Shown one piece after another: positions 1 to 64,000 of a stretch of DNA of 64,000 bases. The notes beneath the pieces are model-generated. The model made no database searches and was not told where the DNA came from. It was given only the letters and a program-made list of their open reading frames with translations. The first letter of the stretch is position 1. Every line of letters begins with the position of its first letter. Source of the DNA: Longibaculum muris (GTDB lineage Bacteria; Bacillota_I; Bacilli_A; Erysipelotrichales; Coprobacillaceae). The stretch is taken from contig NZ_SMCQ01000014.1 in the NCBI RefSeq assembly GCF_004343035.1, forward strand, positions 1 to 64,000, given 5' to 3'. The position numbers and the translations under genes were made by a program.

Positions 1-92
1 CCAGAGAAATAGATACCATTCAAAAAATCAGCAAAATGAACTTTATCCCTGAAATAATCTTTTAAAGTTGGATCAGCTTTACAATTCAACAT
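1..92 (-). CDS. Rpn-family recombination-promoting nuclease/putative transposase, N-terminal fragment at window edge
   Basis: Only the first 30 codons lie in the window; the rest continues off the left edge. A GGGAGG ribosome site sits 8 nt before the ATG at 92. The peptide starts MLNCKADPTLKDYFRDK and continues HFADFLNGIYF, which resembles the N-terminus of PD-(D/E)XK 'putative transposase' proteins of the Rpn family, common in Erysipelotrichia and Clostridia. The catalytic residues would be downstream and are not visible, so whether it is intact is unknown. It would be the first of three Rpn-type genes in the window. Confidence 0.6.
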   Translation of the reverse strand, partial: MLNCKADPTLKDYFRDKVHFADFLNGIYFS

Positions 93-236
93 TCTGCATA
101 CCTCCCTTTTTATAGTTCAAAGCTTTGATATTCATATGAGGTATGTTCAACAATATAATAGCATAAAGCAAATTTTATTCAATGCCCTTCTATTATATAT
201 ATACGCATTTATTTCTCGTTTTTCTTTTAAAATAAT

Positions 237-264
237 GAAAAAACTCTATTTTTTCAAAATAGAG
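237..264 (-). terminator. Rho-independent terminator after the GH3 remnant
   Basis: A perfect 9-bp stem (CTCTATTTT / AAAATAGAG) with a 3-nt loop is followed on the minus strand by a T-run. It lies 9 nt beyond the stop codon of the GH3 remnant, as expected for the original gene's terminator. Confidence 0.8.
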
Positions 265-272
265 CAATTTCA

Positions 273-482
273 TTATTTTTTCAATACAAATGTATCTTTA
301 TTTTCTGTTAAACTGTCTTTTCCAATAAAGATTTCAAAGTCTCCTTCTTCACTAGCGAACTTCATATCTTTTCTCACAAAACGTAACATATCTTCTGTAA
401 TTACAAATTCAACTTTTTGTGATTCATGCGGTTTTAAGAAAATCTTTCCTTTTATGAAACAAAATACGGCTAATAATTTATT
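273..482 (-). pseudogene. C-terminal remnant of a GH3 beta-glucosidase (fibronectin-III-like domain)
   Basis: This open frame has no start codon. It encodes the C-terminal Fn3-like domain typical of family 3 glycoside hydrolases: a LKPHESQKVEFVIT strand, then FVRKDMKFASEEGDFEIFIG and a short tail. GH3 proteins carry the pattern 'LKPGESKTVTFTL...DL.FY....W..E.G.FE..VG' at their C-terminus. Everything upstream (the TIM barrel and catalytic domain, normally more than 600 residues) is missing; an in-frame stop at 483-485 closes the frame and the next gene begins soon after. The gene has therefore been deleted from its 5' side, while its 3' end and terminator remain. Confidence 0.65.
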
Positions 483-515
483 TTAACAAAAAAATAAAGC
501 CAATATTTATTAGCT

Positions 516-1223
516 TTACTTCTTGTAATTACATTGATAAACAAAAATATCAAATATTTTTTGCATCTTTTCATCTCTGATCATACATTCTGGATGAAAT
601 TGAACACCATAGATTTTTAAGAAATTATGTTGAATAGCTTCAATAATACTATCTTCACTTCTTGCAACAACTCTAAAATCTTCTGCTAATTTTTTTATAG
701 ATTGATGATGCATACTATTAACAAATGTTTTATCATTAAATATTGGTGCTAGAAATGAATCTTTATTAATTCTTATACTATGTGTTGGAAATTCTCGTCT
801 TTCTTTTTGTTGATGTTGAAATACATATTCACTAGCCATTTGATTATCTTGATATAAAGTTCCTCCAAAAGCAACATTGATAATTTGTAAACCTCTGCAT
901 ATTCCTAGGATTGGTATGTTCTTTTGGGAACAAAGTTTTAGTAATTGTATTTCATAATAGTCTCTTTTTGAATCAGAAATATCTAATTCAAATTGACAGC
1001 TTTCATGATAGAATAATGGATTAACATCATAACCCCCAGGTATTAGTAAACCATCTATTCTTTCTAATTGTTCTTCTACGACTTCTTTTGATTCTGATAT
1101 TGGTAATAGTAAAGGTATCCCACCTGCCTTTTCTATTGCTTCAATATATTCTTGATTAACAAATTGAATACAACGTCCTTCTTCATATTTTTCACTACAT
1201 GTTATTCCTATAATTGCTTTCAT
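516..1223 (-). CDS. Class I glutamine amidotransferase-like peptidase C26 (gamma-Glu-GABA hydrolase/PuuD type)
   Basis: About 235 residues, the usual size for the family. The nucleophile elbow GICRGLQ places the catalytic Cys near residue 109, and GVQFHPE near the C-terminus supplies the His (about 210) and Glu (about 212) of the triad. Family members hydrolyse gamma-glutamyl amide bonds such as gamma-Glu-GABA or peptidoglycan-derived gamma-glutamyl peptides; the substrate cannot be told from sequence. I place the start at the ATG at 1223 (MKAIIGIT), which has AGAGAG 8 nt upstream; a GTG 9 nt further upstream is less likely. No other polyamine or GABA gene is adjacent, so the pathway is open. 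Confidence 0.88.
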   Translation of the reverse strand: MKAIIGITCSEKYEEGRCIQFVNQEYIEAIEKAGGIPLLLPISESKEVVEEQLERIDGLLIPGGYDVNPLFYHESCQFELDISDSKRDYYEIQLLKLCSQKNIPILGICRGLQIINVAFGGTLYQDNQMASEYVFQHQQKERREFPTHSIRINKDSFLAPIFNDKTFVNSMHHQSIKKLAEDFRVVARSEDSIIEAIQHNFLKIYGVQFHPECMIRDEKMQKIFDIFVYQCNYKK

Positions 1224-1297
1224 TTTTATCACTCTCTCTTATCCATTATAAACAATTTTCTTATATGTCTAAAGACTTTTAGACATTCTTATATAAT

Positions 1298-2122
1298 TTA
1301 ATCAACATGTCCACTACTTAATCCTTCTTCTTGATTATCAAGTGGTAACCATTCTAATACTTTTTGTATATATCTATCCCAAAAATCCCAAGTATGCGAT
1401 CCTGGTCCTTCTTCGTAAGTGACCTCAATTCCTTCTTTTACTAGAAATTCATAATAGTCTTGATTTGCTTTTAATAGAAAATCTTCTGTACCACAAGCCA
1501 TATAAATTTGTGGAAAATTAGCCTTTTCTTTTTTTAACTTGAATACTAAGGCTTTATAATCTTTGTCACTTCCTCGTAAATGATCAATATTCCCAAATAC
1601 ACTTGTTAAATAACTACGCTTATTCATATAAGGAATATCATCTCCATCAGTAGAATGAATAACCATATTTAATATAAGTGCTGAAGATAACCCAGCTACA
1701 TATCCAAATGTTTCATGATATTTCAAACCATTAATGATTGCCCCATATCCTCCCATTGATAATCCCGCTATAAAAGTATCTTCTCGTTTCTTTGATAATG
1801 GAAACATGCGACGTGTCATCTCAACAAGTTCTTCACCAATAAACTTTGAAAAATATTCATGTGAGTTTTCATTATCTACATAAAATTTATTTTCACCAGC
1901 AGGCATAATAACAGCTAAATTATGGTCTTGTGCCCATCTTTGAATACGTGTCCCCACTAACCAATCTGTTTGGTCACCAAAAATACCATGTAATAAATAA
2001 AGGGTTTTATATGGTTTGATTTTCTGCTGACATTTTAAAACTTTATCAACTGGTAAAATCGCTTGAAATGTAACTGTACGCATTAATGATTGAGAAAAAA
2101 AGTTAACTTGTATGGTTGCCAT
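1298..2122 (-). CDS. Alpha/beta-hydrolase esterase, esterase D/tributyrin esterase family
   Basis: A 274-residue cytoplasmic serine esterase. The oxyanion-hole region is YLLHGIFGD (43-50). The nucleophile elbow GLSMGGYG puts the catalytic Ser at 122, the Asp is in CGTEDF (about 214) and the His in GSHTWDFW (about 243). This arrangement matches the EstA/FrsA-like esterase D family that cleaves short acyl esters, including acetylated sugars. No signal peptide is visible. It lies 4 nt downstream of a HAD phosphatase gene, so the two are probably co-transcribed. The exact substrate is not predictable. Confidence 0.88.
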   Translation of the reverse strand: MATIQVNFFSQSLMRTVTFQAILPVDKVLKCQQKIKPYKTLYLLHGIFGDQTDWLVGTRIQRWAQDHNLAVIMPAGENKFYVDNENSHEYFSKFIGEELVEMTRRMFPLSKKREDTFIAGLSMGGYGAIINGLKYHETFGYVAGLSSALILNMVIHSTDGDDIPYMNKRSYLTSVFGNIDHLRGSDKDYKALVFKLKKEKANFPQIYMACGTEDFLLKANQDYYEFLVKEGIEVTYEEGPGSHTWDFWDRYIQKVLEWLPLDNQEEGLSSGHVD

Positions 2123-2126
2123 ATTT

Positions 2127-2933
2127 CTATTCTCCTATCTGAAAGTGTTTAACAAAAGCAGCAGCTATCCCATCGTCATCTACACTCTTTGTTATATCAC
2201 TTGCTATATTTTTTAGTTCTTGAACTGCATTTCCCATAGCTATACCATGTTTAACCAATTGAAACATCTCTATATCATTAACTCCATCCCCAAACGCATA
2301 AGTATTTTCATAATCAATACCTAACTTTTGATAAAGATAAGCACATGCAGTTCCTTTAGTAAATCCCTTATTATAAACATCCATACGAATAAGTCCTGTT
2401 GCATAAGGAATCATAGTAAACTCATCTTCCAATTCATGGTATGCATTCCATAAATCATCAGCATTTTCAAATAAAACACAACAGCTTATAGCTTTCACAT
2501 CTTGTGCTGTAAAGTTTTCTATTACTCCTATTGGTCTTTTCGAAGTACCTTGAAACATTTCACGATGCTTAATTATTAATTCATCATCTAAGAATGCACA
2601 CCACTGCCCATCATGTCCATTATACATAGAGCGCCCATTATATTTCCTGTATACATCCATTTGTTTTTGAATTTGTGCTGTACTCATAATATCATCTATA
2701 AGTACGACATTATCAAAACGAATATAATGTCCATCATTGCAAATATATCCATCAAATTCAATATCTTTCACACTTTGTGGAACTTCACCTCGCGCTGTTG
2801 CAATAACAATCTTATGCCCTTGTTTTTTAAATTCTATTAATGCATCTTTTGTCTTTTGAGTAGGATGCATCAGCCCATGAGGTACATTGACAAGTGTTCC
2901 ATCAATATCAAAAAAAACTATTTTTTTATCCAT
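2127..2933 (-). CDS. Cof-type HAD-IIB phosphatase
   Basis: A 268-residue cytoplasmic haloacid-dehalogenase phosphatase. Motif I is FFDIDGTLV at the N-terminus with nucleophile and acid/base aspartates. The C-terminal motif IV region reads FGDGVNDIEMFQ followed by GIAMGNA, the classic Cof/YidA signature. Members dephosphorylate sugar phosphates, FMN or similar small phosphates. I chose the ATG at 2933 because GGAGG lies 6 nt upstream; longer frames add an AT-rich N-terminal tail without a ribosome site. It leads a two-gene unit with the esterase. Confidence 0.9.
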   Translation of the reverse strand: MDKKIVFFDIDGTLVNVPHGLMHPTQKTKDALIEFKKQGHKIVIATARGEVPQSVKDIEFDGYICNDGHYIRFDNVVLIDDIMSTAQIQKQMDVYRKYNGRSMYNGHDGQWCAFLDDELIIKHREMFQGTSKRPIGVIENFTAQDVKAISCCVLFENADDLWNAYHELEDEFTMIPYATGLIRMDVYNKGFTKGTACAYLYQKLGIDYENTYAFGDGVNDIEMFQLVKHGIAMGNAVQELKNIASDITKSVDDDGIAAAFVKHFQIGE

Positions 2934-3000
2934 ATCTTTTCCTCCTTCATTTATTATATAAAAAAAACATTTTATAATCATAAAAATATCAAGATATGAA

Positions 3001-3035
3001 AAAGGAAGTCTCTTTTACTAAAAACTTCCTTTTTA
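3001..3035 (-). terminator. Terminator after the Rpn nuclease gene
   Basis: AAAGGAAGT pairs with ACTTCCTTT across a 14-nt loop and ends in a T-run on the minus strand. It lies 9 nt beyond the stop of the gene at 3044-4015. Confidence 0.75.
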
Positions 3036-3043
3036 TTCCAAGT

Positions 3044-4015
3044 TTACTCTTTTATACAATCTGCAGCTTCATATATCTTTTCTAGACTTGCTTTTTCAAT
3101 AAGTAAGTCAAATATCTTTTCGTACTGCTCTACGGATAGATTTTCCAGAAATCCTGTTTCAGCTTGTGGATATGTCTTGGTAAACAATTTTAATACGAAA
3201 TCTCTTTTACCAAACTTTGTACCTTCAGTTAGTCCAAGCTTTTTCCCTTCAGCCAATCCCTCTTGCAGCCCTTCTTCTTTCCCTTCGTCACGTTCTCTTT
3301 TCATTCTTGCCTGTCTTGCTCGCTTGTTTAAATCACGGTTGAATGCCATGTCCTGTAGAATCATATCTTCATTAAAATCATCTGCCTTCTTCTCCATGAT
3401 ATCCACCACCTTCTTCTTTAACTTCATTATATCATCATCGATTCCATTTTTAAATATGTAGATCGCTGTTTCTAGTTCATTGAAGTTCTCTAATCCCTTT
3501 TCCTTCTTTAGGATATTGATATAGGGTAGATATATGTAGATTCTCGTGATCAAGTTATGTTTCTCCTGATTCCCTGATTCATTCTGACTGACATACCTGT
3601 CTATCAGTACCAGGTTGTCCTTATCCAGGTCATCGATGAATATCAGCTGAAACACATGATGAATGTTGGTGACATAGTCATCACCTCTCTTTTGCTGTTC
3701 TACGAGTAGTCTTGCTCCATAGATCTGGAACCTTTGATACTGCTCCTGGTCAAGTGATGAATTCTGCATTTCGACATCACAGATTTCACCATCTTCATTG
3801 GTGACTCTGATATCCAGAATCATATCCTTATCTTCGACATGCTGAGGATTGAGATCAGGATTCAAGACCTTGAGTGAATGGCAGTCAATGCCAGCGATGT
3901 TTTCAATGATGAGTTTAAGGAGATAGATAGAATCAGGATCTTGATCATCTCTTAAGGTATACTTGAACAAAACATCATTTTTAAAATCAACAATTTTCTT
4001 TCTTTTCATTATCAT
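3044..4015 (-). CDS. Rpn/PD-(D/E)XK nuclease family protein (putative transposase)
   Basis: A 323-residue protein of the Rpn recombination-promoting nuclease group. Residues 1-30 carry FKNDVLFKYTL, the typical opening. The nuclease core shows DIRVTNEDGEICDVEMQNS (about 68-86), with a D and an E-x-Q in place of the textbook (D/E)-x-K. A C-terminal helix contains repeated EGxxEG units (EEGLQEGLAEGKKLG), also typical. Related proteins cut DNA and promote RecA-independent recombination. The third quarter of the gene is visibly richer in G and C than its neighbours, suggesting recent transfer. The start is the ATG at 4015 with GGAGGG 6 nt upstream; that ribosome site lies in one arm of a hairpin. 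Confidence 0.85.
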   Translation of the reverse strand: MIMKRKKIVDFKNDVLFKYTLRDDQDPDSIYLLKLIIENIAGIDCHSLKVLNPDLNPQHVEDKDMILDIRVTNEDGEICDVEMQNSSLDQEQYQRFQIYGARLLVEQQKRGDDYVTNIHHVFQLIFIDDLDKDNLVLIDRYVSQNESGNQEKHNLITRIYIYLPYINILKKEKGLENFNELETAIYIFKNGIDDDIMKLKKKVVDIMEKKADDFNEDMILQDMAFNRDLNKRARQARMKRERDEGKEEGLQEGLAEGKKLGLTEGTKFGKRDFVLKLFTKTYPQAETGFLENLSVEQYEKIFDLLIEKASLEKIYEAADCIKE

Positions 4016-4055
4016 AAAAAAGCCCTCCTACTTCTATATACGAGAGTAAGAGGGC
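4016..4055 (-). terminator. Hairpin with T-run whose 3' arm holds the Rpn ribosome site
   Basis: On the minus strand GCCCTC and TACT pair with AGTA and GAGGGC (interrupted 10-bp stem), followed directly by TTTTTT and then the ATG of the Rpn gene. It looks like the terminator of the upstream membrane-protein unit. The GGAGGG ribosome site of the Rpn gene is inside the 3' arm. Confidence 0.6.
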
Positions 4056-4059
4056 AAAT

Positions 4060-4095
4060 TTCTTTTTTATTTTCTACTTCACATAATTTCACATA
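4060..4095 (-). promoter_or_regulatory. Upstream element shared with the Rpn gene at 52532-53338
   Basis: On the minus strand this stretch contains a direct repeat of TTATGTGAAA-type units followed by an A-rich AAAATAAAAAAG tract, then a TCGTATATA segment. The same order of elements is found upstream of the second complete Rpn gene (about 53400-53482). This suggests a common mobile-gene 5' region or promoter. Confidence 0.45.
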
Positions 4096-4102
4096 AACAT
4101 AT

Positions 4103-4768
4103 TTATCTTTGAACTTTTTTCATATCACTATAACCTAACCAAACTGTCCACACATATGCACAAGTTTTTGGAATCATTAACATTCCTACCATTGGAATAG
4201 TATCAGCAAATAAAACAACTGGAATATAGAAAGCAAAACTTAAAACAATAGTTAACCACATGTTATAGAATGCTTTATCTTGTTTTTGTCGACTACTTTG
4301 ATAAAATAAAATAATAACCATTAATCCCATTAATGCAAAAGGAATATTACGATAAATTCCCCAAGACAATGGTGCATTCACACTTGTCCATGCATTTTGT
4401 GGGAACATACATAAAGCAATTCGTAGTGCTGCTAAAATATACATAACAATTGTTAATTCATTTCTACCCTCTACATGATAACGTAATCGCCAAACATAAT
4501 ATAAAATCACATAGAAAATTGTCATTGTTATGGAAGTAATCCACTTCCCAATACCTAAAGCGACAGTGTAATCTTGCAATCCTGTTGTGCATAAAGCAAT
4601 AGCACGAGGAACTAGATGAAATGAATCACCTAATCCCAAAGTAACTGCCATAATTCCAAACAGTAAGTATTGACGATTCCCACGATTTCCTTTAATCATC
4701 AAAATTCCTAACGTGATAACCGTTGCTAAATAAATAATATCAAAACCAGTTTCCATAATTGCTTGCAT
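4103..4768 (-). CDS. Seven-helix-type membrane protein of unknown function, TetR-regulated
   Basis: A 221-residue protein with six or seven hydrophobic segments spread over its whole length and short charged loops (for example KGNRGNRQ and RYHVEGRNE). No enzyme or transporter signature is recognised. The motif DSFHLVPRAIAL around residue 50 echoes RVFHLVPEIFIAV in the protein encoded directly upstream, so the two may be distantly related or form a complex. The genes abut (stop at 4769, start at 4768), which implies translational coupling. A TetR operator lies ahead of the pair. Function unknown. Confidence 0.8.
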   Translation of the reverse strand: MQAIMETGFDIIYLATVITLGILMIKGNRGNRQYLLFGIMAVTLGLGDSFHLVPRAIALCTTGLQDYTVALGIGKWITSITMTIFYVILYYVWRLRYHVEGRNELTIVMYILAALRIALCMFPQNAWTSVNAPLSWGIYRNIPFALMGLMVIILFYQSSRQKQDKAFYNMWLTIVLSFAFYIPVVLFADTIPMVGMLMIPKTCAYVWTVWLGYSDMKKVQR

Positions 4769-5188
4769 TTAAACTTCCTCCTTTATATTTTGATAAAAAC
4801 TGATAAAAAACAATATGCCAGCACAAAGTAACGCTCCACCAAGTCCACTATAAAACACGGCAATAAATATTTCTGGAACTAAGTGAAAAACTCTTAAACT
4901 AACACCTACACTCATCATAAATGCCATAATACAAAAAGCTTGTTGATCAAAAAACTTAATAAAGAGTTGTAATTCTTCTTCATAAGAAACAATTCTTTTA
5001 GTATGTTTATTAACCATCTTAGAAAAAACAAACTTCATAAAAATTATATAAATAACCAATGACAACACTAAATTAAGCAAACTTACATATGATACATAGG
5101 CTTCAATCCCTATTTTTAAGATATTAAAACCTGCAATAGACCATACTATACCTGCTAAAATTAATAGATTTTTCTTTTGTACTTTCAT
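4769..5188 (-). CDS. Small membrane protein of unknown function, first gene of TetR-regulated pair
   Basis: About 139 residues with four predicted membrane segments (roughly 8-28, 35-58, 85-105 and 110-130) and a cytoplasmic stretch of mixed charge between the second and third. It contains RVFHLVPE, a motif matched by FHLVPR in the next gene. The start is the ATG at 5188 with GGAGG 5 nt upstream; an earlier ATG overlaps the operator region and lacks a ribosome site. A perfect TGAACA-A-TGTTCA palindrome lies 15 nt upstream. I cannot assign a function. Confidence 0.8.
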   Translation of the reverse strand: MKVQKKNLLILAGIVWSIAGFNILKIGIEAYVSYVSLLNLVLSLVIYIIFMKFVFSKMVNKHTKRIVSYEEELQLFIKFFDQQAFCIMAFMMSVGVSLRVFHLVPEIFIAVFYSGLGGALLCAGILFFISFYQNIKEEV

Positions 5189-5202
5189 ATCATCCTCCAT
5201 AA

Positions 5203-5215
5203 TGAACAATGTTCA
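5203..5215. promoter_or_regulatory. TetR operator upstream of the membrane-protein pair
   Basis: The perfect palindrome TGAACA-A-TGTTCA is repeated, with only the centre base changed, upstream of the tetR gene itself. Two copies at the heads of two units controlled by one TetR gene are strong evidence that this is its binding site. Confidence 0.75.
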
Positions 5216-5230
5216 TTTTAATTCATAAAT

Positions 5231-5252
5231 AAACCCACAGCCTAAGTGGGTT
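5231..5252 (-). terminator. Weak terminator hairpin after tetR
   Basis: ACCCAC pairs with GTGGGT across a 7-nt loop; the tetR stop codon overlaps the stem. The following T-tract is short and mixed, so read-through into the membrane-protein pair is possible. Confidence 0.45.
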
Positions 5253-5805
5253 AATAAATAACTCTTTGTATTGTCTCTAGTAAGATATGACAAGATGGTT
5301 GTTGTTGTGATAATAAATTCATTATATTCACAAATACAAATTGAATAAAATCTTCTTTTGTATAATCATCATTAAAAACATCTTGCTTGACTTGTTGATC
5401 TTGATTTAAAACCATCAACAAACTTCTTTGAATATGTTTAAAATATTCTTCCATGACTTCTCTACCTTGTTTCACATCAGAAGATTGAAAACCCTGTGCA
5501 TGAGCAATAAAGAATCCTGGATATTGCTTCGTACCTCGTTGAATTGTTGTAAATAACCAGTCAACACAATCATTAAAGTGCTTAAAGTATAAGTCATCAC
5601 CCATATGAAAAAATGATTTCCAAATATCTTCAACTGTCGCAATAATTAAATCAGCCTTTGAAGGAAAATAATTATAAATCGAACCTACTGCCACACCACA
5701 ATGTTTTGCAACATTTCGCATATTGATTGATTGTAAACCATCCTTAGAAGCTATTTCACGACTAGCCTTTAAGATATCTTCTTTTGAAGTTACAATTTTA
5801 TTCAT
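5251..5805 (-). CDS. TetR/AcrR family transcriptional regulator
   Basis: A 184-residue protein. The N-terminal helix-turn-helix reads MRNVAKHCGVAVGSIYNYFPSK (written here in part: GVAVGSIYNYFPSK), the diagnostic TetR signature with the YNYF recognition helix. The C-terminal ligand domain is family-typical but unassigned. The start is the ATG at 5805 with GGTGGTGAT upstream; a longer frame would run through the operator. The palindrome TGAACA-C-TGTTCA at 5822-5834 indicates autoregulation, and its twin at 5203-5215 suggests control of the two downstream membrane genes. The effector is unknown. Confidence 0.9.
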   Translation of the reverse strand: MNKIVTSKEDILKASREIASKDGLQSINMRNVAKHCGVAVGSIYNYFPSKADLIIATVEDIWKSFFHMGDDLYFKHFNDCVDWLFTTIQRGTKQYPGFFIAHAQGFQSSDVKQGREVMEEYFKHIQRSLLMVLNQDQQVKQDVFNDDYTKEDFIQFVFVNIMNLLSQQQPSCHILLETIQRVIY

Positions 5806-5821
5806 CTTATCACCACCAAAC

Positions 5822-5834
5822 TGAACACTGTTCA
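5822..5834. promoter_or_regulatory. TetR operator upstream of tetR
   Basis: The perfect palindrome TGAACA-C-TGTTCA sits 17 nt upstream of the tetR start codon and in the divergent region shared with the oxidoreductase at 5907. It is the second copy of the site at 5203-5215. Confidence 0.75.
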
Positions 5835-5906
5835 TTTTAAACTATAAAATAAGATTTGTCAAATGAAAAGTAACTTTTTTATGTTATAATGGAGTGGGTG
5901 ATAAAT

Positions 5907-6860
5907 ATGATACGTTATGGTATATTAAGTACAGCTTCAATTGTTGATCGTTTTGTTGCAGGGATTCGTGAAAGTGGAGATGGCTATGTTCAAGCTATTG
6001 CATCACGTTCCTTAGAAAAAGCAAAAATTGCTGCAGAGAGATTAAATATTGATAATTATTATGGAAGTTATGATGAATTGTTTGAAGATGACAATATTGA
6101 TGTAATCTATATTCCAACAGTCAATGGATTACATTATCGTGATTGTCGAAAAGCCTTATTACATCATAAACATGTGGTGATGGAAAAACCATTTGTATTA
6201 CATAGTTTAGAAGCTATTGAATTATTTGAATTAGCTAAAAAACAGAACTGTTTTTTAATGGAAGCACAAAAATGTGTGTTTTTACCTACAACAAAGAAAG
6301 TTAAAGAACTCATCAATAACAATATTATTGGAAAAGTGAAATATATTGAATATAAAGCAGGCTTCCCTGGTCGTTTTGATTATGATCATTGGATGTATGA
6401 TTTAACATTAGGTGGTGGCGCATTGTATGGTAGTTCGACTTATACAATTGAATCATTACAATATTTGTTTGATCAGCCTGATTTAGATATCGATGGTACA
6501 TGTATAAAATGTCCTACTAAAGCTGATGAAATTTGTAATTTTCAATTAAAAGTAAATCATGAGATCCTTGTTTCAGCTACAATAGCAATGAATGTCGAAT
6601 TAAAAAATGAAGCCGTTTTTTATGGTGAATTAGGTTATATCGTTGTTCCTTATTTTTGGAAATCTAAAGGATTAGAACTTCATATTCATGGTCAAGAAAC
6701 ACAATACTTCGATTATCCTTATCAAAGTGAATTTGTTTACGAAATAAAACACATTCATGATTGTTTAAATAAAGGTCTCATTGAAAGTCCTGTTATGAAT
6801 AAAGAAAAAACAATTCAAGCTTGTCAATTAGTTGAAAAACTTTATCAGAAATGGCAATAG
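5907..6860 (+). CDS. Gfo/Idh/MocA family NAD(P)-dependent oxidoreductase
   Basis: A 317-residue cytoplasmic enzyme. The N-terminal Rossmann domain reads IRYGILSTASIVDRF, with YIPTVNGLH and MEKPF in the dinucleotide-binding half. The C-terminal domain carries DLTLGGGALYGSS, the family's GGG-type strand. Members oxidise or epimerise sugars, inositols and sugar-like compounds; the substrate is not apparent. I chose the ATG at 5907, preceded by GGAGTGGGTGA, over an upstream ATG. A TATAAT lies close upstream. It is transcribed away from tetR and may share the operator region. Confidence 0.88.
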   Translation: MIRYGILSTASIVDRFVAGIRESGDGYVQAIASRSLEKAKIAAERLNIDNYYGSYDELFEDDNIDVIYIPTVNGLHYRDCRKALLHHKHVVMEKPFVLHSLEAIELFELAKKQNCFLMEAQKCVFLPTTKKVKELINNNIIGKVKYIEYKAGFPGRFDYDHWMYDLTLGGGALYGSSTYTIESLQYLFDQPDLDIDGTCIKCPTKADEICNFQLKVNHEILVSATIAMNVELKNEAVFYGELGYIVVPYFWKSKGLELHIHGQETQYFDYPYQSEFVYEIKHIHDCLNKGLIESPVMNKEKTIQACQLVEKLYQKWQ

Positions 6861-6882
6861 ACACAAATACGTGTCTTTTTTT
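6859..6882 (+). terminator. Terminator after the oxidoreductase
   Basis: AGACAC pairs with GTGTCT over a 6-nt loop, followed by six or more T residues. It overlaps the stop codon of the oxidoreductase gene. Confidence 0.75.
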
Positions 6883-6985
6883 AATAACAAAACATTTTTT
6901 ACATCATTAATTGGGTAATGTCAAAGACTTTTGATAGACAAAAATACAAGAATATGGAAAGATAAGAGAAACGAGGAGGGGTTTT

Positions 6986-7393
6986 ATGAAGATTGGTGAG
7001 AAACTAAGAGATGCTAGAAATCAAAAGGGTTTAACCCAAGAAGAAGTTGCTGATGAAATACATGTTTCAAGACAGACAATATCAAATTGGGAAAACAATC
7101 GTTCTTATCCTGATATTATAAGTGTTATTTTATTGAGTGATCTTTATCAGATGAGTTTGGATGTTTTATTAAAAGGAGATAAGGATATGATTGAACATTT
7201 AAATGAAAGTACGGATATTGTGAATAGTAATAAAAAATTAATTATAATGGGTTTATTAAATATTGTTGTTTTTATTTTTATGATTATTTTTAATCAAATA
7301 ATTTCTGAAAACAAGATTTTATTAGCTAGTATTTTAAGTCTTTCAATTATCAGTATCACAATTTTCTTTTATCAGATTATCCGTAAATTTTAG
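6986..7393 (+). CDS. XRE-family transcriptional regulator with two membrane segments
   Basis: A 135-residue protein. Residues 5-60 form a Cro/C1-type helix-turn-helix (LTQEEVADEIHVSRQTISNW in part: VSRQTISNWE). A linker is followed by two hydrophobic segments at about 83-102 and 107-128, so the DNA-binding domain would be membrane-tethered, an arrangement frequent in Firmicutes. GAGGAGGGG lies upstream of the ATG. The next gene, 13 nt downstream, encodes another small membrane protein and is probably its partner. The target genes are unknown. Confidence 0.85.
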   Translation: MKIGEKLRDARNQKGLTQEEVADEIHVSRQTISNWENNRSYPDIISVILLSDLYQMSLDVLLKGDKDMIEHLNESTDIVNSNKKLIIMGLLNIVVFIFMIIFNQIISENKILLASILSLSIISITIFFYQIIRKF

Positions 7394-7406
7394 GGGGGGT
7401 ATACAC

Positions 7407-7721
7407 ATGAAATATTATGAAATTTTATTTGTTTTTATTGTTTTACTTGGAGCTTTTCAACTCAGTTATTCTATTTTTCGTATGACTATTATTGATGCCA
7501 AAAGTCGTCATTTCAAGCATCCTCATTTTTGGGGATTGTTTACAATGGGACGTAATAGTAGCAACCTTATTCTTTATTTATTGGGAAGAAGAAATTATCC
7601 TTCTATAATGTCTTTAGAAGATCAGCAAAAAATGGATTCTTATAAAAAACGTGTTGGTGTTGCTTTAGTGTTTATTGCTTTAGGAACAATTTCTTTAATT
7701 ATATCAGAAGTATTATTTTAA
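7407..7721 (+). CDS. Small two-helix membrane protein of unknown function
   Basis: A 104-residue protein with a hydrophobic segment at about 5-27 and another at about 83-102, separated by a basic, aromatic-rich loop (KHPHFWGLF, LLGRRNYPS). A GGGGGGG-type ribosome site precedes the ATG, and the gene follows the membrane XRE regulator by 13 nt, so they form one unit. No family is recognised; a partner or sensor role for the regulator is inference from position only. Confidence 0.72.
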   Translation: MKYYEILFVFIVLLGAFQLSYSIFRMTIIDAKSRHFKHPHFWGLFTMGRNSSNLILYLLGRRNYPSIMSLEDQQKMDSYKKRVGVALVFIALGTISLIISEVLF

Positions 7722-7741
7722 AGATTGGGATTGTTTAAAAA

Positions 7742-7776
7742 AACAGACTTCAGTTTATTCTGAAATCTGCTTTTTT
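7742..7776. terminator. Bidirectional terminator between convergent genes
   Basis: CAGACTTCAG pairs with CTGAAATCTG around a 6-nt loop, with A/T runs on both sides. It serves the plus-strand pair ending at 7721 and overlaps the 3' end of the minus-strand HAD gene, whose stop codon lies in the loop. Confidence 0.8.
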
Positions 7777-8588
7777 AGATACTCTTGTAAATATAATCCA
7801 ATTCCTTCATGTTCATTATCTTCACATATATCATCAGCAACATATTTTACATTTTCAAACGAATTTCCCATCGCAATACCTTTACCAGCTATTTTTAACA
7901 TTTCTATATCATTTTCACCATTGCCAAATGCAATAATATGATCAATGGAAATATTTTTTATACTTGCATACTTTTGTAAAGCTGCTCCTTTATGTGAACC
8001 ATAAGGATTGATTTCTACCCAATCAGGTTCAACTTTACATAAATCAAATTGTTGGTGAGCAGTTTGTTGTAATGTTGGTAATATTTCGTTTAAAATAGAT
8101 GCCTTTTGAACAAACGCAACTTTTCTTAGATCTTCAAATTCAGACAAAGGAATTTCTTTAATGTCTTGAACTTTATATTTAGTTGAAGTCATAAAATGAT
8201 GTTCTGTTATGCCTGTTTGACCAAAATCCATAATATAAAGACTATTTTTAAAAAACAGAATCATATCAATATGATAAGTCTTTGCCATATCAGCTAAAAT
8301 AGCAGCATCTTTAAATTGCAGTTTTTCTTCTTGATGAAGTTGATTTCCAAGTGAATCATAAATTTCTAATCCATTGAGACAAATATATCCACTTTGAGGA
8401 TAATCAGATAAATTTAATTTCTGTCCAATTTTTTGTAAACTATCAATATCTCTCCCACTAGCCAAAAGTAAAGATACTCCTTGTTGTTGTAATTGCATCA
8501 ACACTTTCCTTGTATAAGGTAAAATATCTTGACTTGCAGTTAGTAACGTTCCATCCATATCCATAGCAACAACCTTTAACTCACCCAT
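7755..8588 (-). CDS. Cof-type HAD-IIB phosphatase (second gene of tandem pair)
   Basis: A 277-residue HAD phosphatase. Motif I is AMDMDGTLL (8-16). The C-terminal AFGNGENDIEMLK and GIAMGNSFENVK carry the metal-binding aspartate and the Cof signature. It follows another Cof-type HAD gene with only 3 nt between stop and start, so the two arose by duplication or act together. Cytoplasmic; likely to act on a sugar phosphate or related metabolite, but no transporter or kinase is next to it to suggest which. Confidence 0.9.
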   Translation of the reverse strand: MGELKVVAMDMDGTLLTASQDILPYTRKVLMQLQQQGVSLLLASGRDIDSLQKIGQKLNLSDYPQSGYICLNGLEIYDSLGNQLHQEEKLQFKDAAILADMAKTYHIDMILFFKNSLYIMDFGQTGITEHHFMTSTKYKVQDIKEIPLSEFEDLRKVAFVQKASILNEILPTLQQTAHQQFDLCKVEPDWVEINPYGSHKGAALQKYASIKNISIDHIIAFGNGENDIEMLKIAGKGIAMGNSFENVKYVADDICEDNEHEGIGLYLQEYLKKQISE

Positions 8589-8591
8589 ATC

Positions 8592-9383
8592 TTAATCTCC
8601 CTCTATAACCTCTTTTATTTTACTAATAACACTTTGCTCATCATTAGAACCAATAACATCATAAGCAACATGTTTAATTGGTTCAACCGCATTACTCATA
8701 GCATAACCATATTTTACTTGTTGAAGCATTTCATAATCATTCATTTGATCACCAAATGCCATACATTCTTCTGGCGCAATATCATATAACATTTGTAAAA
8801 ATTGAATTCCAATTCCTTTATGAATATCATTATTTTGAATATCCATCCACTCATTACCTGAAGTTACAACCTTAACATCTTTAGGTAACTGATCTTTTAT
8901 ATCATCCAATACAATATTAATATGATGTTCTTTATCATAAATAGCAATCTTCATAATATCATCATCAATATCATCAAAAGAATCAATAAAAGTATAAGCA
9001 CAATAATATTTTTTGATTTCAAAACGATACTCAAAATGCTCCTTTAAAATATAAGCTCCTTTTCTTCCACACAAAACCATAAATATTCTATCTTCTTTAG
9101 ATAAAATCTCTTTAATTCTCTCTACATCTTCTTTTGATATAATATTACAGTACAATTCAGTTGTTCCTTTAGCTATATAACTTCCATTTTCAGCCACAAA
9201 ATACATATGTTCACTTAAAGGTAAAAACCTTTGATATAAACGATAGTATTGATTCCCACTAGCAACTACAAATTTAATATCTTTTTCTTTCATCTGATAA
9301 AAAACATCAATAAATTCTTTATCAAATTGTTTATGAGAATCTAAAAATGTTCCATCCATATCCGTCGCAATTAACTTAATCAT
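8592..9383 (-). CDS. Cof-type HAD-IIB phosphatase (first gene of tandem pair)
   Basis: A 263-residue HAD phosphatase. Motif I is ATDMDGTFL (7-15). The C-terminal AFGDQMNDYEMLQQ and GYAMSNAVEPIK form the expected motif IV and Cof ending. GGTGAAG lies just upstream of the ATG. It is co-transcribed with the next HAD gene, and the two are divergent enough that their substrates probably differ. Related proteins hydrolyse sugar phosphates, erythronate-4-phosphate, pyridoxal phosphate or FMN. Confidence 0.9.
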   Translation of the reverse strand: MIKLIATDMDGTFLDSHKQFDKEFIDVFYQMKEKDIKFVVASGNQYYRLYQRFLPLSEHMYFVAENGSYIAKGTTELYCNIISKEDVERIKEILSKEDRIFMVLCGRKGAYILKEHFEYRFEIKKYYCAYTFIDSFDDIDDDIMKIAIYDKEHHINIVLDDIKDQLPKDVKVVTSGNEWMDIQNNDIHKGIGIQFLQMLYDIAPEECMAFGDQMNDYEMLQQVKYGYAMSNAVEPIKHVAYDVIGSNDEQSVISKIKEVIEGD

Positions 9384-9423
9384 AACTTCACCTCAATGTC
9401 CATAGTATATAACAAATGAACCA

Positions 9424-9445
9424 AAAGAAAAAGACCTTTCGGCCT
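9424..9445 (-). terminator. Terminator after bcp
   Basis: On the minus strand AGGCC-GAAA-GGTCT (a GNRA-looped stem with one G-U pair) is followed by TTTTTCTTTT. It overlaps the end of the peroxiredoxin gene. Confidence 0.75.
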
Positions 9446-9896
9446 ATAATTCATTTAACATCTGTAATGGATTATCAGCAGCCTTTACTTTACCAAAAGC
9501 CTTTTCAATAATCCCTTCTTCATTAATAAGATAAGTTGTTCTCACAACTCCCATTACTTTTTTACCATACATATTCTTTTCTTTCCATACATCATAAGCT
9601 TGAATAGCTTCTAACTGTGGATCTGATAAAATAGTAAAAGGAAGATTATATTTTTCTTCAAATTTCTTATGTGATTTCACACTATCTTTACTAACCCCTA
9701 AAACAACAGCGCCTTTTTCTTGAAAATGTGGATAATTTTCAGCAAAGCCACAAGCTTGTTTTGTACATCCTGGAGTATTGTCTTTAGGATAAAAATATAA
9801 GATTACTTTCTTTCCACGATAATCCTTTAAAGAAACTTCTTCTCCATTTTGATTTAATAATGTAAAATCTGGTGCTTTCATACCTACTTCTAACAT
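9444..9896 (-). CDS. bcp: Thioredoxin-dependent peroxiredoxin of the Bcp/PrxQ class
   Basis: A 150-residue cytoplasmic peroxidase that reduces hydrogen peroxide and organic peroxides using thioredoxin. The N-terminus MLEVGMKAPDFTL is diagnostic. The motif FYPKDNTPGCTKQACGF gives the peroxidatic Cys44 and, five residues on, the resolving Cys49, as in atypical two-Cys Bcp enzymes. GVSKDS and the C-terminal TTYLI also fit. The start is the ATG at 9896 with GGAGTG upstream; a longer frame adds an unrelated leader. It follows a small hypothetical gene and the SRAP gene on the same strand. Confidence 0.93.
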   Translation of the reverse strand: MLEVGMKAPDFTLLNQNGEEVSLKDYRGKKVILYFYPKDNTPGCTKQACGFAENYPHFQEKGAVVLGVSKDSVKSHKKFEEKYNLPFTILSDPQLEAIQAYDVWKEKNMYGKKVMGVVRTTYLINEEGIIEKAFGKVKAADNPLQMLNEL

Positions 9897-9949
9897 ATCT
9901 TTCACACTCCTTGTTGTTATGATAGAAAAATAATGACTAAAAAGCAAAT

Positions 9950-10240
9950 TTAATGCTTATTATTTTTTATTTTCTCAATTTCTTCTTTCATTTTATCAAT
10001 ACTTTTTTCTAATAAATCATATTGGGAATCCGCCTCAGTCTTATCATCTTGATTCAATATTTCATTTTGTGATTGTTGTAATAATATATATGAACTATTT
10101 AAAGATAGCATACTCCCTAAAGCTGCAAAAAAGTTCCCAATTACATCTTGTTCATCCGCACTAAAACAATCCATAAAAACACTACTCATAACAACTATCA
10201 ATTGATCAATAACTAAAGGATTCATATTAGGTAAAGCCAT
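9950..10240 (-). CDS. Hypothetical small protein with C-terminal coiled coil
   Basis: About 96 residues from the ATG at 10240, which has GGTGATG just upstream. The first 60 residues are hydrophobic and helical without clear membrane segments (PLVIDQLIVVMSSVFMDCF, then NFFAALGSMLSLNSSY). The last 35 are charged and heptad-like (YDLLEKSIDKMKEEIEKIK), suggesting a coiled coil. I do not recognise the family. It sits 18 nt after the SRAP gene and 53 nt before bcp, so it is probably part of one transcript with SRAP. Confidence 0.65.
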   Translation of the reverse strand: MALPNMNPLVIDQLIVVMSSVFMDCFSADEQDVIGNFFAALGSMLSLNSSYILLQQSQNEILNQDDKTEADSQYDLLEKSIDKMKEEIEKIKNNKH

Positions 10241-10258
10241 AAACATCACCATTATAGT

Positions 10259-10843
10259 TTATTCATCATCACCAAATAATGACTCTTGTATTTGTCCAGA
10301 AACAATATTTAGATCATCAGTTGTAGAAGTTAAAAAACTTTCTAAATATTGATTATCATATAACCATCTTTGTATATCTTGTTCATCAATCATTAATGGC
10401 ATTCTTGAGTGAATAGGTTTCATTAAAGAATTAGCCATCGTTGTAATAATTGTCACCTCATTTTCTTTAACACGATAAATACCTGCCATCAATAAATATC
10501 TGTTTTTTTGTGATTCAAAAGAAACCTTATGTTTATGACTATCCCATTCATAGAATCCCTTAGCGGGAATAAGACAACGATGTGTTAAAGCATCTTGAGA
10601 AAACATTTTCTTTTCCAATACTGTTTCACATCTTGCATTTATCACACGTTTAGAACTATTATTCATTGAATATCCCCATTTCATAGGAGTCAATGTCAAT
10701 TTTCCATTCTTAACTGCTAATACTGGAATATTATCTCCTGGATAAAAATCATTTTCATATTCTTCATAGTCATACTGACAATCTTCAATCACTCTACCAA
10801 CTAAACGATAGGTATCCCCATCAAAATAATATCTCCCACACAT
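10259..10843 (-). CDS. SRAP domain protein (HMCES/YedK family), abasic-site DNA-protein crosslinker
   Basis: A 194-residue protein beginning MCGRYYF: the catalytic Cys is residue 2 and becomes N-terminal after Met removal. Family members form a thiazolidine crosslink with abasic sites in single-stranded DNA. Other conserved parts are NARCETV, the RCLIPAKGFYEWD segment with the active-site Glu, and HSRMPLMI carrying the catalytic His. GGAGG lies 7 nt upstream of the ATG. Role in DNA damage tolerance is established for the family; the in vivo role in this organism is inference. Confidence 0.93.
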   Translation of the reverse strand: MCGRYYFDGDTYRLVGRVIEDCQYDYEEYENDFYPGDNIPVLAVKNGKLTLTPMKWGYSMNNSSKRVINARCETVLEKKMFSQDALTHRCLIPAKGFYEWDSHKHKVSFESQKNRYLLMAGIYRVKENEVTIITTMANSLMKPIHSRMPLMIDEQDIQRWLYDNQYLESFLTSTTDDLNIVSGQIQESLFGDDE

Positions 10844-11032
10844 ATTTAACCTCCTTAAAAATATCTATTCTATAACTCATAACAGTCATTTTTTACAAAT
10901 ATAAAGATATTATACCATAAATATCATTATTTTTTAAAAATCATCAACTTAACAATTTTATTTTATATATCGTTATTCCTTTCTTTTTTGTATAATTTAT
11001 CCTACAATAAACATAGAGATAGGGATGATATT

Positions 11033-12334
11033 ATGACTGATTTTGATGAGTTTCGTGAAATAATATTGAAAGAAACAGAGAATGTTGTTTATCTTTCTGA
11101 TCCTGTTACCTATGAAATTGTTTATTTAAATCAATTATTAAAAGATATTTATCATATTCAAGATGATAATGAATATAAAGGTCAAAAGTGTTATAAACTT
11201 TTACAAGGCAAAGATTATCCTTGTGAGTTTTGTACAAACAAATATTTAACTCTCAATCAGTTTTATACCTGGGATCGATATAATGACTTTGTAAATAAAT
11301 ACTATAATGTTAGAGATAAACTAATTCAAACAAAGGATGAAAGAATATTAAGATTAGAAATTGCGATTGATATTACTAAAGAAGTTCAAGAAAAACAACA
11401 ATTACACACTAAAGTAACGAGTGAGGAAACGCTTATTCATTGTATTCAGACATTAGCTGAAAATAATGATTTTTATAATGCGATAAATAAAATATTATCT
11501 TTAATTGCTGAATTTTATGGAGCACATCGTGTTTACATTTTTGAATATGATTTACTCAAAAAACAAGCAAGTAATACTTATGAATGGTGCAATGAAGAAG
11601 TTACTCCTCATATTTCCTTATTACAAAATATTCCTTTATCAGTCATTAATGAAAAACTTGCAGAATATAAAAAAAACAAATGTTTAAATTTTTTATCTTC
11701 ACATATTACAGCATATCAATCACTAATAGCACCTTTAATTGAAGATAGTCAGATTGCTGGTTTTATTGGTGTAGATCATCCTACTTTTCATAATGATGAT
11801 CTAGATTTATTGACTTCTATTACATATTTTGTTGTGAATGATATACAAAAAAGAAAAATGATGAGTCAATTGGAATATTTAAGTTATACTGATTTATTAA
11901 CTGGTCTGTTTAATCGTAATAAATATATTAAGGATTTAGAGATGTTTGATAATCAGGAGTTTTCTAGTATTGGTATTATATATATTGATATTGATGGACT
12001 TAAGAAATTTAATGATCATTATGGGCATCGTTATGGTGATCAGTTAATTAGAGATGTTGGACATATTTTAAATCATTATTTTTATAATCAAGCTTATCGT
12101 ATTGGTGGTGATGAATTTATTGTTATTTGTCCACATATGAAACAAAAAGATTTTATGAATCAGGTAGAAAAAATGCAAGAAAACTATCATCAACATAAAT
12201 ATATTAGTGTATCTATTGGTAGTGTTTGGAGTGATTCAAATACTTCTATTCATCAATTAATAGAGAAAGCTGATTCAAAAATGTATCAAGAAAAAAGAAT
12301 ATATTATAAAAAAATGAATGATTCAAGGAAGTGA
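11033..12334 (+). CDS. Diguanylate cyclase: PAS-like, GAF-like and GGDEF domains
   Basis: A 433-residue soluble protein. Residues 5-110 form a PAS-like sensor with three cysteines (Cys53, Cys64, Cys67, in KCYKLL and YPCEFC) that may bind a metal or sense redox state. Residues of about 125-265 resemble a GAF domain. Residues 275-430 are a GGDEF domain with LTGLFNRN and an intact GGDEF signature at 358-362, so cyclic-di-GMP synthesis from GTP is expected. No RxxD inhibitory site is visible before GGDEF. I start at the ATG at 11033; an upstream ATG is possible. There is no signal peptide or membrane segment. Confidence 0.88.
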   Translation: MTDFDEFREIILKETENVVYLSDPVTYEIVYLNQLLKDIYHIQDDNEYKGQKCYKLLQGKDYPCEFCTNKYLTLNQFYTWDRYNDFVNKYYNVRDKLIQTKDERILRLEIAIDITKEVQEKQQLHTKVTSEETLIHCIQTLAENNDFYNAINKILSLIAEFYGAHRVYIFEYDLLKKQASNTYEWCNEEVTPHISLLQNIPLSVINEKLAEYKKNKCLNFLSSHITAYQSLIAPLIEDSQIAGFIGVDHPTFHNDDLDLLTSITYFVVNDIQKRKMMSQLEYLSYTDLLTGLFNRNKYIKDLEMFDNQEFSSIGIIYIDIDGLKKFNDHYGHRYGDQLIRDVGHILNHYFYNQAYRIGGDEFIVICPHMKQKDFMNQVEKMQENYHQHKYISVSIGSVWSDSNTSIHQLIEKADSKMYQEKRIYYKKMNDSRK

Positions 12335-12342
12335 TATGAAAG

Positions 12343-12936
12343 ATGCGTGAAAGTTATAGTAAAAATTACTTTGAGAAATATGCTGCTTTAACCTTAGCAC
12401 GTTTTCTCCATATCAAAGAAAGTGATATTTTTCATGATGATCGGCCTGATTTGCGTTTATATACGCTTAATTTAGGTATTGAAGTCACACAAGCTTTAAC
12501 TCCTGAGGAAGCAGTAGCTGATATCAAAAAGCCATTATATGCTTCGATTGATATGACACCTTTTGATCATAATCATAAAGATAAGTCTTTTGTATTTGAA
12601 AAATTAGATAATGCGATAGAAAGAAAGATTGAAAAAAGTAGAAATTATGATGTTTATAAAGAGAATGGTTTGTATATATTTTCTCATTGTCATAATTTAA
12701 AAGAAGATGAATTGTATCGTTATTTTATTAATCTTCCTTATACTTATTTATTTTTTAGATATATCTATATTAATGCGGTTACTAGACTTTATTGTTTTGA
12801 TTTTATAGATAAGAAAATGAGTTATATTCATTTTTCTAAAAGTGAATTAATTACAATGAATGTTGATTCTTTGAGATATGAAAAAACATGTTCAAAGGAA
12901 AGAAGGCAAATTATATTAGAAAAATTGTTTAAATGA
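12343..12936 (+). CDS. Conserved hypothetical protein, possible nuclease-like fold
   Basis: A 197-residue soluble protein without a recognised family. Residues 30-60 read DDRPDLRLYTLNLGIEVTQAL, a 'PD...(D/E)xT' pattern of the sort seen in diverged PD-(D/E)XK nucleases, but the final Lys is absent and the call is weak. The rest is rich in aromatic and charged residues. It starts 8 nt after the diguanylate cyclase stop, with GGAAGTGAT upstream, so it shares that transcript. It could also be a metabolic or signalling partner of the cyclase. Confidence 0.55.
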   Translation: MRESYSKNYFEKYAALTLARFLHIKESDIFHDDRPDLRLYTLNLGIEVTQALTPEEAVADIKKPLYASIDMTPFDHNHKDKSFVFEKLDNAIERKIEKSRNYDVYKENGLYIFSHCHNLKEDELYRYFINLPYTYLFFRYIYINAVTRLYCFDFIDKKMSYIHFSKSELITMNVDSLRYEKTCSKERRQIILEKLFK

Positions 12937-12957
12937 ATCATATAAACTCCCCTTTTT

Positions 12958-12985
12958 AAAACAACCAGTTATTCTGGTTGTTTTA
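12958..12985. terminator. Bidirectional terminator between convergent genes
   Basis: ACAACCAG pairs perfectly with CTGGTTGT around a TTATT loop, flanked by A and T runs. It ends the cyclase operon on the plus strand and the glycosylase on the minus strand. Confidence 0.85.
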
Positions 12986-13553
12986 AGCATTTATGGATTA
13001 TTTTTCTAATGTAGACTATTCTTTCTTTTTCAAATTCTGGGTGATCTTTTAACCACTTTCGATTTAGGGGTGAAGGATGTGGTAAGACAAATAAAGGTTT
13101 ACCTCTATAAATATGATCATGAAAGATTAAATCTTCTAATGATTCTTGAGGATAGAAGAACTTAGCAGCATGAGCACCAATTAAAATATAGATTTCGGGT
13201 TGAACAAGTTCTAATTCTCTTGATAAGAAACGTTGCGCACATTGAATTGGTGGAGGATTATCCCCAGTTTTTGCTTTGCCAGGAAAACAACGACCAATTG
13301 ATGTGATATAAAAATTATTAGAATCATAAAATTCTTGGCTTGTGATTTGATACCAATCATTTCTTAATTTTTCACCACTAGGATCATTAAATGGCAAACC
13401 TGTCTCCATAACTTTACGTGATGGTGCTTGACTGATTTGCATGATTTTTGAATTTTGTTGTCCTTGAAAAACCGGACGAGGCTTATAAGCTAAAATATCA
13501 CGACATGCCTGACATGTTAATATCTCTTGTTTTAATGTTTCGAATTTATCCAT
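12969..13553 (-). CDS. Uracil-DNA glycosylase superfamily protein, family-4-like with Fe-S cysteines
   Basis: A 194-residue protein from the ATG at 13553 (AGGTGAT upstream). Four cysteines at 14, 17, 89 and 105 (TCQACR, IGRCFPGK and IQCAQRF) match the spacing expected for the [4Fe-4S] cluster of family 4 uracil-DNA glycosylases. QAPSRKVMETGLPFNDPSG is the uracil-recognition region, where family 4 usually has GExPG and F-x-G-xxG, and HPSPLNRKW provides the catalytic His loop. The substitution in the first motif means that its base specificity may differ. Cytoplasmic DNA repair role is the natural expectation. Confidence 0.82.
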   Translation of the reverse strand: MDKFETLKQEILTCQACRDILAYKPRPVFQGQQNSKIMQISQAPSRKVMETGLPFNDPSGEKLRNDWYQITSQEFYDSNNFYITSIGRCFPGKAKTGDNPPPIQCAQRFLSRELELVQPEIYILIGAHAAKFFYPQESLEDLIFHDHIYRGKPLFVLPHPSPLNRKWLKDHPEFEKERIVYIRKIIHKCLKQPE

Positions 13554-13587
13554 TATATCACCTGATTCAAGTATACCCAAGTCAAAA

Positions 13588-13615
13588 GAAAAAGTCTATT
13601 CAAATGAATAGACTT
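13588..13615 (-). terminator. Terminator after the PTS IIC gene
   Basis: AAGTCTATTC pairs with GAATAGACTT over a 4-nt loop, followed by T residues on the minus strand; it overlaps the stop codon of the PTS gene. Confidence 0.85.
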
Positions 13616-14894
13616 AAGCTTCTACGCCTTCTTTTTCAGCTAATGATTTTTCATAAACTTTAAAGAATGGATAATAAACTGCCACACTAATAGCAATCAA
13701 TACACACATAAAGATAACATTTCTAAAATCCAATGCAGATAAGAATCCTTGTGCAAAGAATGGAGTAAATGATGGATCAATAATATATCCCATACTTACT
13801 AATCCAATACTTTGAGCTAAATATCCTAGACCAATAGAAATACAAGGCATTAATACAAATGGAATTGCTAAGATTGGATTTAACACAATTGGTCCACCAA
13901 AGATAACTGGTTCATTAATTCCACAAATTCCTGGAACAACACTTAAACGTCCAATTGATCTTAAATGTTTTACATGTGAGAAACACATTAATAAGACTAA
14001 TCCTAAAGTGTTTCCTCCCCCACCTAATACTGCATAACGATACATTTGTAAGTTCATAATATGACTTGCACTTTGTCCAGCGTTAACTAATTCTGCATTT
14101 AATCCTGAATTTGTTAAACCTAAAGTAAAGACAATTGGGAAAATAATAGATGAACCATTGATTCCAAATAACCATAAAATATTTGAGAAAGCAAAGATTG
14201 CTATATATGCCCAAATATTATCAACCCCAGAAATAGCTGGTGTTAATAAACTCATAATTAATTCTGGTAAAGCTTTTCCAGACATTGCCATGACTACTAA
14301 ATTTAAACCATAAATGATGATAATATTCGCAGCAAGTGGTAATAATGAGTTTACGAAGTTTGTAACTGCGCTTGGTACACTATCAGGGAAAGTAAAGATA
14401 ACTCTATCTCCTACAAAACGACAAATTTCAACTGATAATAAACCAACAATTAAAGCAACGAATAAACCATCTGCACCTAAATAAGCCATTGATAATTGAC
14501 CTTCTTTAACTGGTGCAGCAATCATTAAGAATACACACATTGCAATAATTCCATTGATTGCAGATTTCATTTTATAGCCTTCAGCTAAAGAATAACTCAC
14601 ACCAAATGCAGTAACTAAACCAATCAATCCCATTGTCATTGTATATGGAATTGTAATAACATCATAATTTGCAACTGCCCATTGTTTCCAGCCAATTAAA
14701 GCTTTTAAGAAAATATTTCCTGTATTTAAATCAACTAAATCTAGATTAATTGGTGGGTTCGCAACAATTAAGAAAATAGAACCTACAACAATTAATGCAA
14801 GTGACATCATCATCCCATTAGAAATAGCTTGTAAATGTCTTTGATTTCCAAGTTTATTTGCTAATGGAGCTAATAATTTCTCTAATTTACTCAT
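13614..14894 (-). CDS. PTS sugar transporter subunit IIC, lactose/cellobiose family
   Basis: A 426-residue integral membrane permease with about ten membrane segments. The opening LEKLLAPLANKLGNQRHLQAIS and the segment PGICGINEPVIFGGPIVLNP carry the conserved EIIC-Lac/Cel motif with the sugar-phosphorylation residues. No IIA or IIB gene is near, so phosphoryl transfer must use components encoded elsewhere. GGGGAG lies before the ATG. It forms a unit with the RarA-like gene upstream, divergent from an RpiR regulator that probably controls it. The sugar is likely a beta-glucoside or chitobiose-like disaccharide, but this is inference. Confidence 0.92.
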   Translation of the reverse strand: MSKLEKLLAPLANKLGNQRHLQAISNGMMMSLALIVVGSIFLIVANPPINLDLVDLNTGNIFLKALIGWKQWAVANYDVITIPYTMTMGLIGLVTAFGVSYSLAEGYKMKSAINGIIAMCVFLMIAAPVKEGQLSMAYLGADGLFVALIVGLLSVEICRFVGDRVIFTFPDSVPSAVTNFVNSLLPLAANIIIIYGLNLVVMAMSGKALPELIMSLLTPAISGVDNIWAYIAIFAFSNILWLFGINGSSIIFPIVFTLGLTNSGLNAELVNAGQSASHIMNLQMYRYAVLGGGGNTLGLVLLMCFSHVKHLRSIGRLSVVPGICGINEPVIFGGPIVLNPILAIPFVLMPCISIGLGYLAQSIGLVSMGYIIDPSFTPFFAQGFLSALDFRNVIFMCVLIAISVAVYYPFFKVYEKSLAEKEGVEA

Positions 14895-14911
14895 GATTTC
14901 TCTCCCCTATA

Positions 14912-15523
14912 TTAAAATTGCCATCCATTAAATTGAAATGCTGAATCTACAACATTTTCTGGATCATATTCTTCTAAGATTTTTGCATATCTTTCTTTAT
15001 AATCATTATCAATTTCTTTTTGTGGAATAACTTTACTTGCTTCATTTAAGAAATGGAATGAATCTCTACCCATTGCTTGTCCTCTTTGTGTATGCTTATC
15101 TAAAGCATAATCTGGAACTTCAGGGAATTTTCCCATTGCGAAAGATTTAATACAAATGTTCTTTAATAAATCACTTGAACGATCTTTTTCAGATTGACAC
15201 ATATAACGAATTGCGTGAATGAAATAGATTGGTCTATCGCCATCAGCATAATCAAATTCTCTACTCATACGATATAAATTATTCACAACAACTGCTGCCA
15301 TTGGATTTCCCATTCCAATATCTTCAACTGAGATTGTTAATAATCTTCTCCATAATTTTTCTTCTAGTTGAGGTGAAGATACATAAAGTTCATAAGCGAA
15401 CATACATGCTTGTTCTTCTAATCCTCTACGAATTGATTTTTGTAATGCTGAAATAACTTCATCACCAGCATATCCATTTCTTGTGGTGATTTTTGACCAT
15501 GGGTCATACATTGTTTTTGCCAT
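14912..15523 (-). CDS. Stand-alone protein resembling the C-terminal domain of RarA/MgsA-type AAA ATPases
   Basis: A 203-residue soluble, mostly helical protein. The stretch ALQKSIRRGLEEQACMFAYEL, then LWRRLLTISVEDIGMGNP and AAVVVNNLYRM, follows the pattern of the RarA (MgsA/WRNIP1) C-terminal region, in which 'LLKSIRGSD.DAAL.YLARM...RRL...ASEDIG.ADP.AL' is conserved. The ATPase half with Walker motifs is completely absent. It precedes the PTS IIC gene by 17 nt in the same unit, and a sugar or PTS-related role is suggested by position. What a clamp-loader-like oligomerisation fold does there is unknown. Confidence 0.65.
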   Translation of the reverse strand: MAKTMYDPWSKITTRNGYAGDEVISALQKSIRRGLEEQACMFAYELYVSSPQLEEKLWRRLLTISVEDIGMGNPMAAVVVNNLYRMSREFDYADGDRPIYFIHAIRYMCQSEKDRSSDLLKNICIKSFAMGKFPEVPDYALDKHTQRGQAMGRDSFHFLNEASKVIPQKEIDNDYKERYAKILEEYDPENVVDSAFQFNGWQF

Positions 15524-15579
15524 ATTTGTCTTGCCCCTTTCTTTTTTCTATGACATAATTGATTTAGGAGGTGTTTTTT

Positions 15580-16248
15580 ATGAATATTGTGCATTTATCA
15601 GAAAAATATGAACTCAATGATTTAGAAAAACAAATTGTTGCTTATATGCAAGAAAATATCAATGAGTTAAAGTCTATTGGTATACGTCAAATGGCAAAAG
15701 ATAACTATACAAGTACTTCAACCATTTATAAATTATGTAATAAATTTGGATTTGAAGGTTATAGTGATATGATTTATCACCTGACATCTACCAAAGATAC
15801 AAACATCGACTTTCATCATAAATATCATGAATATCAAACACAATTTTCATCATTACTGAATGATCAATCAAAACGTTTCATTGTTTTTGGTTTAGGTTTT
15901 TCTTCACCTGTTGCTGAATATATGCAACAACGTTTAACTTTACTTGGTTATCAAGCAATGTGTGTTGTTCATATGGAAATGTTTAGTCAGCTCTTTAACA
16001 AAGATACAATTATGATTGTTGTTTCATATTCAGGAAAAACACCACGTCTAAATGAAATTGTAGAAACAGCTTATCAGAATCATGTTCCTATCATTAGTTT
16101 CATTGCAAATTCTGATTCCCCTATCTATAAGAATTCATCATTACCCATCTTAATTGGTCAATATGATTCTTTCTCACATGACTTAAATCATGTAAATACT
16201 TTCTATGGTGAAACAATTATTGCTTTTGAAACCTTGTTATTTCCTTAA
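15580..16248 (+). CDS. RpiR/MurR family regulator with SIS domain
   Basis: A 222-residue regulator. Residues 10-75 are the N-terminal helix-turn-helix (MAKDNYTSTSTIYKLCNKFGF in part: TSTSTIYKLCNKFGF). The SIS sugar-phosphate-binding domain covers about 95-215, with FIVFGLGFSSPV and IVVSYSGKTPRL. It is shorter than the usual 270-290 residues, lacking part of the SIS C-terminus. The start is the ATG at 15580 with AGGAGGTG 7 nt upstream. It is divergent from the PTS IIC unit, which it likely regulates in response to a phosphosugar. Confidence 0.88.
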   Translation: MNIVHLSEKYELNDLEKQIVAYMQENINELKSIGIRQMAKDNYTSTSTIYKLCNKFGFEGYSDMIYHLTSTKDTNIDFHHKYHEYQTQFSSLLNDQSKRFIVFGLGFSSPVAEYMQQRLTLLGYQAMCVVHMEMFSQLFNKDTIMIVVSYSGKTPRLNEIVETAYQNHVPIISFIANSDSPIYKNSSLPILIGQYDSFSHDLNHVNTFYGETIIAFETLLFP

Positions 16249-16300
16249 GCCATCTTTATTATACAAATTACGACATAAAAATTATATCGATTTTATCAAC

Positions 16301-16336
16301 AAAAAAACATGTTATGAACTTTATAACATGTTTTTA
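16301..16336. terminator. Bidirectional terminator
   Basis: AAAAACATGTTAT pairs with ATAACATGTTTTT across a 7-nt loop. It serves the RpiR gene on the plus strand and overlaps the end of the TPR gene on the minus strand. Confidence 0.85.
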
Positions 16337-16719
16337 TACTTATCTAAACCTTCAAAAACTCTTTGATCAATATCATATGCCTTTTTAAGAAAATAAAGGC
16401 CTCTTTTATGATCTCCAATTTCTTCATAACATATTCCTATATTCATTAAAATATAAGGGTTGAATTGTTGGTCATCCAAATATGAATTTATAAAAGCTTC
16501 TAATGCATGATGATAGTCGTTTAATAACTGATATGCTTCTCCAATTCCTGTATAAGCATAACTTGAACAAGACCAAATTCCTTCTGGTAACACAGCTAAG
16601 GCTTTTTGATATTCTTCAATAGCTTCATTTGCCTGATGCTGTTCTAAAAACAAATCAGCTTTTTGACATAAATCCTGGTATTGTTTTAATATTTCCTCTG
16701 ATAAAATAGCTCCCATCAT
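16321..16719 (-). CDS. Tetratricopeptide repeat protein
   Basis: A 132-residue soluble protein made almost wholly of TPR units: about 18-45 (ADLFLEQHQANEAIEEYQKA), 55-85 (AYTGIGEAYQLLNDYHHALE) and 90-120 (ILMNIGICYEEIGDHKRGLYFL). TPRs mediate protein-protein contact. The gene starts 2 nt after the NRAMP stop codon, with GGGGTAAT upstream, so it is the last gene of a deformylase-NRAMP-TPR operon. Its partner is unknown. Confidence 0.85.
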   Translation of the reverse strand: MMGAILSEEILKQYQDLCQKADLFLEQHQANEAIEEYQKALAVLPEGIWSCSSYAYTGIGEAYQLLNDYHHALEAFINSYLDDQQFNPYILMNIGICYEEIGDHKRGLYFLKKAYDIDQRVFEGLDKYKNML

Positions 16720-16721
16720 AA

Positions 16722-17924
16722 TTACCCCATCATACTCATAATATTTCTAATACAAATTAAAATAGTCACTCCTAAAACAATAAATCCCATTATATTATTA
16801 AGTTTACCATTTTTGTATTCTTCTAATTTTTCATCATTCATACAAATCATTAAGAAAATAGCCATAATTGGTAAAATAATTGCATTAGCTCCTTGCGCTA
16901 TCAAGATTAATTGAGTTGGTGAAGAATGATTGAAAGCAAGAAAAATCATTCCACTCACAATAACAATCAACCATATGATTTGAAATTTCTTTGTTTTCAT
17001 ATCTTGAGAAATCCCTAAGATTCCACTAGTAGCATAGGCAGTTGCAAGTGGCGCCGTTATTGTTGAAGTGAGCCCTGCAGCAAACAAACCAATACTTACT
17101 AAAACTGTCGCTCCATTTCCTAAAACCGGTTGTAATGCCATCGCTAAATCTCCACCACTTTGAATTTGTAACCCACCACAATTCGTTGCTGCTACAATCA
17201 CAATACACATTGAAACAATTCCACCTAAACCAATTGATAAAACTGTATCTATTCTTGCATCTTTAATATCTTCCTTATTTTTCCAACGTTGAGCAGCGCT
17301 TGATGAATGTAAAAATAAGTTATATGGAACCACTGTTGTTCCAATCAAACCAACAACACTCATCCAATCAACTTGATAAAAACTAGGTATAAATCCTTTC
17401 ATAACAGCAATTAAATCTGGCTTTGATAAAATCATCGTCACAATAAAAGCAAATGCCATAATAAATACCAATGCCGTCATAAACTTCTCAATATATTTAT
17501 AACTTCCACTATAAAGCAAAACAATCGCAACAAGTCCCATCACCAAAGCAATTGTTCTTAGAGGAACGTGAGGTAATAATGTTGATAACCCCATTGCTCC
17601 ACCAGTTAAATTCCCTGTTTCATAAGCAATATTACCAACAAATATCGCCAATACAACAATAAGCATAATAACTATTTTTAAAATCGGATGATCAATTCTT
17701 TCCCTAATATTCTCACCCAATCCTTTACCAGTCACAATTCCTAATCTGGCCGCCATTTCCTGAAACATAATCGTTGCTATGGTAGAAAACAAAATAACCC
17801 ATAAAAGAGTGTAGCCATAGCTAGCTCCCGAGCTTGAACAAACAGTAATTGTTCCTGGTCCAATAAAGGCCGCAGCGACTAATGCCCCTGGTCCAATATT
17901 TTTTAATCTATTGATGAACTTCAT
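16722..17924 (-). CDS. NRAMP-family divalent metal transporter with atypical metal site
   Basis: A 400-residue membrane protein of 11 predicted helices. In canonical NRAMP transporters TM1 carries DPGN and TM6 carries MPH, whose Asp, Asn and Met side chains bind Mn or Fe. Here TM1 reads GPGT (22-25) and TM6 reads VVPYN (198-202), so the Asp, Asn, Met and His positions are all changed. The overall fold pattern (IGTTVVPYNLFLHSS) is clear. It belongs to a divergent NRAMP branch whose ion may not be Mn; Mg or Al transport is known for other divergent members. It lies between a deformylase-like and a TPR gene. Confidence 0.85.
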   Translation of the reverse strand: MKFINRLKNIGPGALVAAAFIGPGTITVCSSSGASYGYTLLWVILFSTIATIMFQEMAARLGIVTGKGLGENIRERIDHPILKIVIMLIVVLAIFVGNIAYETGNLTGGAMGLSTLLPHVPLRTIALVMGLVAIVLLYSGSYKYIEKFMTALVFIMAFAFIVTMILSKPDLIAVMKGFIPSFYQVDWMSVVGLIGTTVVPYNLFLHSSSAAQRWKNKEDIKDARIDTVLSIGLGGIVSMCIVIVAATNCGGLQIQSGGDLAMALQPVLGNGATVLVSIGLFAAGLTSTITAPLATAYATSGILGISQDMKTKKFQIIWLIVIVSGMIFLAFNHSSPTQLILIAQGANAIILPIMAIFLMICMNDEKLEEYKNGKLNNIMGFIVLGVTILICIRNIMSMMG

Positions 17925-17941
17925 TTACATCTTCCTTTTCT

Positions 17942-18355
17942 TTAAATCAAGATCCCCTCACAATGGTCAATTTCATGTTGTACAATTTGAGCAGCAAAAT
18001 CTTGAAATGTTTTAATTTTTATTTTCCAATTTTCATCACGATATTCAACTTTTACTTTTTCATATCTTTTAACTTTCTTTACTCCTTCATGACTTAAACA
18101 ACCTTCTTCTGTTTCATAATAACGTCCAGCTGTTTTTAAAATACGTGGATTCATCATAATTATATAATGATTGTGATCATTAATCACAACAATTCTTTTT
18201 AACTCACCAATCATATTTGCCGCAATCCCCACACAATTTTCTTCATGAGCTTTAATTGTATCTAATAAATCTAAAGCGATTGGTAAATCTTCTAATGTTG
18301 CTTCTTTTGATTTTTGTCCTAATATAAATTGATCTTTAACAATTTCTTTAATCAT
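17942..18355 (-). CDS. Peptide-deformylase-like protein (divergent paralogue)
   Basis: A 137-residue protein from the ATG at 18355 (AAGGAGATG upstream). Motif II (EEGCLS) and motif III (QHEIDHCEG) supply the metal-binding Cys and His pair and the catalytic Glu. Motif I, normally GxGLAAPQ, reads VGIAANMIG, so the Gln that stabilises the transition state is replaced by Met. The protein is shorter than housekeeping Def (about 165-190 residues). Such short deformylase paralogues recur in Firmicutes; whether this one removes formyl groups from nascent proteins is uncertain. It heads the NRAMP operon. Confidence 0.8.
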   Translation of the reverse strand: MIKEIVKDQFILGQKSKEATLEDLPIALDLLDTIKAHEENCVGIAANMIGELKRIVVINDHNHYIIMMNPRILKTAGRYYETEEGCLSHEGVKKVKRYEKVKVEYRDENWKIKIKTFQDFAAQIVQHEIDHCEGILI

Positions 18356-18430
18356 ATACACATCTCCTTGAATAATCTCATTATATAATGTGTACTAAAA
18401 TGTCGCAAGTGACTTTAGATTTAAAAAGAA

Positions 18431-18456
18431 AAAAGAACGATTCATCTCGTTCTTTT
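18431..18456 (-). terminator. Terminator after the DUF2262 gene
   Basis: AAAAGAACGA pairs with TCGTTCTTTT around a 6-nt loop, symmetrical with T residues in both directions. Confidence 0.75.
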
Positions 18457-18461
18457 AATCA

Positions 18462-19319
18462 TTACCCTATTATATTCGCATCATCCAATCCTTTATCAAT
18501 ATTTCCACTTACAACAATATCATGTCCACCTATCATACCATCATCATTAAAGAAAAATTCAAAATCACCTTCTGTCATAACACTAATATTATCAAGTCTC
18601 ATCCGTTTATTAAATTCTTCTACAGACAGCTCTACTTTAATATCTTCACTCCAATCATTAGCTATATCAGTAAGATATTCAGCTGCATATAAACGAATCT
18701 TTTCTTCCCATTCTTGGCTATGATTTAATAATTTTTGTAATGTATCAATGGCTTCATCAGCAGTTATAGCTTCATCATCATCAGCATCAAGATGTAAACT
18801 GCATTCTTTTCCATTCCAAATCATACTTCCTGAAAATAAACCTAAAGCTTTATCCAATAATAAATCATGACATCCATCAGGTCGAATAATGACTTCTTTT
18901 TGATACTCTTTCAATATTTCTTCTAACTCTAGATGATGACAATCTCTTTCTAATACTTCATCAAGCATAAAATATTCACCATATTCAAATAAAGTTTCTG
19001 AATATTTATTGACATATGGTAATGATTTTCTTATCTTTACTCGATAAATTGTTTGAGGTTTTAAATTTAACCCATAATCTTCTAATCGACGTTCTTCTTC
19101 AGAAGATAACCATGACATGGTTTTCTTCCCTTTAAAAAGCTCCCCTGTTTCAATATCAACATATGCCAATATTGACATATTAACAGTCCATAAAACATCA
19201 TCACCTAAACGTGTAGCTCCTGACTCATTTTCGGTTAAGATATAAACTTCTTCAGCATGTTTATCATATTTTGTTTTAAAGCGTTCTTTTTGAATAAATA
19301 AATCACTATGTAATTCCAT
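18462..19319 (-). CDS. DUF2262 domain-containing protein
   Basis: A 285-residue soluble acidic protein. The C-terminal 110 residues (ITADEAIDTLQKLL, LTDIANDWSEDIKVELS, GDFEFFFNDDGMIGGHDIVV) match the DUF2262 pattern of 'A.DWL......EF...L.......G...F.F.DG.LF.GH.I.V'. The N-terminal half carries repeated references to size and envelope-like strands but no known motif. The start is the ATG at 19319 with GAAGGAGAAC upstream; an earlier ATG would add an unrelated leader. No function is established for the family; it is often found in interbacterial-immunity-like settings, which is only a weak hint. Confidence 0.75.
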   Translation of the reverse strand: MELHSDLFIQKERFKTKYDKHAEEVYILTENESGATRLGDDVLWTVNMSILAYVDIETGELFKGKKTMSWLSSEEERRLEDYGLNLKPQTIYRVKIRKSLPYVNKYSETLFEYGEYFMLDEVLERDCHHLELEEILKEYQKEVIIRPDGCHDLLLDKALGLFSGSMIWNGKECSLHLDADDDEAITADEAIDTLQKLLNHSQEWEEKIRLYAAEYLTDIANDWSEDIKVELSVEEFNKRMRLDNISVMTEGDFEFFFNDDGMIGGHDIVVSGNIDKGLDDANIIG

Positions 19320-19578
19320 ATAGTTCTCCTTCTCACTAATTTTAATGGGATTTTTCTCTATTGATTTATAAATCAATTATTTTAAGAATTTGAATCTTGT
19401 CCCTCCTTTTATTCTCACAGCTAGATAAATCCATATTCAATGATTGCTACACTCATCACAACATTGCTTTTTTCTTATTTATCTATTTATTTATTATATA
19501 TAATTTTTTTTATTTAAAATGAATTTTTTCTATTTTTTCATATATATGTAAGAAATTAGCTCTTTTTTATCAATAATT
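19320..19578. other. Intergenic AT-rich region without a recognised gene
   Basis: Part of a 311-nt gap between the DUF2262 gene and the XRE regulator. I see long T-rich tracts and no open frame with a ribosome site, no RNA gene and no clear promoter beyond the RBS GGAG at 19323-19330 belonging to the DUF2262 gene. The remainder of the gap holds the terminator at 19580-19618. Confidence 0.6.
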
Positions 19579-19579
19579 T

Positions 19580-19618
19580 AAAAACTATTAAAGATATCAT
19601 CCCTTTAATAGTCTTTTT
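19580..19618 (-). terminator. Terminator after the XRE regulator gene
   Basis: ACTATTAAAG pairs perfectly with CTTTAATAGT across a 9-nt loop and is followed by a T-run on both strands. Confidence 0.75.
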
Positions 19619-19630
19619 GATGTCATATTA

Positions 19631-19945
19631 TTATTTTTTATTTTCTTCTAACATTGATTTAATTAAGGTTTTAATAAGTCTTTGATCACGAATAGATAAT
19701 TGAGCAATTTCTTGGTTAAGTTCACTGAATTGTTTATCATCATAACAATACTGATTAGTTCTACACATAAGATAGTCAATAGTTACATGAAAATAATCTG
19801 ATAATGCGACTGCTATATCCATAGGAACTTCTTTTAAATGATTTTCCCACTGACTTATAGATTGTTGACTTGCATTAATTTTTTCAGCGAGTTGAGTTTG
19901 ACTTAATCCTTCTCTTTCTCTTAATTCTTTTATTCTATTATTCAT
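19631..19945 (-). CDS. XRE-family helix-turn-helix regulator
   Basis: A 104-residue protein. Residues 3-60 form a Cro/C1-type DNA-binding domain (LREREGLSQTQLAEKINAS, then QQSISQWEN), followed by a short helical tail. The Cys-containing MCRTNQYC segment links to a C-terminal helix that may dimerise. The start is the ATG at 19945 with ATAGGAGAAAG upstream; a longer frame from 20008 adds a hydrophobic leader with no ribosome site of its own. It stands alone and its targets are unknown. Confidence 0.85.
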   Translation of the reverse strand: MNNRIKELREREGLSQTQLAEKINASQQSISQWENHLKEVPMDIAVALSDYFHVTIDYLMCRTNQYCYDDKQFSELNQEIAQLSIRDQRLIKTLIKSMLEENKK

Positions 19946-20059
19946 TTTCTTTCTCCTATCACTTCTTCTTTTCATTTTAAATGAAAGCAAGGAGAACATG
20001 TACATCAATACAATGTATCATATACAAGTATTTGTTGTACTCTATAATAATGAATAAAA

Positions 20060-20728
20060 TTATTTATTTAGAACTTTTACAAATTTTTTAGTAATATCTT
20101 GAGGTCTTGTAATAGCGCCTCCGACCACTGCACTATGAACACCTAAATCAAAAACTTTTTTTAAATCTTCTGGAGTATTGATCTTACCTTCGGCAATAAT
20201 TGGAACTTTGCAGTCTTTAACTAGTTTTTCAATTAGTTCATAATGTGGTCCATCTAACAATTTTGAATAACTTGTATAACCACAAAGAGTTGTTGAAACA
20301 CAATCAAAACCTATTGATTGAGCATGCATACATTCTTCATAAGTTGAACAATCAGCCATAGCTAAACGATTATGAGCATGAATATATTGAACTAAATCTT
20401 CTAACTTTTCATTGTTAGGTCTTTTTCTATTGGTTGCATCTATAGCAATCATTTGACATTTTGTTGTAAGTAATTCGTCAATTTCTTTTTTTGTTGGTGT
20501 GATATAGATTTCACTATCCGGATATGTTCTTTTGACAATACCAATCACTGGTAAATCAACAACTTTCATGATTTCATCAATATCTTCTTTAGACTGTGCT
20601 CTAATTCCCGCAGCCCCACCCATTTGTGCCGCTAATGCCATTCTTCCCATAATAAATGAACTATGTAATGGTTCATCATCTAACGCTTGACATGATACAA
20701 CTAATTTTCCTTTAATTTGCTCTAACAT
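20060..20728 (-). CDS. nanE: N-acetylmannosamine-6-phosphate 2-epimerase
   Basis: A 222-residue TIM-barrel enzyme converting ManNAc-6-P to GlcNAc-6-P in sialic acid and ManNAc catabolism. The N-terminus (LVVSCQALDDEPLHSS) and IMGRMALAAQMGGAAGIRA are diagnostic of NanE. The catalytic Lys is in VIGIVKRTYPDSE, and IIAEGKINTPED plus AVVGGAITRP form the phosphate site. Its start overlaps the ROK kinase gene by 7 nt, and GGAGG lies upstream. The aldolase, transporter and deacetylase of a full sialate pathway are not in this window. Confidence 0.93.
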   Translation of the reverse strand: MLEQIKGKLVVSCQALDDEPLHSSFIMGRMALAAQMGGAAGIRAQSKEDIDEIMKVVDLPVIGIVKRTYPDSEIYITPTKKEIDELLTTKCQMIAIDATNRKRPNNEKLEDLVQYIHAHNRLAMADCSTYEECMHAQSIGFDCVSTTLCGYTSYSKLLDGPHYELIEKLVKDCKVPIIAEGKINTPEDLKKVFDLGVHSAVVGGAITRPQDITKKFVKVLNK

Positions 20729-21609
20729 AATAACCTCCTATTTTTATAACCAAAATATGCCCCTATCATTCCTGCATCATTTTTATAATATGCAAACTTT
20801 AATTTAAGATTTTGATAAACATATGGAATCAATAGTTCTTTAAGATAATGATCAATCATAGGATAAAGATAATCTTTTTCTTCCATCAATCCACCACCTA
20901 AAACAATTGTATCTGGATTTGTTATATAACAAATATTTGCGATACCTTTTGCTAAAGCTAAGCACATTTCATCAATAGCTTGTTGACAAATAATATCATT
21001 TTGTTGACTTAAAGCGATAATGCGTCGTCCATCATAATGAGTTCCATCGTTTTTTAATGCTGTGACTTTTCTCACTAAGGCACTCGTAGAAGCAATATCT
21101 TCAAAACACTGTCCATCAACATTCATATATCCAACTTCCATCGCAAAGAAAGATGTCCCATTATAAAGCTGATGGTCAATAATAAGACTTCCCCCAATTC
21201 CCGTACCTACAGTTAAACAAACCATGATTTGACTATCTTGACCACTTCCACCACATTTTTCTGCATACCCAGCACAATTGACATCATTTTCCACATAACA
21301 ATCAATATGAAATTCACTTTCAAATAATTCTTTAATCTTGGTTCCTGTATATTCAGGAATTGTTTTTGAAGCATGAACGATTATTCCATTTTGACTATCA
21401 ACAACTCCTGCTGTTGAGATACAAATTGCTTGTAATGAATAATCTTTTATATAATTTCTAACAATATTTTTAACCTTATTCATAATATGGCTAGCACCTT
21501 TTTGCGCTTGGGTATCTATAACTTGTTTATCCAGCCATTTCATTTCTTCATCAATCAAACCATATTTTATTGATGTTCCACCAATATCCACTAAGACATA
21601 TGTTTTCAT
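20722..21609 (-). CDS. ROK family sugar kinase (probable ManNAc kinase)
   Basis: A 295-residue kinase. DIGGTSIKYGLID (8-20) is the ATP phosphate loop, CLTVGTGIGGSLI the ROK signature, and NDVNCAGYAE carries the catalytic Asp region. The zinc-binding CxCGxxGCxE motif is lacking; instead the site reads EVGYMNVDG, as in other NanK/glucokinase-like Firmicute proteins. The direct overlap with nanE makes ManNAc the likely substrate, but glucose or another hexose cannot be excluded. It follows the Imm-5-like gene by one base. Confidence 0.85.
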   Translation of the reverse strand: MKTYVLVDIGGTSIKYGLIDEEMKWLDKQVIDTQAQKGASHIMNKVKNIVRNYIKDYSLQAICISTAGVVDSQNGIIVHASKTIPEYTGTKIKELFESEFHIDCYVENDVNCAGYAEKCGGSGQDSQIMVCLTVGTGIGGSLIIDHQLYNGTSFFAMEVGYMNVDGQCFEDIASTSALVRKVTALKNDGTHYDGRRIIALSQQNDIICQQAIDEMCLALAKGIANICYITNPDTIVLGGGLMEEKDYLYPMIDHYLKELLIPYVYQNLKLKFAYYKNDAGMIGAYFGYKNRRLLC

Positions 21610-21610
21610 A

Positions 21611-22129
21611 TTAACAATTCCAATTTATTTTCACAGGATGTTCTTCTTTAACAGCAACATCTTTTAAAGAAACATAAGCTCGATGTAATTCTGTGTAAGC
21701 TAATTGATCATATTCTTCTTTTGTTTGAGATAATCCTGCTTCATGATAAGCTATCGCTGCAGCCCCATAGAATAAAAATCCTAATGCATTGGTTGGTGTT
21801 TGTACAGTTGCACATGCTGTTGCAATGGCTTTAGATAATGCTTCTAAGATAGGGTCTGTTAATGTTTTAGCATCTGCTCTAGCAGCTTTTAATAATGGTT
21901 TGAGGTCTTTTAATTGACGTTGCTGATTGAGATATTCTTCACATTCATCAATCACATTTTCTAGACAAGATTCTTTTACACTTTCTAGATATAGTGGCAG
22001 ATAATTTTCTTTTGCATAATGAATAGCCCAATTTGCGAGTGTATGATGACTTTGAGTTTCTATCAAATGCATTAAATCTTGGCATATATCCCAATGAATA
22101 TCACCTAACATTTTTCTTAATTTTGCCAT
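21611..22129 (-). CDS. Imm-5-like putative immunity protein
   Basis: A 172-residue helical protein from the ATG at 22129 (GGGAGGAATTT upstream). It matches the 'putative immunity protein' family related to Imm-5: opening LRKMLGDIHWDICQDLMHLIE, then HTLANWAIHYAKENYLPLYLE, a middle AIATACATVQTPTNALGFLFYG segment, and the conserved ending KINWNC. The family was named from polymorphic-toxin genomics and its function is mostly unproven. Here no toxin gene is adjacent; instead it lies between an MBL hydrolase and a ROK-NanE pair, so a metabolic role is equally possible. Confidence 0.7.
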   Translation of the reverse strand: MAKLRKMLGDIHWDICQDLMHLIETQSHHTLANWAIHYAKENYLPLYLESVKESCLENVIDECEEYLNQQRQLKDLKPLLKAARADAKTLTDPILEALSKAIATACATVQTPTNALGFLFYGAAAIAYHEAGLSQTKEEYDQLAYTELHRAYVSLKDVAVKEEHPVKINWNC

Positions 22130-22173
22130 AAATTCCTCCCTATATTGCTGAAAACGTACGATGATTCGTACGT

Positions 22174-23406
22174 TTATAATTCTTTGGCAGCACAAATGAA
22201 GTAATGTCTCGCATTTGCAGAAGTCATTTGTTTTGCCCGGTTAAGTAAACATTCTTTTTTCAGATCTTTATAATCATCAACTAATTCTAATAATTGTAAG
22301 GCTAATTGATATTCTTCTTTTTGCATTAAATTCTTTACTTTTTCAATAAGTTTATCTTCACCAATTAATTCTAATAAAGTTTTATTATAAACATTTAAAC
22401 TTACTGGCATTAATTGATTAACATTTCCATCAAACCAACCAACATATCCATTATAAATACTCTTAACACTCCATTCGACTGTTCCATAATATTCTTCTAA
22501 ATATTCTAAAGATTGATACTTATCCTCTAGATGAACAGCTTGTACAGTTTCATCAAGTGTCATTCCTTGTCGCATACAGTCTAATGTTTGAAATAAAATT
22601 GATTCAATTGCATCTTTATAGTTTCCAATAACTTTTTTAATTTTTGCTTGAGTTTGTAAAAGAGGTCCATGTCCTGGTAGGAAATATTCAGTGTCATAAG
22701 TTAACATACGCTTTAGTGTTTCAATCCATACTGTCACATCACGATAAGGTGTTCCTCTAATGGCATATAGATTTGGGAAACATCCCACATAATTATCACC
22801 GACACACATTACTTTATCATCAGGAAGATAGACAAATAATTCATCGTCACATTCCCCTGGAGCTCTTACTAACTCTAAATGAATTCCATCAATATCTCTT
22901 TCAATTTTATCTTCATGATATAATGTTGTTGGTTTTAAAAATTGATATGTCCCTTCATTGACTGCACGTCCTTCTCTAATTCCAATTCCTTGACTAATTG
23001 CTTCTTCATCACTTAAAGGTATTCCAAATTGCTTTTCTCCTCTTTCATTTAAAAAAGGCGCAATTCTATCAAAGTATTTTGGTGGCATTTTCATACTATC
23101 AAAAGCAATAATTTCTTCTACTGTATCTTTAAAAGTCGCAGCACCACCTCTATGATCAGGATGTCCATGAGTAAAAATAATTGTTTTAACTGGTTTATCA
23201 GTTATTTTCTTTAAATCTTCTAATAAGATTTTTGAACGAACATCACTATCTAAAGTATCAACTAATATAACAGAATGATGAGCTATGATAGCAATTGCAT
23301 TACTATGACCATAACCAATAAAAAAATAAATATGATCATTAACTTTTACAATATCTTTTGCATAACTTTTAAGTGTAAATGATTTTAATTTTTCTTCATT
23401 TAACAT
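22174..23406 (-). CDS. MBL-fold hydrolase with alkylsulfatase-type dimerisation domain
   Basis: A 410-residue protein. The beta-lactamase-fold domain (1-250) has THGHPDH at 79-85 for metal binding and later GHGPLL. The following region (EEYYGTVEWSVKSIYNGYVG, WFDGNVNQL) matches the alkyl-sulfatase dimerisation domain. Family members include SdsA1/BDS1-type alkyl sulfatases and unrelated hydrolases. No signal peptide is seen, so a cytoplasmic location is likely. The gene begins a four-gene unit with Imm-5-like, ROK and NanE genes and is divergent from a LysR regulator. GGAGG lies upstream of the ATG. Confidence 0.83.
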   Translation of the reverse strand: MLNEEKLKSFTLKSYAKDIVKVNDHIYFFIGYGHSNAIAIIAHHSVILVDTLDSDVRSKILLEDLKKITDKPVKTIIFTHGHPDHRGGAATFKDTVEEIIAFDSMKMPPKYFDRIAPFLNERGEKQFGIPLSDEEAISQGIGIREGRAVNEGTYQFLKPTTLYHEDKIERDIDGIHLELVRAPGECDDELFVYLPDDKVMCVGDNYVGCFPNLYAIRGTPYRDVTVWIETLKRMLTYDTEYFLPGHGPLLQTQAKIKKVIGNYKDAIESILFQTLDCMRQGMTLDETVQAVHLEDKYQSLEYLEEYYGTVEWSVKSIYNGYVGWFDGNVNQLMPVSLNVYNKTLLELIGEDKLIEKVKNLMQKEEYQLALQLLELVDDYKDLKKECLLNRAKQMTSANARHYFICAAKEL

Positions 23407-23563
23407 TTTTTATCCTCCTTAAAATCTTTCTATCTTTATTGTACTCGTTTTCTTTAGGAAAAAATAGTCATATACTGAATAAATTTATTTGTAAGATGAG
23501 TTTTTCTTTTATACTTGTAAGGCATAACAATTAAAAATATAATAATGATAGAGGTGACGATAA

Positions 23564-24439
23564 ATGGAGATAAGAACTTTGCAATATTTTTTAGCAATTG
23601 CCCGTGAAGAAAATATTTCTGCCGCAGCAGATTTTTTACATATTACTCAACCAACTTTATCAAGACAAATGAAAGATTTAGAAGATGAACTTGGTAAACA
23701 ATTATTTATCAGAGGAAAACGTCGTATTAGCTTAACTGAAGCAGGAATATTATTAAGGAAGCGTGCTGAAGAAATTACGAGTCTTGTAGAAAGAACTGAA
23801 TCAGAGATTATGGCAAGTGAGGAATTGTTAACGGGTGATATTTATATTGGGTGTAGTGAAAGTGATGGAATGAGATTGATAGCTAAGGCTATTGATAAGA
23901 TGGCATTAATGTACCCACATGTGAAGTTTCATTTGTATAGTGGGAATGCTGATGAAATGTATCATAAAATTGAAGATGGAATTTTAGATTTTGCGATTGT
24001 GATTGAACCTGTTGAATTGAAGAAATATGATTATTTGAAGTTACCTTATATGAATACTTGGGGAATCTTGATGTCTAATCATAGTATTTTAGCGAATAAT
24101 GAAATTATTACTCCTAATGATTTACGTGATAAGCCTTTACTTTGTTCTAATCAAACTATGGTAAAAAATGAACTGGCTGGATGGATTGGTGGTAATCAAA
24201 GAAAATTAAATATTGTTGGGACCTATAATTTATTATATAATGCATCATTACTTGTAGAAGAAGGACATTTTTATGCCTTATGTCTTAAAGATATTATAAA
24301 TATAGAGGGAAAAGATTTATGTTTTAAACCCTTGTCTCCTCAATTAGAAGCAGGAATGTTGGTTATTTGGAAAAAATATCAGCCATTTGCTAGACCAGCA
24401 GAAGTTTTCTTAGAAATCCTAAAAAAAGAATTTAACTAA
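23564..24439 (+). CDS. LysR-family transcriptional regulator
   Basis: A 291-residue regulator. Residues 1-60 are the winged helix-turn-helix (MEIRTLQYFLAIAREEN, then FLHITQPTLSRQMKDLE). The C-terminal periplasmic-binding-like effector domain covers about 90-290. AGAGGTGACG lies before the ATG. It is divergent from the MBL/Imm-5/ROK/NanE operon with 157 nt between, the classical LysR geometry, so it likely controls that operon in response to an unknown ligand. Confidence 0.92.
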   Translation: MEIRTLQYFLAIAREENISAAADFLHITQPTLSRQMKDLEDELGKQLFIRGKRRISLTEAGILLRKRAEEITSLVERTESEIMASEELLTGDIYIGCSESDGMRLIAKAIDKMALMYPHVKFHLYSGNADEMYHKIEDGILDFAIVIEPVELKKYDYLKLPYMNTWGILMSNHSILANNEIITPNDLRDKPLLCSNQTMVKNELAGWIGGNQRKLNIVGTYNLLYNASLLVEEGHFYALCLKDIINIEGKDLCFKPLSPQLEAGMLVIWKKYQPFARPAEVFLEILKKEFN

Positions 24440-24463
24440 AAAAGTGGCAAATGCCACTTTTTA
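24438..24463. terminator. Bidirectional terminator
   Basis: AAAGTGGCA pairs perfectly with TGCCACTTT around a 2-nt centre, flanked by A and T runs; it ends the LysR gene and, in the other direction, the lipoprotein gene. Confidence 0.85.
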
Positions 24464-25423
24464 TAGTTTAATAAGATAAACTTGACCACCATGATCAACT
24501 CTTAAAGATTTTTCACCCTTTGCAACTTCTTCACTCACCTCAATCTTATAATAAACTGTGGCGCTTTGCCCAGGTTTAAGATTAATCGAACTTGCTTGAG
24601 TTAAATTTTCTTTATTATCATATTCATAGACCACACTTGCACGATATTCTAGATGATTCGCATCAATTAAAGTTACTGTTGCTATGTTTGATGCAGGTAT
24701 TTCGCCATCTGTGGTGTTTTTAATTTTTGCTGGAATTATCACAAAGCTCTTGTTTTCATTTTTAACTTTAAAATAAGTATAAATACCTGTTGGTTTTGAT
24801 GGTTCTAATTTCTTAGCTTCTTTAACTAATTCAAATGTAACTTCTCCAGCGCCATCAAAAGTAATTGTTTCTTTTAAGTTTTTTGTTTTATAATGACTAT
24901 TCACATCATCAAATTGAAAAGATAAAGCAGCTGTTTGTTCATTATCTTCATCCTTTGTTTTTAGTTCAAAAGTCATTTCTTTACTCATTAATGCTGTATC
25001 TATTTCAGTATAACAATGAACTTTTTTTACTTCATCTACTCCAATTGTTCCACCATTACTAATAGTCTTTCCATTTGCACTAACTGCCCCAAAACGAACA
25101 ACATAGCTTTTACCATCAATTTTCAATGATCCTTGAAGTTCACTTGATAATTTTAAATCTTCTTTCTTTAAATTCTTCATTTGCATTGTAACATCTAATA
25201 AGACATCTGTTGCTTTATCTGGCTTATAATAAGTATAGAAAGAGCCAATAACATCTGGTTCCACTTGTCTAGTTTTACTTATATACTCAATTTGAAAAGA
25301 AACAATATCAGCAAATTTATTCTCTTTTTCCCACTCAATAGACAACTGATCTTTTTTCCCACTACATCCTACAACACTCAAACCCATCAAACATACTAAT
25401 AAATATTTCGTTAATTTCTTCAT
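24461..25423 (-). CDS. Lipoprotein of unknown function
   Basis: A 320-residue exported protein. The signal peptide MKKLTKYLLVCLMGLSVVGCSG ends in a lipobox (VVGC), so Cys20 would be lipidated. The remainder consists of beta-rich domains; the last 130 residues (TYFKVKNENKSFVIIPAKI, LKPGQSATVYYKIEV) resemble the Ig-like DUF4352/DUF5067 type of lipoprotein domains. The start is the ATG at 25423 with AAAGGTGGGG upstream. It stands alone between two terminators. Surface role is expected, function unknown. Confidence 0.8.
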   Translation of the reverse strand: MKKLTKYLLVCLMGLSVVGCSGKKDQLSIEWEKENKFADIVSFQIEYISKTRQVEPDVIGSFYTYYKPDKATDVLLDVTMQMKNLKKEDLKLSSELQGSLKIDGKSYVVRFGAVSANGKTISNGGTIGVDEVKKVHCYTEIDTALMSKEMTFELKTKDEDNEQTAALSFQFDDVNSHYKTKNLKETITFDGAGEVTFELVKEAKKLEPSKPTGIYTYFKVKNENKSFVIIPAKIKNTTDGEIPASNIATVTLIDANHLEYRASVVYEYDNKENLTQASSINLKPGQSATVYYKIEVSEEVAKGEKSLRVDHGGQVYLIKL

Positions 25424-25496
25424 TTTATCCCCACCTTTATCATCAGTATACATCAAACCAAATTATTCACAACATAAAGTTATCACAAAAATAATT

Positions 25497-26318
25497 TTAT
25501 AATTCTAATATACTTCCAGTGGATAAATAATGGATTTGTTGCTGTAAATGATTCTTTAATATATTAAAAGCTTTTTGCCCTGTACAATGACAAGTATAAT
25601 ATTGTATTGGCTGTTGTTTAAGTTGATTGGCTAACTGATTAATAAACTCTTGTTTTTCATATCTATGGGATACAGGATTATATAAGTGGAATCCCCCAAT
25701 AACATGGGTTAGCTTCTCTCCGATGAGATTTTCAGCTGCATTTTTGATATTGATAATTCCTGCATGAGAACATCCACTTATTAAAATTCGTTTCTTTCCT
25801 TCTTTGATAATCAGACTTTGTTCATGAGTGAAATCATCTAATACAAATTGATTGTTTTCTTTTTTATATAAAGAAAGATTTGCTTGTGGTAAAAGTTCTT
25901 TTGTTTTGATATTTGAAAATAATATCATATTATCATTAATTATTGTTTGTTGTTGAGTGAGTATGATTTGTGGATGATTTTTTAATTTCGGTTCAATTCC
26001 AATATTTTTTTGAATTCCTAAGAATTTATTGAAATGTTCTTCAAAAGCATTTTCTCGTACATATATTTTGGCTTGATGATTGATTTTTAAAAAACTTTGT
26101 AACGCTCCTGCATGGTCTACATGTCCATGTGAAATAATCACAGTATCTATTTGTTTTAAATCAACATTCATTTTCTTAGCATTTTCAATAAATAAATCAT
26201 TAGGTCCTAAATCAAATAATATTTTATGATTTTCTACTTCTATATAAAAACATATGCCATGTTTATGTTGAAAAGATGATGATATTGATGTATTCTCTAC
26301 TAATGTTTTTAATAACAT
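25497..26318 (-). CDS. MBL-fold metallo-hydrolase (COG1237-like)
   Basis: A 273-residue metallo-beta-lactamase-fold protein. SHGHVDHAG (about 63-71) and GCSHAGIINI plus GGFHLYNP give the metal ligands in the pattern of COG1237, the dihydropterin-phosphate-synthase-like MBL proteins, where the second and third motifs are GCsHaGi and GGfHl. Their true substrate is generally unknown. AAAAGGAG lies before the ATG. Upstream comes a terminator, so the gene is on its own transcript. Confidence 0.85.
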   Translation of the reverse strand: MLLKTLVENTSISSSFQHKHGICFYIEVENHKILFDLGPNDLFIENAKKMNVDLKQIDTVIISHGHVDHAGALQSFLKINHQAKIYVRENAFEEHFNKFLGIQKNIGIEPKLKNHPQIILTQQQTIINDNMILFSNIKTKELLPQANLSLYKKENNQFVLDDFTHEQSLIIKEGKKRILISGCSHAGIINIKNAAENLIGEKLTHVIGGFHLYNPVSHRYEKQEFINQLANQLKQQPIQYYTCHCTGQKAFNILKNHLQQQIHYLSTGSILEL

Positions 26319-26342
26319 AATAATATTCTCCTTTTAGAGTAT

Positions 26343-26370
26343 AAAACCAAAATCAAAAGACTTTGGTTTT
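26343..26370 (-). terminator. Terminator after the methyltransferase gene
   Basis: AAAACCAAA pairs with TTTGGTTTT across a 10-nt loop, with T residues on both strands; it overlaps the stop codon of the methyltransferase gene. Confidence 0.7.
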
Positions 26371-27571
26371 AAATAATTTGAAAAATATAAAATTTTAAAT
26401 ATGATGTTTCTTCCATCGTCCAAAGAATCGGATAATCATGATTTTGTTGAGTGACTGATACTTGCTTTAGTGTTACTCCGACTTCATGTGCTGATTCTCT
26501 TAACATTTTTTCAAAGTTATCTGTTTCCATAAAACGTGAACAGCTACATGTTATAAGATAACCACCTCGTCCTAGTAGTTTCATTGCTTTCATATTGATT
26601 TTTTTATAACCATTATATGCATGATCTATTGTTCTTCTTGATTTGGTAAAAGCTGGTGGATCTAAAACGATAATATCAAAGCGACCTTCTTCACATTTAT
26701 CTAAATAATCAAAGACATCATCTTTTACAAAAGTTATTTTATCTTCTAAATGATTTAACTTAGCATTAGCATAACCTTGATCAAGAGCTGTTTGTGATAC
26801 ATCTACAGCCACTACTTCACTAGCATTTCCAAATGCAGCATTTAATGCAAAACCACCAGTATGACTAAAACAATCTAATACTCTTTTTCCATGGGACATA
26901 TTTCTTAATAATACACGGTTTGATTTTTGATCTAAGAAATAGCCTGTCTTTTGTCCATTTTCCACATCAACATTTAATTTCAACCCATTTTCATTAATAA
27001 CTGTCTTGGTTGGTAATTGTGCATTCTTCCAGTATCCTTTTTCTAATGGAAGTCCTTCTTTACTACGTACTTTAATATCATTTCTTTCATAGATACCTTT
27101 GACATCTTGTCCATCTTCACTTAAAACTTCTAGTAATAATTTATAAATCATATCTTTAATCATCTCTAAACCATAAGAACTAATTTGTGTTACTAAAATA
27201 TCATTATATCTATCAACAGTTAATCCTGGTAATTGATCTGCTTCACCAAAGATCAATCGACAATTTGTAATATTATCAGCTTCTAATGTCTTACGAAATT
27301 GATAGGCAAACTGGATTCTTTGTTTAAAAAACTTACGATCAAAAGTATCATTTAAATCCTTAGATAGAATACGCACTGTAATATGACTATTTTTAGAAAG
27401 AAAGCCTGTTCCTAAATAACGTCCTTGTCTTGTTTCAATATCTACTAATGCACCATTTTCAATATCCTCATCCATACTTTCAAGATTATTTCTATACATC
27501 CACATTTGACCTTTATCTAACCATTGTTCACCCTCTTTTGAGATAACAACTTTAGGATAATTTCTTTTCAT
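26369..27571 (-). CDS. Class I SAM-dependent rRNA large-subunit methyltransferase (RlmI-like)
   Basis: A 400-residue enzyme. Residues 1-75 are a PUA-like RNA-binding domain. The Rossmann methyltransferase domain (about 190-390) has NGLKLNVDVENGQKTGYFLDQ, then VLDCFSHTGGFALNA as the SAM motif, and LDPPAFTKSR as the cytosine-methyltransferase-type DPP active-site motif, then the catalytic Cys in YLITCSCSRF. These match RlmI, which makes m5C1962 in 23S rRNA, and its Firmicute relatives. The Arg-rich surface fits rRNA binding. GTGAGGTAGAGAT lies before the ATG. Confidence 0.9.
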   Translation of the reverse strand: MKRNYPKVVISKEGEQWLDKGQMWMYRNNLESMDEDIENGALVDIETRQGRYLGTGFLSKNSHITVRILSKDLNDTFDRKFFKQRIQFAYQFRKTLEADNITNCRLIFGEADQLPGLTVDRYNDILVTQISSYGLEMIKDMIYKLLLEVLSEDGQDVKGIYERNDIKVRSKEGLPLEKGYWKNAQLPTKTVINENGLKLNVDVENGQKTGYFLDQKSNRVLLRNMSHGKRVLDCFSHTGGFALNAAFGNASEVVAVDVSQTALDQGYANAKLNHLEDKITFVKDDVFDYLDKCEEGRFDIIVLDPPAFTKSRRTIDHAYNGYKKINMKAMKLLGRGGYLITCSCSRFMETDNFEKMLRESAHEVGVTLKQVSVTQQNHDYPILWTMEETSYLKFYIFQII

Positions 27572-27632
27572 ATCTCTACCTCACTTTATGATTTCGGATA
27601 TATTCTACTATACTTCCTATCATTTCACAAAT

Positions 27633-27663
27633 AAAATAGCTATCAATCTTAAATTGATAGCTA
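27633..27663 (-). terminator. Terminator after the GH1 gene
   Basis: TAGCTATCAAT pairs perfectly with ATTGATAGCTA over a 5-nt loop and is followed on the minus strand by TTTTATTTG. Confidence 0.85.
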
Positions 27664-27669
27664 AATCTT

Positions 27670-29103
<1,434 letters not shown>

Positions 29104-30375
29104 TTACTCCTTCCCTTCAACAAAACCTTCATCAGCTAATGTTTTCTTTTCATAAATTTTAAAGAATGGATAATAAACAAGTCCCATTACTATCATGTTT
29201 ACAATGACTAAGAATAAACCTGTTAAATCTCCTGTACAAATTGGACCAGCAAAGAACGATGGAAAATTCCATGGAGCAGCTAATGGATAAGCCATTCCTG
29301 TTACAATTCCACTTGTAAATGCAAAGTAGGTAATAAATGTACAGATTAATGGTGCCATAATAAATGGAACAATTAAAATAGGATTTAAAACAATTGGTAA
29401 TCCAAATAACAATGGTTCATTAATATTAAAGAAACTTGGAACAAGAGCTAAACGTCCTAAACTCTTAAGTGATTTACTCTTAGAGAAACACATAAATAAG
29501 CATAGCGCTAATGTTCCTCCACCTCCACCAATCCATAAAAACGTAAAGATAAATGGTTGCACTCCGGTATGAGTTGCTGCTAATCCAGCTGCAGTCATCT
29601 CCATATTAGCTGTTGCATTGACTGTCCAAACAGGTGACATAATTGCTGCTAAAACTGCAGGATGAATACCCACGAACCACATTAATCCTGTTAATACCAC
29701 ATAAATAATTGGTGAGAAAACGGAATCTGATGATGAACTTAAAATTGGTGTTATTACTGTAGATATAACTTTATTGATATCAAAACCAAAGAAATGAACA
29801 ACAATAGCAATAATGACAACTGATATAGAAATTGGAATCAATGAATCAAAACTGCTTCCAACATTTTTTGGTACTGAATCAGGCATTTTTATTTTTAAAT
29901 TATATCGATCACATAAATGCATAATCTCTACTGCAAATAATGATGTGATAATAGCAGTAAACATTCCTTCACCACCTAAGTATGATGTTGCTAAGAATGC
30001 CCCTTCATCTAATGTTGTAAATCCAATTGTTGTTAAGAATGAAAGAGTTGCTATCAAACCACCTGATAATGAATCAAGACCATAAGATTCTGCTAATTTT
30101 TTACCAATACCAAAACTTACATAAATTGATAATAGCCCTAATGTCATGTTAAATATAAGTATTAAAACATTTGAAATCTTTGGATTGTCAGCAATGAATG
30201 CTGCATAAGATACTGGCCATGGTAGAGTTGCTAATAATAATGCAATTGCTCCTACAATAGTCATAGGAATTGTTGCAATTAAGCCATCTCTGATTGCCCC
30301 TAAATGACGTTGATTAGAAATTTTATTCATAACTGGTACAAGTTTTTGTTCCAGAAAGCTTGTAAAAAAGTTCAT
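29104..30375 (-). CDS. PTS sugar transporter subunit IIC, lactose/cellobiose family
   Basis: A 423-residue permease with about ten membrane segments. It carries LEQKLVPVMNKISNQRHLGAIRD at the N-terminus and FFNINEPLLFGLPIVLNPILIVPF as the conserved EIIC-Lac/Cel motif (written here in pieces). Phosphorylation relies on IIA and IIB encoded elsewhere. AAAAGGAGAG lies before the ATG. It is co-transcribed with the GH1 phosphoglycosidase and divergent from an RpiR regulator, so the three make one beta-glycoside utilisation unit. Confidence 0.92.
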   Translation of the reverse strand: MNFFTSFLEQKLVPVMNKISNQRHLGAIRDGLIATIPMTIVGAIALLLATLPWPVSYAAFIADNPKISNVLILIFNMTLGLLSIYVSFGIGKKLAESYGLDSLSGGLIATLSFLTTIGFTTLDEGAFLATSYLGGEGMFTAIITSLFAVEIMHLCDRYNLKIKMPDSVPKNVGSSFDSLIPISISVVIIAIVVHFFGFDINKVISTVITPILSSSSDSVFSPIIYVVLTGLMWFVGIHPAVLAAIMSPVWTVNATANMEMTAAGLAATHTGVQPFIFTFLWIGGGGGTLALCLFMCFSKSKSLKSLGRLALVPSFFNINEPLLFGLPIVLNPILIVPFIMAPLICTFITYFAFTSGIVTGMAYPLAAPWNFPSFFAGPICTGDLTGLFLVIVNMIVMGLVYYPFFKIYEKKTLADEGFVEGKE

Positions 30376-30464
30376 TTTATTCTCTCCTTTTTTTATTTTT
30401 TATAATCATGATTATCTACGTGTTTCATTATATTTGAGAGCAATCTTTTTTTCAATTTAAAGCG

Positions 30465-30482
30465 TTTTCCAGTTTTGGAAAA
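30465..30482. promoter_or_regulatory. Candidate RpiR operator in the divergent PTS/GH1 promoter region
   Basis: TTTTCCA and TGGAAAA form perfect arms around GTTT, located 83 nt upstream of the PTS start codon and 69 nt upstream of the rpiR start. It could be a regulator or CcpA-like site; the sequence does not fit the cre consensus well. Confidence 0.5.
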
Positions 30483-30550
30483 TACTTTTTCTCAATTATA
30501 TATACAAAAAAACGTATATTGATTATAATAAATAAAAGGAGCTGATTGAT

Positions 30551-31357
30551 ATGAATAATGAAAATATTAAAGTTACTTTAAAAATAAGATTGAGTGAGTA
30601 TTTATTTAATATAAAGAAGTTTGATGTTAATTTCATTATTGCTAAAGTTATGTTAGATCGTTTATATGAATTTCCTGATATTACAATTGAGGAAATTGCT
30701 TATTTAGCAAATACAACACCTTCTTCTGTAACTAAATTTTGTAAGAGAATAGGTTATAATGGTTTTACAAATATTAAATCTGATGCTTTCTTTCAAAATA
30801 ATAATCTTGAATATATTTCTAATCATCATACAACTCCAAAAGAATATTATGATACGATAACAAATGGTTTAAAAAATCTTTATGATTCTTTATATTTATT
30901 ATATGACCATAAACAAATTGATAAAATTGCTAAACAATTATCAATGGCTAAAAAAGTATGTATTATTGTTGGTATGCATGGTTTTGCAACAGCTAATTTC
31001 TTTGAAGAAGTTATGCGACCTTTTGATATTATTGTTTATGAAATTAATCGAAATGCTGATTTATCAATTATTGAAGATTGTATTCATGAAACAGATATGT
31101 GTTTTATTATTTCCTTAACCGGTGAATGGGTTGAACAAAGATTTTCACAGATAAATCCAAAAATAATGAAAGAATATCAAGATAAAATTGTTATTTTAAC
31201 AATGCAAGATAATCTATCGGTACCTATCAAACAAATCGTTTCTTTCCCTCCAAATTCATACTTATATAGTTCTAATATTTATTCTTCATCCACTGAACAA
31301 TCATTTTTTATACTTCTAGCTGCTTATTTGTCTCAATATAAACCTTCTATACAATAA
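30551..31357 (+). CDS. RpiR/MurR family regulator with SIS domain
   Basis: A 268-residue regulator. The helix-turn-helix covers about 15-75 (EIAYLANTTPSSVTKFCKRIGY in part: TTPSSVTKFCKRIGY). The SIS domain follows (about 120-260), with VCIIVGMHGFAT and FIISLTGEWVEQ. The canonical SxSGxT nucleotide motif is altered (SLTGEW), so the bound phosphosugar is unclear. GGAGCTGA lies upstream of the ATG. Divergent from PTS IIC/GH1, which it probably controls. Confidence 0.88.
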   Translation: MNNENIKVTLKIRLSEYLFNIKKFDVNFIIAKVMLDRLYEFPDITIEEIAYLANTTPSSVTKFCKRIGYNGFTNIKSDAFFQNNNLEYISNHHTTPKEYYDTITNGLKNLYDSLYLLYDHKQIDKIAKQLSMAKKVCIIVGMHGFATANFFEEVMRPFDIIVYEINRNADLSIIEDCIHETDMCFIISLTGEWVEQRFSQINPKIMKEYQDKIVILTMQDNLSVPIKQIVSFPPNSYLYSSNIYSSSTEQSFFILLAAYLSQYKPSIQ

Positions 31358-31368
31358 ACAATATAATG

Positions 31369-31406
31369 AAAGAACTGTAACCAATAAATGTTATAGTTCT
31401 TTTTTA
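31369..31406. terminator. Bidirectional terminator
   Basis: AAAGAACTGTAAC pairs with GTTATAGTTCTTT (one mismatch) over an 8-nt loop, with T-runs in both directions. It separates the rpiR gene from the convergent HAD gene. Confidence 0.8.
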
Positions 31407-32018
31407 TAACTGTAATAAATCCGTTGGATTATTAAAAATATATTTTGCTTCATCACAAATAACCCCTGATTTATTCCATGTGACTAATCCAGATGCCATA
31501 AAAGCATTATTTGCACATTGGATATCACTAGGCATATCTCCTATATAAATACATTCATCTTTCATAGCCTTAGCAATTTCCATATATTTAAGCAAAGGTT
31601 CTGCTTCTGGTTTATGTTTCACTGTATCTTCTTCTAAAACTTTATATGTAAAATAATCATCTAAATGAAACATACTAAAATATTTTTCATATTCTTTATA
31701 ACTTCTTGATGAAACTATTCCTAAAATACACCCTTTTTCTTTAAGTGCTTTTAACATTTCTTTAGTACCATCAAAAAATTGAGCTTCTATAGCATATTTC
31801 TCATAGTTTTCTTGCCAACGATGAGCATAATTATCATCTACTTTTGCATTTAAGCGTTCTAATCCAATTTGTGTTGTAACTCCTAAAACAACTTTTATTT
31901 CATCTAATGTATACTGGTAACCATATTCTTCTAAAGTATTTTGCCATGTCTTTAAAATAGCTTCTTCAGTATCTATCAATGTTCCATCTAAATCAAAAAT
32001 AATATGTTTATATTGCAT
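31404..32018 (-). CDS. HAD-IA family phosphatase (PGP/beta-phosphoglucomutase-like)
   Basis: A 204-residue HAD hydrolase. Motif I is HIIFDLDGTLID (4-15), a helical cap follows (about 20-85), motif II is LGIVSSRS, the Lys is in KHKPEAEP, and motif IV is YIGDMPSDIQCA. The layout fits phosphoglycolate phosphatase-like proteins rather than the Cof type. The start is the ATG at 32018 with AGGGAGG upstream. It follows the arsenic operon in the same direction but with its own promoter region upstream, so its inclusion there is not certain. Confidence 0.88.
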   Translation of the reverse strand: MQYKHIIFDLDGTLIDTEEAILKTWQNTLEEYGYQYTLDEIKVVLGVTTQIGLERLNAKVDDNYAHRWQENYEKYAIEAQFFDGTKEMLKALKEKGCILGIVSSRSYKEYEKYFSMFHLDDYFTYKVLEEDTVKHKPEAEPLLKYMEIAKAMKDECIYIGDMPSDIQCANNAFMASGLVTWNKSGVICDEAKYIFNNPTDLLQL

Positions 32019-32117
32019 AATAACCTCCCTTTTCAATGAATCATTCATATTTTTCCTTTCTTTTATTTTACATGAAATTTCTTTAAAAGTCTTTTTTATC
32101 ATAAAGAAAAAGAAAAG

Positions 32118-32507
32118 CTATTTATACTTTTCTAATTCTTTTACTTTTTCTTCTATTTTTAAGATAACTTTTACAAATTCATCGTCTGTTTTTCCAGTTG
32201 GATCTTCTAAACCCCAATTTTCATCAAAGTCTTTACCAATATAAGGACAAGTTACATGACATCCCATTGAAATCACTATATCTGGTGTAGGTATATCAGT
32301 CATGAGTTTACTATATTGAGTCTTTTCCATATCAATGTTATAAATATCTTTGATAAGTCTCACAGCATCTTGATTGATTTGAGGTTTTAATTGTGTACCA
32401 CATGAGTAGAAATCAAAATATTGTGAAAGAAGCTTTTTTCCTAATGCTTCAGCAATTTGAGAACGACAGGAATTATGCACACATACAAAGGCAATTTTTT
32501 TCTTCAT
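32118..32507 (-). CDS. arsC: Arsenate reductase, thioredoxin-coupled low-molecular-weight phosphatase type
   Basis: A 129-residue enzyme from the ATG at 32507. The catalytic loop CVHNSCRS (Cys9 to Arg15) is the LMW-PTP phosphate loop. Further cysteines at 83 and 87 (GCHVTCP) are placed for the intramolecular disulfide relay seen in Gram-positive ArsC, which is reduced by thioredoxin. It converts arsenate to arsenite for export. It is the last gene of the arsR operon and follows a thioredoxin-like gene by 1 nt, so the redox partner may be encoded beside it. Confidence 0.9.
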   Translation of the reverse strand: MKKKIAFVCVHNSCRSQIAEALGKKLLSQYFDFYSCGTQLKPQINQDAVRLIKDIYNIDMEKTQYSKLMTDIPTPDIVISMGCHVTCPYIGKDFDENWGLEDPTGKTDDEFVKVILKIEEKVKELEKYK

Positions 32508-32508
32508 A

Positions 32509-32835
32509 TTAAAATCCAACCTTCAATAAAATCTCTTTAATCTCATCACAACTTAATACTTTACCAAAAGTCACTACCTGATTATCTACAACCAAGGCAG
32601 GTGTTGACATAACTCCATAACTTGCTATTTGGGCAAAGTCTGTAATATGTTCAACGGATTCTTGCTTACCTAATAATTTTAATGCTTCTTTAGTATTATT
32701 TTCTAGGGCTGTACATTTTGCACATCCTGACCCTAATACTTTTATTCTTGCTGATGATTTTTGCAAGTCAATAGCTTGTTCTAATGAATCTTTTTCACAT
32801 GAACAACATGTTTTCTTTTTTTGAAATATTTTCAT
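32509..32835 (-). CDS. Thioredoxin-like redox-active disulfide protein
   Basis: A 108-residue protein. A Cys-rich N-terminus (KKKTCCSCEK, Cys10, 11, 13) is followed from residue 31 by a thioredoxin fold whose active site reads GSGCAKCTAL, with Cys38 and Cys41. The cis-Pro loop is GVMSTPALVVDN. Proteins of this group (TM0996/redox-active disulfide protein 2) accompany arsenic genes in many Firmicutes and may reduce ArsC or bind metal. The stop precedes arsC closely. AAAAGGAG lies upstream of the ATG. Confidence 0.85.
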   Translation of the reverse strand: MKIFQKKKTCCSCEKDSLEQAIDLQKSSARIKVLGSGCAKCTALENNTKEALKLLGKQESVEHITDFAQIASYGVMSTPALVVDNQVVTFGKVLSCDEIKEILLKVGF

Positions 32836-32838
32836 CTT

Positions 32839-33102
32839 TTACTCCTTTTCATATTCAAATTTTGAGACAACTTGAAGATATAATGGATCATCATCTTTAG
32901 GAATGACTTTCATCCATTTATTTTCAAGATATCTATTTATTAAATCAATTATTTTTTGCAATGGATAAGATTTTCCATCTTGTCTTAATCTCAACCCTGC
33001 ACAAGTACATGCTCCAATAGAATGAATAGAATATTCAATTCCATTATCTTTTAATAATTGGTTGATTTCTACCAACATATTAAAATGAACAACAGTAGCC
33101 AT
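32839..33102 (-). CDS. Small arsenic-operon protein resembling the RDAC family
   Basis: A short protein of about 87 residues from the ATG at 33102, with GAAGGGA upstream. It carries VHFNMLVEINQLLKDNGIEY, then IHSIGACTCAGLRL, which aligns with the pattern of small 'RDAC' proteins found beside arsenic and thioredoxin genes, except that the RDAC tetrapeptide is IGAC here. Two further cysteines follow in close spacing (ACTCAG). The role is unknown; a Cys-bearing small protein between the permease and thioredoxin genes could bind arsenite or act as a redox carrier. Confidence 0.6.
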   Translation of the reverse strand: MATVVHFNMLVEINQLLKDNGIEYSIHSIGACTCAGLRLRQDGKSYPLQKIIDLINRYLENKWMKVIPKDDDPLYLQVVSKFEYEKE

Positions 33103-33124
33103 ATTAATCACTTTCCCTTCTTAA

Positions 33125-34120
33125 CTAGAAAATAAACGAGAAAATATTAAATACATATCCTACAAAAATAATTCCTATTGTTACAATACTAATAAATACA
33201 ATCATTAACTTTCTTTTTACGACCTTTGATAACATAATAATCGATGGTAAAGAAAGAGTCGTCACAGCCATCATAAAAGCTAATACGGTTCCTAGTCCAG
33301 CCCCTTTAATCAGTAAACTTTCAGCAACTGGAATTGTTCCAAAGATATCTGCATACATAGGAACCCCAACTATTGTAGCCAGTGGAACAGAGTAAAGTTT
33401 ATTTCCACCTAACACTGACTCAATAATATGCTCTGGTATAAAGTTATGAATAAAAGCCCCAATTCCTACTCCAACAACAATATATACAGCAACTTTCTTT
33501 ATTGTTTCAATAACTTGTTCTTTTGCATATTGATTTCTTTCTTTAAAGGTTAACTTGGTTGCTTGTATTTCAACATTTTGTGCTTTTTTAACAAATTCAG
33601 CTACTTGATCTTCCATATGAAGCTTTTCTATAATCGTTCCTCCTACAATTGCAATAACAAGTCCAACAATTACATAAACAACTGCAATTTTCCAACCAAA
33701 GATACTCATCAATAAAACAAGTGAACCTAAATCAACCATTGGTGATGATATTAAAAATGAAAAAGTAACACCTAAAGGTAATCCTGCACTTGTAAAGCCA
33801 ATAAATATAGGTATCGATGAACAACTACAAAAGGGTGTAACTGTTCCTAATAATGCCCCTATCAAATTTGCCAAAAAACCATCGAATTTGCCTAAAATCT
33901 TTTTACTTCTTTCTGGTGGGAAGTAACTTTGAATATAAGAAATAAGGTAAATTAAAATTGTAAGTAAAATAAATATTTTTATTGTATCATAGATAAAGAA
34001 TTGGAGTACTTCTTTCCATTGTCCTTTTATCCCTATACCATTTAAAATAAATCCAATAAGTTGATTAAGCCATTTCATTCCTAAAATTTGATTTTGTATC
34101 AATAAACCTATCTTTTCCAT
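33125..34120 (-). CDS. ArsP-type permease (organoarsenical/arsenite efflux), UPF0718/DUF318 family
   Basis: A 331-residue membrane protein with about eight to ten membrane segments. TPFCSCSSIPIFIGF holds the Cys-rich motif typical of ArsP, and PLGVTFSFLISSPMVD and a second inverted-topology half near the C-terminus (TIVGVPMYADIFGTIPVAESLL) are conserved. ArsP proteins export methylarsenite or related trivalent arsenicals. AAGGAGG lies before the ATG, and a pair of ATCGAT half-sites lies just upstream. It is the second gene of the arsR operon. Confidence 0.88.
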   Translation of the reverse strand: MEKIGLLIQNQILGMKWLNQLIGFILNGIGIKGQWKEVLQFFIYDTIKIFILLTILIYLISYIQSYFPPERSKKILGKFDGFLANLIGALLGTVTPFCSCSSIPIFIGFTSAGLPLGVTFSFLISSPMVDLGSLVLLMSIFGWKIAVVYVIVGLVIAIVGGTIIEKLHMEDQVAEFVKKAQNVEIQATKLTFKERNQYAKEQVIETIKKVAVYIVVGVGIGAFIHNFIPEHIIESVLGGNKLYSVPLATIVGVPMYADIFGTIPVAESLLIKGAGLGTVLAFMMAVTTLSLPSIIMLSKVVKRKLMIVFISIVTIGIIFVGYVFNIFSFIF

Positions 34121-34133
34121 TATTCCTCCTTAT

Positions 34134-34149
34134 ATCGATATACATCGAT
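34134..34149. promoter_or_regulatory. ATCGAT inverted repeat upstream of the permease gene (candidate ArsR site)
   Basis: ATCGAT-ATAC-ATCGAT lies 14 nt before the permease start. A related ATCGAT element overlaps the arsR promoter at 34509-34524, which supports an ArsR operator, though the spacing differs between the two. Confidence 0.45.
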
Positions 34150-34163
34150 TTATAATATTTTTT

Positions 34164-34188
34164 ATTAGTCGTCTTATAGACGACTAAT
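34164..34188. other. Strong hairpin between arsR and the permease gene
   Basis: ATTAGTCGTC pairs perfectly with GACGACTAAT over a 5-nt loop and contains the arsR stop codon. No T-run follows on the coding strand, so it is more likely an RNA-processing or partial attenuation element between arsR and the downstream genes than a full terminator. Confidence 0.55.
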
Positions 34189-34462
34189 ATTCTTTTAATT
34201 TTTGTAAATATTGAATTGCATATTGAAGTCCTTCTTCTGATAGAGAGTAATGTGACCACTTTCCATCTTTTCTCACATGAACAACATTAGCATTAGATAG
34301 TATTTTCATATGATGTGAAAGTGTAGATTGACTAACATCTAAGATTTCTAATAATCTACATGCACAATGTTCTCCATTTTTTAAAATATCTAAAATTCTT
34401 AATCTATTAGGATCACAAAATGCTTTAAATATTTTTGCTTCTGTATCATAGTCTTTATTCAT
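34184..34462 (-). CDS. arsR: ArsR/SmtB-family metalloregulator
   Basis: A 92-residue winged-helix repressor. CDPNRLRILDILKNG opens the DNA-binding domain, and HCACRLLEILDVSQSTLSHH carries the recognition helix. Cys33 and Cys35 in HCACR (plus Cys16) are the CxC-type arsenite-binding residues. It heads the arsenic operon; its promoter (TTGATA, 17 nt, TAGAAT) overlaps an ATCGATAATTATCAAT dyad, so self-repression is expected. AGGTGATGG lies before the ATG. Confidence 0.92.
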   Translation of the reverse strand: MNKDYDTEAKIFKAFCDPNRLRILDILKNGEHCACRLLEILDVSQSTLSHHMKILSNANVVHVRKDGKWSHYSLSEEGLQYAIQYLQKLKEY

Positions 34463-34494
34463 TCCATCACCTCATATCTATATCCTTCGATATG

Positions 34495-34523
34495 ATTCTA
34501 TCATACATATCGATAATTATCAA
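34495..34523 (-). promoter_or_regulatory. Sigma-70-type promoter of arsR
   Basis: TTGATA (34518-34523) and TAGAAT (34495-34500) on the minus strand are separated by exactly 17 nt and lie just upstream of the arsR ribosome site. Confidence 0.75.
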
Positions 34524-34524
34524 T
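34509..34524. promoter_or_regulatory. ArsR operator candidate overlapping the arsR promoter
   Basis: ATCGATAATTATCAAT is an almost perfect dyad spanning the -35 box and spacer, the usual position for an ArsR repressor site. Confidence 0.6.
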
Positions 34525-34560
34525 ATGTTCGATAAAAAAAGAACTATTATTCATAATTCT

Positions 34561-34923
34561 TTATTCCTTTTCTGAAAACTCAATTGTCAATCCATCAGGA
34601 TCTATAACTCTAAAATGTTTTGGTTTAGGTTTACGATCAATAACTTCACTAACAGCATATCCCTGCTTAATAGCTTTGTCTCTTAGAATTTCTAATTCTT
34701 CATTAGCTTCAAAGCTAAATACCATCCCTTTTGTTGATACCTTTTCAGCTCCATCAATTTGGATAACTTCTAACATCGTATCACTTTCTCCATGAGATAA
34801 AAATGCTATTTCTCCAGCCCCTGGATTAAATCTTCTTATTATTTTAAGTCCTACAAGTTCTTGATAAAATGTTATTGATTTTTCAATATCTCTTACCATA
34901 ATTGTAATATAATTTAGTTTCAT
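34561..34923 (-). CDS. VOC family (glyoxalase/bleomycin-resistance-fold) protein
   Basis: A 120-residue single-domain VOC protein with two beta-alpha-beta-beta-beta halves. The opening LNYITIMVRDIEKSITFYQEL provides the first metal-binding position by a variant (Tyr/Thr in place of His), the second half has FRVIDPDGLTIEFSE with Glu as ligand. Lactoylglutathione-lyase annotations are common for such proteins, but the exact substrate is unknown. AAAAGGAGAAC lies before the ATG, and it is probably the downstream partner of the DUF2695 gene 11 nt away. Confidence 0.85.
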   Translation of the reverse strand: MKLNYITIMVRDIEKSITFYQELVGLKIIRRFNPGAGEIAFLSHGESDTMLEVIQIDGAEKVSTKGMVFSFEANEELEILRDKAIKQGYAVSEVIDRKPKPKHFRVIDPDGLTIEFSEKE

Positions 34924-34934
34924 ATGTTCTCCTT

Positions 34935-35225
34935 TTATTCAATATCATAATCTTCATAACAATTCAATAATACTTCACAATCACAATATCCGCCCATTTC
35001 TTCCATTTCATTAAGAATATCTTCTATTTTATCTTGTGGCTGATTGTTTTTCAACCATTGCTTTGTATGCATGCGTGTATGTTGACATGGTGTCTGTTCT
35101 AACTGTGATTCTAAATAGATAAACAATTTTTCGACTTCATCTTTACTTAAAAGATATTCTTTCTTTTGAGATGTTTTCCATTTTCTCATTAATAATTTCT
35201 TTTCTTCCTTTGTTAACTTTTTCAT
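34935..35225 (-). CDS. DUF2695 family protein
   Basis: A 96-residue protein from the ATG at 35225 (GAGGAAAAGG upstream; an earlier ATG overlaps the preceding gene). The C-terminal half (PCQHTRMHTKQWLKNNQP, then EMGGYCDCEVLLNC) has the conserved HT...TW, GGYCDCEVL signature of DUF2695. Three or four close cysteines suggest metal binding or redox activity. Function is unknown. It precedes the VOC gene. Confidence 0.85.
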   Translation of the reverse strand: MKKLTKEEKKLLMRKWKTSQKKEYLLSKDEVEKLFIYLESQLEQTPCQHTRMHTKQWLKNNQPQDKIEDILNEMEEMGGYCDCEVLLNCYEDYDIE

Positions 35226-35242
35226 CCTTTTCCTCACATTCA

Positions 35243-35821
35243 TTAAACATGTATTTCCACAAGACAATAATGATTTTTATAATGTATCTTAAACCAAATA
35301 TCTCCATATTTATAACTCTTTACTGTATAAGTATTATAACCTAACTTTGGTTTTTCTTTGAAATCAACAATTTCATCTATTATTTTTAATACTTTATTTT
35401 CATTAGTACTTTTCACAATATAAAGGTTTCTATTTGCAATCATCATACTTTTTATATGTGGTTTATCTATATTCTTTGAATAATCAATTTTTGTATAATC
35501 AGAAATATTTAGTACTACTGTTTTTGTATAACCATATACCCCAGATAAAAATTCAATTGTATCTAATGTATATTTTGAAATACCTGATAAAATTATACAT
35601 ATTATGCCAAATATAAGAAGATTTTTCTTAATATCATCCCAAGCCTGTTCTCTATTTCTACACTGTATATATTTGTATAAGTAGTAACCAAAACCTATCA
35701 GTGGAATAATAAATAATACGGATAAAAATCTAGCTTTGAATAATTGATATATGTATAAACAACAAAATAAACTTGATATAAGAAAAGTCATATCAATAAC
35801 TGAATTTTTTTGATGATTCAT
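35243..35821 (-). CDS. Membrane protein of unknown function with soluble C-terminal domain
   Basis: A 192-residue protein with hydrophobic segments at about 10-27, 33-50 and 68-85, then a soluble domain (about 95-192) rich in Tyr, Lys and Asp that should face outward or to the cytoplasm depending on topology. No family is recognised. The start is the ATG at 35821 with GAAGGAATG upstream. The 3' end overlaps the extended frame of the DUF2695 gene, so the genes are close and co-directional. Confidence 0.65.
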   Translation of the reverse strand: MNHQKNSVIDMTFLISSLFCCLYIYQLFKARFLSVLFIIPLIGFGYYLYKYIQCRNREQAWDDIKKNLLIFGIICIILSGISKYTLDTIEFLSGVYGYTKTVVLNISDYTKIDYSKNIDKPHIKSMMIANRNLYIVKSTNENKVLKIIDEIVDFKEKPKLGYNTYTVKSYKYGDIWFKIHYKNHYCLVEIHV

Positions 35822-35966
35822 ATGATTCATTCCTTCTATATAATATTTCTACTATTAATATACCATAATATATCTTTGTTTCACATTATATTTATTCTTC
35901 ATACAATAATTTCTATAGGATTTAACAAAGAAATTATATTCCATCATTATTCCTTAACCTATTAAA

Positions 35967-35994
35967 TTTGGTTTTCATAATAAGAAAAACCAAA
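35967..35994. promoter_or_regulatory. Inverted repeat upstream of the MFS gene
   Basis: TTTGGTTTT and AAAACCAAA form 9-nt perfect arms around a 10-nt centre, just upstream of a TATAAT (36017-36022). Position suggests an operator, but no regulator gene is adjacent. Confidence 0.4.
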
Positions 35995-36057
35995 ATCTAC
36001 TCCTTATCGTCTATGCTATAATGTGTGCATAAATTTATAGAATACGGGAGAAAAAAT

Positions 36058-37242
36058 ATGAAGAATTTACAAATGAAATACAATGTTTTACATATCTTAT
36101 TTTGGTTATCATATTTATCTATTTATGGTTATGTCGCTGTGTTTTTACAATATCGTGGTTTATCTAATACAGATATAGGTATTGTTACAGGAGCAGGAGC
36201 TATCTTTTCTATTTTCTTATCTCCTTTTGTTTCTTCATTGCTTACAAAAATTAATTCTTTATCTATTAAAAAATTAACTTTAATTCTTTATATAATGATG
36301 TTTTCTTTCTTCTTTTGTTTGACATTTTTATCACTCCCTGTTGTTTTTATTATGTTCTTTTATATTGGTTTATTAAGTTTAGTTGTTTCCATTGTTCCTT
36401 TTTTATCAATGATCTGTATGGATTATTTAAAAGCAGGACAATATATCAACTTTGGTTTATCTAGAGGTCTTGGTTCTGTATCATATGCTGCTGGAGCTGT
36501 ACTTGTTGGACAACTTATTGATATAATAAACCCTACTGTTATTGGATATGTTCATCTTTTATCAAGTGTTCTGTTACTTGTCTTACTTTTTTCCATGCCT
36601 GATTATAAAATTGAAGAAGATAATCCCCAAGAGAATAAATCAAATATCTTTACGATTATCAAAAACTATAAAACTTTCTTTATTATTCTTGTTGCATTTG
36701 CATTTATGTTTGCTGCTTCTACATCTTTATCTACATATTTAATTAATATAGTAAAGAATCTTGGTGGTAACACTTCATTATATGGAATTGCTATATTTTG
36801 TATGGCTGCAAGTGAAATGCCTGTTATGTCTATGACGCATCATTTATTAAAAAAATATAAAGCTGAGACACTTATTCTTGTGGCTTCTGGATTTTATATT
36901 TTAAGAAATTTTACAATCTGTTTAGCTCCATCTTTACCAATTTTACTTATTGGAATGATGCTTCAAGGTTTTTCTTATGGTTTATTTACGGCAACGATTA
37001 CTTATTATGTTAATGACTATTTAAAACAAGAAGATCAGATGATGGGACAAACAATGATTGGTATGATGTCAACTGGATTAGGTTCTGCTGTTGGTAATAT
37101 CTTTGGTGGAGTACTACAAGATACTTTTGGGTTGACAAGTATGCTTATATTTGCATGTACTTTAACTTTTATAGGATTTGTTATTATGTTTATTGCACTC
37201 ATTAAAAAGATTGGAATAAGATCAAAAAGATTTATGAATTAA
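36058..37242 (+). CDS. MFS transporter, MFS_1-like (LacY/nucleoside-permease-like)
   Basis: A 394-residue permease with twelve predicted membrane segments. The first segment (YNVLHILFWLSYLSIYGYVA) and the loop LQYRGLSNTDIGIVTG are typical of the MFS_1_like branch that contains 3-phenylpropionate and oligosaccharide transporters. The second half has ARG-like MMLQGFSYGLFTATITYYVN. The substrate is unknown. The start is the ATG at 36058 with CGGGAG upstream. A palindrome at 35967-35994 may control it. Confidence 0.85.
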   Translation: MKNLQMKYNVLHILFWLSYLSIYGYVAVFLQYRGLSNTDIGIVTGAGAIFSIFLSPFVSSLLTKINSLSIKKLTLILYIMMFSFFFCLTFLSLPVVFIMFFYIGLLSLVVSIVPFLSMICMDYLKAGQYINFGLSRGLGSVSYAAGAVLVGQLIDIINPTVIGYVHLLSSVLLLVLLFSMPDYKIEEDNPQENKSNIFTIIKNYKTFFIILVAFAFMFAASTSLSTYLINIVKNLGGNTSLYGIAIFCMAASEMPVMSMTHHLLKKYKAETLILVASGFYILRNFTICLAPSLPILLIGMMLQGFSYGLFTATITYYVNDYLKQEDQMMGQTMIGMMSTGLGSAVGNIFGGVLQDTFGLTSMLIFACTLTFIGFVIMFIALIKKIGIRSKRFMN

Positions 37243-37523
37243 GCTCTATCTTTTTAACTTTTCCATCTTTATCAGCAATATAACTATTTAAACACATCAT
37301 AATAAATAATATATTTAGCCAATTTTCTTACGTCAAAACTTTTTTCTATTATAAGTATTAAATGCAGACTTTTTTGATTTAAAATTTGTTATATAATTAG
37401 GTATGAAAATATCAACTCCAAATGTAGTTTTTTTATTTCCTTAATTTATTTATATTTCTTCAATAGATATCAATGCAAGAAATGTGTATAATAAACAATG
37501 TATTATTTATAGGAGGTTTTTTT

Positions 37524-38783
37524 ATGTTACTTGAACAAATAAATTCAGATCTACTTACTTTAGCTAAAGAATCTGATACAGTTTTACATGACATCTACGA
37601 AAAAATTGACTCTATTTGTCTAATAAATTCTAATCGAATCTTATCTGCTTTTATTGAAAATAAAGTTTCTTACTCTGATTTTAGTGATATTAATGGTTAT
37701 GGAAACTATGATGAGGGAAGAAATAAGATTGAAAAGATTTTTGCAACTGTTCTTGGTTGTGAGGATGCTTTAGTACGTCCTCAAATTATGAGTGGAACAA
37801 ATGCTTTATACATCACTCTTTCTGCTTTGTTAAAACATGGTGACACTATGATTTCATTGTCTGGTGCTCCTTATGATTCACTTCAAGAAATGATTGGAAT
37901 AAGTGGAAATTCAAGTCAATCGCTAAAAGCTGCTGGAGTGAAGTATGAACAAATCGAATTAATTAATGATGATTTTGATGATCAAACGATTATTGAACGT
38001 TTAAAAGAAAATAATATTAAATTAGTTGAAATTCAAAGATCTAGAGGTTATTCGCATCGTAAGTCGTTATCAATAGAAAAGATTGAACGAATCATTAAAA
38101 AGATTCGTGAAGTCAATGATAAAGTCATTATTATGGTAGATAATTGTTATGGTGAATTGGTAGAAACTAAAGAACCAGGACATGTTGGTGCTGATATTGT
38201 TGTTGGATCTTTAATGAAGAATCTTGGTGGTGGGATTGCTCCAACTGGAGGATATATAGCCGGTAATCAAGATTTAGTTTATATGGTAGCTGAAAGATTA
38301 ACAGCTCCAGGAATAGGAAAAGATTTAGGAGCTAATTTCAATTTAAATAATGCTTTTTTTAAAGGAATTTTCATGGCACCTAATGCCGTAAAAAACGCGT
38401 TAAAGACTGCTATATTTACAGCTTATATGTTGGAAAAACTAGAATATTCAAATGTATCTCCCCGCTATGATGAACCACGAACTGACATTATTCAAACATT
38501 GGAACTTAAATCTAAGGAGAATTTAGTAAACTTTACTCAAGGTATTCAACAAAGCAGTCCGATTGATTCATTTGTCCATGTTTTACCAGCTCCAATGCCT
38601 GGCTATCCTTTTGATGAGGTTATGGCTGCGGGTAGCTTTACTCAAGGCAGTACAATTGAATTAAGTGCTGATGCCCCAGTTATTGAACCATATACTTTAT
38701 ATATGCAAGGTGGTTTAACCTTTGAGTATGGAAAATTATCTATTTTATTAGCGTTATCAAATATGAAAAGGAAGTTGGATTAG
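37524..38783 (+). CDS. Methionine gamma-lyase-like / aluminium-resistance family PLP enzyme (COG4100)
   Basis: A 419-residue fold-type I PLP enzyme. DVVVGS-like segments precede GSLMKNLGGGIAPTGGYIAG, in which Lys holds the cofactor, and VDNCYGELVETKEP is the PLP-binding Asp region. AGGAGG lies upstream of the ATG at 37524. The family is annotated as cystathionine beta-lyase-like and involved in aluminium resistance; the true substrate is not established. It is convergent with an SDR gene and their stop codons overlap by 4 nt. Confidence 0.88.
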   Translation: MLLEQINSDLLTLAKESDTVLHDIYEKIDSICLINSNRILSAFIENKVSYSDFSDINGYGNYDEGRNKIEKIFATVLGCEDALVRPQIMSGTNALYITLSALLKHGDTMISLSGAPYDSLQEMIGISGNSSQSLKAAGVKYEQIELINDDFDDQTIIERLKENNIKLVEIQRSRGYSHRKSLSIEKIERIIKKIREVNDKVIIMVDNCYGELVETKEPGHVGADIVVGSLMKNLGGGIAPTGGYIAGNQDLVYMVAERLTAPGIGKDLGANFNLNNAFFKGIFMAPNAVKNALKTAIFTAYMLEKLEYSNVSPRYDEPRTDIIQTLELKSKENLVNFTQGIQQSSPIDSFVHVLPAPMPGYPFDEVMAAGSFTQGSTIELSADAPVIEPYTLYMQGGLTFEYGKLSILLALSNMKRKLD

Positions 38784-38796
38784 CAACTTCCTTTTT
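38766..38796. terminator. Bidirectional terminator between convergent genes
   Basis: GGAAGTTG pairs perfectly with CAACTTCC across a 6-nt loop, with A and T runs either side; the stop codons of the lyase and the SDR genes lie in the loop. Confidence 0.85.
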
Positions 38797-39526
38797 GTCC
38801 ACCATCAATTCGAATTACAGTATTATTAATAAAATCAGCTTCTTTGCTTACTAAAAACTTTACTAGATAAGCGACTTCTTGAGGATCCCCATAGCGATTA
38901 ACCATGATTTTTTCAACCTCTTCTTTTAAAAATTGCTCATCATAACCATCCAGTTCATTTTCTGTACCAATGAAGCCAGGAGCAATACAGTTTACATTAA
39001 CAAAAGGGGCAAATTCAAAGGCAAGATTATGTGTCATAGAAATCAATGCCGCTTTAGATGCATCATAATCAATACACATTGGATAATAAGTATTAATGCC
39101 ATTTGTTGATGCGATATTAATGATTTTTCCATATTCTTGATCAATCATATGACGATAAACACGTTTACTACAATTAAATGCTCCTACTACATTTACATCT
39201 AATGTTCTTCTAAATTCTTCAGCATTTTTTAAATGGAATAAATTTGATAAATCTATGGCTGCATTATTAATCAAAATATCAACGCCACCAAGTTCTGTCT
39301 CAATCAAAGACACCATTTCATCTACTTCATCTTCTTTAGAAACATCTCCTGCAATTGCCAAACAACGTACACCATAATTATCAATAATCATATCTTTTAA
39401 TGCCTCAGCTTCTTTTTTAGATGTCAAATAATTAATGACAATATCATATCCTTGTTTTGCCAATTCTAAAGCTATAGCTTTTCCAATTCCTTTAGCTCCT
39501 CCAGTAATCAATACAATTTTATTCAT
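38780..39526 (-). CDS. Short-chain dehydrogenase/reductase, FabG-like 3-oxoacyl reductase type
   Basis: A 248-residue NAD(P)H-dependent oxidoreductase. VLITGGAKGIGKAIALEL holds the TGxxxGIG cofactor motif, NNAA is at about 90, and the catalytic Tyr and Lys are in YDASKAALISM (Tyr about 155). C-terminal DGGQKG is typical. FabG and other SDRs are hard to separate from sequence alone. The ATG at 39526 has no clear Shine-Dalgarno site and lies about 10 nt past the terminator of efp, so translation probably depends on read-through or a leader-independent start. Confidence 0.85.
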   Translation of the reverse strand: MNKIVLITGGAKGIGKAIALELAKQGYDIVINYLTSKKEAEALKDMIIDNYGVRCLAIAGDVSKEDEVDEMVSLIETELGGVDILINNAAIDLSNLFHLKNAEEFRRTLDVNVVGAFNCSKRVYRHMIDQEYGKIINIASTNGINTYYPMCIDYDASKAALISMTHNLAFEFAPFVNVNCIAPGFIGTENELDGYDEQFLKEEVEKIMVNRYGDPQEVAYLVKFLVSKEADFINNTVIRIDGGQKGSC

Positions 39527-39532
39527 ATTTTT

Positions 39533-39555
39533 AAAAAAGAGCTTATTAAGCTCTT
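39533..39555 (-). terminator. Terminator after efp
   Basis: On the minus strand AGAGCTT and AAGCTCT form a perfect 7-bp stem around a 3-nt loop, followed by TTTTTT. It overlaps the efp stop codon and ends about 10 nt before the SDR start codon. Confidence 0.8.
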
Positions 39556-40103
39556 CCTGCATACTTTCCATCAGTTGTAAACACAACGATTTTTTCTCCA
39601 GTATTAATAAACTGAGGAACACGTAATGTTAACCCTGTATCAGTAACGGCATCTTTTGTTTGGTTAGATGGTGCCCCCTTGATGGCAGGATCAGTTTCAA
39701 CTACCGTTAATTCTACTTTTTCAGGAACAGATACTGATAACAATAATCCATCAAAGAACATTAATGAAACAGTTGAACCTTCAATAATATAATATTGATT
39801 GTCCCCTACTTGATCTTCAGCTAATTCATATGTTTCATATGTTTCTAGATCCATAAAATAAAAAGTAGAATCTGCCTTATATGAATATTGCGCATCTTTT
39901 CTTGAAATATTTGCTGCTTCAAACTTAGTCGATGCATTAAAGTTTCTTTCTTGAATCGATCCAGTTTTTAAATTTCTCATCTTTGTTTTTAAGATGGCCG
40001 CTCCTTTTCCTGGTTTTACATGTTGAAAGTCCATAACTTGGCAAGGATCGCCATCAATAATCAAAGTTAATCCTGTTTTAAAATCACCTGCTAATATAGC
40101 CAT
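39546..40103 (-). CDS. efp: Translation elongation factor P
   Basis: A 185-residue three-OB-fold protein that relieves ribosome stalling at polyproline. Residues 28-40 read HVKPGKGAAILKTK, with the tip Lys (about 32) that is post-translationally modified in other bacteria. The C-terminal region GLTLRVPQFINTGEKIVVFT closes the family pattern. The start is the ATG at 40103 with GGAGTGAAAAT upstream. No EpmA/B or YmfI-type modification gene is adjacent. Confidence 0.95.
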   Translation of the reverse strand: MAILAGDFKTGLTLIIDGDPCQVMDFQHVKPGKGAAILKTKMRNLKTGSIQERNFNASTKFEAANISRKDAQYSYKADSTFYFMDLETYETYELAEDQVGDNQYYIIEGSTVSLMFFDGLLLSVSVPEKVELTVVETDPAIKGAPSNQTKDAVTDTGLTLRVPQFINTGEKIVVFTTDGKYAGRA

Positions 40104-40177
40104 ATTTTCACTCCTCATCTTGAATATATTAATATATACTTTATTCTATCAATTTTAACATCATTCCTCAAGACACA

Positions 40178-41404
40178 TTATGATATTTGTGCTTGTTTTT
40201 GTATTGAATGTTCCTTAATATACCTACTCCACTTGATATAACCATATGTTGTATTAGTAAAATAACCTAATTTTAGAACTAATAAAACATATTGACCTGA
40301 AATAATATTTATAATGGCTTCAAGAAATGCACAAATATACCATGCAATCCACTGTTCTTGTAACCTAAAGAAAATAAACAATCCATTTGCAATTCCTACA
40401 GCTGAGGCACAAGCATCAATATAGATAATGAATGTTTCTAATAATTCATTGTTATAAAAATCCGTGGCAATATTTAAACCACTAATAAGATATCCAATGA
40501 CAAACGTCCAAACAATGATTCCGATAATAACTAAAACTTCCTGATATCCTTTTAGTTTTCTTACTACCGTTAATTCATTTTCTTCATCATCCTTGTGTTT
40601 TGACCAATTTATATAACTAATAATATCAATTGGCAGCCAGAAAAATAATGTTGTTGCCATTGTAGCAAATCGATACATTAATACTACACACATAGCAATT
40701 TCAACAATTTCAACTAATACTGAAATAAGAAAATTATACCGTGATTGTTTAGAAATCAATAATTCACAGAGAATATTTAAGAATGTATCTAACAAATAAA
40801 GTAGCATAATGATAATTCCATTGACCCCATTAGCACTTTCTTCTGGGAATAATACGGAAAAAACCGTTGCTAGAACCATAATTGAAATAAACCATGATTT
40901 TTCATATGTTGTAAATTGTTTCGCAAATAACATCATAATTAAAATAGATAACATCAAGATAAAAGAAGCAATCCCAAAGTTAAATAACGGAGCTAATTCA
41001 TTAGCTCTTACTTGTTTGTAGGAATACTGTACTTCTTGATTGTTTATATTTTGGTGATCAAAATATAATTTTGTTCCGTTTTTTGTTTCGTATTCATATG
41101 CTGTAATTGTCATATCATTTAATTTAGTATAGTCTTCATATGAATAAGAAACAATAAGTTGCTTGTCACCATTTGTATAAGTAACAGCACAAACTGTGTT
41201 ATCTTCACTATAATCTTCTAAATCAGTATCTCTGGTCATTTGGATACTTTGTTTAAACTTTGCATTTTCAACATTAGCATTAATATCATACAAGCCATAT
41301 CCAATTGATATAATCGAAGCAATACATAATCCTATTGAAAATATTACTTCTACCATTCTTAACCTTTTTTTAGGTTCCATGTTCATCTTAAAAAATTTAA
41401 TCAT
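40178..41404 (-). CDS. PnuC-like nicotinamide riboside transporter with N-terminal extension
   Basis: A 408-residue membrane protein. The C-terminal part contains ASAVGIANGLFIFFRLQEQWIAWY, matching the A..G..A...L..R..EQW..W motif that lines the substrate path of PnuC, and the ending TTYGYIKWSRY is also typical. PnuC proteins are usually 200-260 residues; here about 150 residues precede the core, with one membrane segment (about 17-36), a soluble stretch (about 37-125) facing outward, and additional membrane segments. The extension might capture or sense substrate. GAAGGTTTGGT lies before the ATG. Confidence 0.75.
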   Translation of the reverse strand: MIKFFKMNMEPKKRLRMVEVIFSIGLCIASIISIGYGLYDINANVENAKFKQSIQMTRDTDLEDYSEDNTVCAVTYTNGDKQLIVSYSYEDYTKLNDMTITAYEYETKNGTKLYFDHQNINNQEVQYSYKQVRANELAPLFNFGIASFILMLSILIMMLFAKQFTTYEKSWFISIMVLATVFSVLFPEESANGVNGIIIMLLYLLDTFLNILCELLISKQSRYNFLISVLVEIVEIAMCVVLMYRFATMATTLFFWLPIDIISYINWSKHKDDEENELTVVRKLKGYQEVLVIIGIIVWTFVIGYLISGLNIATDFYNNELLETFIIYIDACASAVGIANGLFIFFRLQEQWIAWYICAFLEAIINIISGQYVLLVLKLGYFTNTTYGYIKWSRYIKEHSIQKQAQIS

Positions 41405-41445
41405 ACCAAACCTTCTTCCCCTATATATTTACATTTTTAATACGT

Positions 41446-41688
41446 TTACAACAAACTACCCTTACAAATGTCCTCTTGATATTTGTAGTAGGGCATTTGA
41501 AAACATTGTGATGATAATTTTAGGAATATTTGTTCATAAGAATCTTGTTTACCTTGATTCTTGATATATTCTTTTATTGTTTTCTCACTCGTATCCTTCT
41601 CACAACTCGAAACAAAAAATTCGCTACTCCACCATAAGGCCTTCTTAACTTCAGGCTGTTCAGCAAATATGTATTTTGTTGGACTATA
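41446..41688 (-). pseudogene. Degenerate IS200/IS605-type TnpA transposase, C-terminal remnant
   Basis: An open frame without a start codon encodes the C-terminal end of a Y1 transposase: SPTKYIFAEQPEVKKALWW, then SSEFFVSSCEKDTSE and KTIKEYIKNQ, matching the TnpA pattern 'SS+.L..EFP...K.LW....W..SYFV.T.G...+E.I+.YI..Q'. The catalytic HUH and upstream part are lost or interrupted by stop codons (41689-41691 and beyond). A short CAAATG...CATTTG inverted repeat at 41466-41502 may be the IS end. The element lies downstream of the truncated toxin. Confidence 0.55.
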
Positions 41689-41827
41689 TTAAAAAACAGT
41701 TCTCACTGCATTTACTTCAATTAATAAAAAATGAATTTAACACTCAGTTTGGATGTCACTAGGATATTAAAACCTGAGCAATGCTATACTACTTCATCTT
41801 CACAGAGCAGATAAAGCCTTTAATAGT

Positions 41828-41971
41828 TCAATAATTCTTTGGATTATGCTTTAACAATTCAATTTTACCCTGTATTTTTTCTACAATATCATGAGCTGCT
41901 TTCTTATTATCAAGATCAATAGGTATATATCTTACAATATCCTTTAAATCACGTTTAAAGATATATTTCAT
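41828..41971 (-). pseudogene. Truncated RelE/ParE-family toxin
   Basis: A 47-codon frame begins at the ATG at 41971, inside the last codons of the antitoxin gene, the usual toxin-antitoxin overlap. It reads MKYIFKRDLKDIVRYIPIDL, then DNKKAAHDIVEKIQGKIE, the N-terminal half of a ParE/RelE toxin. Full-length members have 90-100 residues with the catalytic or gyrase-binding C-terminal strand; here a TGA at 41828 ends the frame after KHNPKNY, and the C-terminal half is absent. The toxin is therefore broken. Confidence 0.6.
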
Positions 41972-42134
41972 TTTCTTCCATCATATCTTGATAAGCATCC
42001 ATACTCATAAGAACCATATCTCCACATCCATTCTTAGTTAAATAAATAGGTTTACGAGTTTCGTGAACAATCTTTGAAATTTCAGACAATTTAGTTCTCA
42101 AGTCAAATATTGGCTTAATAATAATATTTTCCAT
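41955..42134 (-). CDS. Phd/YefM-type antitoxin
   Basis: A 59-residue antitoxin from the ATG at 42134 (GAGATGAT upstream). It has the Phd/YefM N-terminal DNA-binding pattern (FDLRTKLSEISKIVHET, KPIYLTKNGCGDMVLMS) and a short C-terminal tail that would neutralise the toxin. Its partner immediately downstream is truncated. The antitoxin frame itself is intact, so it may survive as a repressor of its own promoter or as a cross-acting antitoxin. Confidence 0.75.
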   Translation of the reverse strand: MENIIIKPIFDLRTKLSEISKIVHETRKPIYLTKNGCGDMVLMSMDAYQDMMEENEIYL

Positions 42135-42236
42135 GATTATCATCTCGTCAATAATATATCATATTTATATATAAATATACATATGAATTTTTATATTTGT
42201 GATTCTGTTTTACATCTTCATACTTATTCATTCCAT

Positions 42237-43136
42237 TTATATTGAACAAAATACAACTGATATAAGCGCTAAACCAATGGAAAGATAATTTTCTTTCTTC
42301 AATTTCTCTTTAAATAAGAATCTTGATACTATAGTTAGAAAAATAATATATATTGAAGAGTATAATGGTGAATATAACGATACATCTAACCTAGCTAATG
42401 CTTCAAAAGAAAACAACATTCCAAAACAGCCAATGACTGTTCCAATTGCCACAAAACCATAATATCTAAAATCAATATTTTTTGTTAGTATTTTTAATGA
42501 TTGTTTAGAACGCTTTATTAAAAAAACAAAAGCCAATAAAACTAGTGGAAACATAATGATATTGATCCACGATAAATATGATGAATTAGAAGTAGAACTA
42601 TTACTTAGTGTAAATAGTTTATTAATACTATTCACATGACCACTTACTAAAAATAACAGTATACAAATGATATATCCAATCTTTGTTGTTTTATCATTTT
42701 TTATTTCATTATAATTAAATATAAATGGCACAAAAAACGCTAATAAAATGAAAATAATGCCTATTATTGTTGTAGTAGATATTTTTTCATTTAAAAAGAT
42801 CATTCCAAATAAAGTTGGCCAAAGTAAATTGCCTGCATTCGTAGAAACCGTAACCATTGTTAGATTAACATTTGCCATACATATCAGTGTTAATATTTGA
42901 CAAGCAACTATAACCAAACAAGCCATTAAAGCATAAATAAAAGACATAGTATCTATTTGAAGATTGAAACCAGCTAAAATATAATAACAGATAGCTGCAA
43001 GAAAACTCATTACTAATAAGTAAATATAATGACTCACCAGGGTATTTTCAACATTTTGCTGATAAAACTTATTAAAACACATTTGTCCTCCTGATGCTAA
43101 AACAAACAATAGTATAAATATTATTCCAATGAGCAT
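42237..43136 (-). CDS. EamA/DMT-superfamily transporter
   Basis: A 299-residue membrane protein with ten predicted segments arranged as two EamA repeats, about 5-140 and 150-297. The segment NAGNLLWPTLFGMIFLNEKIS and ALARLDVSLYSPLYSSIYI carry the family's typical pairs. Members export metabolites or import sugars and amino acids. The substrate is unknown. AGGAGG lies before the ATG. It follows the epimerase gene after a terminator, so it is a separate unit. Confidence 0.85.
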   Translation of the reverse strand: MLIGIIFILLFVLASGGQMCFNKFYQQNVENTLVSHYIYLLVMSFLAAICYYILAGFNLQIDTMSFIYALMACLVIVACQILTLICMANVNLTMVTVSTNAGNLLWPTLFGMIFLNEKISTTTIIGIIFILLAFFVPFIFNYNEIKNDKTTKIGYIICILLFLVSGHVNSINKLFTLSNSSTSNSSYLSWINIIMFPLVLLAFVFLIKRSKQSLKILTKNIDFRYYGFVAIGTVIGCFGMLFSFEALARLDVSLYSPLYSSIYIIFLTIVSRFLFKEKLKKENYLSIGLALISVVFCSI

Positions 43137-43162
43137 ATTACTCCTCCTTGTATTGATATATT

Positions 43163-43203
43163 AAAAAACAAGATTTTTATTTTCAAGAATCTTGTTTTTT
43201 TAT
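43163..43203 (-). terminator. Terminator between the epimerase and DMT genes
   Basis: AACAAGATT pairs with AATCTTGTT across a 12-nt loop, with T-runs following on both strands. Confidence 0.75.
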
Positions 43204-43251
43204 TTGAATTCATAATCAATAAGTTATTTAAAATTATTCAACATATGTATT

Positions 43252-44211
43252 TTATCTTTTGACAGAAATTAACCCTCTATCTATATAACTTTGAATAGCT
43301 AAATCTATAGTTTCAAGATTTGTATATTTTGGTTTATATTCTAATAATCTTTTTTCCTTTTCAATGCTAAATGTTCCACTACGTATAATATGATAATAAG
43401 TATGCTCACATTCTTCTTTGTTTCCTTCGTATTCACACCACTCGTTCCAACCCAAGAATTTAATCTTTGGTTCATGACCAAAGAACTCATATAAATGTTT
43501 AGCATATCCATATAAAGTAATGCTATTTTCAGCTTCGGCATCAAAACTTTCTCCTAGTGATACATTTCTATGTGTTATAGCATTCATAAAGACTTGCGCA
43601 ACATCATATCCATGCACATGATGAATAATTTCCATCCCAAAGTTTGGTAAAGCAATTTCTTTACCATCTGCAATATCTTGAATAACTCTCATAGAAGTAT
43701 TTCCCCAAGGATTGATAATTGTCCATCCTGGTCCTGATATTTGTCCTGGCATTACAATCGTAGCAGGGAATCCATTTTTTCTGTATTCTTCCTTAAGATA
43801 CATTTCACTAGCAAATTTATCTTTACCATATTCGTCTAATGGAACTTTATTCATATCATCTTTATTAAATGGTAATATTTCTGCCATCCCATGGGCCCAA
43901 CAAGATGAACAATATAAATAGTGTGAGACATTTGACTTTTTGATAGCCTCTACCATTTTTTTAGTATCTTCAATATTAAAATTAACAAGATCAATAATTA
44001 TATCTGGGTTCATAGAAATAACCTGTTCCTCAAAGTTTGAACATTTATTTCTATCTAAAAATACACTTTCTACATCTTTCCATGCATAATCATCTTCATA
44101 TGGTTGACTATTTCCACGTGTAATACTTACAACCTCAAATCCATTTTTTACAAGCATAGGGCATAAATATGTTCCAATATGTCCCTTCCCGCCAATGACT
44201 ACTGCTTTCAT
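43252..44211 (-). CDS. NAD-dependent epimerase/dehydratase family protein
   Basis: A 319-residue extended SDR. The cofactor motif is VVIGGKGHIGTYL (4-16), the DxD region VNFNIED, and the catalytic YxxxK-like YGKDKFASEM (Tyr about 137). It lacks sugar-nucleotide signature residues that would fix a substrate. The start is the ATG at 44211 with GAGGAGG upstream. It lies downstream of a divergently oriented-looking but co-directional RpiR gene separated by a long hairpin terminator, which suggests control by that regulator or simple adjacency. Confidence 0.85.
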   Translation of the reverse strand: MKAVVIGGKGHIGTYLCPMLVKNGFEVVSITRGNSQPYEDDYAWKDVESVFLDRNKCSNFEEQVISMNPDIIIDLVNFNIEDTKKMVEAIKKSNVSHYLYCSSCWAHGMAEILPFNKDDMNKVPLDEYGKDKFASEMYLKEEYRKNGFPATIVMPGQISGPGWTIINPWGNTSMRVIQDIADGKEIALPNFGMEIIHHVHGYDVAQVFMNAITHRNVSLGESFDAEAENSITLYGYAKHLYEFFGHEPKIKFLGWNEWCEYEGNKEECEHTYYHIIRSGTFSIEKEKRLLEYKPKYTNLETIDLAIQSYIDRGLISVKR

Positions 44212-44289
44212 AACAAACCTCCTCTTTTTCTTTTTTTCACCATCATTATATTGATACGCATCATAAAGTAAATACATTGAAAGTATTAA

Positions 44290-44340
44290 AAAAAGGCTTT
44301 CTATAATTCCTTATAAAAATCCTTTAAATTATAGAAAGTC
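44290..44340 (-). terminator. Terminator after the RpiR regulator
   Basis: CTTTCTATAATT pairs perfectly with AATTATAGAAAG (12 bp) over an 18-nt loop, followed on the minus strand by TTTTTTT. Confidence 0.85.
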
Positions 44341-44343
44341 TTT

Positions 44344-45225
44344 CTAATCTGATATTTCATCAATAATAATATTTGTTTTCTTTCTTTTTTCAGTTGATTC
44401 AGCCACTTTTGTTTTATAAGCAAAGTGATTATCAAAGTTACTTGCAAAATAGCATGAATATAGTATGTCTAAAACCAAACTAATAGATTCAATTGTAGAA
44501 AATCCTGCTATCTTTGTATAAGACTTCTCCCTTGTTGTCAAAGACAGCTTTACATTTGAAATCTTAGATAAATCATTTTCTCCAATACTTGTTATAGCTA
44601 TAATAGGAACATCATTATTTTTTAATAATTTAGCAGTTTCTATAAGTTCATTAGAAACTCCTGAATAAGAAATACAAATAGCACATGTTTGACTATCTGA
44701 CATTATAGCTTCTTGATACATCATATTGCTATAAGAGTAAGTTTCACATTTTTTTCCAATGTGTCTAAATTTAAAACAGGCTTCCTCGGCCAAAAAACAC
44801 AAGTTTGAAATAGCAAAAATCTTTATAACTTCACATTTTTCAATTAAATTAATTGCTTTCCTTAAATCATCATGATTTATTAAAGATAATGTATCCTCTA
44901 AACTTTCAGTTTTTAGTTTTGTAATCTTATTAGCAATTGTCATAATATCATCATTAGCTTTAAAAGGTTTATTGGCATCAATATTTTTAAATCTACTTTT
45001 TAAATAAGTCATTTCTTCCAAATAAGCATCCTTAAAAGCTAGATATCCATCATAACCTAATTTGTTAGCAATTCTAACCAATATAGATGGGGATGTATAA
45101 GTTTCTTTAGCTATCATTGTTGTAGTATAATGTCTTATATTTTCTTGCTTATTTCTTATAAACTCAATTACAATTTTTTCATTTGCAGTCCAGTTAATGT
45201 CATCAATTCTTTCTTCTATTAACAC
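44344..45225 (-). CDS. RpiR/MurR family regulator with SIS domain
   Basis: A 293-residue regulator beginning at a GTG (45225) preceded by AGAGGGGCG. The helix-turn-helix covers about 12-75 (TSPSILVRIANKLGYDGYLAF in part: TSPSILVRIANKLGY). The SIS domain covers about 130-280 with AICISYSGVSNE, the sugar-phosphate-binding loop. It lies upstream of the epimerase and DMT genes on the same strand but is separated by its own terminator. This is the third RpiR gene in the window. Confidence 0.88.
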   Translation of the reverse strand: MLIEERIDDINWTANEKIVIEFIRNKQENIRHYTTTMIAKETYTSPSILVRIANKLGYDGYLAFKDAYLEEMTYLKSRFKNIDANKPFKANDDIMTIANKITKLKTESLEDTLSLINHDDLRKAINLIEKCEVIKIFAISNLCFLAEEACFKFRHIGKKCETYSYSNMMYQEAIMSDSQTCAICISYSGVSNELIETAKLLKNNDVPIIAITSIGENDLSKISNVKLSLTTREKSYTKIAGFSTIESISLVLDILYSCYFASNFDNHFAYKTKVAESTEKRKKTNIIIDEISD

Positions 45226-45331
45226 ATTAATCGCCCCTCTTTAAATTTATTTTATCACAGAAACTTTATTTCAACAATTAGATATAAAATCATAAAGAAA
45301 AGACATAGTAACAAAGCTTTATTCAATATAA

Positions 45332-45372
45332 AAACGAGTGATATTACTATTCTAATAATAATATCACTCTTT
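45332..45372 (-). terminator. Terminator after the HipA-like gene
   Basis: GAGTGATATTA pairs perfectly with TAATATCACTC across a 12-nt loop, with T residues after it on the minus strand; the stop codon of the HipA-like gene is in the loop. Confidence 0.85.
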
Positions 45373-46471
45373 CTTGAATTATTTTTTCTAATTGTTTTAA
45401 ACGTTTATTTGATAATTTATATCTTGTATTTCTATCAAACTTAAAGTTAATTAATTTTCTTAATTTATCTTTTTGTCTAGATGTCATTAAAGGTTTTACA
45501 AATCCTATAAAATCCTGATAGGTTGCAGGTAGACGAGTTGAAACATAAGTATTTATATCATTAAAATCGCTGTCCATTGCATAGCATAATAAAGATAATC
45601 CATTATCAAAGATTGGTGCAGGATCTATTATCTTGTTTGTATGACTATCAACTAATAATCCAAAATTACCAAAGTGTCTATCTTCATTTAAGATAACAGC
45701 ATCAAAAACCAGCATATCTATAAGTTCTTGATAATAATCTTCACCTAGATTCTTATAGTAATCTATAACGGCTTCAATACCGCCAGTTTTTACTAATCTA
45801 CCAACAGGAATAAATGAAATATTCTGGCTTGTGAACAATTCACAAGTTGAGCATAATTTTCCTTTCCATTTAGATAAATCATAATCAATATGATTTAATT
45901 CCATTGTTTTTGCAACTTGACTTGCATAAAATTCTGAATATGGTTCTAGCCCACTATTCGCAAAACCCTCTGTTCCTGATTTATAAAGAATGACTTTTCC
46001 TTTTATTCTCCTCCATGATTTTGCAAGCATACCATTTGTAGTAAATTCTGGAGAAGAACGAAAAGATGATCTTGTATAACTTCCATATCCAGTAAATGCA
46101 ATTGATGCAATATTTGTATTAAATGAATTTGTATAAAGGTTTTTATCAGCAAACAAATCTTTACAATCTTCTTTAACAACCCAATAACTATCATTGAGTG
46201 ATAAACCTTGACATATTTCAATAATACCCTTTGTATCTTTTTCGTTTAATCCAAGTCGTGCTAAAAAATTTGATACATATGCTCTATTTCTTGGAATAGT
46301 TCTTTTTTCCAGCCATCGCTTTAATGATTTATCATCAATTTCTAAATCTAAAGGAAGATGATTTTTCATATTTTCATTAAATGAAGTTATATGAACTTGT
46401 AATCCATCATTTGTATTTTCCATAGAAAAATACAATAAATCATTATCAAATTGTTTTAAGATATAATTCAT
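45347..46471 (-). CDS. Orphan HipA-like Ser/Thr kinase-fold protein
   Basis: A 374-residue protein. The kinase core has NEDRHFGNFG (about 262-271), with the catalytic Asp264 and Asn269, and DPAPIFDNGLSL with the metal-binding Asp289, as in HipA toxins. The N-terminal 120 residues are not obviously HipA_N. HipA phosphorylates GltX in other species, and is paired with HipB. No HipB gene is next to it. The true start is the ATG at 46471 with AAAGGGTGTG upstream; longer frames are antisense to the tmRNA. It lies downstream of the tmRNA gene in the same orientation. Confidence 0.75.
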   Translation of the reverse strand: MNYILKQFDNDLLYFSMENTNDGLQVHITSFNENMKNHLPLDLEIDDKSLKRWLEKRTIPRNRAYVSNFLARLGLNEKDTKGIIEICQGLSLNDSYWVVKEDCKDLFADKNLYTNSFNTNIASIAFTGYGSYTRSSFRSSPEFTTNGMLAKSWRRIKGKVILYKSGTEGFANSGLEPYSEFYASQVAKTMELNHIDYDLSKWKGKLCSTCELFTSQNISFIPVGRLVKTGGIEAVIDYYKNLGEDYYQELIDMLVFDAVILNEDRHFGNFGLLVDSHTNKIIDPAPIFDNGLSLLCYAMDSDFNDINTYVSTRLPATYQDFIGFVKPLMTSRQKDKLRKLINFKFDRNTRYKLSNKRLKQLEKIIQERVILLLE

Positions 46472-46537
46472 GAAAAACACACCCTTTCTATAAAAAACGA
46501 ATACATAAGTAATATGTATTCGATCAATTACTTTTAT

Positions 46538-46888
46538 GGTGGAGGCGGCGGGAATCGAACCCGCGTCCAAAAGCCGTCCCATATGAAGCGTCTACAGCTT
46601 ATCTTGTGGAATGGGTTTAACTAAGCTACGATCCACAAGCAGTCTTTCACTTAGCGATTCTGTAAATTTTCGTGATATAAGTCCAGACTCCTTACACCCT
46701 TATCCTATGAGTTATGGTACCAGTTATATAACTATAGGCACGCTATATAGTGGCAGCTTTCATGTCTATGTCGACTAAGCGAAAGCGTAATTAGTTTGTC
46801 TGTTTCCGGATATTTGTTTGTGCATGTAACGTGTGCCCACGGCTGCAACTCCATTCAAACTGACCCCTGTCGAATCCAAGACGCCCCC
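46538..46888 (-). ncRNA. ssrA: Transfer-messenger RNA (tmRNA)
   Basis: A 351-nt RNA. The 5' end GGGGGCGTC and the 3' end CGCCTCCACCA make the tRNA-like acceptor stem (one G-U pair), and GGGTTCGATTCCC forms the T arm, ending in an encoded CCA. A mRNA-like segment ends in a stop TAG after the frame GGAAACAGACAAACTAATTA..., giving a proposed tag GNRQTNYAFA. The 5' end begins 1-2 nt past the smpB stop codon. Its role is rescue of stalled ribosomes together with SmpB. The exact resume codon is inferred, not proven. Confidence 0.92.
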
Positions 46889-46889
46889 A

Positions 46890-47336
46890 TTAGTAAGCAT
46901 TTTTCAATGCTCTTTCAATGTCACGTTTAGAATCTTTTTCTTTAAGATCTTGACGTTTGTCATATAATTTCTTACCTCTTGCTAAAGCAACTTCTACTTT
47001 TAGTTTTGAAGTATTGAAATATAACTTAGTAGGAACAATCGTTAAACCATTTTCTTTCTCTTCTTTTTGTAACTTCTTTATTTGTTTTTTATGAAGTAAC
47101 AATTTTCTTGTACGAAGTGGCTCATGATTAAAACGATTGCCTTGTTCATAAGGAGCGATGTGCATGTTTTCAATAAAGGCTTCATCATTCTTAATACGAA
47201 TAAATGAATCTTTTAAGTTCACACTACCCTTACGCACTGATTTAATCTCTGTACCTTTTAATTCAATACCTGCTTCATAAGTATCTAAGATAAAGAAATC
47301 ATGATACGCTTTTTTATTTTGTGAAACGATCTTCAT
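46890..47336 (-). CDS. smpB: SsrA-binding protein SmpB
   Basis: A 148-residue RNA-binding protein essential for trans-translation. The N-terminus [18 protein letters not shown], then [17 protein letters not shown], matches SmpB, and the Lys/Arg-rich tail [21 protein letters not shown] binds the ribosome mRNA channel. The start is the ATG at 47336 with AGGAAGTGATG upstream. The stop codon is followed at once by the tmRNA gene, so smpB and ssrA are probably transcribed together. Confidence 0.95.
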
Positions 47337-47352
47337 ACACATCACTTCCTTT

Positions 47353-49560
47353 CTATCTTCTTTTTTGTCTAGTAAATCTTCTAGCCTTATTTATTTTACC
47401 TTTTTTCTTTCGATTTGTCTTTACTTTTTTGTCATTTAAATGAATTGTTTTCAATTTTTTTACTCTTGCTTTCATTCCTACAAGTTCAAAATCAACAGTT
47501 CTCTCTTTTTTACTAGAACCAATAACTCTTACTTTTACTTTATCTGACAATTTAAAAGTCTTACCAGTTCTTTCACCTCTTAACATAATATTCTTCTCAT
47601 CATAATGATAATAATCATCTGTTAAATCAGTAATATGAACCAAACCATCAACAGTATTAGGTAACTCAACAAAGAAACCAAATTGTGTAATTGAAGAAAT
47701 AATACCTTCAAATTCTTCACCAATATGACTTTCCATATATTCAGCCATCTTCATATCCATAACTTCTCGTTCAATATCAATAGATTCTCTTTCTCTAAAA
47801 GAAGATTGTTCTGCCAATTCAGGAATAACAGCTTCAAAATGAGCTGTTTCTTCATAATTTTGTTCAAACAAGAAATTTCTAATACATCTATGTACCAATA
47901 AATCTGGATAACGACGTATTGGAGATGTAAAGTGTGTATAATATTCATCAGCTAATCCAAAGTGTCCTAAACATTGACGATCATATCGCGCTTTTTGCAT
48001 ACATCTTAACAACAATGTTGAAATAACTGTATGTTCTTCTGTTCCCTTTGAAGCTTCGACAATAGCACTTAATTCATTTGGATAAACATGTTCTAATGAA
48101 CCTTTAATTGTATAACCAAGTGGTTTTACAATTGCTGCAAATTGTTGAAGTTTCTTTAACTTAGGATGTTCATGAACACGATAGATAAATGGTAAATCCA
48201 TCCATTTGAAATGTTGAGCAACAGTTTCATTAGCTTTCAACATAAATTCTTCAATAATCTTATCTGAGGCACCTCTTGTCCTTAAAACAACATCTGTTGG
48301 ATGTCCTTTTTCATCAACTAATACCTTAGCCTCATTGACATCAAAATCAATAGCTCCTCTTTCATCTCTTTTACTTCTTAAAAGAGTTGCTAGCTCTTGC
48401 ATTAAGAAAAACAATGGCACCACTTTCTCATATTTTTGTTGTAATGGGAAATCACCATCTAATATAGCATTCACATTGTTATAGGTCATACGATAAGATG
48501 AATGAATAACTGATGGAATAATCTCATGATTAACAACTTCACCATTCTTATCTATTTCCATTATACAACTTATTGTATATCGATCTGTATTAGGATTTAA
48601 TGAACAAATTCCATTTGATAACTTATGTGGCAACATTGGAATGACTCTATCAACTAAATAAATAGACGTTCCTCTTTTTACTGCTTCTTTATCTAGTGGT
48701 GAACTCTCAGTCACATAATAAGAAACATCAGCAATATGAACACCTAATTGATAATGACCATTATCCAATTTCTTTAAAGAGATAGCATCATCTAAATCCT
48801 TAGCATCATCACCATCAATAGTTACAATGACTTCATTTCTTAAATCAACACGATTTTCAATATCACTAGGATCTATTTCCTCGGGAATATTTTCTATTTG
48901 CTGATATACTTCTTCAGGAAATTCAATATCCACATCATGAGCATGAACAATTGATAAAATATCAACACCAGGATCATTACGGTGTCCTATAATCTTAACA
49001 ATATCACCTTTAATCTGTGGTTTAAATGTTTTCACTTCAACAACAACTTTATGTCCAGGCATAGCTCCATGCATATGTGCCGAATCAACAATAATTGGTT
49101 TTTCAAACTTGGAATCATCTGCCTTAACAAAATAATCTCTTTTTCCGCGTTTAACTTCTCCAACATATCTTAATTGTCCACGCTTAATAACACGTATAAC
49201 ACGTCCTTCTTCACGATTCCCATGTCCAGGAATTTTTTCAATCAAGACAGTATCTTTATTTAAGGCATCTTTCATATTTGATTCATGAACATAAAATTCA
49301 GTTTCTTCATCAATTCTAACAAATCCAAAACCTTTCTTATTAACTTCTAACACACCACTATAAAAGTTTAACTGATTAATTAAATAATAATCATTAAATT
49401 TACTTCTAACAATTAAACCTTCTTCTTCCATTTCATTTATCAATTTAATAAAAGAAATATAGTCAGTCGTATCAGTCATATGAAAATATTCAGCTAGTTC
49501 ATTAATCTTTCTTCTTGTATAAGTTCTATCTTCTAATAATTTTAATATATCCTCTTTCAT
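47353..49560 (-). CDS. rnr: Ribonuclease R
   Basis: A 735-residue exoribonuclease. An N-terminal winged helix (1-70) is followed by two cold-shock OB domains, the RNB catalytic domain with [16 protein letters not shown] (Asp residues for Mg binding), an S1 domain near 630-710 ([21 protein letters not shown] in part), and a Lys/Arg-rich tail. It degrades structured RNA 3' to 5', including mRNAs targeted by tmRNA. GGGAGGTG lies before the ATG. It belongs to the secG-rnr-smpB-ssrA cluster common in Firmicutes. Confidence 0.95.
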
Positions 49561-49595
49561 AATTTCACCTCCCTTTTATTCTACCCAATATAAAT

Positions 49596-49620
49596 AAAAA
49601 TAGGACACATAGTGTGCCCC
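49596..49620 (-). terminator. Weak terminator after secG
   Basis: On the minus strand GGGCACA-CTA-TGTGTCC (one G-U pair) is followed by TATTTTTATTT. It may only attenuate transcription into rnr. Confidence 0.55.
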
Positions 49621-49625
49621 ATTGA

Positions 49626-49847
49626 TTAACCCATTCTAATTAAGATTGCAATAACGAAAAACGCGATTGCAAGTCCAACAGTAATCCTAGAAAGTACTAA
49701 GTCAGCTCCTCTTTCTTTTTGATGAGCAAAAAGATTAGAACTTTGACCAGTCAAGGCGTTAACGATACCATCTGATTTTCCACTTTGTAATAGGCATACA
49801 ATTATAAGAGCAACTGAAACAATCATTAATAATACATTTAAAATCAT
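49626..49847 (-). CDS. secG: Protein translocase subunit SecG
   Basis: A 73-residue membrane protein with two transmembrane segments (about 4-22 and 53-71) joined by a loop with the SGKSDGIVNALTGQSSNLF region typical of SecG. It assists SecYE protein export. GGAGG lies before the ATG. It is first in the secG-rnr-smpB-ssrA cluster. Confidence 0.93.
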   Translation of the reverse strand: MILNVLLMIVSVALIIVCLLQSGKSDGIVNALTGQSSNLFAHQKERGADLVLSRITVGLAIAFFVIAILIRMG

Positions 49848-49950
49848 CTGAGTACCTCCTTTTCATCAAATTTTTATACACTAGCATTGCTATAATACCA
49901 TAAGACCAAGTAAATTACAAGCTTTTCTCTTACTCATTATAGAAAACAAA

Positions 49951-50463
49951 CTAATTTTTTATGTTCAATTTAAACACCTTTAATAAAATGGGTGCACATA
50001 AGAAAAAGAACAAAAAATTTCCCACTGCATGAAATGTATCAAACAATAATCCAGCTAAATAATAAACAATAAATAATGATGGTCCACCAATAACAAATTT
50101 ATCTAATGACACAATAAATCCAAAAACATATCCCATTATAAAAGCAAATATTGCCATAACTAATATATTTGGTTTTTGATTTAATTTTTTATAAAAATCA
50201 ACAATCATCTGTGTTAGTAAACATATCACTATCCATGCTAAAATTTGAAAGAAAGTCCAGATTCCCATCCCTAAATAAATGTTAGAAACTAAAGTTGTAA
50301 CTAAAGTTAATTTGATTCCAAATGCCAAACCAAAAATCATAACTGATAAAATAATAATCGATGTCACTGGTTTGACATTTGGAACAGCTTGTAAAGCTAT
50401 TCTAGAAGCAATATTGACTGCTGCTAAAATCCCAATCAGACTTATTTCTTTAACTTTACTCAT
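49951..50463 (-). CDS. ECF transporter S component, probable cobalamin-specific (CbrT-like)
   Basis: A 170-residue membrane protein with six predicted segments, the size and topology of energy-coupling-factor S components (PF12822-type). It has an alanine/glycine-rich early segment (IGILAAVNIASRIALQAVPN) and an ending FHAVGNFLFFFLCAPILLKVF typical of the group. The S component binds the vitamin and docks to a shared A-A'-T module encoded elsewhere. It is the third gene in an operon headed by a cobalamin riboswitch, so cobalamin or a precursor is its likely cargo. Its ATG (50463) overlaps the DUF4430 stop by 8 nt, without a strong ribosome site, which suggests coupling. Confidence 0.82.
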   Translation of the reverse strand: MSKVKEISLIGILAAVNIASRIALQAVPNVKPVTSIIILSVMIFGLAFGIKLTLVTTLVSNIYLGMGIWTFFQILAWIVICLLTQMIVDFYKKLNQKPNILVMAIFAFIMGYVFGFIVSLDKFVIGGPSLFIVYYLAGLLFDTFHAVGNFLFFFLCAPILLKVFKLNIKN

Positions 50464-51088
50464 TGACAATATAAATCCATTCTACTGTATCACCATTATT
50501 AACTTTATATGTTCCAGCACTGGCACTTGGAAAAGTACCATTGACTTTATATTTCCAACCAGATTGAGGTCCTTGGTCAAATTCATTTAATCCATTGATT
50601 CCTCTTACATAGATTGCTGGACCAAAACCATTGGTATTGACGTCTATCTTTTTCATTGTAGCTAGGCTTTTTAGAACATCATAGACACTTTGATCTTTTT
50701 CTATCTCAATAGTTTGATTAATAGTAAATACATCTGCTCCCTGTATGCTTACTTGAACTTTATCTTTTTGTGGTTTGACTTCTTCATATTTAGGTTTTTC
50801 TTGAGGAGTCTGTTGTGTTGTTTGGTTTGTTGTTGTATTGGTTGTCTGCTTTTTCTCTTTCTTTGTCGTTTCTGGCTGCTTTTCTTTCTTAGGTTTATCC
50901 TCAGTTTCTTTCTTATCTTCTTTTGTTGTTAGGGTGTCCTCTTTTTGAGGTGTCTCCACCGTTTCTGTTTTTTCAGCAACCGGCTTTTCTTTTGGCAAAG
51001 GTGTGGTTGTACGATAGATTCCAACAACACCGATAATGATAAAGCATATAACGACAAAGACTATTGTATATTTCTTTGTTTTATCCAA
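50456..51088 (-). CDS. Membrane-anchored DUF4430 protein, transcobalamin beta-domain-like
   Basis: About 210 residues. An N-terminal membrane anchor (about 6-25) is followed by a low-complexity Lys/Glu/Thr linker (about 30-105) that would span the cell wall, then a C-terminal DUF4430 domain. That domain reads VQVSIQGADVF, SVYDVLKSLA, FGPAIYVRGINGLNEF, QSGWKYKVNGTFPSA and ends GDTVEWIYIVN, matching the beta domain of animal transcobalamin and intrinsic factor. The preferred start is the TTG at 51088 with AAAGGAAG 8 nt upstream, which overlaps the preceding gene by 8 nt; an ATG at 51121 is the alternative. Cobalamin binding is inferred. Confidence 0.85.
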   Translation of the reverse strand: MDKTKKYTIVFVVICFIIIGVVGIYRTTTPLPKEKPVAEKTETVETPQKEDTLTTKEDKKETEDKPKKEKQPETTKKEKKQTTNTTTNQTTQQTPQEKPKYEEVKPQKDKVQVSIQGADVFTINQTIEIEKDQSVYDVLKSLATMKKIDVNTNGFGPAIYVRGINGLNEFDQGPQSGWKYKVNGTFPSASAGTYKVNNGDTVEWIYIVNE

Positions 51089-52178
51089 AATATTTTCTTC
51101 CTTTAACAACAACCCATCCACTCAATAACAACATTCCTAGATAAGCTCCTAATAGAGAACTATCACTTGTCTTAACGACTTTTGTCTTTTGCGGTTTAGC
51201 TTCATTGGTTTTATCTTTCTGTGGTGCTGGCTTGTTTTCTTCCTTTTTCACTAGTTCTTCCTTAACTTCCTCTTTAACAGGTTGAGATATAATCTCTTGA
51301 TATAAGGCTTGTGCACTCTTATAAAGTGAACCATGATTATAGTATCCAACAGCTTGCACACCTTGAAGTGTTGCATAATAGTTTTCTTCACCTAGCTCAC
51401 TATAATAAAAGCTTCCGTTGCTGTTTTGATATTTCAATAAAAGATCATAGGGATTATTGTCTCCCTTATTGTAAGTTGTTCCTTTGACCCCTGCTGCATC
51501 ATAAGCCAACAATCCCATCAAGACACATGCTTGGGTATTCACATTGACTCCCATATAGCTATCAGCATAGCCACCTGTTTCATCTTGTGTAGATTGAATG
51601 TAGGCAAGTGCCTGATCGATGACTTCTTGATATTTTGCTGTATCAACTAGACTTAATGCTTCAATGACCCATGCTGTAACATCTAAACTTGGACCCCAGC
51701 TTGAACCAAAGGCTCCTTGTTCATCTATCAATGATGCAAGATAATCTGCTGCAATAGCTAATTTATCAGATTTAATGACATAGAGTGCATAAACACCATA
51801 AAGCTGGAAATTGGCTTCTGTGGAATCTTTTTTCTTATCAAATGCCCCATTATCATGTACGCATCCTTCTAGCATCTCAACATAATTAACTCCTTGATAG
51901 TTTCTTGGATCATCCTTATGTAAAGTAAGCGCAATAACTGTCTTAGCAATATCAGAAGCATATCCGGTATTCACAATATTTTCCATTGGCAAAGATGATA
52001 CATCTAAACCTAATGATGCATAAGCAAAGACTTCATCTGTACTTTGTAATACGGTTTTCTTTTGATAATAGCTTTTTGCTGTCTGATAGCTTTCTTCATA
52101 ACTCATGGCATGAGTCATTGTGAACTGACTTGCTATCAAAGTCATCACAATCCATAGACTTGTTAAAACTTTTTTCAT
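51081..52178 (-). CDS. Exported alpha/alpha-barrel protein, intrinsic-factor/transcobalamin N-domain-like, C-terminally anchored
   Basis: A 365-residue exported protein. The signal peptide ends near residue 24 (THA before MS). Residues 40-290 are repeated helical units with glycine-rich turns (EGCVHDNGAF, SLIDEQGAFG, STQDETGGYAD, KYQNSNGSFYY), the pattern of terpenoid-cyclase-like alpha/alpha barrels found in the N-terminal domain of intrinsic factor and transcobalamin. A Lys/Glu/Pro linker follows, then a C-terminal VVKTSD motif, a membrane helix and KGRK, like a sorting signal. The start is the ATG at 52178 with TGGAGGAC upstream. It is first in the riboswitch operon. Confidence 0.82.
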   Translation of the reverse strand: MKKVLTSLWIVMTLIASQFTMTHAMSYEESYQTAKSYYQKKTVLQSTDEVFAYASLGLDVSSLPMENIVNTGYASDIAKTVIALTLHKDDPRNYQGVNYVEMLEGCVHDNGAFDKKKDSTEANFQLYGVYALYVIKSDKLAIAADYLASLIDEQGAFGSSWGPSLDVTAWVIEALSLVDTAKYQEVIDQALAYIQSTQDETGGYADSYMGVNVNTQACVLMGLLAYDAAGVKGTTYNKGDNNPYDLLLKYQNSNGSFYYSELGEENYYATLQGVQAVGYYNHGSLYKSAQALYQEIISQPVKEEVKEELVKKEENKPAPQKDKTNEAKPQKTKVVKTSDSSLLGAYLGMLLLSGWVVVKGRKYFG

Positions 52179-52202
52179 TTCTTTGTCCTCCAATTCTTCT
52201 AG

Positions 52203-52229
52203 ACAAAAAATAGGACGTACTCGTCCTAG
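52203..52229 (-). terminator. Terminator of the cobalamin riboswitch expression platform
   Basis: On the minus strand AGGACG-AGTA-CGTCCT is followed by ATTTTTTG, directly downstream of the riboswitch and 25 nt before the first gene's start codon. In family terms, ligand binding would favour this terminator and so shut off the operon when cobalamin is plentiful. Confidence 0.8.
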
Positions 52230-52440
52230 ACTTTAGACTAGAACTACTTTATTCACCGTAAAGTGTATTCTAAGATGTTGGCATGTATTCCGGCTCAAGT
52301 TCATCGTATCAGCGCCTTCCCAGTTTCCCAGTGACATATTGCTTCAACTCTCTTTTACGGCTGCGGGACAGCTCAGGATTTTCACCTGATTCCATTTTGA
52401 TAAAGTATCTTTATACTTTAACCAACAAATTTATCAACTT
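52230..52440 (-). promoter_or_regulatory. Cobalamin riboswitch
   Basis: On the minus strand the conserved blocks occur in order: GGTGAAAATCC, then GCTGTCCCGCAGCCGT, GTCACTGGGAA, GGGAAGGCGCTGA and a GAGCCGGAATACATGCC segment that corresponds to the B12-box region, followed by a terminator. This matches the adenosylcobalamin-type aptamer. It precedes the gene at 51081-52178 and, by polycistronic linkage, the DUF4430 and S-component genes. Confidence 0.92.
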
Positions 52441-52489
52441 TTACTTTGTCATTATATAATAATTTGTTTGATATTTACACATATATTTC

Positions 52490-52526
52490 AAAAAATACTG
52501 GTCATAGATATTTCTATCTATGACCA
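52490..52526 (-). terminator. Terminator after the second Rpn nuclease gene
   Basis: GGTCATAGATA pairs perfectly with TATCTATGACC over a 4-nt loop, then AGTATTTTTT on the minus strand. Confidence 0.88.
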
Positions 52527-52531
52527 TTGTA

Positions 52532-53338
52532 TTAGTTTGTACAAATAATTACTCTTATAAGTTTTGGTCTTTCTTCTTCAGGTAATCCTAATTCTTCCAT
52601 TGCTTCTTGATATGATATATTATGTTTCACGGCATAATTATTAATCATTTCAGCTTTTCCTTTTTGCCTTCCTTCATTAAATCCATCTTGTTTAGCCTTT
52701 TTTTCAAATTGACTTATACTTTCACACATTGCTTCTATCCCTCCTCGATCTTCTTTATAAAAACGTACTCTTTCTTTTAAAACTTCATAATACATATCAT
52801 CAGGATTTACATATACCAAATCATGGGCAAGTTTTCCTATTGGTGATTCATCCTGATATGCTGTATTCATAAAAATCAAATCTAAACCTTTTTGAGCTAT
52901 ATGATCATATTCATCATTTTCATCATGATCTATATAGTAAACTGTTTTCCCTTCATCAAATATATCTTCATTTGTAATAATGACAGTCGAAATAATTGGT
53001 AAACGACTCCACTCATGATTTGGCCAACTTGCTTTATTGAACTCTCTTTCTTCATACACCTCATTTCTTGTTTTGGCTGCATACTCTTGGGTATGTACAC
53101 ACACTCCAACAAAATGTCTCCCTTCTAATTCAAAGATAAAATCAAAAGGTAGATTATCTCTTTGAAATTCATATTTTGAATATACAGAAATAATATCTCC
53201 TTCATTAGGAAAGACAATATCTTTGAACAATTGGATACAACGATAATCTCTAAAAACTATCTTCATAAAGAGATTATCCATCAAACAACTTTGTTGAATT
53301 GCTGTTTCATACATTTCTTTTGTTATTTCAGTCTCCAT
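52532..53338 (-). CDS. Rpn/PD-(D/E)XK nuclease family protein (putative transposase)
   Basis: A 268-residue protein from the ATG at 53338, with GAGAGGTG upstream. The N-terminal MKIVFRDYRCIQLFKDIVFP and the core LPFDFIFELEGRHFVGV follow the Rpn-family layout, and the C-terminal EAMCESISQFEKKAKQDGFN plus GRQKGKAEM tail is also typical. In the position of the expected E-x-Q motif I read VGVCVHTQ, so a catalytic Glu may have been lost. Its upstream segment resembles that of the Rpn gene at 3044-4015. It lies between the B12 riboswitch operon and crcB. Confidence 0.75.
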   Translation of the reverse strand: METEITKEMYETAIQQSCLMDNLFMKIVFRDYRCIQLFKDIVFPNEGDIISVYSKYEFQRDNLPFDFIFELEGRHFVGVCVHTQEYAAKTRNEVYEEREFNKASWPNHEWSRLPIISTVIITNEDIFDEGKTVYYIDHDENDEYDHIAQKGLDLIFMNTAYQDESPIGKLAHDLVYVNPDDMYYEVLKERVRFYKEDRGGIEAMCESISQFEKKAKQDGFNEGRQKGKAEMINNYAVKHNISYQEAMEELGLPEEERPKLIRVIICTN

Positions 53339-53399
53339 TTTTTTCACCTCTCTTTCTTTTTAATTTTGAGAAAGTTTTCTTGATTTATCTTTTTATCAA

Positions 53400-53482
53400 A
53401 TAACCCCTCTACTATATATATACGAACCTAACCCCCCCCATTTTTCTTTTTTTATTTTCATTTCACATAAATTTCACATAAT
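53400..53482 (-). promoter_or_regulatory. Upstream element shared with the Rpn gene at 3044-4015
   Basis: On the minus strand: a TTATGTGAAA direct repeat, AAAATAAAAAAAG, a run of G and TTCGTATATATATAG, then AGGGG. The order and spacing match the region upstream of the gene at 3044-4015, although the hairpin there is not conserved. Confidence 0.45.
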
Positions 53483-53488
53483 CCAATT

Positions 53489-53517
53489 AAAAAAAGAGAT
53501 TTCTCAAAAGAAATCTC
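53489..53517 (-). terminator. Terminator after crcB
   Basis: GAGATTTC pairs perfectly with GAAATCTC over a 6-nt loop, with TTTTTTT following on the minus strand. Confidence 0.82.
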
Positions 53518-53877
53518 CTATAAACGAATAATCTGTTTCCCAAGCCATACCCCTATTAAACATCCCATCACACTCAATCCAATATATAACAATGAAACGC
53601 CATACTTTCCCATATCCATCAAATTCATAGCCTCTAATGAAAACGTAGAGAATGTTGTAAAGCCTCCACAAACCCCAGTCTTTAAAAACAATGTCATTGA
53701 TGAAGATATATTCTCTCTTTCAGCCAAACCAACAACAATCCCAATCAATAATGCTCCTAACATATTTGTTATTAAAGTTAAGATTGGAAAATCATTTTTA
53801 ATAGGTAAACAACTGATTCCATATCTTAAAATAGCACCAATTGCTCCACCTATTCCAACATATATAAATTTATCCAT
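53518..53877 (-). CDS. crcB: Fluoride efflux channel CrcB/Fluc
   Basis: A 119-residue membrane protein with four segments. IGGAIGAILRYGISCL opens the protein, and GVCGGFTTFSTFSLEAMNL is the CrcB/Fluc signature with the fluoride-path Phe and Ser residues. It forms dimers that pass fluoride out. The gene starts right after the stop of the WecA/TagO-like gene (53880), so the two are translationally coupled. No fluoride riboswitch (crcB RNA) is visible upstream. Many Firmicutes carry two crcB genes; only one is in this window. Confidence 0.93.
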   Translation of the reverse strand: MDKFIYVGIGGAIGAILRYGISCLPIKNDFPILTLITNMLGALLIGIVVGLAERENISSSMTLFLKTGVCGGFTTFSTFSLEAMNLMDMGKYGVSLLYIGLSVMGCLIGVWLGKQIIRL

Positions 53878-53879
53878 AA

Positions 53880-55580
53880 TTATTCTTCCATTGCAACAAC
53901 ACTAAATCTTTGATTTTTTTCAATTAAAGTGACTGTTGTTGTGTATTCTTCTACATTTAAAATTGGATTCACATCAGCAAATGTTATTTTAATTCTTACA
54001 TCATAATAACTATAATCTTCTAATCCAGATAAAGCTTTATATGAATCTTGATTAGAAATGATATCATAATGAATAACTTCTGGTAAATCTGTTTGATTTT
54101 TTATAAAGGTATTTGCATTCTTATAATATCCATTTTTAGCATAAGCTGTAAAATCATCTTTTTTATCACTATAGAAATAATGAATACCACCTATTTGATT
54201 TTCTTTTTTATTAGATAAAGTAAAATAATCAGCCAAGAAATATGCTGCCACATCTTGTCTTATATCTGGTTTATTATTTCTTTCAATAGCCGTTTTTAAT
54301 TGATTATAAATATCACTCATTAGTTCTGTTTCATTATCAGCTTCTTTATATTCGACTGTTTGAACAGGTTTATGTGTAGGAGTTGAATTTTGTTTATTGA
54401 AAGCAAAGACAAGTGAAAAGATAATTGCTATAACAATAAGTGCAATAACCGCATACTTCTTCTTTGCTCTTTCAACAATTCTACGATAGGGTTTAGTATC
54501 TTTAATCGAAGGTAAATATTCACTTTTAATAAAAATATTCATAATTGTTAAAACTGGTTTATATTTACGATCTATCATATTTGTTGCTTCAACAAAGACT
54601 TCAAATAATAACATTAGTGTTAAAAAGAGAATAGTTGCTGCTATTTTATCATAAAGATAGATGTATGAACAAAGTGAGAATAATATTGTTACTACATATA
54701 AAATGAGAACACTTTTTGTTTGACCTAATTCTAATGAAAACATTAACTTATGATGTAAATGATTCTTATCGGCTTCACTAAAGCTTTTATGATGAACTTT
54801 TCTTCTAATAATTGCAATTAAAGTATCCATAATAGGAACCATTAAAACAACGATTGGTGCTCCTAAAGTAAAGAACGATGAACTCTTATAACCAAAGCCT
54901 AATAAAGAAATAACAGCTATCATATAACCAATAAACAAAGCTCCACAGTCTCCTAAAAAGACAGAAGCAGGATGAAAGTTATAAACCAAGAAACCACCAA
55001 TAGCTCCAGCAAGAAGTAAAGACAAAGATGAAATATCGGTTCTTCCATAAGTTAAAGAAGTCAAAGATATTGTCACTAAGACAATAATTGAAATTCCTCC
55101 ACATAAACCATCTAATCCATCAATCAAATTCACTGCATTACTAATCCCTACAATCCATCCAATCGTAATAATAATTGCAATAACATGAGAAAAAGAAGAT
55201 GGCAAAAATGGAATTATAAACCCTTTTAAAGAAATTCCTCCATAAACAATAACAACCAATGCCGCAATAATCTGTCCTAACATTTTAAATTTAGGCGATA
55301 AATCATGAATATCATCATAGAACCCTGTTAAAAATACAATAAAACCACCAATCAATATTGAATTGATTTGAATATCGGTTTTTAAAAAAATCATTGTTCC
55401 AATTAAGAAACTTGCATAAATAGCATAACCACCAGTTCTTGCAATAATTCCTTTATGGATTGTTCTTTTATTTGTATGAGCAATGATACCAAGTTTTTTT
55501 GATACTTTGCTTACAATAGGAACAAGAATTAAACTTATGATAAATGTTACCACAAAAGATAAACATATTTCTAAACTCAT
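53880..55580 (-). CDS. Undecaprenyl-phosphate GlcNAc-1-phosphate transferase-like (WecA/TagO family) with C-terminal soluble domain
   Basis: A 566-residue protein. The N-terminal 340 residues form the 10-11-helix glycosyltransferase-4 domain with GFYDDIHDLSP (the DDxxD-like motif), NAVNLIDGLDGL and NHLHHKLM (His-rich C-terminal motif). It transfers a sugar-1-phosphate, usually GlcNAc-1-P, to undecaprenyl phosphate, the first step of wall teichoic acid or capsule linkers. A further membrane segment (about 377-396) is followed by about 170 residues with no clear homology, which would face outside. WecA/TagO are normally about 350 residues, so the tail is unusual. The next gene is crcB. Confidence 0.85.
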   Translation of the reverse strand: MSLEICLSFVVTFIISLILVPIVSKVSKKLGIIAHTNKRTIHKGIIARTGGYAIYASFLIGTMIFLKTDIQINSILIGGFIVFLTGFYDDIHDLSPKFKMLGQIIAALVVIVYGGISLKGFIIPFLPSSFSHVIAIIITIGWIVGISNAVNLIDGLDGLCGGISIIVLVTISLTSLTYGRTDISSLSLLLAGAIGGFLVYNFHPASVFLGDCGALFIGYMIAVISLLGFGYKSSSFFTLGAPIVVLMVPIMDTLIAIIRRKVHHKSFSEADKNHLHHKLMFSLELGQTKSVLILYVVTILFSLCSYIYLYDKIAATILFLTLMLLFEVFVEATNMIDRKYKPVLTIMNIFIKSEYLPSIKDTKPYRRIVERAKKKYAVIALIVIAIIFSLVFAFNKQNSTPTHKPVQTVEYKEADNETELMSDIYNQLKTAIERNNKPDIRQDVAAYFLADYFTLSNKKENQIGGIHYFYSDKKDDFTAYAKNGYYKNANTFIKNQTDLPEVIHYDIISNQDSYKALSGLEDYSYYDVRIKITFADVNPILNVEEYTTTVTLIEKNQRFSVVAMEE

Positions 55581-55704
55581 ATCAATGCCCCTTTCTTTAA
55601 TGTATTATATTACAAATTGAAGCAAATTTATAGAAAATCTTTTTTACCCTTAAATATTTATTATAAAAATGGTATAATGATGGCGTACAAGGAGGAAAAC
55701 GAAT

Positions 55705-56856
55705 ATGCACAAATTAGGTATTTCCGTATACCCAGATAAATCTCCTAGAGATGAGGTATACGCATACATGGAAAAAGCTGCTAAATTGGGATATAGCAGA
55801 ATTTTTACATGTTTCTTATCTATCCCTGAAGATAAAAGGGAAAGTTATTTAGTTGAATTTAAGGAATTTATGACAAAGGCTCATGAATTAGGATTTGAGG
55901 TTGCTGCCGATACAAATCCAGAAGTCTTTAAATTAATTGGAGCAACTCCAGATAATTTAAAACCATTCGCTGATTTGGGACTTGATATTATCAGAATGGA
56001 TGGAAACTTTGGTACTCAAGGGGATATTCAATTAACACGTAATCCTTACAATATTAAAATTGAATTTAATGCAAGTATGGATATGGGTGTTGAATTATTA
56101 ATTAATAGAGGTGGTAACAAGGATCAAATGACTATGTGCCATAACTTCTTCCCAGAACGTTATTCTGGTTTGGATTTTGATTTATTTATGGAATACAATA
56201 GTTATTGGAAAGAATTAAATTTACATACTGCTGCTTTTGTTTCTAGTAACAATGAAAATACAATTGGACCATGGGAAGTTTTCTGTGGTTTACCAACTGT
56301 TGAAATTATGAGAGGTTTACCAATTGATCTTCAAGCTCGTTATTTATTAGCAACTGGTGATGTTGATGATATTTTAATTGGTAACTATCCTGCTAGTGAT
56401 GAAGAATTAGAAGCTTTAGCTAATGTTGATTTACAAGTTCTTCAAATTAGAGTTGATGAAGCAGAAGGTGTTATTGATAATGAAAGAATGGTTATGTATG
56501 AATATGCTCCTCATTGGGATCGTTATGATCATTCTTCATTTATGTTACGTTCTTCTATGTCAAGAGTTTGGTTTAAGGAAAAGAAAAGTGTTCAAGATGG
56601 ATCAGTTGCTACAGTGGCAGATAAACAAATTGATTCACAATCTATTCCTTATAGAGATCCAGGTAAGAAAGTCTTTACTCGTGGTGATGTATTAGTTGTT
56701 AATGATAATTTAGCTCATTATCGTGGAGAATTAGAAATTGTTTTAACTGAGATTCCTAATGATGGTGAACGTAATTTAGTAGCAACAGTCAAACCTGAAG
56801 AATTAATGTTATTGGATTTTGTAAAACCAGGACATCATTTTAAAATTACTAAATAA
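55705..56856 (+). CDS. mupG: MupG-like 6-phospho-N-acetylmuramidase (DUF871 family)
   Basis: A 383-residue cytoplasmic protein. The barrel opening HKLGISVYPDKSPRDEVYAY, then LGFEVAADTNPEVFKL and DIIRMDGNFG, follow the DUF871/MupG pattern. In Gram-positives MupG splits MurNAc-6-P-GlcNAc disaccharides imported by a PTS, in cell-wall recycling. GGAGG lies before the ATG. A TATAAT (55672-55677) with a weak TTAAAT 17 nt upstream is a likely promoter. No MurQ or MurP gene is nearby. Confidence 0.9.
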   Translation: MHKLGISVYPDKSPRDEVYAYMEKAAKLGYSRIFTCFLSIPEDKRESYLVEFKEFMTKAHELGFEVAADTNPEVFKLIGATPDNLKPFADLGLDIIRMDGNFGTQGDIQLTRNPYNIKIEFNASMDMGVELLINRGGNKDQMTMCHNFFPERYSGLDFDLFMEYNSYWKELNLHTAAFVSSNNENTIGPWEVFCGLPTVEIMRGLPIDLQARYLLATGDVDDILIGNYPASDEELEALANVDLQVLQIRVDEAEGVIDNERMVMYEYAPHWDRYDHSSFMLRSSMSRVWFKEKKSVQDGSVATVADKQIDSQSIPYRDPGKKVFTRGDVLVVNDNLAHYRGELEIVLTEIPNDGERNLVATVKPEELMLLDFVKPGHHFKITK

Positions 56857-56860
56857 GTAA

Positions 56861-56895
56861 AAAAGTAACAAGTACATTTTGTATTTGTTACTTTT
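56861..56895. terminator. Bidirectional terminator between convergent genes
   Basis: AAAAGTAACA and AGTAC-like arms pair with GTATTTGTTACTTTT across a small loop; both strands end in T-runs. Confidence 0.8.
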
Positions 56896-57589
56896 CTTTT
56901 GCTAAATGACTTTTTCCATTAGCATAATTAATATTAACTCCAGGTTGAACATTATAGACAAAGACATTAAATTCAATATCTAATCCTTCATCTTCTACTG
57001 ACATAGCTTCCATGATGACACCATCAGCTACAAGATTATCTCCCTCATAAACTGGTGTTACACGATATAAAACATGATTGTTTGTTTCTTTTACATAATC
57101 AGCAACCATATTTTCAAAATATAACATACCTTTGGTATTCATATATCTTGTTCCAGTGATTAAATTTCTTTCATTAGCATTTTCTCCAGTTAACTGATAA
57201 CCAATCAAATGACAACGATTATATAAATATTTTCCATCAACAAAATCATATTTTATAGTTTGCCAGCCACTAGGCTTTACTTGTCCTATAGAACCTCTTT
57301 TTTCTGTAGGCATTGTCTTTTTAGAAACATTAGCATAAGCTACTCCACATCTTCCTAATGAGTCTAATGGACTATATTTTTCAAATGATTTAGTCGTTAA
57401 ATCTTTTTCAGTGAAATATGGTTTTCCATCATTAAGTTCAACATAAGGCTTGTTTTTATAAGCTGGAATATCTTCAATATTTTGTACACTCTCTGGTTGA
57501 TTAAGTTGAGTTGTGATATAACCACCAACAACGACAGCTAGTGCTACAACTAAACTATAGATTTTCTTTTTATATGTTTTCTTTCGCAT
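56888..57589 (-). CDS. Secreted/anchored DNA/RNA non-specific endonuclease
   Basis: A 233-residue protein with an N-terminal membrane or signal segment (about 10-28). The nuclease domain has NRCHLIGYQLTGENANERNL, in which His and Asn are the catalytic and Mg ligands corresponding to the DRGH-type motif in S. pneumoniae EndA and NucA. NTKGMLYFE and CHLIG are typical of the streptococcal Sda/EndA branch. It probably degrades extracellular DNA or RNA for nutrient or competence purposes. AAAGGAAT lies before the ATG. A small conserved gene precedes it by 3 nt. Confidence 0.88.
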   Translation of the reverse strand: MRKKTYKKKIYSLVVALAVVVGGYITTQLNQPESVQNIEDIPAYKNKPYVELNDGKPYFTEKDLTTKSFEKYSPLDSLGRCGVAYANVSKKTMPTEKRGSIGQVKPSGWQTIKYDFVDGKYLYNRCHLIGYQLTGENANERNLITGTRYMNTKGMLYFENMVADYVKETNNHVLYRVTPVYEGDNLVADGVIMEAMSVEDEGLDIEFNVFVYNVQPGVNINYANGKSHLAKEK

Positions 57590-57592
57590 ACT

Positions 57593-57988
57593 TTATTCCT
57601 TTCGATAAATAACTTGAGTAATAAGATCATGTGAAGATCCTGCAAATTCTTCTTGACTCACAATAACAAACTGATTTAAATCAATATTCAAATAAAAATC
57701 TGCCGGATATTCTCTATTCCAATAAAATAAAATAACTTCATCAATATCCTTACAATCAATACTCACATTCTCAATTAAACAATAATCATTATCCTTAGCT
57801 ATATCCATAAACTTCTCATCAACAATCGCTTCATCAAATAAATCCTGATATAACTGATAAGAATATTGATTCATATAAAGCTTCTTTGTTATAGTCTTAA
57901 TTCTCTCTCTTACAATCCTATCTTGTGATTGTCTCCTATGATGAAACATTAATCCTAAATTTTCATCAACACAAGCAATAATCTTCAT
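57593..57988 (-). CDS. Conserved small protein often annotated as ribonuclease Z-like
   Basis: A 131-residue protein. It starts MKIIACVDENLGLMF, then HHRRQSQDRIVRERI and ends EEFAGSSHDLITQVIYRK. The combination of HRRQSQDR and EFAGSSH is conserved in Firmicutes but no metal-beta-lactamase motif is present, so the database name 'ribonuclease Z' for some relatives is doubtful. Function unknown. GAGGTGAG lies upstream. It overlaps the promoter side of the nuclease gene, so the two share a transcript. Confidence 0.65.
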   Translation of the reverse strand: MKIIACVDENLGLMFHHRRQSQDRIVRERIKTITKKLYMNQYSYQLYQDLFDEAIVDEKFMDIAKDNDYCLIENVSIDCKDIDEVILFYWNREYPADFYLNIDLNQFVIVSQEEFAGSSHDLITQVIYRKE

Positions 57989-58021
57989 AATCTCACCTCA
58001 TTAGATATCTATTTTATAATG

Positions 58022-58059
58022 AAAGAAAAACTTATTCAATAATGAATCGAATAAGTTTT
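58022..58059 (-). terminator. Terminator after the ribokinase operon
   Basis: AAAACTTATTC pairs with GAATAAGTTTT across an 11-nt loop, followed by TC-rich sequence on the minus strand. Confidence 0.7.
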
Positions 58060-58981
58060 AATATTTTTCATTCATATAATCAATAACTTCCTGATAAGTA
58101 GGAATAACTTCTTGTCCACCATTTCGAGAAACTTTAATTCCCGCAGCAATATTCGCATATTTAACTGCTTCTACTAAATCATTTGTTTTCACATATTGAC
58201 TTGCTAGAGCTCCAGCAAAAGTATCCCCTGCTCCTACAGTATTTAAAGCTTTGACTTTAATTGATGGGATATACGTTGTTTGTCCTGATTGATAAACAAG
58301 ATTTCCTTTTGATCCCATTTTAATAATACAATTCTTGACACCAAGTTCTTCAATTTTCTTAGCTGCTAATAAAGCTGATTCTTGATTATCTACATGTATT
58401 CCTGTAATCATTTGTGTTTCTTGTTGATTAGGTGTAATAACATCAGCATATTTTAAGACTTCTGGAAAATAGGCCCCTGCTGGTGCTGGATCTAAAATCA
58501 CAAACATCCCTTTTTCTTTTGCTAGTTGCATAACTTTTATAATAGCTTCTGGACTTGTTTCCATCTGCAGCAATAAGATCTTTGCTTCAATCTTTGACAT
58601 TGTTTCTTGAATATAATCTAAAGGAATTGTTAAATTAGCACCTAGACTACCTGCCATTGTATTTTCACCATGTTCATCTACAAAGATAACATACATTCCT
58701 GTTCCTGATTCTTCACTCAAGAGAATCTTATCAGTACCAACGCCATAGCTTTGTAAATTCTGCAACATTTGCTTTCCAGAGCTATCTTTTCCTACGGAAC
58801 TAATAAATAACATCTGACTCCCTTGTTTAGCTACAGTAATCGCCTGATTTGCCCCTTTTCCACCAGGAATCGTTTCAATCTTTTTAGCTAAAACAGAATC
58901 ACCATAATGAGGATAATCTTTAACATGTGTAACAACATCTAAATTAATACTTCCAAATACTACAACATCATATGTATTCAT
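58058..58981 (-). CDS. rbsK: Ribokinase
   Basis: A 307-residue PfkB-family kinase that phosphorylates D-ribose to ribose-5-phosphate. GSINLDVVTHV is the substrate-binding opening, GGKGANQAITVAK the GGKGAN signature, and NTVGAGDTFAGA the anion hole and catalytic Asp region. The start is the ATG at 58981 with GAGGAG upstream. Two Cof HAD genes precede it in the same operon, which suggests a pentose or sugar-phosphate salvage role, with the phosphatases perhaps balancing the pool. Confidence 0.9.
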   Translation of the reverse strand: MNTYDVVVFGSINLDVVTHVKDYPHYGDSVLAKKIETIPGGKGANQAITVAKQGSQMLFISSVGKDSSGKQMLQNLQSYGVGTDKILLSEESGTGMYVIFVDEHGENTMAGSLGANLTIPLDYIQETMSKIEAKILLLQMETSPEAIIKVMQLAKEKGMFVILDPAPAGAYFPEVLKYADVITPNQQETQMITGIHVDNQESALLAAKKIEELGVKNCIIKMGSKGNLVYQSGQTTYIPSIKVKALNTVGAGDTFAGALASQYVKTNDLVEAVKYANIAAGIKVSRNGGQEVIPTYQEVIDYMNEKY

Positions 58982-58993
58982 ATACATTCTCCT

Positions 58994-59782
58994 CTACAAA
59001 TCAAATAATTCATTTAACTTATGAGCAACACCATCTTCATGAATACTTAAACAAACTGTTTCAGCTTTCTCTTTAATAATCTCAATTGCATTTCCCATCG
59101 CAATAGGATGAGCCACTGTTTCAAACATTTCTACATCATTAGGTCCATCTCCAAAACAATAACTATTATCAAGTGAAATATTTAATTCATTTAAGACATC
59201 TAAAATTCCTGTTGCTTTTGAAACATCCTTAGCATAAACTTCCATACTATGATTATCAGGATGTAATTCATATGCAAACTTACCATAACATGATTTTGCA
59301 TATTCTAATTCTTCTTGATTCTTAACCCATACTTCCATTTTCACTGTCTTTTTAATAATTTCATCTTCATCATAATCAAAACAGAAATTCTTAAAATCAA
59401 TATTACATGTAGAATAAAATTTTAAAAGACATTCATTATTTTTATTCATATAACAAGCATCTGGAGTTTGTAAAACATATTCTATATCTTTTAAAGATAA
59501 CTTTTGACATAATTGTTTTACATCTTCTTGATTCATAACTCTCACACTTAAATCTTGATTCTTATATTTAATATTAGCACCATTAGCTAATACATAACCA
59601 TCAAAACCTATATTTTTTACATTATCAGCAATATATCCATAAGGTCTCCCACTAGCAATAAAACATAGATGACCCTTTTGTTGTGTTTTAGCAATAGCTT
59701 CTCTTACTGCTGGAGTAATTCCTCCTAGTTCAGGAAGATACAATGTTCCATCAATATCAAAAAATATAATCTTCTTATTCAT
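58994..59782 (-). CDS. Cof-type HAD-IIB phosphatase
   Basis: A 262-residue HAD phosphatase. Motif I is KIIFFDIDGTLYLP, the C-terminal motif IV reads CFGDGPNDVEMFE, then IAMGNAIEIIKE. It starts at the ATG at 59782, 2 nt after the preceding HAD stop, with only a weak upstream site, suggesting coupling. It is second in the HAD-HAD-ribokinase unit. Confidence 0.88.
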   Translation of the reverse strand: MNKKIIFFDIDGTLYLPELGGITPAVREAIAKTQQKGHLCFIASGRPYGYIADNVKNIGFDGYVLANGANIKYKNQDLSVRVMNQEDVKQLCQKLSLKDIEYVLQTPDACYMNKNNECLLKFYSTCNIDFKNFCFDYDEDEIIKKTVKMEVWVKNQEELEYAKSCYGKFAYELHPDNHSMEVYAKDVSKATGILDVLNELNISLDNSYCFGDGPNDVEMFETVAHPIAMGNAIEIIKEKAETVCLSIHEDGVAHKLNELFDL

Positions 59783-59783
59783 A

Positions 59784-60563
59784 CTAATCAATCCATCCAA
59801 AATGTTTACAAGCATTATAAATACCATCATCATCGGCATCACTTGTAATATAAGTTGCTTTTTCTTTTAACTCATCAATAGCATTCCCCATTGCTATAGA
59901 AGTCCATTCATCAATAAACATACTTAAATCATTCTTTTCATCACCAAACACAACAACATCCTTATAATCACCACCAAAATGATCAACAATAGCTTTAATT
60001 CCTACTGACTTATCTCCTGGTTCAACAAATAAATATTCTTTATGAAAACGACACCAAGGTAAATCATTCAATGTCTCTAACTTTTCTTCTTCAGGCGCAA
60101 AACATGCCACATAAACTTTAAAAATTTGATCAAAATCTCTTGGATCTAAACCATCTTGTACAACTGTATCCATATATATATCATGCGTAAAATCATAAAA
60201 ACGATTATCTGGAGCTAAACGTCTTGTTTCATTATCTGGTGAAATAGCCCAAATAAATCCTTTTTCCTTACACTCATCTACTAATGCGACACATTTATCA
60301 TAATCAAGTGGCTTGATTTCAATAAGTTCTTCATTTATTGTAATTCCATTACCACCATCACTTACCATATTTTTAAAACCTAATTCTTTCATATGATCTT
60401 TAGCCATTGCATAACTTCTTCCAGTCGCAATTGCTAAAAAATGTCCTTCTTCCTCTAATTTCTTTAATGCCAATTTTGTAGACTCAGGAATATATTGATT
60501 TCCTGGTGTTCCTACTGCTAAAGTTCCATCAATATCAAAAAAGAAAAACTTCTTTTTACCCAT
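59784..60563 (-). CDS. Cof-type HAD-IIB phosphatase, first gene of HAD-HAD-ribokinase operon
   Basis: A 259-residue HAD phosphatase. Motif I is FFFDIDGTLAVG, the C-terminal motif IV is VVFGDEKNDLSMFI followed by SIAMGNAIDELKE. The start is the ATG at 60563 with GGAGGTG upstream; a longer frame exists without a ribosome site. It is related to but clearly different from the following HAD gene. The sugar phosphate it acts on is unknown. Confidence 0.88.
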   Translation of the reverse strand: MGKKKFFFFDIDGTLAVGTPGNQYIPESTKLALKKLEEEGHFLAIATGRSYAMAKDHMKELGFKNMVSDGGNGITINEELIEIKPLDYDKCVALVDECKEKGFIWAISPDNETRRLAPDNRFYDFTHDIYMDTVVQDGLDPRDFDQIFKVYVACFAPEEEKLETLNDLPWCRFHKEYLFVEPGDKSVGIKAIVDHFGGDYKDVVVFGDEKNDLSMFIDEWTSIAMGNAIDELKEKATYITSDADDDGIYNACKHFGWID

Positions 60564-60627
60564 ACTTAACACCTCCGTCAATCATTCTAACAAAATAAAA
60601 ATATCTTGTCTCAAATTTACAAGAAAA

Positions 60628-60655
60628 GAAAAAAATAATGCCCGAAAGCATTATT
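60628..60655 (-). terminator. Terminator after mreB
   Basis: AATAATGC pairs perfectly with GCATTATT over CCGAAA, followed on the minus strand by TTTTTTTC. Confidence 0.85.
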
Positions 60656-61640
60656 TTAAATATTGAGTGTTTTCTAACATCACACCGCAACCTTCAGCAA
60701 CACAATCTAATGCGTTGTCAGCTACAAATACAGGAACTCCTAATCCTTCTTCTAAGAATTTATCTAAGTTATGAAGTAAAGCCCCTCCACCAGTTAAGAA
60801 AATACCTTTATTAACAATATCAGCTGATAATTCAGGTGGTGTTTGTTCAAGAACTTGTTTTGTTGCACGTAAGATTGTCATACAACATTCTTCTAAAGCT
60901 TCTTGAGTTTCTTTAGCACTTAATTGAATAGTATGAGGTAATCCAGTTACTAAGTCTCTACCTCTTACATCCATAACTGCAGTTGGATCTGCTTCATAAG
61001 CACTACCAATAGTAATTTTAATTTCTTCTGCTGTACGATCACCAATTAATAATTTGTATTTATCTTTAACAAATTTAATTAATTCAGCATCCATCTTATC
61101 CCCAGCAATCTTAAGAGATGTACTTGTTACAATATCACCTAATGAAAGAACAGCAACATCAGTTGTTCCCCCACCAATATCAACAACCATATTTCCAGAT
61201 GGTTTAGAAATATCTAAACCAGCTCCAATAGCTGCAACTTTTGGTTCTTCTTCAATATATACTCTTTTTGCTCCACATCTTAAAGCAACATCTTGAATAG
61301 CACTCTTTTCAATAGATGTAATATTAGATGGACAACAAATCAAGATTGTTGGTCTTGAGAAAACTCCTTTTAAATTTAATTTATTAATAAAATGAGTTAA
61401 TAATATTTCAGTAATTTGAAAATCTGCGATAACACCATCTTTAAGAGGACGAATAGCTTGAAACTTACCTGGAGTCTTTCCAAGCATATCTCTAGCTTCT
61501 TCACCTACAGCGATTGGTCTATTTGTCTCAGTATTAATAGTCACAACAGAAGGTTCATTAACAACAATACCTTCACCTTTAACATAAATAAGAATGTTAG
61601 CTGTTCCTAAGTCAATACCAATTTCCTTTGATAATTTCAT
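60651..61640 (-). CDS. mreB: Rod shape-determining protein MreB/Mbl
   Basis: A 329-residue actin-like ATPase that organises cell-wall synthesis. GIDLGTANILIYVKG (9-23) is the phosphate-1 motif, MVVDIGGGTTDVAVLSLG the phosphate-2 motif, and GIFLTGGGALLHNLDKFL the adenosine region. MreB, Mbl and MreBH cannot be separated with certainty here; it lacks neighbouring mreC/mreD, which suggests an Mbl-type copy. GGAGG lies before the ATG. Confidence 0.92.
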   Translation of the reverse strand: MKLSKEIGIDLGTANILIYVKGEGIVVNEPSVVTINTETNRPIAVGEEARDMLGKTPGKFQAIRPLKDGVIADFQITEILLTHFINKLNLKGVFSRPTILICCPSNITSIEKSAIQDVALRCGAKRVYIEEEPKVAAIGAGLDISKPSGNMVVDIGGGTTDVAVLSLGDIVTSTSLKIAGDKMDAELIKFVKDKYKLLIGDRTAEEIKITIGSAYEADPTAVMDVRGRDLVTGLPHTIQLSAKETQEALEECCMTILRATKQVLEQTPPELSADIVNKGIFLTGGGALLHNLDKFLEEGLGVPVFVADNALDCVAEGCGVMLENTQYLK

Positions 61641-61805
61641 TTAAACATTCCTCCTATAAGCATTTCTATTGTAACATTTTTCCCATTAAATACAAGAAAA
61701 AAATAATCACTATAACAACATATTTTTAGCCTAACAACCGATAAAATAATTATACAAATATTTTTAACTCATTTATTCTCAATATACCTATAAATCACAA
61801 AATAT
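61641..61805. other. Intergenic region upstream of mreB
   Basis: An AT-rich stretch with the mreB ribosome site (AGGAGGA) at its edge. I see no further gene or RNA. It probably contains the mreB promoter, but no convincing -35/-10 pair stands out. Confidence 0.5.
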
Positions 61806-61836
61806 AAAGAAAAGACCATATCATTAAAATATGATC
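61806..61836 (-). terminator. Terminator after the repeat surface protein
   Basis: GATCATAT pairs with ATATGGTC (one G-U pair) over a 7-nt loop, then TTTTC on the minus strand. Confidence 0.6.
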
Positions 61837-61858
61837 CTTTCACTTTTTTTACTTCAAA

Positions 61859-64000
61859 TTAATAGTTTTCTTTTCTTCTTTTTAAAACTAATAATGCACC
61901 TAAAGATAACATTCCAAGTAACATATACATTTCTACAAAAGTATTATCTTCAGTTTTTACATTTGACATTGCTACTGCACTAACAAGTAATTGTTCATAT
62001 GTTTTACCCATCTTTTCCATTAAGATAGCATTAATAGCATCTTTTTCAGCTTGTGATAATTTTGACCAAGCATCTTTACCAGATAAGATTTGTTGATAGT
62101 TAGAACTATTAACTTCTTTATAAACATTACCATCTTTATCAGATAAGTATTTATCAACAAATGAATTTGCTGCTTTTTGCATATCTTGTGCTTTTGCAAT
62201 TAATTCATCATATGATTTACTTCCTGCTGCTTTTAATTGATTATTAATAGCTGCTTTTTCATCATCTGATAATTTGTTCCATTCTGCTAAACCAGAAAGA
62301 ATTTGTTCATAGTTACTAGCATTTAATTCTTTATAAATATTTCCATCTTTATCAGATACATATTTATCAACAAATGAGCTAGTTGTTTTTTCTACATCTT
62401 GTGCTTTCGCAATTAATTCATCATATGATTTACTTCCAGCTGCTTTTAATTGATTATTAATAGCTGCTTTTTCATCATCTGATAATTTATTCCATTCTGC
62501 TAATCCAGATAATACTTGTTCATAATTTGTTGAGTTAACTTCTTTATAAACATTACCATCTTTATCAGAAACATATTTTTCAACAAATGAATTTGTTGCT
62601 TTTTCCATTTCTTGTGCTTTTGTAATTAATTTATCAAAAGGTTGACTTCCTAAAGAAACTAATTGATTATTAATAACAGCTTTTTCATCATCAGTTAATT
62701 TATTCCATTCTTCTACACCAGAAAGAATTTGTTCATAATTTCCAGAATTCATTTCTTTATAAACATTACCATCTTTATCAGAAACATATTTTTCAACGAA
62801 TGAATCTCTTGCTTTTTCCATTTCTTCAGCTTTAGCAATCATATCATCATATGTTTTTCCTACAGATGCTTTTAATTCATTATTAATAGCAGCTTTTTCA
62901 TCTTTTGATAATGTATCCCATTCAGGTAAACCTGAAAGAATTTGTTCATAATTAGTAGAATCCATTTCTTTATAGATATTACCATCTTCATCACTTACAT
63001 ATTCAGCAATAAATCCATTTTTAGCTTCTTCGATATCTTTAGAAGCAGTTGTTAAATCTTCAATAGTTTTACCACCATTTGCTACTAATTTATCATTAAT
63101 AGCTTGTTTTACATCATCACTTAATGCATCCCATTTTTCAGCTAAATCAATAATAGCTTCATAATTATCAGCATTAGCATCTAAGAATAATTCTCCATCA
63201 CCATCAGTTAAATTATCTTTAATAAATTGATCTGAATCTTTATTTAATTTATCAGCATTTTCAAATAAATCATTATAAGATACATCTACACCTTTTTCTT
63301 TTAATTTATTATTAATAACTGTTTTTTCATTATCTGTTAATTTATCCCAATTATCTTTACCACTTAAAATAGTTTGATAATTATCTGGAGTTATTTCTTT
63401 AATAACACTATCTTTACCATCTTTTGTTTCAGTAACAAAAGTATCAATAAATGTATCTGTCTTATCATCTAAATCTGTTGCTTTAGTTAATAAGTCATCA
63501 AAATCAGTTCCTAATTTCTTTTCAACTGCCGCTTTTTCAGATTTAGTCATTTTATCCCAAGTCTCTTTACCTTTTAAGATTTGAGCATAATTATCTGGAG
63601 TAACTTCTGTAGCTCCAAATTCCTTAACAAAAGCATTGGCACTGGCATCTACTGCTTCTTTTGTTCCATCTAATAATTTTTGATAAGTTTGACCTGGATT
63701 TGCTTCTCCTAATAATTCATCAATCTTATTTTTAACTTCCTGAGAAGTTATTTTTCCATAAGGAACTTCACTTGCTAAAACTTTATCATATGTTGATTTT
63801 TCTACTTTAGCAATAGTTTCACCATCTTTAGTTAAGTTTGTTTTAACAAAAGCAGTTGCTTCATCAGATACATTTGTTACTGCATCATTATATAAACCTT
63901 TAAATCCTTTATCATAACCATCATCTTTTAATTGTTTATCTACTTCAGCTTTTTCAGCCTCAGAAAGTTTATCATAATTATCTTTAGCTTTCATAATTTG
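61859..64000 (-). CDS. Repeat-rich surface protein, C-terminally anchored (5' end beyond the window)
   Basis: The frame is open to the right edge; at least 713 residues are visible and the first codons seen (QIMKAKDNYDKLSEAEK) already lie inside a repeat, so the N-terminus is outside. About ten repeats of about 72 residues follow, each with the pattern NYEQILSGLAEWNKLSDDEK, INNQLKAAGSKSYDELIAKA, SFVDKYVSDKDGNIYKE. The last pair (62100-62545) is nearly identical at DNA level. The C-terminus NVKTEDNTF is followed by a membrane helix and KRRKENY, like an atypical sortase signal. It is likely a cell-surface stalk or adhesin. Confidence 0.85.
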   Translation of the reverse strand, partial: QIMKAKDNYDKLSEAEKAEVDKQLKDDGYDKGFKGLYNDAVTNVSDEATAFVKTNLTKDGETIAKVEKSTYDKVLASEVPYGKITSQEVKNKIDELLGEANPGQTYQKLLDGTKEAVDASANAFVKEFGATEVTPDNYAQILKGKETWDKMTKSEKAAVEKKLGTDFDDLLTKATDLDDKTDTFIDTFVTETKDGKDSVIKEITPDNYQTILSGKDNWDKLTDNEKTVINNKLKEKGVDVSYNDLFENADKLNKDSDQFIKDNLTDGDGELFLDANADNYEAIIDLAEKWDALSDDVKQAINDKLVANGGKTIEDLTTASKDIEEAKNGFIAEYVSDEDGNIYKEMDSTNYEQILSGLPEWDTLSKDEKAAINNELKASVGKTYDDMIAKAEEMEKARDSFVEKYVSDKDGNVYKEMNSGNYEQILSGVEEWNKLTDDEKAVINNQLVSLGSQPFDKLITKAQEMEKATNSFVEKYVSDKDGNVYKEVNSTNYEQVLSGLAEWNKLSDDEKAAINNQLKAAGSKSYDELIAKAQDVEKTTSSFVDKYVSDKDGNIYKELNASNYEQILSGLAEWNKLSDDEKAAINNQLKAAGSKSYDELIAKAQDMQKAANSFVDKYLSDKDGNVYKEVNSSNYQQILSGKDAWSKLSQAEKDAINAILMEKMGKTYEQLLVSAVAMSNVKTEDNTFVEMYMLLGMLSLGALLVLKRRKENY
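62100..62545 (-). repeat. Near-identical tandem repeats in the surface-protein gene
   Basis: Two copies of a 216-nt unit are almost identical in DNA (for example the stretches around 62231-62290 and 62447-62506), while the other repeats of the gene have diverged. This points to recent duplication or gene conversion by slippage. Confidence 0.75.

Follow-up and report, generated by a model that had tools for sequence, protein, structure and literature searches.

A riboswitch-controlled gene trio of Longibaculum muris as a putative corrinoid capture and import operon with transcobalamin-like surface proteins

The window analyzed here, a stretch of 64,000 nucleotides from contig NZ_SMCQ01000014.1 of the Longibaculum muris assembly GCF_004343035.1, carries on its minus strand (49951–52441) a cobalamin riboswitch, an intrinsic terminator, and three genes in the order P0001, P0002, and P0003 (Table 1). 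The genes encode an exported protein with an alpha/alpha toroid, a membrane-tethered protein with a DUF4430 (SLBB) domain, and a CbrT-like ECF S component, respectively, and both gene junctions are overlaps of 8 nt. The TTG start of P0002 is found at the same position in several orthologs. A preliminary description, made from the sequence alone, had set out these coordinates, the riboswitch, the three-gene layout, and the overlaps, and all were correct when the gene coordinates were rechecked and the aptamer was scored against RF00174 (gathering score, 31.5 bits).

Table 1. Positions of the riboswitch, terminators, genes, and protein regions at the trio locus
Feature	Positions	Strand	Details
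Terminator after the neighboring upstream gene	52499–52526	(-)	
Cobalamin riboswitch aptamer RF00174	52263–52441	(-)	cmscan 105.8 bits, E 1.8e-25, model positions 1–189 (full)
Intrinsic terminator (riboswitch expression platform)	52211–52228	(-)	TAGGACG-AGTA-CGTCCTA-TTTTTT; 7-bp stem, 4-nt loop, T6 tail
Toroid gene P0001	51081–52178	(-)	365 aa
P0001 signal peptide	52107–52178	(-)	Identified by eye
P0001 alpha/alpha toroid	about 51279–52106	(-)	AlphaFold2 model and Foldseek
P0001 linker and C-terminal hydrophobic anchor	about 51084–51278	(-)	Degenerate sorting-like motif
DUF4430 (SLBB) gene P0002	50456–51088	(-)	210 aa, TTG start; PF14478, 71.8 bits
P0002 N-terminal membrane anchor	about 51011–51067	(-)	Uncleaved membrane segment
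P0002 C-terminal DUF4430 domain	50459–50767	(-)	PF14478
CbrT-like ECF S component gene P0003	49951–50463	(-)	170 aa

The expression platform terminator sits between the aptamer and the toroid gene, the first gene of the trio. Seven other loci (L003–L007, L011, and L014) have a similar hairpin at this position, with different letters in the stem, and retention of the terminator with altered stem letters fits an OFF switch acting by transcription termination. The second terminator, upstream of the aptamer, indicates that the riboswitch and the trio form a separate transcription unit. Control by a cobalamin riboswitch, as originally proposed, is thus upheld by a full-length aptamer match, its terminator, and the finding that this is the only such site in the genome.

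The rest of the genome is in keeping with a B12-dependent host. Its single RF00174 site and its single DUF4430 gene adjoin one another. It encodes a MetH of about 803 aa, an activation-domain-like protein on a separate chain, and a B12-binding radical SAM protein, and it contains neither a PduO-type (PF01923) nor a CobA-type (PF02572) adenosyltransferase. CbiD, the sole marker of corrin biosynthesis searched, is absent from the genome. This combination fits a corrinoid scavenger with a demand for methylcobalamin chemistry. A BtuFCD-type importer at the trio locus was considered and rejected: no Peripla_BP_2 protein with a FecCD permease is encoded there, and the only Peripla_BP_2 gene of the genome lies elsewhere, without a riboswitch, beside genes that are molybdo-hydroxylase-like by sequence. 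Its product scores far below the BtuF cut-off; a slight residual possibility remains that the host's FecCD-type importer (L118) carries B12.

Among PDB sequences, P0003 had one significant match by phmmer, the S component of CbrT (6fnp_A; 88 bits, E 6.1e-24); the next match (E 5.6) was not an S component, and scores against the generic Pfam S-component families fell below gathering. The label "CbrT-like" was therefore well chosen. CbrT of Lactobacillus delbrueckii transports cobalamin, for which it has a Kd of about 9 nM (PMC5997447). The host genome encodes one EcfT, beside two EcfA ATPase genes and away from the trio, and P0003 is, by homology, a predicted CbrT-type S component using this shared group II ECF module. 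ECF-CbrT of L. delbrueckii (6FNP; PMC5997447) resembles P0003 both in its homologous S component and in having the shared module encoded apart. Unlike the trio, the L. delbrueckii cluster as described (nrdJ-cbrS-cbrT-pduO) names no surface binding protein.

In P0002, a charged linker of roughly 80 residues, rich in K, E, and T, separates the membrane anchor from the DUF4430 domain. The AlphaFold2 model of this domain is a beta-grasp fold (pLDDT 91.4, pTM 0.83). Foldseek searches of the PDB matched it to the beta domain of human transcobalamin (5no0; E 1e-5, TM 0.76) and to intrinsic factor (2pmv; TM 0.83), as well as to full transcobalamins and haptocorrin, with TM scores of 0.73 to 0.83 across these carriers. 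The nearest solved structure, 3u7z (TM 0.79), is RUMGNA_00854 of Ruminococcus gnavus, a structural genomics entry titled "putative metal binding protein" that names no function. Beyond 3u7z and the transcobalamin, haptocorrin, and intrinsic factor entries, nothing in the PDB scored below E 0.001. One feature of the transcobalamin-like clade of SLBB proteins is a beta-hairpin insert, following the helix, that contacts B12; the model has a helix (H28–38) followed by two strands (E43–46 and E53–57), which may correspond to this insert by the order of elements. Profile searches of PDB sequences with the DUF4430 proteins gave transcobalamin-2 at E 1.9 for the full-length proteins, whose linker swamped the search, and no transcobalamin for the domain alone, so that a structure search was required to see the relationship. 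The shared fold that had been claimed for this half is thereby supported, and specifically so.

The toroid protein gave a more mixed picture. Its C terminus carries a T-x-D motif (TSD in P0001, TGD in several relatives) followed by a hydrophobic segment and a basic tail, suggesting a wall-sorting or membrane anchor. The toroid sequence is weakly similar to squalene cyclases and prenyltransferases, and the AlphaFold2 model is an alpha/alpha toroid (pLDDT 90.9, pTM 0.90); the input to the structure models combined the proteins of the window with those of five related loci. Among the Foldseek matches of the model were squalene-hopene cyclase, drimenyl diphosphate synthase, and prenyltransferases, as well as transcobalamin (7qbg and 4zrp at E 2.8e-4 to 6.2e-4 and TM about 0.6; transcobalamin TM 0.49 to 0.61 overall), with the terpene cyclases and prenyltransferases outscoring transcobalamin; a sequence profile run against PDB sequences likewise reached terpene cyclases and their relatives and did not reach transcobalamin. 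For this half, the earlier comparison with the transcobalamin alpha domain holds at the level of general fold only, transcobalamin being one of several significant matches (best E 2.8e-4). A terpene cyclase was considered for P0001 and rejected, given its export and the fact that none of the 23 homologs has the DxDD motif of class II terpene cyclases in its toroid region. The polar positions most strongly conserved across these homologs (N98, D166, T168, N212, T215, Q216, and T270) map, by the secondary structure of the model, to the opening turns of successive helices or immediately ahead of them.

Toroid homologs were found in 23 of 60 relatives, the host genome included, all within one family; close relatives among the named genomes are Massilimicrobiota (Erysipelotrichales in the NCBI taxonomy) and Candidatus Stoquefichus. 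A contig scan, which used an alignment of the closer toroids (the full set of 23 being too diverse), yielded 6 loci. Every complete toroid locus has DUF4430 and S component genes in the same operon. A cobalamin riboswitch lies upstream at 15 of the 23 loci, 6 loci follow directly behind metH (G008, G015, G016, G018, G024, and G026), and trios lacking a riboswitch are mostly in a metF-metH operon. The toroid locus of G027 adjoins a cobA-like gene, and G010 has a trio with neither a riboswitch nor any match to a B12-binding domain. Viewed from the riboswitches, 21 of 24 RF00174 sites in the host's family immediately precede a DUF4430 system (counted over L003–L022, L056, L057, L093, L094, and L119–L123); G004 accounts for two of the other sites, one of them inspected in sequence, and G014 for the third, which precedes an S component alone. 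Together with the adjoining of the host's sole RF00174 site and sole DUF4430 gene, this frequency indicates a pairing that exceeds chance. A lack of shared fold with the intrinsic factor halves, or a trio found mostly away from cobalamin riboswitches, would speak against the preliminary description; neither emerged from the fold comparison or the riboswitch survey.

Across the phylum, DUF4430 occurs in 45 of 295 genomes. In 40 of these 45 that were examined, tallied by hand from tables, a cobalamin riboswitch (RF00174, RF01482, or RF01689) lay just upstream in 28, metH adjoined without a riboswitch in 4, and neither was present in 8, one of which (L058 in G057) appears unrelated to B12. Three architectures recur. 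The smallest consists of a riboswitch, a DUF4430 gene, and a CbrT-like gene without a toroid, as at L065, where the operon runs on into a gene that is PduO-like by sequence; operons that have DUF4430 and CbrT but no toroid are L065, L069, L076, L077, L079, L084, and L088. In a second, found in Bacilli (L071, L075, L080, L082, L083, L090, and L092), the riboswitch is followed by a DUF4430-toroid fusion lipoprotein, a further DUF4430 protein of small size, and a CbrT-like gene. The third is the type seen in the window, with toroid and DUF4430 on separate chains; PQQ-like propeller proteins occupy the toroid slot in five sister operons. The fusion was recognized by hhalign, which aligned the lipoprotein to the toroid family over 189 columns (E 1.5e-12) and placed a DUF4430 domain near its N terminus (E 4.3e-6, with DUF4430 also found by Pfam). 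The small second DUF4430 proteins match the P0002 domain at E 5e-9, and their presence beside the fusions means that P0002 may correspond to the second protein rather than to the fused half.

When evolutionary distances at 19 loci were compared, toroid and DUF4430 correlated at 0.67, whereas the correlation of either one with the S component was lower (0.48 to 0.49). The partial correlation of toroid and DUF4430 given the S component was 0.56, a value reached in none of 5,000 permutations. This co-variation points to joint action, suggestively only, as it comes from 19 related sequences with unequal rates. The toroid is not obligatory for DUF4430-CbrT systems, and the minimal operons suggest that DUF4430 is what regularly accompanies the S component. 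On this view, the toroid is more readily understood as a capture half that was added than as an equal half of a split protein. The proposal that the two proteins act jointly thus gains from the natural fusions and the co-variation, while its image of one binder split into halves is weakened by the toroid-less operons.

The idea of such proteins has a precedent. The SLBB superfamily was defined by Burroughs et al. (2007; PMC1796856), who found bacterial proteins in which SLBB and toroid are fused in either order. They also drew attention to surface anchoring, to an additional SLBB protein, and to CbiO/CbiQ genes in the operons, and they predicted that the SLBB-toroid proteins scavenge B12 and were transferred to animals. 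Like the trio, that clade comprises exported, surface-anchored SLBB and toroid regions with ECF-type operon genes and often a second SLBB protein. The members described are fusions, and neither ECF S components nor riboswitches come up in the paper; the trio differs in its separate chains, its anchors at opposite ends, its CbrT-like S component, and its position at the only cobalamin riboswitch of the genome. Among the animal proteins, transcobalamin, intrinsic factor, and haptocorrin combine a beta-grasp with an alpha/alpha toroid, the toroid resembling that of P0001 in general fold only. The animal carriers are single secreted chains that join toroid and beta domain, whereas the trio comprises two genes and two separately anchored chains, without a receptor. 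The proposed role recalls that of the Bacteroides lipoproteins BtuG and BtuH (PMC6143338, PMC8941943), which capture B12 at the surface of gut bacteria ahead of the transporter; BtuG, however, is a beta-propeller that works with outer-membrane BtuB, and both fold and cell envelope differ from those of the trio. The open literature, to which our search was confined (subscription papers lay outside its scope), yielded neither experimental work on bacterial DUF4430 proteins nor any account of the trio, and the papers linking DUF4430 with cobalamin did not deal with the bacterial function of the domain. Two separately anchored chains with a CbrT-type importer and a sole riboswitch are a variant of the kind predicted in 2007, apparently uncharacterized.

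An updated model of the locus is proposed from these comparisons. A role of the trio in corrinoid uptake is very likely, and we consider it probable overall that the locus is a riboswitch-repressed capture and import operon of a B12-scavenging Gram-positive bacterium, with the toroid and DUF4430 proteins most likely sandwiching the corrinoid. When intracellular corrinoid is low, transcription would pass the riboswitch terminator and the three proteins would be made. The toroid, anchored in the wall or membrane, would capture a corrinoid, and the tethered DUF4430 domain could close over it by way of the long linker. A sandwich formed by two chains is plausible by analogy: the corrinoid would most likely be held as in transcobalamin, with the chains anchored at opposite ends. 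The corrinoid would then be handed to the CbrT-like S component, with import presumably powered by the genome's one housekeeping EcfA-EcfA-EcfT module, whose genes lie at another locus, and the imported vitamin would feed MetH and the B12-binding radical SAM enzyme until replete corrinoid restored repression.

Alternatively, DUF4430 alone may be the corrinoid-binding hand-over subunit for CbrT, with the toroid acting separately as a binder at the surface or as a scaffold in the wall and no sandwich forming. We regard this as unlikely, in view of the natural fusions, the co-variation beyond the operon background, and the transcobalamin precedent, although the minimal operons and the propellers in the toroid slot speak for it. 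The identity of the ligand is a separate question, compatible with either mechanism. Several cobamides occur in gut communities, and the same architecture might serve cobinamide, pseudo-B12, or another cobamide in place of cobalamin. Transport of cobinamide by CbrT (PMC5997447) and the missing PF01923 and PF02572 adenosyltransferases would agree with this; weighed against it are the missing CbiD, the only biosynthesis marker searched, and the equal fit of the data at hand to any corrinoid, and we hold another corrinoid to be rather doubtful. The possibility that the toroid is an enzyme (a terpene cyclase, prenyltransferase, or polysaccharide lyase-like protein), with a purely regulatory link to B12, draws on its best matches, squalene-hopene cyclase and prenyltransferases; the export and surface anchoring of P0001, the missing DxDD motif, and the constant company of DUF4430 and ECF genes at complete loci make it very improbable. 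Import of a different ligand such as heme or cobalt, the riboswitch reflecting cross-regulation, seems extremely improbable. An ECF transporter for heme does exist (PMC7299338), and cobalt genes too are found under cobalamin riboswitches (PMC3766115), but CbrT is the only significant solved homolog of P0003, the relatives have metH-operon and PduO-like neighbors, and, with CbiD absent, cobalt for corrin synthesis would not be needed.

For the joint action of both surface proteins, the animal carriers offer a biochemical parallel. The alpha and beta domains of transcobalamin, when expressed apart, form the holo complex only upon addition of cobalamin (PMC5599065); in the same work, the beta domain was crystallized with cyanocobalamin and without the alpha domain (5np4), which also favors the reading of DUF4430 as sole binder. 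Our tentative proposal, possible rather than probable in all its parts, is a two-chain transcobalamin in which the anchored proteins close around one corrinoid in a ligand-triggered manner and pass it to the S component, the toroid being exchangeable for a beta-propeller. If such an exchange proved true, the SLBB domain would serve generally as a corrinoid "lid" whose capture partners can be swapped.

In sum, surface capture of B12 by auxotrophic Gram-positive gut bacteria is poorly known in comparison with Bacteroides BtuG and BtuH, and the trio provides a small, concrete system made up of an S component and two soluble domains. Should the two halves bind a corrinoid together, they would constitute a natural two-gene form of such a binder, supply a function for DUF4430, and explain a class of surface proteins recognized as "DUF4430" and squalene-cyclase-like. 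Such binding would also support the view, put forward in 2007, that the intrinsic factor and transcobalamin of animals arose from bacterial B12 scavenging proteins.

The slot that the alpha/alpha-toroid gene occupies in the operon is not reserved for toroids. In five sister operons (L132, L133, L134, L121, and L123), which comprise a cobalamin riboswitch and genes for DUF4430, EcfT, EcfA, and S component proteins, this position is held instead by other anchored proteins, those scanned being PQQ-like beta-propellers by Pfam, while the same slot carries a toroid in three related operons (L093, L094, and L139). BtuG, a B12 binder of Bacteroides, is likewise a beta-propeller.

L127 and L128 come from species that lack a cobalamin riboswitch. 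In these loci the trio immediately follows an activation-domain-like gene and metH, as if a metabolic operon had taken the riboswitch's place. One genome (G010, locus L129) carries the complete trio with neither an RF00174 site nor a match to a B12-binding domain. In another (G014), a CbrT-like S component lies immediately behind a cobalamin riboswitch with no adjoining DUF4430 gene.

Loci L003 to L007 have a crcB-like gene directly preceding the riboswitch; in the window, a 271-aa ORF separates crcB from the operon. Elsewhere in the window, the longest reading of ORF 45347-46582 (411 aa) starts within the tmRNA gene, and a later ATG is therefore probably its real start.

Coordinates of features in the window and in related loci
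Feature	Location	Positions	Strand	Basis
271-aa ORF, PD-(D/E)XK transposase-family look	window	52532-53347		by eye
tmRNA gene	window	46537-46888	-	
Toroid-slot partner gene	L132	4440-6641	-	
Toroid-slot partner gene	L133	3973-6339	+	
Toroid-slot partner gene	L134	4289-6646	+	
Toroid-slot partner gene	L121	267-1703	-	
Toroid-slot partner gene	L123	5916-8279	+	
Cobalamin riboswitch and CbrT-like S component	L122 (G014)	2076-2241 and 2706-3203	+	

The closest solved relative of the DUF4430 domain is PDB 3u7z (R. gnavus RUMGNA_00854); deposited as a "putative metal binding protein," it is probably a member of the corrinoid-related DUF4430 family.
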